Shown: piece after piece, positions 1 through 37,103 of the stretch
Layout of the letters: the number at the start of each line of letters is the position of its first letter
How positions within the stretch are numbered: position 1 is the stretch's first letter
DNA from: Clostridia bacterium
Lineage (GTDB): Bacteria > Bacillota > Clostridia > UMGS1883
NCBI GenBank assembly: GCA_017414645.1
Contig: JAFQLL010000038.1
Span: forward strand, 1 to 37,103
DNA: 37,103 bases
Direction of reading: 5' to 3'
Program-made: the position numbers and the translations under genes
The notes under the pieces: generated by a model
What the model saw: the letters and a program-made list of their open reading frames with translations, nothing else
The model's database searches: none
What the model was told of the DNA's origin: nothing

Positions 1-139
1 CAAAAAATAAATTTGATTTTATTGCCATGCGAGAATTTCCTCGCGAGGCTCGGAAAACGCATATGGCATTACAAAGTGTTTTCTCCTCTGTTTACCTTAA
101 TTGCAACTATCGTCAGAGAGTGTCGGAGACACTTTGTTC

Positions 140-168
140 TTTACAATTGGGCTTGGTTATGGTAAAAT
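140..168 (+). promoter_or_regulatory. SigA-type promoter for the DUF975 gene
   Basis: TTTACA (140-145) and TAAAAT (163-168) are separated by exactly 17 bases. Transcription would start near 175, giving a leader of about 13 nt that still contains the GAGGTGAT ribosome site (176-183). The short leader supports the ATG at 188 rather than the in-frame ATG at 101, which lies upstream of the promoter. Confidence 0.6.
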
Positions 169-187
169 TTTAGGAGAGGTGATAAAA

Positions 188-886
188 ATGAAAAAAGCAA
201 GGGATTTCAGGCAAATTGCCCGTGAAAGCCTTAAGGGCAAGTGGTTTACGGCAGTTGTTGCAGGTGCTATTGCAGCTTTGCTTGGCGGTGCATCGATTGT
301 AAGCGTAAATGTTGAGTTCAATGTGGGAGCCTCGGGAGGTAAAACTGTTGTGCACGTAAACAATGTTCCGCCTGTAGTGTGGGGCATTATAGGCGCTGTT
401 TTTCTGGTTGCACTGGCAATATTTGCGGTGTATTTTGTTGTGAGCAGCTTTATTCGTGTGGGCTACTCGAAATTTAACCTTAACGTTGTGGATGGTGAAA
501 ATTTGTCTGTTGACACGCTGTTTTCCTATGCTTCAGACTGGAAGCGTACAGCAAAGGCATTTCTTTGGCAGGCTCTTTACATAATAGGCTGGTCCTGTGT
601 TTTCATAGTGCCTGGCATTGTGGCGGCTTTCAGCTACTCTATGGTTGGCTATATTCTCGCAGAGGATAATACCATTTCGCCTAAGGCTGCGCTCATGCGT
701 TCGGCAGAATTGATGATGGGCAACAAATGGAGGCTGTTTCGCCTTAACTTAAGCTTTATAGGCTGGATAATTCTTACGGTTTTAACCTTAGGCATAGGCA
801 ATTTGTGGCTCACCCCTTACATGAATGCTGCCATTGGTGCGTTCTACAGAGATATAACAGAAAATAACATAGAGATTACAGAATGA
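188..886 (+). CDS. DUF975 family integral membrane protein
   Basis: A 232-residue polytopic membrane protein resembling the DUF975 family, whose molecular function is not established. The N-terminus is short and basic (MKKARDFRQIARESLKGKW), a typical DUF975 opening, and is followed by a hydrophobic segment at about 20-40. Further membrane segments follow at about 65-90 and in the C-terminal half, including a stretch with WSCVFIVPGIVAAF, another DUF975-like signature. The ATG at 188 was chosen over an in-frame upstream ATG because it has GAGGTGAT four bases upstream and a promoter directly before it. The gene stands alone and converges with ychF. Family assignment is by pattern recognition; substrate or partner is unknown. 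Confidence 0.75.
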   Translation: MKKARDFRQIARESLKGKWFTAVVAGAIAALLGGASIVSVNVEFNVGASGGKTVVHVNNVPPVVWGIIGAVFLVALAIFAVYFVVSSFIRVGYSKFNLNVVDGENLSVDTLFSYASDWKRTAKAFLWQALYIIGWSCVFIVPGIVAAFSYSMVGYILAEDNTISPKAALMRSAELMMGNKWRLFRLNLSFIGWIILTVLTLGIGNLWLTPYMNAAIGAFYRDITENNIEITE

Positions 887-919
887 AAAAAGAGAGCAAA
901 CATTTGGTTTGCTCTCCTT
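885..919 (-). terminator. Intrinsic terminator between DUF975 and ychF
   Basis: A perfect 10-bp stem pairs GAGAGCAAAC (892-901) with GTTTGCTCTC (907-916) around a 5-base loop. On the minus strand it is followed by a run of six T, so it mainly serves ychF; on the plus strand only a weak CTTT follows, so it may be bidirectional. Confidence 0.8.
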
Positions 920-925
920 TCGTAT

Positions 926-963
926 AATTCTGCATTCTGCGTTTTGCACTCTGCATTTTGTAC
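926..963. repeat. Word repeat, family D, half copy
   Basis: TCTGCATTCTGC and CACTCTGCATTTTG occur back to back. They match the right arm of the larger family D array at 32693-32840. Here only one arm is present, between the ychF stop codon and its terminator, so it would lie in the ychF 3' untranslated region. Confidence 0.55.
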
Positions 964-974
964 ATTTTTTTCAA

Positions 975-2069
975 TTACACATTGAAAAGGAAATGTACAA
1001 TGTCGCCGTCCTTCATAACGTATTCCTTGCCTTCGCTCTTGACTAACCCTTTTTCCTTGGCTGCAGCCATAGTGCCGCATGCCATGAGGTTTTCAAAGCT
1101 TATTACCTCGGCACGGATAAAGCCACGCTCAAAGTCGGTATGTATTTTACCTGCTGCCTGAGGTGCCTTTGTGCCTTCTGTAATTGTCCATGCTCTTACC
1201 TCAGGCGTGCCTGCTGTAAGGTAGCTGATTAAGCCTAAAAGCTTGTAGCTCTTTTTGATAAGGCGGTCCAAGCCTGATTCTGTAAGGCCCATGTCCTCTA
1301 AGAAAATGCCCTTTTCGTCGTCCTCAAGCTGGCTGATTTCTTCTTCAATGCGTGCAGAAATGGGGAGCACCTCGGCATTGTCACGTGCGGCAATTTCTTC
1401 AACTGCTTTAACGTAAGGGTTATTTTCAATGCCGTTTACAAAGTCGTCCTCGGCAACGTTTGCTGCGTAGATAATGGGCTTCATTGTAAGAAGAGATAAG
1501 TCCTTCGACATTTCCTTTTCTTCTTCGCTGAGCTCAACGCTTCTTGCGCTTTTGCCGTTTTCTAAAGCTTCCTTAATTCTTACCCACATGTCCAGTTCTG
1601 CCTGGTACTTCTTGTCGCCACGGAGAGCCTTTGTAACACGGTCAATGCGCTTTTCAACGCTTTCAAGGTCAGCAAGGATTAACTCAAGGTCAATTGTTTC
1701 AATGTCGCGTGCAGGGTCGATGTTGCCTTCAACGTGGATAATGTTACTGTCGTCGAAGCAGCGCACAACGTGAACGATGGCATCAACCTCGCGGATGTTT
1801 GCAAGGAACTTGTTGCCTAAGCCTTCGCCGCGGCTTGCACCCTTAACCAGACCTGCAATGTCAACAAATTCGATAATGGCAGGAGTGAACTTAACGGGGT
1901 TGTACATTTCACGAAGCTTGTCTAATCTCTCGTCGGGAACGGTTACAACACCTACGTTGGGCTCAATTGTGCAGAAGGGGTAGTTTGCGCTTTCTGCCCC
2001 TGCCTGTGTGATTGCGTTAAAAAGTGTGGACTTGCCTACGTTGGGTAAGCCTACAATACCAAGTTTCAT
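975..2069 (-). CDS. ychF: YchF/OLA1 family redox-regulated ATPase
   Basis: Encodes a 364-residue translation-associated P-loop ATPase of the Obg-like YchF family, close to the usual 363-367 residues. The G1 loop GLPNVGKS is at residues 7-14, the G3 motif [10 protein letters not shown] follows, and the atypical G4 (NVAE instead of NKxD) fits the family's known preference for ATP over GTP. The C-terminal 80 or so residues form the TGS domain ([26 protein letters not shown]). I start at the ATG at 2069 (MKLGIVG), not at an in-frame ATG 51 bases upstream, because family members begin this way and an AAAGG site precedes it. The leader of about 185 nt contains a palindromic repeat. It is divergent from the response regulator gene. 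Confidence 0.96.
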
Positions 2070-2103
2070 ATTAATCAACCTTTCTTTGCATGAAATCGGA
2101 CCG

Positions 2104-2171
2104 TGCAACACCTCATCCACCGCTTACGCGGTCCTCCTTCCCCTCAAGGGGAAGGCTTCGCCGGTCCCTAC
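2104..2171. repeat. REP-like palindromic repeat in the ychF leader
   Basis: Two consecutive hairpins occur here: ACCGC/GCGGT around a short loop (about 2117-2131) and CTTCCCC/GGGGAAG around TCA (about 2138-2157). They are GC-rich compared with the flanks. The CTTCCCCTCAAGGGGAAGG motif is of a kind often seen scattered in clostridial genomes. In this window it is single copy. Confidence 0.55.
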
Positions 2172-2262
2172 AATGGAAAAATTTTGTAAAATTCATTTTT
2201 TGTTAATAAAAAATACATACCAAAAATATATTAGTAATATACCATGAAAGTGTACCGTGACT

Positions 2263-2291
2263 ATTATACACTTAAAAAAAAGATTTAACAA
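2263..2291 (-). promoter_or_regulatory. SigA-type promoter for ychF
   Basis: On the minus strand TTGTTA (2286-2291) and TATAAT (2263-2268) are 17 bases apart. The -35 hexamer overlaps the -35 hexamer of the divergent response regulator promoter (2285-2290), so the two cannot be occupied together. Confidence 0.65.
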
Positions 2292-2312
2292 TACTTTTTT
2301 TTATGATATACT
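2285..2312 (+). promoter_or_regulatory. SigA-type promoter for the two-component operon
   Basis: TTAACA (2285-2290) and TATACT (2307-2312) are 16 bases apart. The start point would be near 2319, about 23 nt before the response regulator ATG, which has AAGGAGG at 2328-2334. Confidence 0.6.
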
Positions 2313-2341
2313 AAAAATATGGACACTAAGGAGGAATCGTT

Positions 2342-3028
2342 ATGAAAAAAACACCCAGAATTATGATTGTGGACGACGATGCTAATATCTGCGAGCTTGT
2401 AAGGCTTTACCTTGAAAAGGAAGGCTTTGAAACGGTTGTATGCTTAGACGGCGAAAGAGCGCTGGAGGAATACAAAAACCGCAAGTGCGACCTTACCATT
2501 TTAGACATTATGATGCCTAAGGTGGACGGCATTACCGTGTGCAGAGAAATAAGAAAAATAAGCGACACGCCCATTATTATGCTCACTGCAAAGGGCGAAA
2601 CCTTTGACAAGGTGCTTTGCCTTGAATTGGGCGCTGACGACTACATTGTAAAGCCCTTCGAGGGCAAGGAGCTTGTGGCAAGGGTTAAGGCGGTGCTGCG
2701 CCGTTACTTTAAGGATGAGGAAGCGGAAAAGGTTATTGAGTACCCAAACCTTAAAATTAACCTTACAAATTACGAGCTTGTGGTTGGCGGAAATGTTATT
2801 GAAACACCGCCCAAGGAATTGGAGCTGCTCTACTTTCTTGCATCGCACCCCAACCGTGTTTTCACACGCGAACAGCTTCTGGAGGACGTATGGGGCTTTG
2901 ACTATTACGGAGATTCCAGAACAATTGACGTGCATGTAAAAAGGCTTCGCGAAAAGCTTGAGGGCTATGAAGAGGCATGGGAGCTTCGCACCGTATGGGG
3001 CGTTGTCTATAAGTTCGAAGTAAAATAG
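2342..3028 (+). CDS. OmpR/PhoB-family response regulator
   Basis: A 228-residue DNA-binding response regulator. The receiver domain (about 5-118) has the acidic cluster DDD at 11-13, the phospho-acceptor D55 in LTILDIMMPK, T82 and K104 (YIVKPF). The C-terminal winged helix (about 132-226) carries the usual ELELLYFLASHPN, FTREQLLEDVWG and RTIDVHVKRLREKL stretches. AAGGAGG sits 7 bases before the ATG. It precedes the sensor kinase gene by 251 bases, and a shared transcript is likely. Regulated genes and stimulus cannot be read from the sequence. Confidence 0.95.
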   Translation: MKKTPRIMIVDDDANICELVRLYLEKEGFETVVCLDGERALEEYKNRKCDLTILDIMMPKVDGITVCREIRKISDTPIIMLTAKGETFDKVLCLELGADDYIVKPFEGKELVARVKAVLRRYFKDEEAEKVIEYPNLKINLTNYELVVGGNVIETPPKELELLYFLASHPNRVFTREQLLEDVWGFDYYGDSRTIDVHVKRLREKLEGYEEAWELRTVWGVVYKFEVK

Positions 3029-3279
3029 CGCATCGTTGCGATGCGCAACAAAAAATTTTGCATATGCAATATTTTTTGCTAATGTTTTTAAGGAACAAAG
3101 TGGCGATTTCTCGTACAAGGGGCTTGATGGCCCCCTAAAATCGCCACTTTCGGCGGAATAATGCGATTATTCCGCCTATTCTGTTCGGGGAGTCTTGCTC
3201 CCCGAGCCCCTTGCGATAAAGGGATAAGAAAATGTTTTCTCCGGTTAAAAGGTATCGGCGAAGAAAGGCGGTGTGAAGC
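3029..3279 (+). repeat. String of hairpins in the regulator-kinase spacer
   Basis: The 251-base spacer is almost wholly inverted repeats. GCGCATCG/CGATGCGC is at 3029-3047. An A/T-rich pair with GCATATGC at its centre spans about 3048-3080. GTGGCGATTT (about 3101) pairs with AAATCGCCAC (about 3138-3148), enclosing AGGGGC/GGCCCC. GGCGGAATAA pairs with TTATTCCGCC (about 3153-3178). CGGGGAG/CTCCCCG is at about 3187-3205. No run of T follows most of them, so they are not obvious terminators. They may set the regulator to kinase ratio or be repeat remnants. Confidence 0.6.
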
Positions 3280-4707
3280 ATGAAAAAAACGCTTTTCCGC
3301 GAAATGTTCATATATAATGTGCTTTTGGTTGTACTGTCCATGGCGCTTACGGCGATTGTGCTCTACACTCAGCTGGGGGCGTATTTCAAGTCGTCCATTT
3401 ATAAAACGTTGGACTCCCGTGCGGAGCAGGTTTCCAAAATGAGCGGCTATCTTATCGATGCAGGCGGCGGCATGAAGCAGGCGGTAGGCCTCAGGGAGGT
3501 TATGGGGCTTATAGGTCACGACGAGGGACAGGCTTTTATTATAACCGACGTATACGGCAACGTTGTTGTGCAGGTGGGCTTTAACGAAAACCAGCTTCAG
3601 AAGTACAGAATTGAGCAGGGTGAGCTTGTGGATTCACTTGAAGGTGAAACCGTTGCACGTGAGGGCAACCTTGGCGGTGCACTCACCAACCGCTTTTTGT
3701 ACGTGACAACCCCTTTAAGAACAAGACTGGGTATTGAGGGTGCAGTTATTGCCTGCAGTACAGTTCCTTATATACAGAACATGCAGCTTGGCGTTATGAA
3801 AATGTTCTTCTTTGCGGTTACCTTCGTAATTATACTTACACTTCTGGTGGCGGCGTGGTTTTCACAGCGCATTGCAAAGCCCGTAAGAGAAATGACTCAG
3901 GTTGCAAGACGTATTGCCTCGGGCGACTTTACCCAAAGAGTAAGCCGTGATGCAGAGGGCGAATTGGGCATACTTGCCGCAAGCTTTAACCAGATGACTG
4001 TTGCTCTTGGTGAAATGGACGAGGTGCAGTCCTCATTTATTAGCGACGTGAGCCACGAGCTGAGAACGCCAATGACCATTATTTCGGGCTTTGTTGAGGG
4101 CGTGCTGGATGGCACCATTCCCGAAGAGGAGCATAAAAAGTATTTGGAAATTGTGCTCAGCGAAATAAAAAGGCTTAACCGCCTTGTTAATGACCTTTTG
4201 GAAATGAGCAGGCTTAACAGCGGAAAGATAGAATATAAAATGGTGCCCTTTGAAATTACTGAAAGCATGCGAAAGGCAATAGTGGCTTTTGAACAGAGCA
4301 TAAGCGAAAAGAAAATTGACATTGAGGTAGAGTTTGACAGCGATTGCATGATGGTTATGGGCAACGGCGACTCAGTTTACCGTGTTATTGCAAACCTTAT
4401 GGACAACGCCGTTAAGTTTACCCCCGAGGGCGGAAGGATTGCCATAAGCATTAAAAATGCAGGCAACAAAACAAAGGTTTCCGTTGAAAATTCGGGCGGC
4501 GGCCTCAGCGAAAAAGAGCTTAACCATATATGGGACAGATTTTATCAGACGGACAAGTCCCGCAGCTCGGGAAAGAGGGGCGCAGGGCTTGGGCTTTACA
4601 TTGTTAAGAACATAATGCAAGCTCACGACAACAGGATATACGCAGAAAGCGAAGAAGGTAAGTGGACAAGGTTTACCTTTGAGCTGGACACGGTGAAGAA
4701 CAAATAA
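3280..4707 (+). CDS. Membrane sensor histidine kinase
   Basis: A 475-residue HAMP-type sensor kinase that should phosphorylate the regulator encoded just upstream. A first membrane helix lies at about 11-31, an extracytoplasmic sensor region at about 32-172, and a second helix at about 173-194. A HAMP linker follows (RIAKPVREMTQVARRIASG, 197-245). The HisKA helix carries H259 in DVSHELRTP. The ATPase domain has the N box around N376 (NLMDNAVKFTPEGG), a G1 region with NSGGGL (404-409) where DxGxG is usual, and the G2 box GAGLGL (434-439). AAGGCGG precedes the ATG. The periplasmic-side domain is not recognised, so the signal is unknown. Confidence 0.95.
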   Translation: MKKTLFREMFIYNVLLVVLSMALTAIVLYTQLGAYFKSSIYKTLDSRAEQVSKMSGYLIDAGGGMKQAVGLREVMGLIGHDEGQAFIITDVYGNVVVQVGFNENQLQKYRIEQGELVDSLEGETVAREGNLGGALTNRFLYVTTPLRTRLGIEGAVIACSTVPYIQNMQLGVMKMFFFAVTFVIILTLLVAAWFSQRIAKPVREMTQVARRIASGDFTQRVSRDAEGELGILAASFNQMTVALGEMDEVQSSFISDVSHELRTPMTIISGFVEGVLDGTIPEEEHKKYLEIVLSEIKRLNRLVNDLLEMSRLNSGKIEYKMVPFEITESMRKAIVAFEQSISEKKIDIEVEFDSDCMMVMGNGDSVYRVIANLMDNAVKFTPEGGRIAISIKNAGNKTKVSVENSGGGLSEKELNHIWDRFYQTDKSRSSGKRGAGLGLYIVKNIMQAHDNRIYAESEEGKWTRFTFELDTVKNK

Positions 4708-4733
4708 AGGACTGCGATGCAGTCCTTTATTTG
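4701..4733 (+). terminator. Hairpin overlapping the kinase stop codon
   Basis: AAATAAAGGACTGC (4702-4715) pairs perfectly with GCAGTCCTTTATTT (4719-4732) around GAT. The kinase stop codon lies in the left arm. The right arm contains CCTTTATTTG but no long T run, and repeat element A1 starts 7 bases later. Confidence 0.65.
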
Positions 4734-4739
4734 TTCTTC

Positions 4740-4913
4740 AACTAAGTTTGCCCTTTGGGCAAGTGAAGTTGCCATAAGGCAGTGAAGTTACTTCGTAGTG
4801 AAGTTTCGTCGGGGCGAAGTAGCTTAGGGGCAAACTTAACTTCACTTTTGCAGGGCAAAAACTTCACTGTTTTGAAAAAACAACTTCACTTTTTACGAAG
4901 TAAAAAACTTCAC
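4740..4913 (+). repeat. Word-hairpin element family A, copy 1
   Basis: The 174-base element starts AACTAAGTTTGCC, carries three GTGAAGTT words in the first half and four AACTTCAC words in the second, and has GGCAAACTTA in the middle, complementary to TAAGTTTGCC near the start. Sequences between the words form short hairpins such as TTTTGC/GCAAAA and TTTTTAC/GTAAAAA. It follows the histidine kinase gene in the same orientation and precedes a terminator at 4946. Other copies are at 8612 (minus), 21140 and 23766. Confidence 0.9.
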
Positions 4914-4945
4914 AAGATAAAAAGTGCAAAACTCAGGACGAAGGA

Positions 4946-4971
4946 AAAAACTCCGCCTTGGCGGAGTTTTT
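4946..4971. terminator. Bidirectional intrinsic terminator
   Basis: AAAAACTCCGCC (4946-4957) pairs with GGCGGAGTTTTT (4960-4971) around TT. T runs follow on both strands. It can end the kinase transcript (plus, after element A1) and the lipoprotein gene (minus). Confidence 0.88.
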
Positions 4972-4976
4972 ATTGG

Positions 4977-5450
4977 TTAGTTTTCTTCTAAAAGTGCAAG
5001 AAGCTTGTTAGCTTCATCCGGTGCAAGCATGATGGAAATTGAGCCTTTTGCTTTGTCGTAAACCGTTACGCTGATAAATTCGCCTGCGTTAAAATAGCCC
5101 ACTCGCTCTACTGATGTGTGCTCGGTAACGGTAACAGAATCGATGCCGCCTGCAGATATAACCTCCACAATGCTTTCGCTGCCCACAAGCCAGCTTTTTA
5201 AGGGAACATACTTGTCGGTAAAGGTGTGCTCCGTTTTATATTTTTCGGCATATTCAAGAAGCTTGCCTGCTTCTTCTGCCTGTGTTGCCTCTTCTGTTGG
5301 CTCGCTGTAAGGCTCTGTTTCAGCCTCGTGGGTTGGAGAGTGTATTTCTGCTTCTGTGACAACCTCTTTTGTGGGAAGTGGGGCTTCCTTTTTTGCACAG
5401 CCGCATAAGCATAAGGAAAGAATAAGTAAGCCAAGGATGGTTCGTTTCAA
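4977..5450 (-). CDS. Small secreted lipoprotein of unknown function
   Basis: A predicted 157-residue lipoprotein. I choose the TTG at 5450, giving M-KRTILGLLILSLCLCGC, a textbook type II signal peptide with lipobox LCGC and lipidated Cys18. GAAAGGA lies 9 bases upstream. An in-frame ATG at 5486 would add 12 residues including two prolines and has a poorer ribosome site. After the cysteine comes a Glu/Thr/Pro-rich linker of about 45 residues, then a compact C-terminal domain of about 100 residues (VTVTEHTSVERVGYFNAGEF) with no recognised family. It probably sits on the outer face of the membrane. It is monocistronic, and function is unknown. Confidence 0.75.
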   Translation of the reverse strand: MKRTILGLLILSLCLCGCAKKEAPLPTKEVVTEAEIHSPTHEAETEPYSEPTEEATQAEEAGKLLEYAEKYKTEHTFTDKYVPLKSWLVGSESIVEVISAGGIDSVTVTEHTSVERVGYFNAGEFISVTVYDKAKGSISIMLAPDEANKLLALLEEN

Positions 5451-5540
5451 TTGAGTCAATCCTTTCGGTGGGATTAGTGCCTGCACTATTGCAGAGTTAG
5501 TTTAAACATAGGAGACCCGTCCCCTTGTGTTTCCCTATTT

Positions 5541-5604
5541 AAATGAATTGCAAGCCATGCTTGCGTGAATTGACAACTGCGTTGTCATGAATTGCCTATG
5601 GCAG
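5541..5604. repeat. Word-hairpin element family B, left half only
   Basis: Three ATGAATTG or GTGAATTG words alternate with hairpins CAAGC-CAT-GCTTG and ACAAC-TGC-GTTGT, then CC-TAT-GG. The right half expected from the complete copy at 21403-21580 is missing. A different palindromic repeat (5605-5727) begins exactly there, so the element looks truncated. Confidence 0.7.
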
Positions 5605-5727
5605 GTGTAACTGGGGACGGGTGTAACTGGGGACGTGCCCGAAATTGCACGTTTTAAAGTGTTATTGGAAAAGGAATGTGCAAAAACAGGCACGTCCCCA
5701 ATTGCACATATCTGTCCCCAATTGCAC
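5605..5727. repeat. REP-like repeats with a GGGGACGTG core
   Basis: GTGTAACTGGGGACG occurs twice in tandem (from about 5606 and about 5621). TGGGGACGTGCC (5628-5639) pairs with GGCACGTCCCCA (5689-5700), and the block closes with two CCCCAATTGCACAT words. Palindromes of this GGGGACG type are commonly linked to REP-associated tyrosine transposases (RAYT, IS200-related). No transposase gene lies in the window. Confidence 0.65.
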
Positions 5728-5728
5728 A

Positions 5729-6265
5729 TTAAATGTTTAAATCACTCTTTAAAATCTTATATGAGCGTAACTGTGTTATATCCATATTTATAAATTTTAA
5801 TGTCGCCTCGGCAAAATCTAACCATTCTGCATCAGCGGGAAGATAAATTTTATCTAAACCCAAATATGCATATCCTCTTTTACGAGGCATTGATAAATAT
5901 ACTGAATTACCTTCCACCTCGCAGTTAATTGTTACGGTGATGTGTAAATTTCCTTTTACAGCATTTTTAAAGCCTTTTACGCCATAGTATTTTTCTTCGA
6001 GCGTATTTTTCCCTGAATGATTTTCAAAACAAGGATGTTGCCCCCATTGCTCTATGCCATACTGTATTTTATCTGCTAATTCAGATGCTGTGTAGGGATA
6101 TTTGAGTTCAATAGGAAAGTAGGCAGGTAAACAAACTGTAGATATTATACTGCCGTCGGCTAATTCGAAGGGAAAATGAGACATACTTGCAGGGAAAATA
6201 ACAAGGTCTTTGTTGGGGGAAACCAGCATACTTATTTTTCTGAATTCTTCAAAATCAGGTCTCAT
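5729..6265 (-). CDS. Hypothetical protein, family not recognised
   Basis: A 178-residue, probably cytoplasmic protein; no signal peptide or membrane segment is visible. It opens MRPDFEEFRKISMLV and has an aromatic, acidic composition with a mixed alpha/beta look (GNLHITVTINCEVEGNSVYL, KRGYAYLGLDKIYL). AAGGAGAT precedes the ATG. The gene is AT-rich, stands between two blocks of REP-like repeats and lies in the accessory minus-strand block, so recent gain is plausible. The overall feel resembles small immunity-type or phage-derived proteins, but nothing in the sequence proves that. Confidence 0.7.
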   Translation of the reverse strand: MRPDFEEFRKISMLVSPNKDLVIFPASMSHFPFELADGSIISTVCLPAYFPIELKYPYTASELADKIQYGIEQWGQHPCFENHSGKNTLEEKYYGVKGFKNAVKGNLHITVTINCEVEGNSVYLSMPRKRGYAYLGLDKIYLPADAEWLDFAEATLKFINMDITQLRSYKILKSDLNI

Positions 6266-6340
6266 AATTTATCTCCTTATTCAATAATTATTATAAGAAA
6301 CTCAATTCCATTTTCATTTGCGTAATTCATCATCTCTAAG

Positions 6341-6422
6341 GAACACAAGGGGACGGTTCTATTGTCTTGCCCCCTTATCTTCCTCAAAAATGACACCCAA
6401 AAATGTACGTCCCTATCTGTCC
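6341..6422. repeat. REP-like repeat with GGGGACGGTTCT
   Basis: GGAACACAAGGGGACGGTTC followed by pieces such as GTACGTCCCTATCTGTCCC. The first motif is of a type frequently found beside RAYT/IS200-like transposases in clostridia. Arms here are degenerate. Confidence 0.5.
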
Positions 6423-6425
6423 CTT

Positions 6426-6463
6426 TCTCCGCAGGGGCGCTTTTTGTAGCATTCCTCGGCACG
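6426..6463 (-). pseudogene. Remnant of a C_GCAxxG_C_C protein gene
   Basis: These 38 bases match 8172-8209 inside the intact C_GCAxxG_C_C gene at about 33 of 38 positions. Read on the minus strand they still encode RAEECYKKRPCGE, against RTEEYYKKRPCGE in the intact protein. The fragment lies directly beyond the zinc-ribbon gene, so the same coding segment flanks that gene on both sides. Confidence 0.65.
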
Positions 6464-6469
6464 ATATCA

Positions 6470-8071
6470 TTATTGAAGTGTAGGTCTTTGTCGAGTATGC
6501 ATACCTCGAGTAATCACATCATAAACGTACCAATCAGAAGGGTCTGAAGTGGATGCACCCATGGGAGCAATTCCTATTAGAATTGTATATTCATCATAAA
6601 TGCCGCCATAATAGTCTTTTGTTGCGCCTTTGATATTTGAGTTCTGCACTTGTGCTGAGGAATTTAACCGTCTTATCATTGTGTCGGCAAAGTCTAATGC
6701 AATATAATCAGCAGTAGATGCTGAAAGTATAGCTGTCATTGTAATTGTTTTAGAGTCGGTGTCGACTTCGTAGTTAAGGCCTCTTACATATGGAAAGAAT
6801 TCGGGATCTGTGAGCTGTGCCTTGGTTGTTGAGATACATAAATCCCAATCGAACTCAATCGGTTTGGGGGTGTTTTTTGCCTCCTCTTGAGGTTCTTTTG
6901 CCGTGGTTTCAAAACTTGCACTTTCTAAAACTTCATAAAAAGTGTCTGAATAGTTGGAATCTAAAGAGGGGACGACGTTCATAGCGATTACATAATTATG
7001 ATTTTCATGTTGCGTAGCTGCGAATATAACACGTTGCGTTGCCAGAATGGTGCTGTTTTTGTGAATAAAATCAAATTGTGCCAACTGAAATTCTAAATTG
7101 GAATTTGTGACATAAGTACTTCGTTCCATAGGTGTTTTGTAATATGCAATGGTAGTTGCAGATCGGAATTCAAAAAATGTATTCCAGTCGGTATTAGTGG
7201 ATGCGTTTTCGCTAAATGTAAACAAGTATTCATAATCATTTGCGTAAAAGTGCTCAGCGTTGTCTGTAGAGTCTTTATATTCCCAGTTTGAAGGTATTTT
7301 AATAGTTAAGCTTTTGTGTTTATGGGAAGTAGTCTTGTCAGATATCGCTTTTTGAATGTCGCTTTTTAATGCAGGGAGGCCAAAATCAATCCAGGTCGCA
7401 AAGTTGCTTTCGTCAATGCAAACTATATGGTCGTTATCAGCGCTAATGCTGACTGCGGGAAGCTGTTCAACCGTGCTGAAACCCTCGTATGTGGAAAAAA
7501 CCCTTACGTTTTGATTTAAAAACTCATGTGCAAGCGAAGCATTTGGAGAAGTGTCCGGAAGTATAATTAACCAGTTGTTTTGTTTGATATCTTCAAATCT
7601 TGCGTAAATAGCACCTGACAAATTCTCGATTGCTGTAATTTTTCCTTCCAGGTAAATTTTTGAACCGCCTAGTCCATTTTCGCTTGCGGGAGAATTAAAT
7701 TTGTTGAAATCAGCGAGTTCATATTCGTCGAATTCAATGCGAGCTGTGGAAACTGGCTTTTGCACAGAATCGTCCATTGAAAAGCTGCTTTCTTCTTCCG
7801 GGTCAATGGTTTCGAGTTTTGTGGATGAATTGTTTCCTCGTGATATGGCTGTAGTTATTATCAAAGAAATAAATACAACGCAACCTAAAATATATATTGC
7901 ATCTAATGGTGTGGGTATCAGTTTCTTTATGAAAGATTCCAGCTTTTCCGTTGGAGAGGTAGCGGTCTCTTCTTGGATGATCGTTAAATCTGTGCCGCAA
8001 TGATAGCATTTGTCATAATCGGTAGCATTATATGTTCGACACTTTGGGCACTTTTTGGTTTGAAAAGGCAT
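6470..8071 (-). CDS. Zinc-ribbon, single-pass membrane protein
   Basis: A 533-residue protein with an N-terminal cytoplasmic zinc ribbon (C8, C11, C22, C25 as CPKC and CYHC), a linker, one membrane helix at about 57-77 and a large C-terminal region of about 450 residues predicted outside the cell. The external part is Ser/Thr/Asp/Asn-rich with many short beta-like stretches; no catalytic motif is recognisable. AGGAGG precedes the ATG. It starts 48 bases after the C_GCAxxG_C_C gene on the same strand, so co-transcription is likely. Clostridia encode many zinc-ribbon plus one-TM proteins of unknown role, often in stress or envelope settings; the function here is open. Confidence 0.8.
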   Translation of the reverse strand: MPFQTKKCPKCRTYNATDYDKCYHCGTDLTIIQEETATSPTEKLESFIKKLIPTPLDAIYILGCVVFISLIITTAISRGNNSSTKLETIDPEEESSFSMDDSVQKPVSTARIEFDEYELADFNKFNSPASENGLGGSKIYLEGKITAIENLSGAIYARFEDIKQNNWLIILPDTSPNASLAHEFLNQNVRVFSTYEGFSTVEQLPAVSISADNDHIVCIDESNFATWIDFGLPALKSDIQKAISDKTTSHKHKSLTIKIPSNWEYKDSTDNAEHFYANDYEYLFTFSENASTNTDWNTFFEFRSATTIAYYKTPMERSTYVTNSNLEFQLAQFDFIHKNSTILATQRVIFAATQHENHNYVIAMNVVPSLDSNYSDTFYEVLESASFETTAKEPQEEAKNTPKPIEFDWDLCISTTKAQLTDPEFFPYVRGLNYEVDTDSKTITMTAILSASTADYIALDFADTMIRRLNSSAQVQNSNIKGATKDYYGGIYDEYTILIGIAPMGASTSDPSDWYVYDVITRGMHTRQRPTLQ

Positions 8072-8119
8072 GATGTCCCTCCTGATTTACATGAATTTGG
8101 GCCATTTTGCTAACCCTTC

Positions 8120-8569
8120 TCAGTTTTCCTTTAAGTATTTATCCAGAATGTCTGCGGCGATGGAGCAGAGCTCTCCGCAGGGGCGTTTTTTGTAATATTC
8201 CTCGGTGCGTTCTTCGGGAACGTAGGTGCCTTCGGGTTCCTTTAAGCCCAGCAGTTCAGCACAGATTATTGTGCCGCGGTTTAATTTTTTGAATTCGTCA
8301 CAAAGATACTGCACGCCCTTATAGTTGTCCATTTTTTCGTCGTGGGTGGGGCAGGTGCCTATGCCTTTGATTAAGCCGTATGCCATAATCATGCCTGTTA
8401 CGGCGCCGCAGGTAAGGCGCATGCGACCCATGCCGCCGCCAAAGGGAAGGGAGAGCTTTAAAAGAGTTTCCTCGCTGAGCCCTGTTTCCTCACGGAATGC
8501 TAAGAGCACTGCCTGTGCACAGTTCATACCTGTAGAAAAGTTTGCTGCTGCTAATTCGCCTTTTGTCAT
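8120..8569 (-). CDS. C_GCAxxG_C_C family protein
   Basis: A 149-residue cysteine-rich protein of the C_GCAxxG_C_C family (putative redox or metal-binding, often secreted by unusual routes or found with iron-sulfur proteins; biochemical role unproven). Conserved pieces visible are NCAQAVLLAF, GGGMGRMRLTCGAVTGMIMAYG, the cysteine pair around CPTH, CAELLG and CGELCSIAADIL. AAAGGATG precedes the ATG. The gene lies between a CD225-like gene (upstream, separated by repeat element A2) and the zinc-ribbon gene (downstream). A 38-base remnant of this gene occurs at 6426-6463. Confidence 0.88.
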   Translation of the reverse strand: MTKGELAAANFSTGMNCAQAVLLAFREETGLSEETLLKLSLPFGGGMGRMRLTCGAVTGMIMAYGLIKGIGTCPTHDEKMDNYKGVQYLCDEFKKLNRGTIICAELLGLKEPEGTYVPEERTEEYYKKRPCGELCSIAADILDKYLKEN

Positions 8570-8611
8570 TTTTAAAACATCCTTTCTTTTTTTATGAATG
8601 ATAATGTGTTA

Positions 8612-8778
8612 GTGAAGTTTTTGCTATGGCAAAAGTGAAGTTGTTTAAAAACAGTGAAGTTTTGTGCTAAGCACAAAGTGAAGTTAAGTTTGCAATTAAC
8701 TGCACCGAAAGGTGCAACTTCACTGCGCAGCAACTTCACTATCAAAGATAACTTCACTTGCCAAAGGCAAACTTAGTT
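8612..8778 (-). repeat. Word-hairpin element family A, copy 2
   Basis: This 167-base copy is inverted relative to the other three but keeps the same order when read on the minus strand: AACTAAGTTTGCC, GTGAAGTT words, GGCAAACTTA, then AACTTCAC words. Hairpins between words include TTGTGC/GCACAA and TTTTGC/GCAAAA. It follows the minus-strand CD225-like gene, so its orientation relative to the upstream gene is the same as in copies 1, 3 and 4. Confidence 0.9.
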
Positions 8779-8801
8779 ATTTTGCATATTTGCAAAATAA
8801 T
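8778..8801 (-). terminator. Hairpin after the CD225-like gene
   Basis: TTATTTTGCA and TGCAAAATAA form a perfect 10-bp stem around a 4-base loop. It lies 9 bases after the stop codon and runs straight into the AACTAAG start of element A2. No T run follows on the minus strand, so termination is uncertain. Confidence 0.45.
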
Positions 8802-8809
8802 GTACATAT

Positions 8810-9085
8810 TTATATAAGGGACAAGCGGGAAATAAAGTAAAGGGCAAACATTGTAAGGGCAATTGTCAATGCCACAAGATAGGCGGATATGGTATAACGC
8901 TTTGACATATGGCTGAATTTTGCCGAAAGAGAATAGTTGCCGTTTTTATAATGGCGCTTGGCCTTTTTTGCAAAGATTAATGCCGGTATTGATAAAAAAC
9001 ACATGGGCAGAAGCAGAATCAGTGTAGCTACAGCGCCGAAGGTGCCGAAGGATGTAACCTCTGCCTGCTCATTAATGTGGGACAT
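8810..9085 (-). CDS. Small CD225/dispanin-like membrane protein
   Basis: A 91-residue protein with two membrane segments (about 14-38 and 62-86) joined by a basic loop containing FAKKAKRHYKNGNYSLSAKF. The order hydrophobic helix, small basic loop with a GN/GDY turn, SKR-type motif, second helix resembles the CD225/dispanin family, whose bacterial role is unclear. The start at 9085 is preferred to the in-frame ATG at 9106 because GAGGTGAT lies just before it and because the promoter -10 hexamer (9105-9110) covers the upstream ATG. It is probably the first gene of the minus-strand group running to 6470. Confidence 0.65.
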   Translation of the reverse strand: MSHINEQAEVTSFGTFGAVATLILLLPMCFLSIPALIFAKKAKRHYKNGNYSLSAKFSHMSKRYTISAYLVALTIALTMFALYFISRLSLI

Positions 9086-9104
9086 GTTTATCACCTCATT
9101 CTGC

Positions 9105-9133
9105 ATTATATACCAAAACGTGCCGTTTGTGAA
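9105..9133 (-). promoter_or_regulatory. SigA-type promoter for the CD225-like gene
   Basis: On the minus strand TTCACA (9128-9133) and TATAAT (9105-9110) are 17 bases apart. The predicted start near 9098 leaves a 13-nt leader with the ribosome site. Confidence 0.65.
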
Positions 9134-9185
9134 TAGAGAAAACGTATTTTTTTCAAAGTTTTAACGCATAACTAACAAAAATCGA

Positions 9186-9214
9186 TTGACTAAAAGCGAA
9201 AATTTTGGTAAAAT
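9186..9214 (+). promoter_or_regulatory. SigA-type promoter for glgBCD
   Basis: TTGACT (9186-9191) and TAAAAT (9209-9214) are 17 bases apart. The start would fall near 9221, giving a leader of about 26 nt to the glgB ATG. Confidence 0.75.
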
Positions 9215-9246
9215 GTACTTAATGTATTTTGGAAAGTGGTGAAAAT

Positions 9247-11196
9247 ATGCAAAAGGAATTTTTTGGGGAGGTTTCTTACAGAGAAAATCCTTTCAATGAT
9301 GACTTTGCCGTATATTTGTTCAACGAGGGTAACAACTTTAAAAGCTACGAAATCCTCGGTGCACACAAATGTACCCTGAACGGAAAAAGCGGCTACCGCT
9401 TTGCCGTATGGGCACCTAAGGCAAAAGCCGTGCACGTAACCGGCGACTTTAACGGCTGGGAAAAGTGGCACAACCCAATGACGAGATTGGGCGAAACAGG
9501 TATCTGGCAGACCTTTGTAGAAGGTATCAACGATAACTGTGTTTACAAGTATTTTATAACACCCGAGGTGGGCGAGGGCTTCTATAAGAGCGACCCCTAT
9601 GCGTTCTATGCTCAGATGAGACCTGACAACGCCTCTGTGACATACGATCTGGAGGGCTATAAGTGGAAGGATGCTTCCTACATGGAGAAGAGAAGCAACA
9701 CTGCCCCCTATTCAAAGCCCATGAACATTTACGAATGCCATCTCGGAAGCTGGAAGATGCACTCTGACGGCAGCTTCTATACATACCGTGAAATGGCAGA
9801 CGAATTGGTGCCTTATCTTAAGGATATGGGCTACACGCATCTTGAAATTATGCCTATTATGGAATACCCCTTCGACGGAAGCTGGGGCTATCAGGTAACA
9901 GGCTATTTTGCGGCAACAAGCCGTTACGGCACACCTCACGATTTGATGTATTTCGTGGACATGTGCCATAAGGCAGGAATTCAGGTTATTATGGACTGGG
10001 TGCCTGCACACTTCCCCCGCGATGCCTTCGGCCTTGCAAAGTTTGACGGCACACCTACCTTTGAATATGCCGACACAAGAGTGGGCGAGCATAAGGAATG
10101 GGGTACACTCGTTTTTGACTACTCAAAGACAGAGGTTGTTTCCTTCCTCATTTCCTCTGCAATGTTCTGGGCAGATACTTATCACATTGACGGTTTAAGA
10201 GTTGACGCTGTTTCAAGTATGCTTTATCTTGACTATGCAAGAGAAGAGTATATTCAGAATAAGAACGGCGGTAACGAAAACTTAGAAGCTATTGAATTTT
10301 TGAGAAGGCTTAACGAGGCTATGTTTAAAGAATTCCCCAACTTTTTGATGATTGCTGAGGAATCTACAGCATGGCCTATGGTTACAAAGCCACGCGATGT
10401 TGGCGGCTTGGGCTTCAACTACAAGTGGAACATGGGCTGGATGAACGACAATCTTCGTTACATGTCTATGGACCCCTACTTCAGAAGCGGTAACCATTCA
10501 CTTTTAACCTTCTCCATGATGTATGCCTTCAGTGAAAACTACATTCTGCCTCTTAGTCACGATGAGGTTGTTCACGGCAAGGCTTCACTTATCGGCAAAA
10601 TGAGTGCTCTTTATGACGGCAAGTTCGACTCCTTCAGAGCATTCTTAGGCTACTACATGGCACATCCGGGCAAAAAGCTCATGTTCATGGGCGGCGAAAT
10701 TGCACAGTTCTTGGAATGGAGATTCTACGAGGGCCTGGAATGGCACCTTTTAGAGGATTATCACCATGCAAGGTTCCACGAATATGTTAAGAACCTTAAC
10801 CATTTCTATAAGAACAACAAGCCCTTCTGGGAAATTGAAGACAGCTGGGATGGCTTTGAATGGATTAATGCCAACGATAACGAAAAATCAATTGTGTCCT
10901 TCATGAGAAAAGGCAAGGCAAGAGGCAGTGAAATTATTGTTGTAAGCAACTTCACACCCGTTGAATACAAGGAATATTCCATCGGCGTTTCACGTGCGGG
11001 CGAATATGAAGAGGTGTTCAGCTCCAATAAGGACGTTTACGGCGGAACAGGCTCGGGCAACCCCAACCCTGTTAAAGCCAAGAAATATAAGTACGACTGC
11101 GACGGCAGACCCTACACACTTACAATTTGTGTGCCGCCCATGACAACGATGTATTTCAAACGTAAACCCACTAAGCGTAATACTACTAAGAAGTAA
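9247..11196 (+). CDS. glgB: 1,4-alpha-glucan branching enzyme
   Basis: A 649-residue GH13 branching enzyme that makes the alpha-1,6 branch points of glycogen. An N-terminal CBM48-type domain spans about 30-110 (GYRFAVWAPKAKAVHVTGDF), then the catalytic barrel. The catalytic residues are D320 in GLRVDAVSS (nucleophile), E371 in LMIAEESTAW (acid/base) and D439 in LPLSHDEVVHGK. The family signature DWVPAHFP is present. Length is normal for the short branching enzyme type without an extra N-terminal domain. I start at the ATG at 9247; an in-frame TTG six codons upstream lacks a ribosome site. First gene of the glycogen locus, 18 bases before glgC. Confidence 0.97.
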   Translation: MQKEFFGEVSYRENPFNDDFAVYLFNEGNNFKSYEILGAHKCTLNGKSGYRFAVWAPKAKAVHVTGDFNGWEKWHNPMTRLGETGIWQTFVEGINDNCVYKYFITPEVGEGFYKSDPYAFYAQMRPDNASVTYDLEGYKWKDASYMEKRSNTAPYSKPMNIYECHLGSWKMHSDGSFYTYREMADELVPYLKDMGYTHLEIMPIMEYPFDGSWGYQVTGYFAATSRYGTPHDLMYFVDMCHKAGIQVIMDWVPAHFPRDAFGLAKFDGTPTFEYADTRVGEHKEWGTLVFDYSKTEVVSFLISSAMFWADTYHIDGLRVDAVSSMLYLDYAREEYIQNKNGGNENLEAIEFLRRLNEAMFKEFPNFLMIAEESTAWPMVTKPRDVGGLGFNYKWNMGWMNDNLRYMSMDPYFRSGNHSLLTFSMMYAFSENYILPLSHDEVVHGKASLIGKMSALYDGKFDSFRAFLGYYMAHPGKKLMFMGGEIAQFLEWRFYEGLEWHLLEDYHHARFHEYVKNLNHFYKNNKPFWEIEDSWDGFEWINANDNEKSIVSFMRKGKARGSEIIVVSNFTPVEYKEYSIGVSRAGEYEEVFSSNKDVYGGTGSGNPNPVKAKKYKYDCDGRPYTLTICVPPMTTMYFKRKPTKRNTTKK

Positions 11197-11214
11197 TATA
11201 TAGGAGGAAGAAAC

Positions 11215-12432
11215 ATGAAAGCAACAAAATGTGTAGCAATGATTCTTGCCGGCGGTCAGGGCAGCAGACTTGGTATTTTAACAAGCAAGGTTGCAAAGCC
11301 TGCAGTAACCTTCGGCGGCAAGTACAGAATTATTGACTTTGCACTCAGTAACTGTGTGCATTCCGGCATAAGCACAATTGGTGTGCTTACTCAGTATAAG
11401 CCTTTGGAGCTTAATACTTACATTGGTAACGGTTCTACATGGGACCTTGACCGTAACGACGGCGGCGTATTTGTACTGCCCCCTTATCAGAAGGAAGAAA
11501 CAGGCGAATGGTACAAGGGTACTGCAAACGCTATTTATCAGAATATTGAATTTGTTGACCAGTATAACCCCGAGCATGTTGTAATTCTTTCCGGTGACCA
11601 TATTTATAAGATGGACTACAACAAAATGATGCAGTATCATGAAGAGCATAATGCTGCAGCAACTATTGCTGTTATTCCCGTTCCCTGGGAAGAAGCAAGC
11701 CGCTTTGGTATTATGGAAACAGACGGCGAAGGTGTAATCACACGCTTTGCTGAAAAGCCGAAGGAGCCCAAGAGCAATCTTGCTTCCATGGGCGTTTACG
11801 TGTTCAAGTGGTCTGCTCTTAAGGAATACCTTATCCGCGACGAAAAAACACCCGGAAGCGAAAACGACTTTGGTAAGAACATTATTCCTGCTATGCTCGA
11901 CGACGGTCAGAAGCTTTGTGCTTACGGCTTTGAAGGCTACTGGAAGGACGTTGGTACTGTTCAGTCCCTCTGGGAAGCAAACATGGACCTTCTTTCCGAT
12001 CCGCCCGTTCTCGATATGTACGATGCTGACTGGAGAATTTTCTCCCGTAACCCCGTTAAGCCTCCCCACTATGTGGCTGACGGCGCATCTGTTACAAACA
12101 GCTGCATTACAGAAGGCTGTAACATTTACGGCGATGTAAAGAACTGTATCCTTTCTGAGGGTGTAACAGTAGGCAAGGGCAGCGTTGTTGAAGATTCTAT
12201 TCTTTTCCCCGGTGTTACAATCGGTGAAAACGCAGTTGTAAAGAAAGCCATTATCGGCTCCGATACAACCTTAGGTAACGCTGTTGTAGTTGGCGACAAG
12301 AGCGTGGATTCCTCCGAGTATGAAAGCAAGTACTGCTCTGCAGACATTTCTCTTATCGGCGGAAACATTTCTATTGGCGACAATACAAAAATCGGCGTAA
12401 ACGCAATGGTTACAAAATCCATTGAAGCGTAA
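11215..12432 (+). CDS. glgC: Glucose-1-phosphate adenylyltransferase catalytic subunit
   Basis: A 405-residue ADP-glucose pyrophosphorylase, the committed step of glycogen synthesis: ATP plus glucose-1-phosphate to ADP-glucose and pyrophosphate. The nucleotide-binding loop [13 protein letters not shown] is intact (11-23), [15 protein letters not shown] follows, the metal and sugar region has [10 protein letters not shown] (126-135), and FAEKP is present. The last third is a left-handed beta-helix of hexapeptide repeats. AGGAGGAAG lies before the ATG. It is followed after 17 bases by glgD, which encodes the non-catalytic partner; in Firmicutes the two form a hetero-tetramer. Confidence 0.97.
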
Positions 12433-12449
12433 GAAAGGGGGAAACGACA

Positions 12450-13565
12450 ATGACAGATGCAATGGGCATTATTTTAACAAGAAATCAGGACGCAAACATG
12501 AACGAGCTTACACAGGTTCGTGACATTTCAGCGCTTCCTTTTGCAGGCAGATACCGCCTGATTGACTTTGTGCTTTCCAACATGGTAAACAGTGGAATTA
12601 TCAATGTGGGTATTGCAACTCACGTTAACTATTCCTCTCTTATGGACCACGTTGGCAGCGGCAAGCCTTGGGATTTGAACCGTAAGAACTACGGTCTCTT
12701 CATGCTTCCTCCTCAGGTAAGAGGCGGTGCTTTCGGTGCAGCAGGTGACGTTGACCTTTTACACAACGTTCTCACTTACCTCCGCAGAAGCAAGCAGAAG
12801 TATGTTGTTCTTACAGGCGCAAACATTGTTTGCAACATGACATATACTGACATTATCCGTTATCACGAGGAAAAGGGTGCTGACATTACAGTTGTTTACA
12901 ACGAGCTTGAGATTACAGATCCTCAGCTTAAGAAGTGCACAACCTACGATATTAACAGCACAGGTAAGGTTGTTGACATTCATCACAATCTTTCCGAGCC
13001 TGTAAGTAAGAACGCAGGCATGGATATGTACATTATTGAAAGAACAAAGCTCCAGGCTCTTATTGAAGACGCTTATGCAAACGGCAGCCATTCCTTCATT
13101 AATGACATTTTAAGAGCAAGCATGGCTCATCTTGACATTTATGCATATAAGTATGAGGGCTTTGCGGGCAGAATTGACTCTGTAGTATCCTACTACGACA
13201 ACAACATGAAGATGCTTTGCCCCAAGGTTCGTGAAGAGCTCTTTGCAGGCAAGAACCCTGTTTATACAAAGGTTAAGGACCAGGTGCCCACAAAGTACCT
13301 TGAAGGTGCAAACGTGAAGAACTCGCTGGTTGCTGACGGCTGTATTATCGACGGTGAGGTTGAAAACTCCATCATCTTCCGTGGCGTTCACATTGCAAAG
13401 GGCGCTAAGGTGAAGAACTGTATTGTAATGCAGAACAGCGTTATTTCCGAAAGATGCGACCTTGAAAACGTTGTAATCGATAAGGAATGTACACTCAGAA
13501 TGGGTAAGAGACTTGTAGGTCAGCCTAGCTATCCCTTCATTTTGCCCAAGAGAACTTTAATCTAA
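12450..13565 (+). CDS. glgD: ADP-glucose pyrophosphorylase regulatory subunit GlgD
   Basis: A 371-residue GlgC-like protein. The fold is kept (RYRLIDFVLSNMVNSGI, C-terminal beta-helix repeats such as GEVENSIIFRGVHIAKGAKV). The glycine-rich loop is lost: where GlgC has [10 protein letters not shown], GlgD has LTRNQDANMNELTQ, so it should have little or no activity of its own. This is the known GlgD pattern in Bacilli and Clostridia, where GlgD boosts GlgC. AAAGGGGG precedes the ATG. It ends with a strong terminator, so glgBCD probably form one transcript with some read-through to glgA. Confidence 0.96.
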   Translation: MTDAMGIILTRNQDANMNELTQVRDISALPFAGRYRLIDFVLSNMVNSGIINVGIATHVNYSSLMDHVGSGKPWDLNRKNYGLFMLPPQVRGGAFGAAGDVDLLHNVLTYLRRSKQKYVVLTGANIVCNMTYTDIIRYHEEKGADITVVYNELEITDPQLKKCTTYDINSTGKVVDIHHNLSEPVSKNAGMDMYIIERTKLQALIEDAYANGSHSFINDILRASMAHLDIYAYKYEGFAGRIDSVVSYYDNNMKMLCPKVREELFAGKNPVYTKVKDQVPTKYLEGANVKNSLVADGCIIDGEVENSIIFRGVHIAKGAKVKNCIVMQNSVISERCDLENVVIDKECTLRMGKRLVGQPSYPFILPKRTLI

Positions 13566-13572
13566 AACTTTT

Positions 13573-13620
13573 AAGGCATTTTCTGTCGGGCAAATTTTGC
13601 GTTGACAGAAAATGCCTTTT
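13573..13620 (+). terminator. Intrinsic terminator after glgD
   Basis: AAGGCATTTTCTGTC (13573-13587) pairs perfectly with GACAGAAAATGCCTT (13604-13618) around a 16-base loop and is followed by TT then GGGG. The right arm also contains the -35 hexamer of the glgA promoter. Confidence 0.75.
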
Positions 13621-13630
13621 GGGGTATTAT
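13602..13630 (+). promoter_or_regulatory. Consensus SigA promoter upstream of glgA
   Basis: TTGACA (13602-13607) and TATTAT (13625-13630) are 17 bases apart. The -35 hexamer lies in the right arm of the glgD terminator. Transcription would start near 13637, so the glgA leader is about 400 nt and consists almost wholly of element C1. Confidence 0.75.
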
Positions 13631-13640
13631 GTGTAGATGG

Positions 13641-14017
13641 ATGAAATGCCTGTGGCATGAAATGGCTTTGCCATGATATGTTGCGTTGCAACATGATATG
13701 AACCAAAGGTTCATTGGGGAAGAAAAATCAAAGATTTTTCATTACATAGGAAATTGCGCGTAGAATGTGCGCATATTTGCTTGTAAAATAAAAGTGTACC
13801 TTTTCGTCCCCCAAGATTGGGGGACCGAGGGGGTTGAAGTGTTAAAACACTTTTTTATTTTATTAATCATAAGATTTGCAAAGCGCTGTGAGCGAAGCGA
13901 GGAAGTGCCCTCGGGGTGCAAATCTACCAAAATGCACGTAGTGCATATCATGAAGCCCTTGGGCTATATATCATGTGCCCGTGGCACATATCATGCAAGA
14001 CTTGCTTGCATATCATT
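13641..14017 (+). repeat. Word-hairpin element family C, copy 1 (interrupted)
   Basis: The left arm has ATGAAATG/ATGATATG words alternating with hairpins TGCC-TGT-GGCA, TGGC-TTT-GCCA, TGTTGC/GCAACA, TGAACC-AAA-GGTTCA and GAAAAATC-AAA-GATTTTTC. The core is a region shared with copy 2 (GATTTGCA, GTGAGCGAAGC, GGTGCAAATCTACCA). The right arm has ATATCAT words with hairpins ATGCAC-GTA-GTGCAT, GCCC-TTG-GGC and GTGCC-CGT-GGCAC. About 120 bases at 13745-13865 are extra relative to copy 2; they contain CCCCCAAGATTGGGGG and a terminator-like hairpin. The element ends a few bases before the glgA ribosome site. Confidence 0.85.
13837..13860 (+). terminator. Terminator-like hairpin inside the glgA leader
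   Basis: AAGTGT (13837-13842) pairs with ACACTT (13847-13852) around TAAA and is followed by TTTTATTTTATT. It lies between the promoter at 13602 and the glgA start at 14039, so it could attenuate glgA. The stem is short. Confidence 0.4.
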
Positions 14018-14038
14018 AAATCAGAAAGGATTTTGTTT

Positions 14039-15478
14039 ATGAAGGTTTTATTTGTAACAAGTGAATGTTCTCCTTTTGTTAAGACAGGCGGCTTGGGCGA
14101 CGTTGCAGGTTCGCTTCCTCAGGAGCTTATTGCTCAGGGTGTTGAAACAAGGGTTATTCTTCCCAAATACCGCGCAATCAGTGAAAAATACACTTCTCAG
14201 ATGCGCTATATCGACCACATTTACGTAAAGATGGGCTGGAGAAGCCAGTATTGCGGTGTGTTCGAATTACAGATGAACAACGTTACTTATTATTTTGTGG
14301 ATAATGAGTATTATTTCGGTGCAAACTACATTTACGGTGACATTGCTACAGACATTGAAAGATTTGCTTTCTTCGACAAGGCTGTGCTTGCACTTTTGCA
14401 GGTTGTTGATTTCTGGCCCGATGTTATCCATGCAAACGACTGGCAGACAGGTATGGTAAGCGTGCTCCTTCGTGCTCATTACGGCTTCGATTCACGCTAT
14501 TCCAGAATGAAGACAATGTTCACAATCCATAACCTTAAGTTCCAGGGCATTTACGACAAGAAGGTTATTGCCGACGTTTGCGAGCTTGAAGATTTCTACT
14601 TCACAGCAGACAAGCTTGAATTTTACAAGGATGCAAGCTTCATGAAGGGCGCTCTCACATATTCTGACTACATTACAACAGTTTCCCCCAGCTATGCTGA
14701 AGAAATAAAGACAGAATTCTACGGCGAAAAGCTCGACGGTCTTCTTCGTGCAAGAAGCAATTGTCTTAAGGGCATTGTAAACGGTCTCGACTATGAGGGC
14801 TACAACCCCAGAACCGACGAAATGATTTTCGAAAAGTATAATGCAAATAACTTTATTTCAAAGAAAAAGGCTAATAAGCTTGCACTGCAGAAGGAGCTTG
14901 GCCTCATTGAAGACGATGAAAAGTTCATCATCGGTCTTGTTACACGTCTTACAGGTCAGAAGGGTATGGACCTTCTTAACTGCATTATGGACGATTTGTG
15001 CTTCGACCAGAATATTCAGGTTGTTGTGCTTGGTACAGGCGATAAGGAATTTGAAGATTCCCTTCGCTACTTCGACTGGAAGTACCATGGCAGAGTATCG
15101 GCTCAGATAAGATTCGACAACACTCTTGCTCATAAGATTTATGCTGCAAGTGATGCAATCTTAATGCCTTCACTCTTCGAGCCCTGTGGCTTGAATCAGC
15201 TTATTGCGATGCGCTACGGTGCAGTGCCCATTGTAAGAGAAACAGGCGGTCTCCGCGATACTGTACAGCCTTACAACGAATACGAAAACACAGGCACAGG
15301 CTTTAGTTTCAAAAATTACAATGCTCACGAAATGCTCGGCATTATCCGCTATGCTCACGACATTTACTACAACCGCAGAAAAGAATGGAACGGTATTTGC
15401 AGAAGAGCTATGGGTGCTGACTTCTCTTGGCAAAATAGTGCAAAAGAATACATTGAATTGTACAATAATTTAGTGTAA
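14039..15478 (+). CDS. glgA: Glycogen synthase (ADP-glucose type)
   Basis: A 479-residue GT5 glycosyltransferase that extends alpha-1,4-glucan from ADP-glucose. The N-terminal substrate loop KTGGLGDVAG starts at K15, and the C-terminal domain has SLFEPCGLNQ with E381 and RETGGLRDTV. Length matches bacterial GlgA (about 477). I use the ATG at 14039 (MKVLFVTSECSPF), preceded by AGAAAGGA; the open frame runs 41 codons further upstream only because the repeat leader lacks stops there. Own promoter and a 400-nt repeat leader separate it from glgBCD. glgP follows after 144 bases with its own promoter. Confidence 0.97.
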   Translation: MKVLFVTSECSPFVKTGGLGDVAGSLPQELIAQGVETRVILPKYRAISEKYTSQMRYIDHIYVKMGWRSQYCGVFELQMNNVTYYFVDNEYYFGANYIYGDIATDIERFAFFDKAVLALLQVVDFWPDVIHANDWQTGMVSVLLRAHYGFDSRYSRMKTMFTIHNLKFQGIYDKKVIADVCELEDFYFTADKLEFYKDASFMKGALTYSDYITTVSPSYAEEIKTEFYGEKLDGLLRARSNCLKGIVNGLDYEGYNPRTDEMIFEKYNANNFISKKKANKLALQKELGLIEDDEKFIIGLVTRLTGQKGMDLLNCIMDDLCFDQNIQVVVLGTGDKEFEDSLRYFDWKYHGRVSAQIRFDNTLAHKIYAASDAILMPSLFEPCGLNQLIAMRYGAVPIVRETGGLRDTVQPYNEYENTGTGFSFKNYNAHEMLGIIRYAHDIYYNRRKEWNGICRRAMGADFSWQNSAKEYIELYNNLV

Positions 15479-15486
15479 AAGCATAG

Positions 15487-15515
15487 TTGACTTATCACAA
15501 AATATAGTGTACAAT
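15487..15515 (+). promoter_or_regulatory. SigA-type promoter for glgP
   Basis: TTGACT (15487-15492) and TACAAT (15510-15515) are 17 bases apart. The start would lie near 15522. No terminator is seen between glgA and this promoter. Confidence 0.75.
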
Positions 15516-15525
15516 ACCATGGTAT
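15514..15525. promoter_or_regulatory. Perfect palindrome at the glgP start site
   Basis: ATACCATGGTAT is a perfect 12-bp palindrome overlapping the end of the -10 hexamer and the predicted start point. The position suits a repressor operator; no known regulator consensus (for example the CcpA cre site) fits it. Confidence 0.4.
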
Positions 15526-15539
15526 GCACAAAACCAATG

Positions 15540-15569
15540 TTCGACCACCGAAGAAATTCGATGGTCGAA
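15540..15569 (+). other. Long hairpin with GAAA tetraloop in the glgP leader
   Basis: TTCGACCA (15540-15547) pairs with TGGTCGAA (15562-15569), and inside it CGAA pairs with TTCG around a GAAA loop, with one C-A mismatch between the stems. No T run follows, so it is not a terminator. It may affect mRNA stability or bind a protein. Confidence 0.5.
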
Positions 15570-15622
15570 TGTGTGTAATAATAAAGTTGAGTACATGGGT
15601 ACTCTAAAAGGGGTTTTTAGAA

Positions 15623-18160
15623 ATGAGTAAGAAAGAACTTACAGCAGCGCAGTTGGCGCTTAAGGAGGAAATTCTCACAAAGCTCAGCCGTAATTTCGGC
15701 AGAACACTTGAGGATGCTACTCCTGCTCACATCTATAAGGCTACAGCACTTACAGTGCGCGACAGAATTGTAACAAAGTGGACAGAATACAGAAGAGCTC
15801 AGAGAAAGCTTCAGAATAAGGAAATTTTCTACCTTTCCTTCGAGTTTCTGATGGGCCGTGCTTTCGGTAACAACCTTCTTAACACAGGTCTTACCGAGGA
15901 CTATGAGGCAGTGCTTGAAGACATGGGCTTCTCCCGTGCAGAAGCAGCTTCTCAGGAAAGAGATGCAGGCTTGGGTAACGGTGGTCTTGGTCGTCTTGCA
16001 GCTTGCTTTATTGACTCTCTCGCAACACTTAACCTTCCCGCTTTCGGTTGCTCTATCCGTTACGAATACGGTCTCTTCAAGCAGAGAATTGTTGACGGTG
16101 AGCAGGTTGAAATGTACGACGATTGGCTTGTTGACGGCAACATGTGGGAAATTGCATGCCCCGAAGAACAGCAGATGGTTCGTTTCGGCGGTCAGGTAAA
16201 CATGGTAACAGGTAACGACGGCAGAATGTATCCCGAATACACAGGCACAACAGATGTTATCGGTATTCCTTACGATATGCCCATTTCCGGTTACGATGCA
16301 AAGTTAGTTAACACACTTCGCCTCTGGTCTGCAAGAGCTAAGAGCGACATTCAGGCTGAATTCGATACTTTCTCTTCCGGTTACCACGTAAAGGCTGTTG
16401 AAGAAAAGGCTATGGCAGAAGCTATCAGTAAGGTTTTATACCCCGAGGATAACAACGACCAGGGTAAGGAGCTTCGTCTTCGTCAGCAGTATTTCTTCGT
16501 TTCCTGTACACTGCAGTGGATTCTCAGAAGATTTAAGCGTCATCACGGTAACGATTTGTCCCGTCTTGCTGATTTTGTAGCAGTTCACATTAACGATACA
16601 CATCCTGCTATTGCTATTCCCGAGCTTATGAGACTTCTCATGGACCAGGAAGGCATGAGCTGGGACCAGGCTTGGGAAATTTGTACAAAGGTGTTTGCTT
16701 ACACAAACCACACAGTACTTTCCGAAGCACTTGAAAAGTGGCCCATGGAGCTTATCCAGAGAATGCTTCCCCGTATCTGGATGATTTTGGAAGAAATCAA
16801 CAGAAGATTACAGGAAAAGCTTATCGTAACCTATGGCTACGACTGGGGCAAGATCAACTACATGGCAGTTATCGCACACGGCTATGTTTCCATGGCTAAC
16901 CTTTGCCTTTGCTGCTGTCATAAGGTAAACGGTGTTAGTGAATTGCACACAGAAATCCTTAAGAAGGATATCTTCAACGATTACTATAACCTTGAACCCG
17001 AAAAGTTCACAGCTATTACAAACGGTATCACATACCGCAGATGGCTCCGTCTTGCTAACCCTCAGTTATCTTCGCTCATCACCGAAACAATCGGCGAGGG
17101 TTGGGAAAAGGACCCCACTCTTCTTGAAAAGCTCGTTCCCTATGCAGAGGATGATGCTTTCCAGAAGAAGTTCCAGGCTGTAAAGCTTGAAAAGAAGAAG
17201 GAATTGGCAGCTTACATTAAGGAGCACAACGGCATTGACATTGACCCCAACTCCATCTTCGACGTTCACGTTAAGAGACTTCACGAATATAAGAGACAGC
17301 TTCTTAACATTCTTCACGTAATTTATCTTTACGACCAGGTTAAGAAGAACCCCGATATGGATATTGTTCCTCACACATTCATTTTCGGTGCTAAGGCTGC
17401 AAGAGCTTACACAAGAGCAAAGTTAATTATAAAGCTCATTAACGATGTTGCTAAGGTTGTTAACAACGACCCCGACATTAAGGGCAAAATTAAGGTTGTA
17501 TTCGTAGAAAACTACGGTGTAACATTGGCTCAGATGATCATTCCTGCAGCTGAAATCAGCGAACAGATTTCTACAGCAGGTCTGGAAGCTTCCGGTACAG
17601 GTAACATGAAGTTCATGGCTAACGGTGCTTTAACAGTTGGTACTATGGACGGTGCTAACGTTGAAATGAGCCAGTGTGTTGGCACAGAAAACATGTTCAT
17701 CTTCGGTATGAGTAGTGACGAGGTTGAAAAGGCGAAGAGATATGAATGGGCTTCCAGCCAGGAAATCTACGCTACTAACCCCAGAATAAGAAGAGTATTG
17801 GACCTTCTTATTAACGGCACCTTCAACAGCGAAAACTACTATTACGATATTTATCAGTCTTTGGTATTCGGCGACAAGAGCGTAACAGACAAGTACATGG
17901 TTATCCGTGACTTTGAAAGCTACGTTGAAGCCCAGAAGAGAATTGACACAGAGTACCGTGACGCAAAGACATGGACAAAGAAGGCAATTCTTAACGTTGC
18001 AATGAGCGGCTTCTTCTCCTCTGACAGAACTATCGAAGAATATAACGATAAGATCTGGCACCTTAAGAAGTACGAACCCAAGACAGAAGCTAAGGCTACT
18101 CCCAAAAAGGCAGAAACAAAGGTAGAAGCTAAGAAGGCTCCTGGTAAGAAAACAAAATAA
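15623..18160 (+). CDS. glgP: Glycogen/maltodextrin phosphorylase
   Basis: An 845-residue GT35 phosphorylase that releases glucose-1-phosphate from glycogen. The pyridoxal-phosphate lysine is K663 in EASGTGNMKFMANGALTVGT, followed by TMDGANVEM. Other family stretches are GNGGLGRLAACFIDSLATL, NDTHPAIAIPELMRLL and DVHVKRLHEYKRQLLN. The family usually ends near residue 815; here about 28 extra residues rich in Lys, Ala, Glu and Pro follow (KAETKVEAKKAPGKKTK), looking disordered and basic. AAAAGGGG lies before the ATG. Codon use is strongly restricted, as in the other glg genes, which suggests high expression. Last gene of the locus. Confidence 0.97.
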   Translation: MSKKELTAAQLALKEEILTKLSRNFGRTLEDATPAHIYKATALTVRDRIVTKWTEYRRAQRKLQNKEIFYLSFEFLMGRAFGNNLLNTGLTEDYEAVLEDMGFSRAEAASQERDAGLGNGGLGRLAACFIDSLATLNLPAFGCSIRYEYGLFKQRIVDGEQVEMYDDWLVDGNMWEIACPEEQQMVRFGGQVNMVTGNDGRMYPEYTGTTDVIGIPYDMPISGYDAKLVNTLRLWSARAKSDIQAEFDTFSSGYHVKAVEEKAMAEAISKVLYPEDNNDQGKELRLRQQYFFVSCTLQWILRRFKRHHGNDLSRLADFVAVHINDTHPAIAIPELMRLLMDQEGMSWDQAWEICTKVFAYTNHTVLSEALEKWPMELIQRMLPRIWMILEEINRRLQEKLIVTYGYDWGKINYMAVIAHGYVSMANLCLCCCHKVNGVSELHTEILKKDIFNDYYNLEPEKFTAITNGITYRRWLRLANPQLSSLITETIGEGWEKDPTLLEKLVPYAEDDAFQKKFQAVKLEKKKELAAYIKEHNGIDIDPNSIFDVHVKRLHEYKRQLLNILHVIYLYDQVKKNPDMDIVPHTFIFGAKAARAYTRAKLIIKLINDVAKVVNNDPDIKGKIKVVFVENYGVTLAQMIIPAAEISEQISTAGLEASGTGNMKFMANGALTVGTMDGANVEMSQCVGTENMFIFGMSSDEVEKAKRYEWASSQEIYATNPRIRRVLDLLINGTFNSENYYYDIYQSLVFGDKSVTDKYMVIRDFESYVEAQKRIDTEYRDAKTWTKKAILNVAMSGFFSSDRTIEEYNDKIWHLKKYEPKTEAKATPKKAETKVEAKKAPGKKTK

Positions 18161-18177
18161 TTAAAAACTGTGTAAAT

Positions 18178-18207
18178 TAGGCAGACTCATTTGAGTCTGC
18201 CTATTTG
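18178..18207 (+). terminator. Intrinsic terminator after glgP
   Basis: TAGGCAGACTCA (18178-18189) pairs with TGAGTCTGCCTA (18192-18203) around TT and is followed by TTTG. On the minus strand AATTTAC follows, so it can also serve the converging peptidase gene. Confidence 0.75.
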
Positions 18208-18217
18208 TGTGTAGAGA

Positions 18218-20593
18218 TTAATTTGTTGAGGTGTTAAAATTTATAAGCCATTTAACAGGAGATAAGTTTTTGTCGATTATAAATGCCCGGCAATATGAAA
18301 GTGTGTCAGATGTTTCGTGTGAAAAGTTTAGTATGTTGTTGTCTTCGTTTGCGGAAAAAGATTGAACATCTGCCCAAAGAAGGGTGTTGTCTGTATTATA
18401 GCCTGCAACAATCAATTTGTATGTGTTTCCTACGATTAAACCTGACTCAGGCACAGTTAAAGCATTTGTGATATTTACAGAGCCAAAACATTCCAAAACA
18501 TCATCTAACGTATCTATAGTATATTCACCCGGGATATAATCCGGTATAACAGGTGCTTCCATAATGCCATGGAATTGGAATGCATGAGCATAATCTATGC
18601 CATAATAGTTTTCGGATAATGATACCTCATTTGTTTCATCAAGTATATATATTTCATTGTTTTCAATCTTGGTAACCATCCTCCAGCATAAGGAATCCTT
18701 TTCTTCGTTAGTAAACACTTTTACCAGTAGCCCTACGGAAGCTTCGTGTAAGGCTTGCAGTTCATCATTAAACGACTCTTCATTTTCATAATCTTCAGAA
18801 TTAATAATGCCGTGGAAGGTGAGTTCGGGTGCATACAATTCCAAAAATCCGTTTTCTGCATATTTGCTTGTTCTGACAACTTCTACACCATTGGAGGTAC
18901 CAATCATATCAGTTGATTTCAAATATGCATAACAAACAGACGGGTCAAAAGAAGCTTCGCTTTGCTGGCCTGTTTGGACTAAAAGCTTGCTGAGTGCGCA
19001 AATGTATTTTAAGCTTAATTCATCTGAAGTCCATTCTTTGTAGCCGTTTGTCGATGTTCGGTCATCGCGGTTTATCCAATGAGCGTATAGCGTTGTATTG
19101 GATGTTGGTTTATCGAGGCTGGTGATTTGCTCGCCACCTTCCGGTTGGGTAAACCAACCTAAAAAGGCGTAGCCTGCTTTGGTGGGGATAGGTAACTGTC
19201 CATAGGTATTTCCTGAAGTAATCAGCAATTCATTGTTTTCGATATTGCCGCTGCAGGCATCTAACGTAATTTCATAATCGGGAATTTCTGTACCGTATAC
19301 AGCAAAAAGCATAATTACATCACTACCTCGAGAGGTGATTTTGCTGAATATATGGTCGTTGAAAAAATGCATTCTTGCATAACCTTCGGGCTGAGAGCCT
19401 GACTTGTACCACCCCTTGGGATTATTGTTTTCATCAGCATAATACCATTTCTTTGTACGTGTGTTATAAGCTGTCCAATAGCGGAATGCTTCTCCGTTTT
19501 CGCCCACGTATTCACAATCGTTCACATCGTTCTGCTCTCCGTATATGCAGAGCTGATCTTTCATGGTAGTACCTGTGCCGCCGTTTTTGTAAAACCTGAG
19601 GAAGAAACCGCTTGCTAAATTCTCTGTATATTTAAGATTAATCCACCCGGTATAGTCTTCATATGTAACTTTTCCCCATAGTCCGCAAACATCGGATACA
19701 ATAACTTCTGTACCGCCGGGTACAGATCCAAGAAGCTCTGAATCATAGGTGTGAGATTCTTGAAATTTGATAGATTTGTATGAATCTAAAATTTTATATT
19801 TGCCAACTTTGTATGTTTTGGATGTGGATTTCGGTAATTCGTCTTTTATCAACAGGGCAGAGCTGTTGGTTTTATCATAAGGTCCATGGGAAGAAACTTC
19901 AGATGCTGGAATGTAACCACTGTAATCCCCATAAGTGACCATAAACCACGTATCATTGTTCGCGACTGTTTTTCCGGTAATTTTTATTGTTCCTCCTGAA
20001 GGTATTGTGGTGATTTTTGTTCCTGACGAGGAGGCTGTTTTTCTTAAAATTTGTTCGCTTGAAACCTTGTTGGTATAGCTTCTGTAATAGTCTAATACAC
20101 TGCGGCGATTACCGCTGGGATTGAAATATTCCAAATGAAGATGATCACCGGTAGAAGAGCCAGTACTTCCAACATAGCCGATGATATCGCCTTGTCTGAT
20201 ATACATACCTTCCTTTACCGCAGTTGCATTCATGTGAGCATATAATGTGTGGCTTCCGTCGCTGTGTTTGATTTTTACATGGTTGCCATACCCGGTGCCT
20301 TCATTTTCGGCATTAGTATTTACACACTTTACAACAGTTCCTGATTTTATAGCTTTAATGGGGGTATATGCAGGCGCTGCAAAATCGGTGCCCAAATGTC
20401 CTGTGTGATGATAATACCCGGTTTTTAGCCCACACCAACCGGTATGGTAATAGTCAGAAATGCTTTTGTAATAGCTTAGAGGAGAGATCGCCTTTGCCAC
20501 AAGTGTTTCTGCTATTAATAAGAGAAGCAGACAAAAGGCAAATGTTAAAAAATTAAGCTTGGCTAATTTGTTCGAAACAGTTTTTGTTTTCAT
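18218..20593 (-). CDS. Secreted M23 peptidase with SH3 and InlB-type domains
   Basis: A 791-residue exported protein. A signal peptide or N-terminal anchor covers about 1-36. The M23 (lysostaphin-type) zinc peptidase domain follows, with ligands H66 and D70 (HLGTDF) and the HLHLEY motif (151-153); LYAHM contributes the other histidine. Such enzymes cut peptidoglycan cross-bridges. Two bacterial SH3-like domains follow (about 178-238 and 262-325; WFMVTYGDYSGYIPASEV and WGKVTYEDYTGWINLKY), then an InlB B-repeat (about 445-510, AGYAFLGWFTQPEGGEQI) and an unassigned C-terminal region. I start at the ATG at 20593, behind AAGAGGT. The gene has its own promoter and a roughly 200-nt structured leader. 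Base use is more AT-rich than the glg genes. Confidence 0.9.
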   Translation of the reverse strand: MKTKTVSNKLAKLNFLTFAFCLLLLLIAETLVAKAISPLSYYKSISDYYHTGWCGLKTGYYHHTGHLGTDFAAPAYTPIKAIKSGTVVKCVNTNAENEGTGYGNHVKIKHSDGSHTLYAHMNATAVKEGMYIRQGDIIGYVGSTGSSTGDHLHLEYFNPSGNRRSVLDYYRSYTNKVSSEQILRKTASSSGTKITTIPSGGTIKITGKTVANNDTWFMVTYGDYSGYIPASEVSSHGPYDKTNSSALLIKDELPKSTSKTYKVGKYKILDSYKSIKFQESHTYDSELLGSVPGGTEVIVSDVCGLWGKVTYEDYTGWINLKYTENLASGFFLRFYKNGGTGTTMKDQLCIYGEQNDVNDCEYVGENGEAFRYWTAYNTRTKKWYYADENNNPKGWYKSGSQPEGYARMHFFNDHIFSKITSRGSDVIMLFAVYGTEIPDYEITLDACSGNIENNELLITSGNTYGQLPIPTKAGYAFLGWFTQPEGGEQITSLDKPTSNTTLYAHWINRDDRTSTNGYKEWTSDELSLKYICALSKLLVQTGQQSEASFDPSVCYAYLKSTDMIGTSNGVEVVRTSKYAENGFLELYAPELTFHGIINSEDYENEESFNDELQALHEASVGLLVKVFTNEEKDSLCWRMVTKIENNEIYILDETNEVSLSENYYGIDYAHAFQFHGIMEAPVIPDYIPGEYTIDTLDDVLECFGSVNITNALTVPESGLIVGNTYKLIVAGYNTDNTLLWADVQSFSANEDNNILNFSHETSDTLSYCRAFIIDKNLSPVKWLINFNTSTN

Positions 20594-20624
20594 AAACATA
20601 CCTCTTTCTTTTAAATTTTGCAAA

Positions 20625-20655
20625 CAAAAAAGTGTGTAGTCGCAAGACTACACAC
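20625..20655 (-). terminator. Terminator in the leader of the M23 peptidase gene
   Basis: GTGTGTAGTC (20632-20641) and GACTACACAC (20646-20655) form a perfect 10-bp stem with a 4-base loop. On the minus strand it is followed directly by six T (20626-20631). It lies only about 30 bases before the ATG, the position of a transcription attenuator. Confidence 0.8.
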
Positions 20656-20797
20656 CGAAAAATGCATAGCCCTGCTGTCGCCAAACAAAATTTCAGTAAC
20701 ACCTATTAAGTGCATGAAAAACAAAGCATCTGCATTTTTACCGAAAAGCATAAAAATACACACACCTCATAGGCATTTTATGAAATTTTGTTTGGCA
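20656..20797 (-). ncRNA. Structured, riboswitch-like leader, class unknown
   Basis: Read on the minus strand from the predicted start, the RNA begins at once with a 16-base arm (20781-20796) perfectly complementary to 20680-20695. Inside this stem CCTAT (20769-20773) pairs with ATAGG (20702-20706), and a 10-bp hairpin (20731-20740 with 20751-20760) follows. The 3' arm of that hairpin, AAAAATGCA when read on the minus strand, can instead pair with TGCATTTTT (20658-20666), which abuts the terminator stem. Such exclusive pairings are typical of riboswitches and attenuators. It does not fit c-di-AMP (ydaO), c-di-GMP-I, SAM, lysine, cobalamin or T-box consensus as I know them. Confidence 0.55.
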
Positions 20798-20802
20798 AAT
20801 GT

Positions 20803-20831
20803 ATTCTATCATATTGACTGTGAAATATCAA
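20803..20831 (-). promoter_or_regulatory. SigA-type promoter for the M23 peptidase gene
   Basis: On the minus strand TTGATA (20826-20831) and TAGAAT (20803-20808) are 17 bases apart. The start would be near 20796, exactly at the outer end of the long leader stem. Confidence 0.7.
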
Positions 20832-20906
20832 TATAAAAATATGTATAGCATAAGATGGGTATGGACACACTATGTACAGAGACAAAAATGAAAGGAAGGC
20901 ATGTAC

Positions 20907-21122
20907 ATGGATACTATCGCTTTGATATTGGTTATAGTGGGGGCGCTGAACTGGGGCTCCATAGGGCTTTTCGGGCTCGACCTTGTAGGCTTTATTTTTG
21001 GCGGTCAGGGTGCGCTTTTCAGCCGCATTATTTTTGCGGTTGTTGGCTTGGCAGGGCTTTGGACAATTACCCTTCTGTTTAAAGACAAAACAGATACAAG
21101 ACAGGTTAATATGCATAAGTGA
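20907..21122 (+). CDS. DUF378 small membrane protein
   Basis: A 71-residue protein with two membrane helices (about 2-22 and 36-58). The opening MDTIALILVIVGALNWGSIG is the DUF378 signature (LVIIGALNWGLVG), seen in many Firmicutes; function unknown. I choose the ATG at 20907 because AAGGAAGG (20892-20899) is 7 bases upstream, whereas the ATG at 20901 is too close to it. It is transcribed away from the M23 peptidase gene and is followed by a hairpin, element A3 and a terminator. Confidence 0.88.
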   Translation: MDTIALILVIVGALNWGSIGLFGLDLVGFIFGGQGALFSRIIFAVVGLAGLWTITLLFKDKTDTRQVNMHK

Positions 21123-21139
21123 GCGTTTTGCGCTCACTT
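21117..21139 (+). terminator. Hairpin overlapping the DUF378 stop codon
   Basis: AAGTGAGCG (21117-21125) pairs with CGCTCACTT (21131-21139). There is no T run; element A3 begins at the next base. Confidence 0.45.
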
Positions 21140-21312
21140 AACTAAGTTTGCCTATCGGCAAGTGAAGTTCCCTTTGGAAGTGAAGTTGCTGCGCAGTGAA
21201 GTTTCGGCTTATGCCGAAGTGATTGGCAAACTTAAATTCACTTTATGCAAAGCATAAAACTTCACTATACACAAGGTGTATAACTTCACTTTTGCTTTAG
21301 CAAAAACTTCAC
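21140..21312 (+). repeat. Word-hairpin element family A, copy 3
   Basis: This 173-base copy has AACTAAGTTTGCC, three GTGAAGTT words, the central GGCAAACTTA, then AACTTCAC words. Hairpins include TTCGGC/GCCGAA, TTATGC-AAA-GCATAA, TACAC-AAG-GTGTA and TTTTGC-TTTA-GCAAAA. It lies in the 3' untranslated region of the DUF378 gene, 29 bases before a strong terminator. Confidence 0.92.
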
Positions 21313-21340
21313 AAAGCTTTTGATGAATAACCAGAATGTT

Positions 21341-21376
21341 GTAAAGAACTCCATCTACGGAGTTCTTTACTTTTTT
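21341..21376 (+). terminator. Intrinsic terminator after the DUF378 unit
   Basis: GTAAAGAACTCC (21341-21352) pairs perfectly with GGAGTTCTTTAC (21359-21370), followed by TTTTTT. Its right arm overlaps the -35 hexamer of the tex promoter. Confidence 0.9.
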
Positions 21377-21394
21377 AGAAATTTGTGGTATAAT
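21366..21394 (+). promoter_or_regulatory. SigA-type promoter for tex
   Basis: TTTACT (21366-21371) and TATAAT (21389-21394) are 17 bases apart. Transcription would start near 21401, the first base or so of element B1. Confidence 0.72.
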
Positions 21395-21402
21395 AAACAG
21401 GA

Positions 21403-21580
21403 ATGAATTGCACCTTGTGCGTGAATGACTTCGTATGAATTGACGCTTTGCGTCATGAATTGCCCAATGGGCATTATCGAAGAAACTCCGTAGGAGTTTC
21501 GACATAAATGTTTGCAACAGCAAACAATTCATTCTTCATGTGCGGAGCACAATTCACGAAAGCGGAGCTTTCAATTCATG
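21403..21580 (+). repeat. Word-hairpin element family B, complete copy
   Basis: Left-arm words ATGAATTG (or close variants) alternate with hairpins CAC-CTT-GTG, AC-TTC-GT, ACGC-TTT-GCGT and CCC-AAT-GGG. The centre is a 9-bp stem, CGAAACTCC-like, with GGAGTTTCG. The right arm has CAATTCAT-type words with hairpins TTTG/CAAA, GTGC-GGA-GCAC and AAAGC-GGA-GCTTT. The element fills the tex leader from the predicted start point to 40 bases before the ATG. A half copy is at 5541-5604. Confidence 0.88.
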
Positions 21581-21619
21581 TTTATTAAATATACTGATAT
21601 GAAAAGAGAGATGTTAACT

Positions 21620-23767
21620 ATGGACGCTATTACAAAGGCTTTATGCCTGGAATTCAACATAAAAGAGGAGCACGGCGAAAACGTGGTGAAGCTACTTGAC
21701 GAGGGTAACACAATTCCCTTCATTGCCCGTTACCGTAAGGAATTAACAGGTGCAATGGACGACCAGGTGCTTAGAAAATTTGCCGATAAATTAGAGGCTC
21801 TTCGTGCCTTGGAGGAAAGAAAGGCTGACGTTATCCGCCTTATTGATGAGCAGGGCAAATTGACAGAGGAAATTAAAGCGGCGGTTGAAAACGCAAAAAC
21901 CGTTACCGAGGTGGACGATATTTACCGCCCCTTCCGCCCCAAGAGAAAAACAAGAGCTACAATTGCTAAGGACAAGGGCTTAGAGCCTCTGGCAGACGCA
22001 ATTTATCTGCAGCTTGCATCCTTCGACCCTTATAAAGAGGCTGAAAAGTACATAGATGGTGAAAAGGGTGTTGAAACAGTAGAGGATGCAATAGCGGGCG
22101 CAATGGACATTATTGCCGAAAACATTTCCGACGATGCTGAAAACAGAAAGGCAATACGTGCAAAAACCTATGTTACAGCCCTTATTACAAGCGTAAATAA
22201 GGCAGAAAACCCTGTTTACGAAATGTATTACGAGTTTTCGGAAAAGGTAAACAAGGTTGCAAACCACAGAATTCTTGCTCTTGACCGTGGCGAGAAGGAG
22301 GGCGTGCTTACTGTTAAAATTGAAGCAGACGAGGCTGTTATGCACGAGGTTTTGTTTGCAAAGGCTGTTAACAAGGACGGCGGAAAATGTGCTGAAATTG
22401 TTATGGAAGCAATTTGTGACAGCTATAAGAGACTTATTGCACCTTCAATTGATACAGAAATAAGAAACATACTTACAGAGCGTGCCCAGGAGGCTGCCAT
22501 TGACCTTTTCAGCGTTAACCTTAAGAATTTGCTTATGGCACCGCCCATTAAGGGCAGGGTTGTGCTGGGTGTTGACCCCGGCTACAGAACAGGCTGTAAG
22601 CTGGCTGTTGTTGACTCGACGGGTAAGGTGCTGGAAACAGGCGTGGGCTACTTTACCCTTCCGCATCACGATAAGGAAAAGGCAAAGACTCAGATAAAGG
22701 GCATGATTAAGCGCAACAATGTTGACCTTGTTTCCATCGGTAACGGTACGGCAACAGGCGAAAGTGAAGAATTTGTGAGCGAGGTTATTGGCGAATTCGG
22801 CGGAAGTGTTAAGTACATGGTTGTTAGCGAGGCAGGCGCTTCTGTTTACAGTGCGTCAAAATTAGCGGCAGAAGAATTCCCCGAGTTTGACGTTGCTCTC
22901 CGTAGTGCGGTAAGTATTGCAAGACGATTGCAGGACCCCTTGGCTGAGCTTGTTAAAATTGACCCCAAATCCATTGGTGTTGGTCAGTACCAGCACGACT
23001 GTAACCAGAAGAGGCTTGCAGGCGCTCTTGACGGCGTTGTTGAAGACTGTGTTAACACAGTTGGTGTTGACCTTAACACAGCTTCGCCCTCGCTTTTAGG
23101 CCACATTTCAGGCGTGAGCAGTACAATTGCAAAGAATATTGTAAAATACCGTGAAGAAAACGGCGCATTCAAAAAACGCCGTGAGCTTTTAAAGGTAGCA
23201 AAGCTTGGCGAAAAAACCTTTTTGCAGTGTGCCGGCTTTATGCGCATAAGTGATGGCGACGAAATTTTTGACAACACAAGTGTGCACCCCGAAAGCTACG
23301 AGGCAGCAAAGGACATGCTCACTCTTTGCGGCTTTACAAAGGACGATGTAAAGCTGGGTAAGCTGGGCGGCTTTAAGGACAAGCTTTCAAAGGCAGACTT
23401 AAAGGAAATACTTGAAAAATATAACATTGGTATGGTAACCGTTACAGACATTGCCGACACACTTCTTAAGCCCGGCAGAGACGTGCGTGACGAATTGCCC
23501 AAGCCTTTGCTCCGCACAGGTGCAATCAGTATTGAAAGCCTTAAGGAAGGCATGGTGATTGAAGGCACTGTAAGAAATGTTATTGACTTTGGCGCCTTTG
23601 TTGACATTGGTGTGCATCAGGACGGGTTGGTGCATATTTCAAAAATATGCGATAAGTTCATTAAGCACCCCACCGAGGTTTTAAGCGTTGGCGACATTGT
23701 AAAGGTTAAGGTAATTGCCGTTGACGTGGAGAAAAAGAGAATATCCTTAAGCATCAAAGATGCTTAA
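21620..23767 (+). CDS. tex: Tex family RNA-binding transcription accessory protein
   Basis: A 715-residue Tex/YhgF protein, the bacterial relative of Spt6, a nucleic-acid-binding factor linked to transcription and stress tolerance. The helical N-terminal domain contains NTIPFIARYRKELTGAMDD; the YqgF-like domain starts at about 316 (GVDPGYRTGCKLAVVD); helix-hairpin-helix motifs are near 480-520 (DLNTASPSLLGHISGVSSTI); and the S1 domain fills about 640-710 (GTVRNVIDFGAFVDIGVHQD). The ATG at 21620 gives the usual family length and N-terminus, with AAAGAGAG 9 bases upstream; the open frame reaches 36 codons further back through the repeat leader. Its stop codon is part of the start of element A4. 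Confidence 0.96.
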   Translation: MDAITKALCLEFNIKEEHGENVVKLLDEGNTIPFIARYRKELTGAMDDQVLRKFADKLEALRALEERKADVIRLIDEQGKLTEEIKAAVENAKTVTEVDDIYRPFRPKRKTRATIAKDKGLEPLADAIYLQLASFDPYKEAEKYIDGEKGVETVEDAIAGAMDIIAENISDDAENRKAIRAKTYVTALITSVNKAENPVYEMYYEFSEKVNKVANHRILALDRGEKEGVLTVKIEADEAVMHEVLFAKAVNKDGGKCAEIVMEAICDSYKRLIAPSIDTEIRNILTERAQEAAIDLFSVNLKNLLMAPPIKGRVVLGVDPGYRTGCKLAVVDSTGKVLETGVGYFTLPHHDKEKAKTQIKGMIKRNNVDLVSIGNGTATGESEEFVSEVIGEFGGSVKYMVVSEAGASVYSASKLAAEEFPEFDVALRSAVSIARRLQDPLAELVKIDPKSIGVGQYQHDCNQKRLAGALDGVVEDCVNTVGVDLNTASPSLLGHISGVSSTIAKNIVKYREENGAFKKRRELLKVAKLGEKTFLQCAGFMRISDGDEIFDNTSVHPESYEAAKDMLTLCGFTKDDVKLGKLGGFKDKLSKADLKEILEKYNIGMVTVTDIADTLLKPGRDVRDELPKPLLRTGAISIESLKEGMVIEGTVRNVIDFGAFVDIGVHQDGLVHISKICDKFIKHPTEVLSVGDIVKVKVIAVDVEKKRISLSIKDA

Positions 23768-23940
23768 CTAAGTTTGCCCTGTCGAGCAAGTGAAGTTTCC
23801 TTTGGAAGTGAAGTTGCTACGCAGTGAAGTTTCGGCTTATGCCGAAGTGGTTGGCAAACTTAACTTCACTTTGTGTAAAACACAAAACTTCACTATACAC
23901 GAAGTGTATAACTTCACTTTTGCTTTAGCAAAAACTTCAC
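23766..23940 (+). repeat. Word-hairpin element family A, copy 4
   Basis: This 175-base copy is closest to copy 3. It shares TTCGGC/GCCGAA, TACAC/GTGTA and TTTTGC-TTTA-GCAAAA. It differs at other hairpins while keeping the pairing, for example TTGTG/CACAA where copy 3 has TTATG/CATAA. It begins inside the tex stop codon and lies before the terminator at 23951. Confidence 0.92.
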
Positions 23941-23950
23941 AAAACTTTGA

Positions 23951-23983
23951 AAAAAGGACGAACCGTGTTGGCTCGTCCTTTTT
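23951..23983. terminator. Bidirectional terminator between tex and trxB
   Basis: AAAAAGGACGA (23951-23961) pairs with TCGTCCTTTTT (23973-23983), extended by CC/GG inside. T runs follow on both strands, so it can end both tex (plus) and trxB (minus). Confidence 0.85.
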
Positions 23984-24026
23984 GTGATATATTGCAATTT
24001 AAGGCAGAGCTGTGCTCTGCTTTAAA

Positions 24027-24929
24027 TTATTGCTTTATATAGTCTACTGCATTAAGTGCGGCAATTGCGCCGTCGGAAACGGCTGTTGCAACCTGGCGTA
24101 TGCGCTTACTTCTGCAGTCGCCTGCAACAAAAATGCCTTCTACGTTTGTTGTACAGCTTTCATTTGAGTCAGCATAGCCGTAGGAATTTACGTTTATAAG
24201 GCCATTGAAGGGTTCGAGCTGGGGAATAAGACCTATGGCTGTAAACATGCCGTCAATTTTAAGGGTTTCAAGCTCGTCACCCTTCTGAATGCGGATACCT
24301 GTGAGAGTATCGTCGCCTAAAAGAGCAGAGACAACTGCGCCTTTTATGGGGGTAATGTTGGGAATTGTTTTAATTTCCTCAATGAGCTTTTCTTCGCCTG
24401 TAAAATAGTCAAGGTTCTGGATTATGTACACCTTTTCACAGCTTTCGGAAAGGAGAATTGCTTCCTGCAGTGCACTGTTGCCGCCGCCTATAACAGCAAC
24501 GGTTTTATCCTTATAAAATGCACCGTCGCAAACTGCGCAGAAGGAAATGCCGTTGCCGATGAAGTCTTCCTCCTTGGGAAGGTTTAAAAGGCGGTGGCAT
24601 GTGCCTGCGGCAATTATAACCGCCTTGGCAAAGTAATCGCCCTCGTCGGTTGTGACCTTTTTTAATTCTCCGTCGGTTATGCTGAGTGCTTCCAGGCATT
24701 CAATGTCGGCACCTAATCCCATTGCCTGCTCCATTAATTTATCGGCAAATTCGTTGCCTGAAACCGATTGGAAGCCGGGAATGTTTTCAACCTTGGGGGA
24801 AGAGGTTATCTGCCCACCGAAGGTGCCCTTTTCCATAACGAGCACACTTTTATTTGCACGGAGTGCGTAAACTGCGGCAGTGAGCCCTGCAGGACCGCCG
24901 CCTATAATGATTATATCGTATGTGTTCAT
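24027..24929 (-). CDS. trxB: Thioredoxin reductase-like flavoprotein, atypical NADPH site
   Basis: A 300-residue low-molecular-weight thioredoxin reductase fold. The FAD loop GGGPAG is at 10-15, the redox pair CAVC at 131-134, the second nucleotide loop GGGNSA at 148-153, and the C-terminal FAD motif with GIFVAGDCR near 265-273. The HRRxxxR motif, which binds the NADPH 2'-phosphate in classical enzymes, is absent: at that place (about 168-181) the sequence is YIIQNLDYFTGEEK. Known pyridine-independent or ferredoxin-dependent clostridial relatives also lack it, so the electron donor may be NADH or ferredoxin. GAAAGGAT precedes the ATG. It lies downstream of nrdD, whose product carries a thioredoxin-like domain. 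Confidence 0.88.
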   Translation of the reverse strand: MNTYDIIIIGGGPAGLTAAVYALRANKSVLVMEKGTFGGQITSSPKVENIPGFQSVSGNEFADKLMEQAMGLGADIECLEALSITDGELKKVTTDEGDYFAKAVIIAAGTCHRLLNLPKEEDFIGNGISFCAVCDGAFYKDKTVAVIGGGNSALQEAILLSESCEKVYIIQNLDYFTGEEKLIEEIKTIPNITPIKGAVVSALLGDDTLTGIRIQKGDELETLKIDGMFTAIGLIPQLEPFNGLINVNSYGYADSNESCTTNVEGIFVAGDCRSKRIRQVATAVSDGAIAALNAVDYIKQ

Positions 24930-24946
24930 TGTTTTATCCTTTCGGA

Positions 24947-25196
24947 ATGATATGCGCTTTGCGCATGATATTACTTTGTAATGATATGTCGCTATGCGAC
25001 ATGATATGAACTTTCAGTTCATTAAGGTGGAAAATTCTTCGAATTTTCATTTTATTGAATCAATGATTTGCACCATGCCGTGAGCGAAGCAAGGAAGCGC
25101 CCTTAGGGTGCAAATCTACCACAATGCCCTTCGGGCATATCATGAAACCGTAAGGTTTTATATCATGATTTATCATATCATGCGGAGCATATCATT
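24947..25196. repeat. Word-hairpin element family C, copy 2
   Basis: ATGATATG words alternate with hairpins ATGCGC-TTT-GCGCAT, TTAC-TTT-GTAA, TGTCGC-TAT-GCGACA, TGAACT-TTC-AGTTCA and AAAATTC-TTC-GAATTTT. The core with GTGAGCGAAGC and GGTGCAAATCTACCA follows, then ATATCAT words with ATGCCC-TTC-GGGCAT and AAACC-GTA-GGTTT. It fills the gap between nrdD and trxB and ends 2 bases before the GAAAGGAT ribosome site of trxB. The core has the opposite orientation to these genes, unlike copy 1 at glgA. Confidence 0.88.
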
Positions 25197-25197
25197 C

Positions 25198-25225
25198 AAC
25201 ACGCACCCACAAAGGGGTGCGTGTT
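25198..25225. terminator. Hairpin after nrdD
   Basis: AACACGCACCC (25198-25208) pairs with GGGTGCGTGTT (25215-25225). On the minus strand, the direction of nrdD, no T run follows; the word repeat begins directly. Termination of nrdD here is therefore doubtful and trxB may be co-transcribed. Confidence 0.5.
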
Positions 25226-25231
25226 GTTTTC

Positions 25232-27598
25232 TTAAGCTTTTAAAAATTTCTTTATGTCAGAAACGCCTGCGAACTTTTCTGCTGTGCCACCCTTTACAAC
25301 CACCAATGTGGGAGCCTGCTTGATTTCAAGTGCAGTTGCCAATTCCTTGTTTTCGTCAGCAAGGAGCTTTGTGTAAAGAATGCCTGCCTTGTCAAGAATT
25401 GCACATGCCATTTTACAGTTGGGGCAGGTTGCAGTTGTAAACACGTAGTAACCGTCTGCCATGTCAACAGTTTCGTTTGCTGCTTCGGTAGCTACGTCGC
25501 AAACTGCGTCCTTTGCTTTAAGTGTGCTTGATGCTACGTTGTAAACTTTTCTTTCCTTGTATTCCTGTGTTTTACCATCGTTCCAGTTCTGTACGGGACG
25601 ATAGTAGCCTGTGATACGGCTGTAAACCTCGGTTGTGCCACCGCAATGAGGACATGTGAACTGCTCGCCTGCAAGGTAGCCATGGTCCTTACAGATGGAA
25701 TAGGTGGGGGAAAGTGTGTAGTAGGGAAGACGATAATTTTCGGCAATCTTTTTAACAAGGTTTGCCGCTGCCTGCCAGTCAGGAAGCTTTTCGCCTAAGA
25801 ATGCATGGAATACTGTACCTGAGGTATAAAGTGTCTGCAATTCGTCCTGAACGTCAAGGGCTGTGAAAATGTCTTCTGTATAGCCAACGGGAAGGTGAGA
25901 GGAGTTTGTATAGTAGGGTGTGCCGTCCTTTTCACCTGCTGTGATAATGTCGGGGTAATGCTTTAAGTCGTGCTTTGCAAGACGGAAAGCTGTAGATTCC
26001 GCAGGAGTTGCCTCTAAGTTGTACAAATCGCCGTATTCTACCTGATAGTCGGAAAGGCGTTCGCGCATGTGGTTGAGTACGTCTTTGGCAAACTGCTGTG
26101 TTTTTTCTTCTGTAAGGTCAGCACGGATCCACTTTGCGTTAAGACCTGCTTCGTTCATACCAACAAGACCAATTGTGGAGAAGTGGTTGTTGAAGGTGCC
26201 TAAGTAACGCTTTGTGTAGGGGTAAAGGCCGCTGTCAAGAAGCTTGCTGATAACAGTTCTCTTAACCTTAAGGCTGCGTGCTGCAATGTCCATCATGTGG
26301 TCCAATCTTTCGTAGAAGTCCTTTTCGTCCTTAGCAAGGTATGCAATACGGGGAATGTTGATTGTTACAACGCCCACGCTACCTGTGGATTCGCCGCTAC
26401 CGAAGTAACCGCCCGACTTTTTACGGAGCTCACGAAGGTCGAGACGTAAGCGACAGCACATGCTTCGTACATCGCTGGGCTCCATGTCGGAGTTGATGTA
26501 GTTGGAGAAGTAGGGTGTGCCGTACTTACTTGTCATTTCGAACAAAAGACGGTTGTTTTCTGTGTCGGACCAGTCGAAGTCCTTTGTGATGGAATAGGTG
26601 GGAATGGGGTACTGGAAGCCACGGCCGTTAGCATCGCCATCGATCATAACCTCGATAAATGCCTTGTTGACCATGTCCATTTCCTTCTGGCAATCCTTAT
26701 ACTTGAAGTTAACCTCTTTGCCACCTATGATGCAGTTTAATTCTGCAAGGTCGTTGGGTACAACCCAGTCAAGAGTGATGTTTGTGAAGGGTGACTGTGT
26801 GCCCCAGCGGGAGGGTGTGTTAACACCGTAAATGAAGGATTCGATGCACTTTTTAACCTGTTCGTAGGAAAGGTTGTCCACCTTTACGAAGGGTGCAAGG
26901 TATGTATCGAAGGATGAAAACGCCTGAGCGCCTGCCCATTCATTCTGCATGATACCTAAGAAGTTAACCATCTGGTTGCAGAGTGTTGCAAGATGGCTTG
27001 CAGGGGAAGATGTAATCTTGCCGGGAACACCGCCCAAGCCCTCCTGAATGAGCTGCTTCAAGGACCAGCCTGCACAGTAGCCTGTGAGCATGGACAAGTC
27101 GTGAATGTGAATGTCGGCGTTGCGGTGCGCATTGGAAATTTCGTCGTCATAAATTTCGCTGAGCCAGTAGTTGGCACTGATTGCACCTGAGTTTGAAAGG
27201 ATAAGACCACCAACAGAGTAGGTAACGGTGGAATTTTCCTTAACACGCCAGTCGTTTATCTGAAGATAGTTGTCAACGATTGCCTTATAGTCAACCATTG
27301 TGGCGTTGAGGTTACGGATTTTTTCTCTCTGACGGCGATAGATGATGTATGCCTTTGCAACATCGTCGTAGCCTGCCTTGATAAGAACAGATTCAACACT
27401 GTCCTGAATGTGTTCAACCTCAATGTTGCCGTCCTTGATTTTGGGCTCGAATTCGGCTGTAACCTTTAATGCTAAGAAATCGATAATGTCAGGATTGTAC
27501 TGTCGGTTGCAGGCATCAAATGCCTGGCTGATTGCTGTAGAGATTTTGGAAAGGTCGAAGGAGACCATTTTTCCGTCTCTTTTTAATACGTTATACAT
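25232..27598 (-). CDS. nrdD: Anaerobic ribonucleotide reductase with fused thioredoxin-like domain
   Basis: A 788-residue class III ribonucleoside-triphosphate reductase. The ATP-cone is at about 1-95 (NVLKRDGKMVSFDLSKI), then the glycyl-radical barrel. Near the end of the core are the metal site CKDHGYLAGEQFTCPHC and the radical glycine G664 in RITGYYRPVQNWNDG. The usual enzyme stops soon after this. Here a linker and a thioredoxin/glutaredoxin-like domain follow (about 714-788) with active site CPNC (725-728) and a cis-proline APTLVV (P763). The fusion suggests electrons for nucleotide reduction come from a redoxin rather than formate. AAGGGAG precedes the ATG. trxB follows it; nrdG lies upstream, separated by inserted genes. 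Confidence 0.95.
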   Translation of the reverse strand: MYNVLKRDGKMVSFDLSKISTAISQAFDACNRQYNPDIIDFLALKVTAEFEPKIKDGNIEVEHIQDSVESVLIKAGYDDVAKAYIIYRRQREKIRNLNATMVDYKAIVDNYLQINDWRVKENSTVTYSVGGLILSNSGAISANYWLSEIYDDEISNAHRNADIHIHDLSMLTGYCAGWSLKQLIQEGLGGVPGKITSSPASHLATLCNQMVNFLGIMQNEWAGAQAFSSFDTYLAPFVKVDNLSYEQVKKCIESFIYGVNTPSRWGTQSPFTNITLDWVVPNDLAELNCIIGGKEVNFKYKDCQKEMDMVNKAFIEVMIDGDANGRGFQYPIPTYSITKDFDWSDTENNRLLFEMTSKYGTPYFSNYINSDMEPSDVRSMCCRLRLDLRELRKKSGGYFGSGESTGSVGVVTINIPRIAYLAKDEKDFYERLDHMMDIAARSLKVKRTVISKLLDSGLYPYTKRYLGTFNNHFSTIGLVGMNEAGLNAKWIRADLTEEKTQQFAKDVLNHMRERLSDYQVEYGDLYNLEATPAESTAFRLAKHDLKHYPDIITAGEKDGTPYYTNSSHLPVGYTEDIFTALDVQDELQTLYTSGTVFHAFLGEKLPDWQAAANLVKKIAENYRLPYYTLSPTYSICKDHGYLAGEQFTCPHCGGTTEVYSRITGYYRPVQNWNDGKTQEYKERKVYNVASSTLKAKDAVCDVATEAANETVDMADGYYVFTTATCPNCKMACAILDKAGILYTKLLADENKELATALEIKQAPTLVVVKGGTAEKFAGVSDIKKFLKA

Positions 27599-27644
27599 AA
27601 TTTCATTCTCCCTTTATTACTTGTATTATTCGTGAGTCGATAAC

Positions 27645-27673
27645 ATTATATCGCGTATTTTGTAGAATGTCAA
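27645..27673 (-). promoter_or_regulatory. Perfect consensus SigA promoter for nrdD
   Basis: On the minus strand TTGACA (27668-27673) and TATAAT (27645-27650) are 17 bases apart, a full consensus match. The leader would be about 40 nt. Confidence 0.85.
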
Positions 27674-27681
27674 CATGTAAA

Positions 27682-27698
27682 ACACAATATATTGGTGT
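27682..27698. promoter_or_regulatory. NrdR-box-like palindrome upstream of nrdD
   Basis: ACACAATATATTGGTGT differs from the NrdR box pattern (ACACwAwATaTwGTGT) by one extra G. It lies 8 bases upstream of the nrdD -35 hexamer. A weaker look-alike, TACAATATTTTGTGC, lies at 27722-27736, but that is also coding sequence in nrdG. The same inverted repeat could be the hairpin after the nrdG fragment; no T run follows. Confidence 0.45.
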
Positions 27699-27700
27699 TT

Positions 27701-27841
27701 TTAGCGAATTTTTGTATTTGGTACAATATTTTGTGCTATTTTAGCCATTTTTTCAATTTCATTTTGTGCTACAGGGTGCATACCTTCCTCTAAAATGTCG
27801 CCCGAGTCAACAAAATTCTGGATAAAATATTTGTCGGCGCC
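27701..27841 (-). pseudogene. Duplicated 3' end of nrdG
   Basis: The last 46 codons and stop of nrdG are repeated here with only a handful of base changes from 29156-29296; one changes T to A in HPVAQNEIE (HPVTQNEIE in nrdG). The reading frame is intact from GADKYFIQNF to NTKIR and stop. Identity ends abruptly at 27841. The two copies are direct repeats bracketing about 1.3 kb with the toxin-antitoxin-like pair. Confidence 0.9.
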
Positions 27842-28159
27842 GAAAGATAACCAGGTATGAGCTTCTCTTCGTAATAGTTAATGAGAACTATTCTAAAAAA
27901 TTTATGTTGTTGGTTTTTCGGTGCTGTAAAATTATAAATGGACTTATGATTTTTTTAAATCATAACAAGGCGAAAATGTTGAAAAAGCATGTAACTTAAT
28001 CTAAAACACTTGATATTTTTCTAAAATAATTAAGAAAAATCTAAAATTTTAGAAAAATTAGTTGAAATGCCACTTTTTTTATATTATACTTAATTGTGTG
28101 ATGGAGTGTTGAAAAATATTGTGCGTTTAGGATTTCGACTGTATTTTCCACCTGTTTTT
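27842..28159. other. AT-rich non-coding stretch at the cargo boundary
   Basis: About 320 bases without a credible gene. CTAAAA recurs several times between about 28000 and 28060, and TCTAAAATTTTAGA (about 28050) is a perfect 14-bp palindrome. These could be binding sites for the antitoxin of the pair that follows, or remnants of a mobile element end. Confidence 0.4.
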
Positions 28160-28172
28160 GCTATAATATAGC
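28160..28172 (+). promoter_or_regulatory. -10 region inside a palindrome before the TA-like pair
   Basis: GCTATAATATAGC is a perfect 13-bp palindrome containing TATAAT (28162-28167). No good -35 hexamer lies at the right distance. Overlap of a palindrome with the -10 is usual for autoregulated toxin-antitoxin operons. Confidence 0.45.
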
Positions 28173-28238
28173 ATGAAAGGTGGACGAGTTACGTTGAAAA
28201 AAACTAAAAGAAAAAAGAATGGTAAAGGAGGAAAGCAT

Positions 28239-28400
28239 ATGGCAGTATCAATGGCTATTATACCAACATTAGAAGGCAAAGCGGCTACATCGATAATGAA
28301 AACTTTAGAAACATCTAGAATAAAGCCATATTCGCCTGAATCTAAACTGGAAGCAGAACAGAGAATACAAGAGATATTAAAGAAGAGGGAAAATAAATAA
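28239..28400 (+). CDS. Small basic protein, candidate antitoxin
   Basis: A 53-residue protein, MAVSMAIIPTLEGKAATSIM and a helical, charged C-terminus ending EAEQRIQEILKKRENK. The ATG at 28239 has AAAGGAGG 7 bases upstream; an in-frame ATG at 28173 would add 22 very basic residues but has no ribosome site. It ends 2 bases before the GNAT gene, a spacing typical of toxin-antitoxin pairs. It shows no ribbon-helix-helix pattern such as TacA/AtaR antitoxins have, so its role is inferred from position only. Confidence 0.6.
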   Translation: MAVSMAIIPTLEGKAATSIMKTLETSRIKPYSPESKLEAEQRIQEILKKRENK

Positions 28401-28402
28401 GC

Positions 28403-28939
28403 ATGTTTTCTGAGGAAAGATTGTCTATAGAAAAACATTTTGATATTGTAGGAAATTTTAATTGTGGACCAGATAATCCGCTTAATAACTTTTTGATGAG
28501 CGAAGCGTTTGACTATGACAAAAAAAGATATGGGAATACATATGTTTTATTTAGCGAAACAGATCCCACTGAAATACTAGGTTTTTACACATTAAAGACA
28601 AGTGCTATTCAGGTAGAGGAAAATAATGAATTCAATTCTATTCCAGTAATTGAAATAGCACGTATTGCTATTGCATTCGATCTTCAAGGAAGCGGAATTG
28701 GCGGATATATTTTTCATGATAAAATTTTGCCGAAAATTTTAGAGGTTTCTCAAATCGTTGCAGTAAGTGCAATCATTGCTTTTGTTGAGCATGATGATGA
28801 GAATGCGGTAAAGTTTTATAAGAAGATTGGTTTTGTAAAGGCTGAAGATGAAGTTCAGAAACAGATTGCTGAAACGTTCAACGAGGAATGCGATTTGTAT
28901 GTGGTCTCGCTAGATAATATTAATGCTTCAAGCGAGTAA
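28403..28939 (+). CDS. GNAT acetyltransferase, TacT/AtaT-toxin-like
   Basis: A 178-residue GNAT-fold protein. It resembles the toxin branch of the family (TacT, AtaT), which acetylates aminoacyl-tRNA. It has the early FNCGPDNPLNNFLMSEA stretch (compare FDCGNPxLNxFL), then GFYTLKTSAI, IEIARIAIAFDLQGSGIGG with the acetyl-CoA loop QGSGIG, and a late AVKFYKKIGFVKA. Length is normal for this branch. It is preceded by a small ORF 2 bases away. The pair sits between two copies of the nrdG 3' end, in AT-rich DNA, which marks it as acquired cargo. A non-toxin acetyltransferase role cannot be excluded. Confidence 0.78.
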   Translation: MFSEERLSIEKHFDIVGNFNCGPDNPLNNFLMSEAFDYDKKRYGNTYVLFSETDPTEILGFYTLKTSAIQVEENNEFNSIPVIEIARIAIAFDLQGSGIGGYIFHDKILPKILEVSQIVAVSAIIAFVEHDDENAVKFYKKIGFVKAEDEVQKQIAETFNEECDLYVVSLDNINASSE

Positions 28940-28985
28940 GCGTATTAATTTAGGAGTATAAATTTTATGTTATTTAATGGCGGAT

Positions 28986-29026
28986 ATAGAGGCTAAGATG
29001 GGCGAGACACCTATATTAGCCTCTAT
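28986..29026 (+). terminator. Hairpin after the GNAT gene
   Basis: ATAGAGGCTAA (28986-28996) pairs with TTAGCCTCTAT (29016-29026), followed by TGTTATTTTAG. The loop is 19 bases. A tiny ORF (MLFNGGYRG) with AGGAG upstream ends in the left arm. Confidence 0.5.
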
Positions 29027-29102
29027 TGTTATTTTAGCAAACACGCACAAGTTGCAGGTTATCAGCCGCCAACATCAATTCATTTTTGCAAAAATAGTGA
29101 AA

Positions 29103-29150
29103 TTAGAAAAATACACCTTATAGCAGGATTTGTTGCCATAAGGTGTATTT
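29103..29150 (-). terminator. Intrinsic terminator of nrdG
   Basis: AATACACCTTAT (about 29109-29121) pairs with ATAAGGTGTATT (about 29138-29149) around a 17-base loop. On the minus strand a TTTTT run follows the stem. It lies a few bases after the nrdG stop codon. Confidence 0.75.
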
Positions 29151-29155
29151 TGTTT

Positions 29156-29836
29156 TTAGCGGATTTTTGTATTTGGTACAATATTTTGTGCTATTTTAGC
29201 CATTTTTTCGATTTCATTTTGTGTTACGGGGTGCATACCTTCCTCTAAAATGTCGCCCGAGTCAACAAAATTCTGGATAAAATATTTATCGGCACCCTTT
29301 ATGAGGGTTGTAATGCTCTTTATATCTTCAGCTGTGTGAAGCTCATTAGTAACCGTTGTGCGGAACTCGTAGGGAATGGTACTGTTAAGTAAGATGGCAA
29401 TACTTTCTTCAATATCTTGTATGTTTATATTGTCAACACCTGTGGTTAAAGGATATTTGTGAAAGGAATTTTTAACGTCCATTGCAACGTAGTCAAGAAG
29501 ATTATCGTCCATAAGGGCTTTGAGGCGTAGGGGAAAGGAGCCGTTGGTGTCTAATTTTACTTTATAGCCCAATTCTTTAACCTTTTTTATAAACTCGGGA
29601 AGGTCAGGATGAATGAGAGGCTCGCCCCCTGTTATGCAAACCCCCTCTAAAATGCCCTGACGTTTTTTCAAAAAGGAAAGAATTTCCTCCTCGGTCAATT
29701 GGGGCTGAGAAGATTTTACAAGAGAAGAGTTGTGGCAGAAGGGGCAACGGAAATTGCAGCCCGGGGTAAAAAGAATGCAGGCAACATTGCCGGGAAAGTC
29801 TAAAAGGGTTAATTTTTGTATTCCGCCGAAAAGCAT
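29156..29836 (-). CDS. nrdG: Anaerobic ribonucleotide reductase activating protein
   Basis: A 226-residue radical-SAM activase that installs the glycyl radical on NrdD. The iron-sulfur motif CNFRCPFCHN (CxxxCxxC) is near residue 25, and the opening MLFGGIQKLTLLDFPGNVAC is typical of the longer NrdG2 type. GGEPLIHP supplies the SAM-binding GGE. The ATG at 29836 has AAGGAGG 6 bases upstream; the open frame continues 30 codons upstream without a ribosome site, across the promoter. Its last 141 bases are duplicated at 27701-27841. It was probably adjacent to nrdD before the intervening segment was gained. Confidence 0.95.
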   Translation of the reverse strand: MLFGGIQKLTLLDFPGNVACILFTPGCNFRCPFCHNSSLVKSSQPQLTEEEILSFLKKRQGILEGVCITGGEPLIHPDLPEFIKKVKELGYKVKLDTNGSFPLRLKALMDDNLLDYVAMDVKNSFHKYPLTTGVDNINIQDIEESIAILLNSTIPYEFRTTVTNELHTAEDIKSITTLIKGADKYFIQNFVDSGDILEEGMHPVTQNEIEKMAKIAQNIVPNTKIR

Positions 29837-29867
29837 GGTGACAGCCTCCTTGAAATGGTATAGATTT

Positions 29868-29896
29868 ATTTTATAATAAGAAGAAAGTGTTGTCAA
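29868..29896 (-). promoter_or_regulatory. SigA-type promoter for nrdG
   Basis: On the minus strand TTGACA (29891-29896) and TAAAAT (29868-29873) are 17 bases apart. The leader would be about 25 nt. Confidence 0.75.
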
Positions 29897-29919
29897 TGAA
29901 TGCTTGAGGGTAAAAAATG

Positions 29920-29948
29920 TTGACAATAAAAAGCATGGGTGGTAGAAT
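29920..29948 (+). promoter_or_regulatory. SigA-type promoter for the ABC importer operon
   Basis: TTGACA (29920-29925) and TAGAAT (29943-29948) are 17 bases apart, giving a start near 29955. The leader of about 25 nt is too short for a T-box or riboswitch. Confidence 0.75.
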
Positions 29949-29980
29949 TATAGAAACATCAAAAAAAGGAGTTTTTTAAA

Positions 29981-30928
29981 ATGAAGAAATTAATGGCACT
30001 TATGCTTTGTCTTGTTATGGTTTTTGCCATGGCAGGATGCGGCAACACAAACGAAACAGAAGCAACAGATGCAACTATGGCAGACACCTTTACAGTGGGT
30101 ATTTGTCAGCTTATGGTGCATGATTCCTTAGACGCTGCAACCAAGGGCTTTGTTGATGCTCTTACAGAAAAGATGGACGCAGCAGGCAAGACTGTTGAGT
30201 TCGACACACAGGTTGCAGGCGACGCAAACCTTTGCACAACCGTTATCAACACATTTACAGCAAAAGATGTTGACCTTATCATGGCTAACGCTACACCTGC
30301 TCTTCTTGCAGCAGCAAGCGCTACAGATTCCATTCCTGTTTTAGGTACATCTGTAACAGACTACACAGATACCTTCAAGGGTGCTATTCCCTCTAACGTA
30401 ACAGGTACATCCGATGCTGTTCCCTTCGACGAACAGGCTAAGATGATGATTGACACACTTAAGCTTACAGAAGGCGACGTTGTTGGTGTGCTTTACTGCA
30501 CAAACGAGTCCAACTCTCTTATTCAGTACGAAGCTGTTAAGGCGCTCTTTGAGGAAGAAGGCATTGTTGTAAATGCTTACACCTTCTCTGAAACAACAGA
30601 GCTTCAGGCACTTGTAACAAAGGCTGCAGGCGAAATTAAGGCCCTTTACGTTCCCTCTGACAACACAGTTGCTGCAAACGACACAGTTGTAGGCACTATC
30701 TGTAACGAAAACAAGGTACCCGTATTTACAAGCTACGGCGGTGCAGTTTGCTACGCAAGCTTGGCTATCGACTACTATGAATTAGGCAGAGAAACAGGTC
30801 TTATGGCAGCAGAAATCCTTCTTAACGGAAAGGCTGCAGCAGACTTTGAGGTTAAGACACTTGTTCCCACCGTTGTTTACAACAATGAGCTTTGCGAAGC
30901 TCTCGGTATTGAAGTTCCCGAAAACTAA
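29981..30928 (+). CDS. ABC importer substrate-binding lipoprotein, TrpX-like
   Basis: A 315-residue lipoprotein with signal peptide and lipobox MAGC (Cys20), an acidic linker, then an ABC_sub_bind (TrpX-type) domain: TFTVGICQLMVHDSLDAATK, DVDLIMANATPALLAAASAT, DSIPVLGTSVTDY, and a C-terminal half with KALYVPSDNTVAANDT and SYGGAVCYASLAIDYYELGR. Relatives bind aromatic amino acids or other small molecules; the ligand here is not evident. AAAGGAG precedes the ATG. First of three genes, with permease and ATPase following, spaced 18 bases and then overlapping. Confidence 0.93.
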   Translation: MKKLMALMLCLVMVFAMAGCGNTNETEATDATMADTFTVGICQLMVHDSLDAATKGFVDALTEKMDAAGKTVEFDTQVAGDANLCTTVINTFTAKDVDLIMANATPALLAAASATDSIPVLGTSVTDYTDTFKGAIPSNVTGTSDAVPFDEQAKMMIDTLKLTEGDVVGVLYCTNESNSLIQYEAVKALFEEEGIVVNAYTFSETTELQALVTKAAGEIKALYVPSDNTVAANDTVVGTICNENKVPVFTSYGGAVCYASLAIDYYELGRETGLMAAEILLNGKAAADFEVKTLVPTVVYNNELCEALGIEVPEN

Positions 30929-30946
30929 TAAAAACAGAGGTACAAA

Positions 30947-31867
30947 ATGGAATTATTATTGCCTTATATAAAAGTTCTGCCCGGTGCGGTGGCAGAAGGT
31001 TTGATATGGGGACTGATGGCAATCGGTGTTTACATATCCTACAAAATACTTGACATTGCCGACCTTACGGTTGATGGGTCTATATGTACAGGTGCATGTG
31101 TGTGCGCTGTTCTGCTGGTGGCAGGTGTACCGGCGTGGGTTGCAATGCTCCTTGCGTTTTTAGCAGGCGCATTGACAGGCATATTGACGGGCGTTTTTAA
31201 TACTGCATTAGGCATACCCTCAATTCTGGCAGGTATTCTTACACAGCTGATACTGTATTCGGTAAATTTGTTTATTTTAAGCGGAAAGTCGCTTCTTGCC
31301 ATAAACAGGTTTGTTGACAAGCCCATGCTTCACATGAGCAATGTGCCCATGGCATGCCTGGTGGCAGGGATTGTGGTTGTTCTGACAATTATCCTTCTTA
31401 AAAAGTTCTTCTACACGGAAATAGGCCTGACACTTAAGTCCACAGGCGACAACCCCGACATGAGCCGTGCTCAGGGCGTTAACGTTAAGCTCAACAAGGT
31501 AATAGGGCTTGCAATTTCCAACGGTATTGTTGCACTTTCAGGCTCGCTTTTAGCCCAGTACAAGGGCTCTGCCAACATAAACGACGGCAGAGGCGCAATT
31601 GTTATAGGCTTAGCTGCAATATTTATTGGTTTGTCAGTGTCCTTGAAAATTAAGCCGAACTTTGTTGTGAGCCTTATAGGCGTTGTATGCGGCAGCATTG
31701 TTTATTACATTATTTATAACTATGTTATCCTTATGGGTATCAAGACAGACTACCTCAAAATGCTTTCAGCGGTAATAGTTGTGGTATTCCTGGCAACCCC
31801 CTATATAAAGAGCACTTACTTTGTTAAGAGAAAGTCCCTTAAGGCAGGAGGTGGCAGGAATGCTTAA
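30947..31867 (+). CDS. ABC importer permease, TrpY-like
   Basis: A 306-residue inner-membrane permease of the branched-chain/TrpY type (BPD_transp_2) with about eight membrane helices. Recognisable stretches are IGVYISYKILDIADLTVDGS near the start, LGIPSILAGILTQ, and STGDNPDMSRAQGVNVKL, the cytoplasmic coupling region that contacts the ATPase. It probably forms a homodimer. AGAGG precedes the ATG. It overlaps the ATPase gene by 8 bases, which suggests translational coupling. Confidence 0.93.
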   Translation: MELLLPYIKVLPGAVAEGLIWGLMAIGVYISYKILDIADLTVDGSICTGACVCAVLLVAGVPAWVAMLLAFLAGALTGILTGVFNTALGIPSILAGILTQLILYSVNLFILSGKSLLAINRFVDKPMLHMSNVPMACLVAGIVVVLTIILLKKFFYTEIGLTLKSTGDNPDMSRAQGVNVKLNKVIGLAISNGIVALSGSLLAQYKGSANINDGRGAIVIGLAAIFIGLSVSLKIKPNFVVSLIGVVCGSIVYYIIYNYVILMGIKTDYLKMLSAVIVVVFLATPYIKSTYFVKRKSLKAGGGRNA

Positions 31868-32657
31868 AATCACCGATTTGCAGAAGGTGTTCAACGCAGG
31901 CACCGTAAACGAAAAGATTGCCCTTGCAGGCTTTGACCTTACCATTAACGAGGGCGACTTTGTAACGGTTATCGGCGGTAATGGTGCAGGTAAGAGCACC
32001 ATGCTCAACGCCATTGCAGGCGTGTGGAAGCCCGATTTCGGCACCATTGAAATTGACGGTGTTGACGTTACCGACATGCCCGAGCATAAAAGAGCAAAGT
32101 TTATTGGCAGGGTTTTTCAGGACCCTATGAAGGGCACAGCACCCGATATGGAAATTGCCGAAAACCTTGCAATTGCAGAGCGTAGAGACCAGAAGAGAAA
32201 GCTTGTACGTGGCTGTACAAAGAAAAACCGCGAGGAGTACAAAGAGCTGCTTAAGCAGCTTAACTTAGGTCTTGAAAACCGCCTTTCCACAAAGGTGGGG
32301 CTTCTTTCCGGTGGCCAGAGGCAGGCGGTAACCCTTCTTATGGCAACCTTAAGAAAGCCGAAGATACTGCTTCTTGACGAGCATACTGCGGCACTTGACC
32401 CTAAGACTGCGGCAAAGGTTTTAGAAATTACAAACCAGCTTGTAACAAAGAACAACCTTACAACACTTATGATTACACATAACATGCACGATGCCATCGA
32501 ATACGGCAACCGCCTTATTATGATGAGCGAGGGCCACGTTGTGGTTGATGTTTCGGGCGAAGAAAAGAAAAACCTTACCATAACCGAGCTTTTAGGCCTT
32601 TTTGAAAAGGCAAGCGGAAGCAAAATGACAGACGATAAGGTTATATTATCCAAATAA
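31860..32657 (+). CDS. ABC importer ATP-binding protein, TrpZ-like
   Basis: A 265-residue ATPase. Walker A GGNGAGKST is at 39-47, the signature LSGGQ at 149-153, Walker B LLLDE at 170-174 followed by HTAALDPKTA (characteristic of the TrpZ-type group), and the switch histidine in MITHNMHDA. The ATG at 31860 is preceded by AGGAGG at the right spacing, inside the end of the permease gene; an upstream in-frame start at 31821 would add 13 residues. It ends in a strong terminator. Confidence 0.95.
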   Translation: MLKITDLQKVFNAGTVNEKIALAGFDLTINEGDFVTVIGGNGAGKSTMLNAIAGVWKPDFGTIEIDGVDVTDMPEHKRAKFIGRVFQDPMKGTAPDMEIAENLAIAERRDQKRKLVRGCTKKNREEYKELLKQLNLGLENRLSTKVGLLSGGQRQAVTLLMATLRKPKILLLDEHTAALDPKTAAKVLEITNQLVTKNNLTTLMITHNMHDAIEYGNRLIMMSEGHVVVDVSGEEKKNLTITELLGLFEKASGSKMTDDKVILSK

Positions 32658-32692
32658 AAAAGGGCTCTCGGAGGAGAGCCTTTTTTATTTGG
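32650..32692 (+). terminator. Intrinsic terminator of the ABC operon
   Basis: GGGCTCTC (32662-32669) pairs with GAGAGCC (32674-32680), extended by AAAAAA/TTTTTT and by CCAAAT/ATTTGG (32650-32655 with 32687-32692). A T run is built into the right arm. The stop codon lies in the left arm, and repeat D1 begins at the next base. Confidence 0.88.
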
Positions 32693-32840
32693 AATGCAGA
32701 GTGCAGAATGCAGAATACAGAATTGCGCTGCGCTACGGAGGGGAGAAATGAGTGCAGAATGTAAAGCTCAAAACGATGGAAAGAATTCCGCTTGCGGAAT
32801 TTTACCTTAACTCTGCACTTTGCACTCTGCATTCTGCACT
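32693..32840. repeat. Word repeat, family D, full copy
   Basis: The left arm has TGCAGA words (GAATGCAGAGTGCAGAATGC) and the right arm their reverse complement (CACTCTGCATTCTGCACT), with hairpins such as GAATTCCGC/GCGGAATT between. It sits between the converging ABC and phosphoglucomutase genes, bracketed by a terminator on each side. A half copy is at 926-963. Confidence 0.7.
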
Positions 32841-32850
32841 ATATAAAAGA

Positions 32851-32876
32851 AAGAACACTCCACCGGGAGTGTTCTT
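32851..32876. terminator. Terminator after phosphoglucomutase
   Basis: AAGAACACTCC (32851-32861) pairs with GGAGTGTTCTT (32866-32876) around a 4-base loop. On the minus strand TCTTTT follows; on the plus strand TTGTTTT follows. Confidence 0.8.
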
Positions 32877-32881
32877 TTGTT

Positions 32882-34549
32882 TTATATTTCGGGTTCGAAT
32901 TCTTTTCTTATTGCAGAAAGCTTTTCTTCGGCAGCAGCTGCATCCTTTGCAACAACAGAGTAGTAGAACTTGCACTTGGGCTCTGTGCCTGAGGGGCGGA
33001 TTGCAACCCAGGAGCCGTCTTCAAGAATGTACTTGAGAACGTTAGATCTGGGGAAGCCCTTAACAATCATTTCTGCAGTTGTAAAGTCCTGAATTTCCTT
33101 AACCTTTATTGAGCAAACCTCGCTCTTGGGGTTGGAACGGAGAGTTGCAAGAATGCTCTTGATTCTTTCTGCACCATCCTCGCCGGGGATTGTAAGGCTT
33201 GTGAGATAGTCCTTATAGAAGCCGAATTCAGCATAGATTTCGCAAAGTACGTCATAAAGAGACTTGCCCTGAGCCTTGTAGTAGGCAGCCGCTTCGCAAA
33301 GCATGAGAGAGGACTGAACAGCATCCTTATCACGAACAAAGGGTGCGATAAGGTAGCCGTAGCTTTCCTCGTAACCAAAGAGGAAGGGCTTGCCGTCGGA
33401 GTGCTTATGCATATGAATCTTATCACCGATAAACTTGAAGCCTGTGAGTGTTTTTTCAACGCCTACACCATACTTTTCTGCAACACGGTCGCCAAGGTCG
33501 CTTGTTACAACTGTGTTGAAGATAAGGCCGTTGGAGGGAAGTTTGCCCTTTTGTTTAAGCTGGCTTAAAATGTACTGAAGAAGCACTGCGCCACCCTGGT
33601 TGCCTGTCATGAGAACGTATTCGCCATTTTCAAGCACTGCAACACCAAGACGGTCACAGTCGGGGTCTGTTGTTATGATAATGTCGGCGCCTGTTTCCTT
33701 TGCCTTTGCAATGGCAAGCTCATAAGCCACGGGGTTTTCGGGGTTGGGGCTCTTTGTGTTTATAAATTCTGTGTTGGGCTCGCACTGCTCATACACAGGG
33801 ATAACATTGTAGCCCAGGTCAGAAAGCACTCTTCTTACGGGAATGTTACCTGTGCCGTGCTGAGGTGAATAAACAATTTTTAAATCGCTCTTGTCAACGT
33901 CGGGGTTAACCTGAATTTCCTTAACAGCTTTGTAGTAAGCTTCGTCAACCTCTTCGCCGATAAACTGAATGAGTGCGCCTGCTTCCTCGGGAGTGAGGCA
34001 GGGAACGGAAAGCTCATCTTCAACTCTGTTTACGCAGATTGTAACCTTGTCGGAATATTCGGGAGTGAGCTGACAACCATGAGAGTCGTAAATTTTGTAG
34101 CCGTTATACTCCGGAGGGTTGTGGCTTGCTGTAATAACAACGCCTGCGAAGCAGTCAAGGTGACGAACAGCGAAGCTTAATTCGGGAGTGGGGCGAAGAG
34201 ACTTGAAAACGTAGCTCTTAATGCCGTTTGCCGCGAACACGCCTGCCGTTGCCAACGCAAACTCGTAGCTCATGCGACGGTTGTCGTATGCGATAACAAC
34301 ACCACGGCGAACTGCACGGAACTCATGGTCCATAAGGTATTCTGCATAGCCCTGTGTTGCTTTTCTAACTGTGTAAATGTTAATTCTGTTTGTGCCGGCA
34401 CCGATAATGCCGCGAAGGCCTGCTGTGCCGAATTCCATATCTTTATAAAAGGCATCGTGAATTTCTTCTTCGCTCATGCTGAGAAGCTCTTTTTTTGTTG
34501 CCTCGTCAATGTTTTCTGAGTTTAACCATCTTTCATAATTCTTGTTCAT
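32882..34549 (-). CDS. pgcA: Phosphoglucomutase (alpha-phosphohexomutase family)
   Basis: A 555-residue alpha-D-phosphohexomutase that interconverts glucose-6- and glucose-1-phosphate, the substrate of GlgC and the product of GlgP. The phosphoserine is S142 in VVITASHNPPEYNGY; the magnesium loop is DPDCDR (294-299); the sugar-binding loop is GYEESYGYL; the phosphate-binding loop near the end is RPSGTEPKCKFYY. Length fits the long Firmicutes PgcA type. I use the ATG at 34549 (MNKNYERWL), with GGAG 9 bases upstream; two in-frame ATGs further upstream lack a spaced ribosome site. Phosphomannomutase activity is possible too. Confidence 0.93.
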   Translation of the reverse strand: MNKNYERWLNSENIDEATKKELLSMSEEEIHDAFYKDMEFGTAGLRGIIGAGTNRINIYTVRKATQGYAEYLMDHEFRAVRRGVVIAYDNRRMSYEFALATAGVFAANGIKSYVFKSLRPTPELSFAVRHLDCFAGVVITASHNPPEYNGYKIYDSHGCQLTPEYSDKVTICVNRVEDELSVPCLTPEEAGALIQFIGEEVDEAYYKAVKEIQVNPDVDKSDLKIVYSPQHGTGNIPVRRVLSDLGYNVIPVYEQCEPNTEFINTKSPNPENPVAYELAIAKAKETGADIIITTDPDCDRLGVAVLENGEYVLMTGNQGGAVLLQYILSQLKQKGKLPSNGLIFNTVVTSDLGDRVAEKYGVGVEKTLTGFKFIGDKIHMHKHSDGKPFLFGYEESYGYLIAPFVRDKDAVQSSLMLCEAAAYYKAQGKSLYDVLCEIYAEFGFYKDYLTSLTIPGEDGAERIKSILATLRSNPKSEVCSIKVKEIQDFTTAEMIVKGFPRSNVLKYILEDGSWVAIRPSGTEPKCKFYYSVVAKDAAAAEEKLSAIRKEFEPEI

Positions 34550-34617
34550 AGGGTACATCTCCAATTTGAAAGTCTTACTGATAAAGTCGCATTTTGTCAA
34601 AATGCCTTTGAGAGCCT

Positions 34618-34646
34618 ATTATACAACAAAACAAAAAAAAAATCAA
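34618..34646 (-). promoter_or_regulatory. SigA-type promoter for phosphoglucomutase
   Basis: On the minus strand TTGATT (34641-34646) and TATAAT (34618-34623) are 17 bases apart. The leader (about 60 nt) contains GCATTTTG/CAAAATGC, a near-perfect 17-bp palindrome at 34589-34605. Confidence 0.7.
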
Positions 34647-34694
34647 GAGCTTTGGGAAAATATGCTATATATATTTTTGACAAAAAGACATTGT

Positions 34695-36605
34695 TTATAC
34701 TTTAAAAAACAGGAAGATTGCATTAAAGATGATGCAGAACACTACCCCCAGAAGAAGGGGCAGAATAATTGAAGCAACTGTCCATTTAAGGCTGCCTGTT
34801 TCTTTTTTTATGGTAAGAAGTGTTGTTGAGCAGGGCCAGTGCAAAAGCGAAAAAATAATAAAGCAAACGGCAGTTTGTGCACCCCAGCCATTGGAGGAAA
34901 GTACGCTCTGCAGTGTGGTAAGGGATGCTGCCTCTATCATTGTACCCGATTTTGTGTAGAGCATTAATGCAATGGGAAACACAATTTCGTTGGCAGGAAA
35001 TGCAAGAATGAAGGAAAGAAGGGTAATTCCGTCGAGCCCTAAAAGTGTGGCGAAGGGGTTTAAAAGCTGTGTGACGGGAGAAAGCAGATTAAAGTGGTTT
35101 GTCAAATAGATAAGGGCACCTACGGGAGCAGAAACTGCCATTGCACGCAGAAGAATCTGAGGGGTGTTTTTTGTTAAGGCTGAAACAGCCACCTTAACAA
35201 AATTAACCCTGCGGAAAGAAGGCAACTCTAAAACAAATGGCTCGCTTTCACCCTTTAAAACAGTTTTTGAAAGAAGGTAGGAAGCAAGGAGGGTTACAAA
35301 AAAGGAAAAAACCAGGGCAAGAGCCATATACAAAGCGGTGAGAAGACCGTTTCCTTGAGAAAGGAATATGCTTACAGAGGCAATTATGGCGCCAAAGCGA
35401 CCATTGCAGGGGGTTATGGAGTTGGTTAAAATTGCAATGAGCCTCTCTCGCTTTGAGGCTATTATGGCGCTGTTGGTAACGCCTACGCAGTTGCAGCCGA
35501 GGCCCATGCAGGTGGTTAACGCCTGCTTGCCGCAGCTGCCGCAATACTTGAAGGCGGTGTCCAGGTTAAAGGCAATGCGGGGCAGAATGCCGCCCTCCTC
35601 CAAAAGGGCGAAAAGCGGAAAAAAGATTGCCATTGGCGGCAGCATTACAGCCACAACCGTTGAGGTGGTGGAATATACCCCCTCAATGAGCACGCCTGAA
35701 AGAAGGTGTGGCATATTAAGCTGCCCGAGAAGAGCAATGAGGGGAGCTTTTAAAAACGCAAAAAACTGCGACAATAGCATGGAGGGGTAGTTTGAGGCTG
35801 CCACCGTAAGGTAGAGAATGGCAAAAAGAAGTAAAAGCATTGCAGGAATGCCCAGAAATGGCGAGGAAAAGATGCGGTCAAGAACCCTTTTTTTGCTTTT
35901 GTTTTCTTTTTTTGTGCAAAGGTTCTCTATTTTTGTGGCGAGAGAAGCGGTATGCAGTGCCATTTCGACCTTTAAGGGAAGATTTGCTTCTGAAAGGCAC
36001 AGGCGAAGAAGGGTTTCCGGGCGGTCGTAGGAAAAGGCGGAAAGGGCGTTTTCTGTGCTTGGGGGATAAAGGGGCGTGAAAACCGTCCCCGGACAGCTTC
36101 CGTTTATAATGCTTTCGGCAACACTCATAACAAGCCGGGCGCAGCTTTTTTTGCGTGCCGTTGAAAAAACTACCGGTATGCCTAAAATAAAGCTCAGCTT
36201 ATTTATGTCGATTGTTATGTGTTGTTTTTCGGCTTCGTCTGATAGGTTTACAAAAAGCATACAACGCTTTGTTAGTTCCAGTATGCGCAATGTGAGGGCA
36301 AGCGAGCGTTGAAGAGCGGTGGCATCGGCTACTATTATTAAGCAGTCGTAGTTGTTTGAGGCAATTGATTTGAATGCGGCAAGCTCTTCTGCTGAGGGGC
36401 TTGTTAAAGAGGAAATGCCCGGAATGTCTTCTATTAAGTAGGTGGTTTTGTTATGTACCCCGTATCCTTGCGATACGGAGACTGTCTTTCCGCTCCAGTT
36501 GCCTGTGTGAACCTTTTTGCCTGTAAGAAGATTGAAAAGTGTGCTTTTTCCTACGTTTGGGTTACCTGCAAGAACAATTTTGCCTGAATGGGGCTTGTTT
36601 TGCAT
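34695..36605 (-). CDS. feoB: Ferrous iron transporter FeoB
   Basis: A 636-residue FeoB, the membrane permease for Fe(II) with an N-terminal G domain. G1 is GNPNVGKST (14-22), G3 is DIPG (60-63), and G4 is NLSD (120-123), where FeoB usually has NVVD or NxxD. The switch region GNWSGKTV replaces the common GNWPGVTV. The C-terminal part has about eight membrane helices with LPRIAFNLDTAFKYCGSCGK, CNCVGVTNSA and NGRFGAII, typical Gate and cysteine motifs. Slightly shorter than most FeoB. feoA lies 2 bases upstream in one operon. No clear Fur box is visible in the window. Confidence 0.93.
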   Translation of the reverse strand: MQNKPHSGKIVLAGNPNVGKSTLFNLLTGKKVHTGNWSGKTVSVSQGYGVHNKTTYLIEDIPGISSLTSPSAEELAAFKSIASNNYDCLIIVADATALQRSLALTLRILELTKRCMLFVNLSDEAEKQHITIDINKLSFILGIPVVFSTARKKSCARLVMSVAESIINGSCPGTVFTPLYPPSTENALSAFSYDRPETLLRLCLSEANLPLKVEMALHTASLATKIENLCTKKENKSKKRVLDRIFSSPFLGIPAMLLLLFAILYLTVAASNYPSMLLSQFFAFLKAPLIALLGQLNMPHLLSGVLIEGVYSTTSTVVAVMLPPMAIFFPLFALLEEGGILPRIAFNLDTAFKYCGSCGKQALTTCMGLGCNCVGVTNSAIIASKRERLIAILTNSITPCNGRFGAIIASVSIFLSQGNGLLTALYMALALVFSFFVTLLASYLLSKTVLKGESEPFVLELPSFRRVNFVKVAVSALTKNTPQILLRAMAVSAPVGALIYLTNHFNLLSPVTQLLNPFATLLGLDGITLLSFILAFPANEIVFPIALMLYTKSGTMIEAASLTTLQSVLSSNGWGAQTAVCFIIFSLLHWPCSTTLLTIKKETGSLKWTVASIILPLLLGVVFCIIFNAIFLFFKV

Positions 36606-36607
36606 AA

Positions 36608-36838
36608 TTACACCTCCGTAAAGTTAACTTCTATACAATCGGCATCCTCATTCCGAAGGGCAATGGTGGTGCCCGAAAAAAGGTATGCCTTCATTTTGCC
36701 TGACAGATTGCAGAAAAGACACTCTATGGGAGAAGAGGGCGACATTCCCATATCTGTAAGCCTTAAAAATAAAGAATGAGGATTATTCAAGCGAGAAAGG
36801 GTGGCTTTTTCTCCCACGTTGAGCTTGGAAAGCTTCAT
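36608..36838 (-). CDS. feoA: FeoA SH3-like accessory protein
   Basis: A 76-residue FeoA, a small cytoplasmic beta-barrel needed for FeoB function. It begins MKLSKLNVGEKATLSRLNN, has RLTDMGMSPSSPIEC (family LxxLGLxPGxxV) and ends GTTIALRNEDADCIEV. GGAGG precedes the ATG. It overlaps no other gene and is followed 2 bases later by feoB. The upstream region is occupied by tandem repeat E. Confidence 0.92.
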   Translation of the reverse strand: MKLSKLNVGEKATLSRLNNPHSLFLRLTDMGMSPSSPIECLFCNLSGKMKAYLFSGTTIALRNEDADCIEVNFTEV

Positions 36839-36874
36839 AGGTTTTCCTCCATTCTCATGGTTAATATATGCACA

Positions 36875-37103
36875 AGGGGAAGGATATGTGCGTGTGCATG
36901 ATGTGCAAGCACATAATGAATAATGAAGCCGCTATGCTGATGAATATTGAATAATGAAAAATTAATGAAGAAAATCGCCTGCAGCGATTTTCAACCAAAA
37001 TTATTCATCCTTCATTAGGGGAAGGATATGTGCGTGTGCATGATGTGCAAGCACATAATGAATAATGAAGCCGCTATGCTGATGAATATTGAATAATTAA
37101 AAA
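36875..37103. repeat. Tandem repeat with 142-bp period, family E words
   Basis: A block of about 87 bases starting AGGGGAAGGATATG (36875) recurs with one mismatch from 37017 to the window end. It contains TGTGC and GCACA arms and AATAATGAA/ATGAATATT words. Between the two copies lies a stem of GAAAATCGC with GCGATTTTC (about 36969-36992), then the inverted words TTATTCAT and TTCATT. The array probably continues beyond the window. It lies upstream of feoA. Confidence 0.75.

Follow-up and report, generated by a model that had tools for sequence, protein, structure and literature searches.

Two-arm heptamer arrays of Clostridia and their S23-family partner genes, a probable class of very small mobile elements

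The array upstream of tex and its relatives in the window

Upstream of the tex gene there is a gap of 497 bases which holds two word arrays, one of family A and one of family B. Both lie in the window, by which we mean the whole stretch of 37,103 nucleotides that was analyzed. In the B array the left word ATGAATTG stands at 21403, 21435, and 21455, with a degenerate word GTGAAT at 21421, and three reverse-complement words (CAATTCAT/CAATTCAC) follow at 21525, 21550, and 21572; small hairpins separate the words. Folded as a single strand the array reached a z value of -6.0 as DNA and -5.0 as RNA, and none of 200 shuffled sequences equaled it. Four family A arrays and two family C arrays of the window share this plan. 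The arrays of the window are:

21403..21580, + strand: two-arm array of family B, ATGAATTG / CAATTCAT, with a TATAAT-like box on one side and the tex start on the other; gene-less copy
21140..21312, + strand: family A array, GTGAAGT / ACTTCAC, 5' of the B array and preceded by a hairpin (21116-21140)
4744..4913, + strand: family A array
8612..8774, - strand: family A array in reverse orientation
23770..23940, + strand: family A array, flanked by tex and a trxB-like gene
24947..25195, + strand: family C array, ATGATAT / ATATCAT
13641..14016, + strand: family C array, its centre holding another dispersed repeat (about 13745-13860)
5543..5604, + strand: left arm of a family B array, next to a RAYT-type REP block (by eye)
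32694..32839, no strand: family D, plain tandem GCAGAAT heptamers, then their reverse complement
36782..37103, no strand: family E, GAATAAT/TAATGAA heptamers in both orientations, running off the contig end

The initial annotation had described families A, B, and C as one architecture, with a word arm, a centre, a reverse-complement arm, and small hairpins in between. This description holds, and the architecture recurs in many Clostridia genomes. Families D and E, which had tentatively been placed on the same plan, consist for the most part of plain repeats of a heptamer, with no hairpins separating the words. The proposed scan for opposed blocks of words, run for any heptamer over the window and 20 further stretches of its genome, found 15 arrays in 307,201 bases and none in one locally dinucleotide-shuffled copy; their words are of the GTGAAGT, TGAATTG, ATGATAT, and TGAAAT types. 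The words had also been said to share no sequence. The lexicons do differ, but they are not wholly unrelated: the 11 hairpin-spaced words which we chose by hand are all heptamers that have A as their fourth and T as their seventh base, the singletons GTGAAGA, ATGAAGC, GCAGAAT, GAATTAG, ATGGCAA, and CGCTAGT being left out of this table. Plain-tandem words from other phyla do not match the rule.

Several further features of the arrays were seen. The left-arm-only B array at 5543-5720 is followed by the REP block (GGGGACGGG/CGTCCCC-like), and the dispersed repeat nested in the C-array centre (CGTCCCCCAAGATTGGGGGACCGAGGGGGTTGAAG) has a close relative at another place in the genome (L133 12965-13138). 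Certain A arrays have a centre module like GTGAGCGAAGCGAGGAAG...GGGGTGC in common with certain C arrays (window about 25077-25120 and 13890-13925; L136 6940-6990; L177), and modules may thus pass between lexicons. Two contigs of genome G000 (C20 and C78; L181, L182) break off within a single A array, part of which seems to be duplicated; possibly the arrays break short-read assemblies.

Conservation of the plan and upkeep of the hairpins

A pattern scan of GTDB genomes for the A word gave at least 117 stretches, and the 80 matches listed come from Clostridia, Clostridiales, Oscillospiraceae, or Ruminococcus MAGs. Among 139 A-word clusters (at least three words) the two-arm plan with at least five words was present in 75; many clusters are one-armed and seven have the opposite order. 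Family-A word pairs number 66 in the genome of the window, eight and one in two congeners and none in two others; of 17 further genomes from the family, two have a single pair.

An alignment of 33 canonical A copies showed that words and hairpin places are in common and that the heptamer stays constant across species while the hairpins vary. The pairing persists nevertheless. Watson–Crick pairs occupy 93% of the stem positions in 575 stretches between exact words, compared with 28% after shuffling; 485 of these hairpins are near perfect and intermediates are few. When the 3' halves were re-dealt among distinct hairpins, pairing fell from 97 to 58% for hp2 and from 91-95 to 48-61% for hp3 and hp5-hp7 (hp4 was left out of this count). 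The first hairpin, hp1, is conserved in sequence and gave no covariation in this test. The same is seen by eye between orthologous arrays of the own genome (C78) and of the congener G013, whose flanks are 84.5% identical: paired changes and loop changes distinguish the two copies of hp5, hp6, and hp7, and at hp4 the whole hairpin has been replaced. The initial reading is right on this point, in that pairing persists while the hairpin sequence changes.

Near-perfect hairpins with few intermediates are also what template switching that perfects quasi-palindromes, together with slippage that multiplies words, could leave behind with no protein involved, and tandem growth of units was seen in two loci (L042, L095). 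Such a process possibly contributes to the upkeep of the hairpins. As the only explanation we regard it as quite improbable, because the heptamer is kept across species while the hairpins change and follows the clade of an S23 protein, and because runs of period 7 occur at S23 genes and at none of the control genes of the same plasmids (see below). Template switching alone, one of the causes named initially, thus leaves unexplained why the heptamer tracks the protein clade and why the gene and its array move jointly.

By eye, the reverse complement of the first hairpin's 5' half is found again at the centre in several lexicons; this is absent from the B copy of the window. The B copy had suggested that host flanks are mirrored across the array. 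We rejected this, as the mean complementarity over 108 arrays was 0.419, compared with 0.429 for re-dealt flanks.

Genes of the S23 family adjoin the arrays

Beside several A arrays lies a gene for one protein of about 120 residues, which is a four-helix bundle of the S23 or 23S_rRNA_IVP family (PF05635, TIGR02436). The gene on contig C11 of the own genome scored 79.1 bits against PF05635 (cut-off 33.8) and the protein of locus L040 97.6 against TIGR02436 (cut-off 24); the structure 2rld in the PDB is a relative (E 6e-22). To our knowledge the function of the S23 family has long been unknown and no catalytic activity is known for it. An S23 ORF is present in 12 of the 117 A-array stretches; it adjoins an A array in 11 of them and an NCGATAT array in L057. 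The family-A array stops immediately 5' of the ribosome-binding site of the S23 gene; in other copies the gene sits between the two arms.

The three PF05635 genes of the own genome adjoin three words, GTGAAGT, GATGAAAT, and GCAGAAT (the last by eye). This genome, which is 89% complete, yielded no S23 gene for the B or the C word, so the B and C arrays are orphans there. Within the same genus there are 15 PF05635 genes in four of five genomes. Here C arrays enclose an S23 gene in two loci (L196 and L197) and the B word has an S23 partner in one (L194 of G011; by eye); further B-word partners were found by script in L222, L282, and L284.

At the level of the class, PF05635 was found at E ≤0.001 in 64 of 196 genomes, in 59 of them above the cut-off. 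We examined 102 S23 loci, 62 from the searches and 40 from the top of the class-level match list (G104:C125 was passed over), and 96 of them yielded 97 S23 ORFs. A gene was counted as array-positive if it had at least one of three features: a hairpin array, a period-7 run, or inverted heptamers. This was the case for 51 of 68 genes in the near clade and 7 of 29 in the far clade, the line between the two having been drawn, after the list was seen, at 125 bits of a model seeded with the family-A S23 protein. With periods other than 7 no near-clade gene and one far-clade gene were positive. At many, not all, of the 17 near-clade genes that were negative by script, arrays are visible by eye. Control ORFs were positive in 29 of 198 cases in the array-rich own genome and in 8 of 57 at the tex loci, and no hairpin array was found at six distant ORFs of class-level genomes.

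Words follow protein clades, and the array travels with the gene

We labeled the words by hand on a quick tree built from 108 S23 proteins. The 45 labeled rows carry six words and require nine changes, five being the minimum possible. When the 63 unlabeled rows, singleton words among them, were treated as a seventh group, 18 changes were counted, compared with 43.5 after shuffling, and none of 200 shuffles was as low; the tree has few columns, near-copies inflate the clustering, and one labeled fragment (L289) falls below the length filter. GTGAAGT has 10 of its 11 rows in one starred clade, and all nine GCTAAAT rows form one clade with a support of 80. Together with RTGAAAT and NCGATAT these words belong each mainly to one clade, ATGAATW and RTGATAT are split, and the B and C words do not form single clades. 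The S23 protein of L057, a locus fetched for its A array, falls in the NCGATAT clade and so matches the NCGATAT array beside it. One process or requirement met by many lexicons had been proposed at the outset; the single architecture stands, but the lexicons are not independent, since the words go with paralogous S23-family proteins.

In the GCTAAAT, RTGATAT-like, and ATGAATT lexicons, where the ends of the full unit are readable, it is about 640 bp long and, besides a two-arm array of heptamers and the S23 gene, includes a short tail. We compared units by blastn (matches of at least 250 nt and 80%). Two loci from different taxonomic families, L212 (f1) and L262 (f28), are 93.6% identical over 652 nt, and L262 and L245, which lie in one genome, agree to 98% over 636 nt. 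Further matches across families are L208/L248/L261 (87-93%) and L209/L250/L252/L263 (84-89%); L282 and L284, within one family, reach 90%. The similarity spans array and gene and stops near the unit ends, and the flanks differ by eye. We therefore conclude that the array travels with the gene. For the pair L198/L268, which also share the preceding tRNA, vertical descent is possible. The mobile character that had been considered for these arrays is supported by units that recur between taxonomic families (84-94% identical) and twice within a single genome (98%). A target-site duplication or an exact empty site was not seen at unit ends placed by eye in comparisons above strain level. The GCTAAAT and ATGAATT units of L212, L262, L245, L282, and L284 have nearly the same left end (CCCTGRCTTGACATGAG-like). 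Longer matches occur in some pairs of the far clade; L238 and L239, which belong to two families, agree to 98.5% over 1,630 nt, more than the length of the near-clade unit.

Occupation of individual sites changes between close relatives. The tex upstream gaps of the congeners G011, G014, and G012 measure 94, 141, and 205 bases and contain neither the A nor the B array; that of G012 has GTGATAT/GCGATAT words with hairpins. Ordinary vertical decay of one ancestral sequence had been named as a refutation of the first reading. In its simple form it is at odds with the tex locus, where three of four congeners are without A and B arrays; G012 has an array of a different word there, and in G013 the neighborhood differs. 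Downstream of tex, G011 and G014 carry an ATGAAAT array where the window has the A array 23770..23940, and between these two congeners the ATGAAAT array is inverted together with two flanking terminator-like hairpins (L148 3715-3919, L149 3679-3883). The C11 locus of the own genome and the orthologous G013 locus have different S23 elements between the same neighbors. One might argue from the two A and ATGAAAT arrays at the same place 3' of tex, and from the two elements at the C11 locus, that the arrays are target sites or hot spots on which S23 units merely land. We give this little credence, because the similarity across families covers array and gene together and ends near both unit ends. 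In two species of one genus (L192, L205) a single intergenic site is occupied by two different S23 elements, with GTGAAGT and GTTATAT words.

S23 genes of other phyla, plasmids, and phages

With the protein as query we found S23 genes on 25 plasmid records and two gut-phage scaffolds, each less than 60% identical. Seventeen loci were analyzed, 15 plasmid places (13 from cyanobacteria, one from Bernardetia (Bacteroidota), one from Treponema) and both scaffolds; since there are near-copies among them (three Planktothrix; four Nostoc with CAATTCG), the independent cases are fewer than 17. Inverted heptamers, that is, two or more copies of a heptamer on one side of the gene and two or more of its reverse complement on the opposite side, were found at 14 of the 17 loci and at 3 of 201 control ORFs, which were taken from one 50-kb stretch of each of five of the same plasmids. 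An annotated fragment of a four-helix-bundle gene within a control stretch was tested apart and was positive, with three and four copies. The three negative loci are Treponema, with degenerate repeats and a period-7 run of 13, and both gut-phage scaffolds, which have hairpin arrays upstream of the S23 gene. Exact period-7 runs of at least 14 occur at 13 of the 17 loci, and no run of periods 3-12 was found at the 201 control ORFs.

The element is not commonly found in phage or viral contigs: the A pattern was present in four stretches of viral_contigs, phages contributed two records by the S23 protein, and in phages the A pattern was not found by DNA. On Planktothrix plasmids two S23 genes with heptamer arms (L298, L309) adjoin annotated DISARM, BREX, or restriction enzymes.

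Gut-1 RNA and the question of DNA or RNA

The consensus of the candidate RNA Gut-1 (RF01706), with UGAAAU words between small hairpins, corresponds to the left arm of RTGAAAT arrays. Gut-1 is listed as "Human gut only" among likely noncoding RNAs known only from environmental sequences (PMC2864571). At or above the Rfam gathering score it was found in 11 of 37 loci scanned, with RTGAAAT and RTGATAT-type arms: four of the first 20 (L193, L198, L217, L268) and seven of a further 17 (L129, L143, L224, L270, L286, L300, L301). Nine of these are S23 loci; the arrays of L129 and L143, from the own genome, are without a gene. Both arms of the L198 array match Gut-1, on opposite strands. The window has no match at the gathering score. 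Below the cut-off of 50 bits, a 4.3-kb search gave the left arms of one C array (24947..25195, 45.9 bits) and two A arrays (40.9 and 34.2 bits; 21140..21312 among them) with E values of 5e-7 to 5e-4, and the B array found no Gut-1 match even at E up to 1 (window 21000-25300). Arrays of the Gut-1 type (RTGAAAT or RTGATAT) often stand just behind tRNA genes, as judged from Rfam tRNA matches (L198, L268, L300, L143, L270, L286, L224).

The initial view that no described element class has this plan needs amendment: one arm of one lexicon had been described as Gut-1, and for the two-arm plan with an S23 gene we found no description in the literature searched. In its original description Gut-1 has a single arm and is a candidate noncoding RNA from sequences of the human gut; in the present data it makes up one of the two arms of an element that has many words and an S23 gene. 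The portion of PMC2864571 that we consulted makes no mention of a second arm or of a link to S23.

The array, or one arm of it, could accordingly be a structured RNA, either a noncoding RNA or a leader of the S23 gene which later spread elsewhere. The classification of Gut-1 as a likely noncoding RNA in PMC2864571 speaks for this, as does the end of the family-A array directly before the S23 ribosome-binding site. Placement may be added: of 115 arrays 7 lie in ORFs, 24 lack a gene on one side, and 49, 28, and 7 lie in co-directional, convergent, and divergent gaps, so that arrays rarely stand in divergent-gene gaps (7 of 84 placed); the background gaps of at least 150 bases in the same sequences number 148, 64, and 66 (ORFs covered by an array to more than 40% were dropped beforehand).

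The hairpins themselves point the other way. In family A, 121 of 207 loops of the 5' arm are of the type TNY and 104 of 192 loops of the 3' arm of the class RNA, mostly GNA; the other families pooled gave 37 of 51 and 20 of 39. The opposite class is rare (12 and 3 in the 5' arms and 8 and 1 in the 3' arms of family A and the pooled families, in this order of arms). The arms are thus reverse complements in their loops too, and neither strand is privileged. Oriented family-A hairpins with at least three pairs and at most one mispair (67 elements, 784 pairs) have four G-T, three A-C, and eight other mispairs, and a looser count gave 25 G-T and 16 A-C; in neither count did we see the G-U excess by which RNA-level selection would be recognized. 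Since the hairpins are paired and their loop classes mirrored with no such excess, the sequences favor DNA rather than RNA as the level at which the hairpins are maintained. The TATAAT-like box, which by eye lies 3' of the array in some units, and the two Gut-1 matches on opposite strands of L198 are also at odds with a structured RNA, which we consider unlikely though worth keeping in mind.

Terminator-like hairpins were rejected as the source of the loop classes, as 33 of them with three-base loops gave five TNY and three RNA loops. C-GNA-G loops are reportedly unusually stable in DNA. When two word-hairpin-word units were folded as DNA on both strands, we saw no advantage of the GNA strand (-0.6 to -2.8 kcal/mol).

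A proposed mobile element and its relation to known systems

We think that the arrays are probably the nucleic-acid half of very small mobile elements whose sole gene is S23, and that the array 21403-21580 is a gene-less derivative. At the level of sequence this is suggested by the association of array and gene, the concordance of clade and word, the co-travel, the recent second copy, the patchy occupation, and the maintenance of the hairpins. The hairpins of diverged copies are closer to perfect than one would expect if the copies were passive and dead, and this counts against the reading as gene-less derivatives. The orphan state of the B and C arrays in the own genome, the near-clade genes negative by script, the array-positive ordinary genes of array-rich genomes, and the earlier proposal of Gut-1 as a noncoding RNA speak against the explanation as well. 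Because protein clades go with their own heptamers, an S23 protein most likely binds the heptamer of its own clade. An S23 oligomer could gather the opposed heptamers as the arms extrude or turn single-stranded, with the mini-hairpins holding the fold, and host replication or repair enzymes might then copy the strand to a new intergenic site. Gene-less arrays would be dispersed derivatives that either move with the protein supplied in trans or are remnants, the relation being that of REPINs to RAYTs.

On balance we lean, by a small degree, towards a wider statement, namely that S23 proteins are sequence-specific partners of heptamer arrays across phyla and form an undescribed minimal class of mobile elements, without a transposase, integrase, or reverse transcriptase of its own, which also lies behind Gut-1 and the STRR repeats. 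If true, this class would be about 0.6 kb in size with one gene of no known catalytic activity, and three orphans would be joined in one system: the widespread S23 family, the heptamer repeats, whose origin is not known, and Gut-1 as a candidate RNA. At every locus one would predict that the heptamer beside an S23 gene is the word which that S23 protein binds. The S23-heptamer system appears to be new; its pieces (the Gut-1 arm, the S23 family, tandem heptamers) were known. In the literature, with subscription journals mostly outside the search, we found no description of two-arm arrays with S23.

REPIN-RAYT systems consist of dispersed intergenic hairpin repeats with a cognate Y1 transposase gene, in paralogous partner-repeat pairs. 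The S23 arrays resemble them in being dispersed hairpin repeats with a cognate single-gene partner, here S23, in paralogous pairs. They differ in that the partner is a four-helix bundle and not a Y1 transposase, and in that the heptamer between the hairpins is conserved while the hairpin sequence is free. By analogy they are best seen as working like REPIN-RAYT, with the defining protein replaced by an unrelated one. That they are themselves REP or REPIN elements of a RAYT has next to no probability: dispersed intergenic repeats with hairpins would agree with it and there are two Y1 genes in the genome (L171, L172), but both are flanked by REP-like pairs of their own, with no word array by eye. 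We therefore rejected RAYT as the partner, its Y1 genes going with other repeats in the own genome.

Avd of diversity-generating retroelements has a four-helix-bundle fold related to S23; the 640-bp unit found here has no room for a reverse transcriptase. Intervening sequences of 23S rRNA with S23p share with our units the protein family, the character of a small selfish element, and, in Coxiella, three tandem heptamers, which lie upstream of the S23p ORF (PMC4990558); the present arrays are multi-copy, multi-word, and two-armed. That the S23 clades are such rRNA intervening sequences was rejected, as no rRNA was found in the 20 near-clade loci and 20 of the 29 far-clade loci scanned.

The STRR heptamer repeats of cyanobacteria are said to be tandem heptamers, with small SDR hairpins embedded in them; we know of no link between them and S23 proteins. 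The likeness lies in the tandem heptamers, which 13 of the 17 plasmid and phage S23 loci show as period 7 and which in the window are plain only in families D and E. The difference is that in our data the S23 genes of Nostoc plasmids are enclosed by heptamer arms in inverted orientation.
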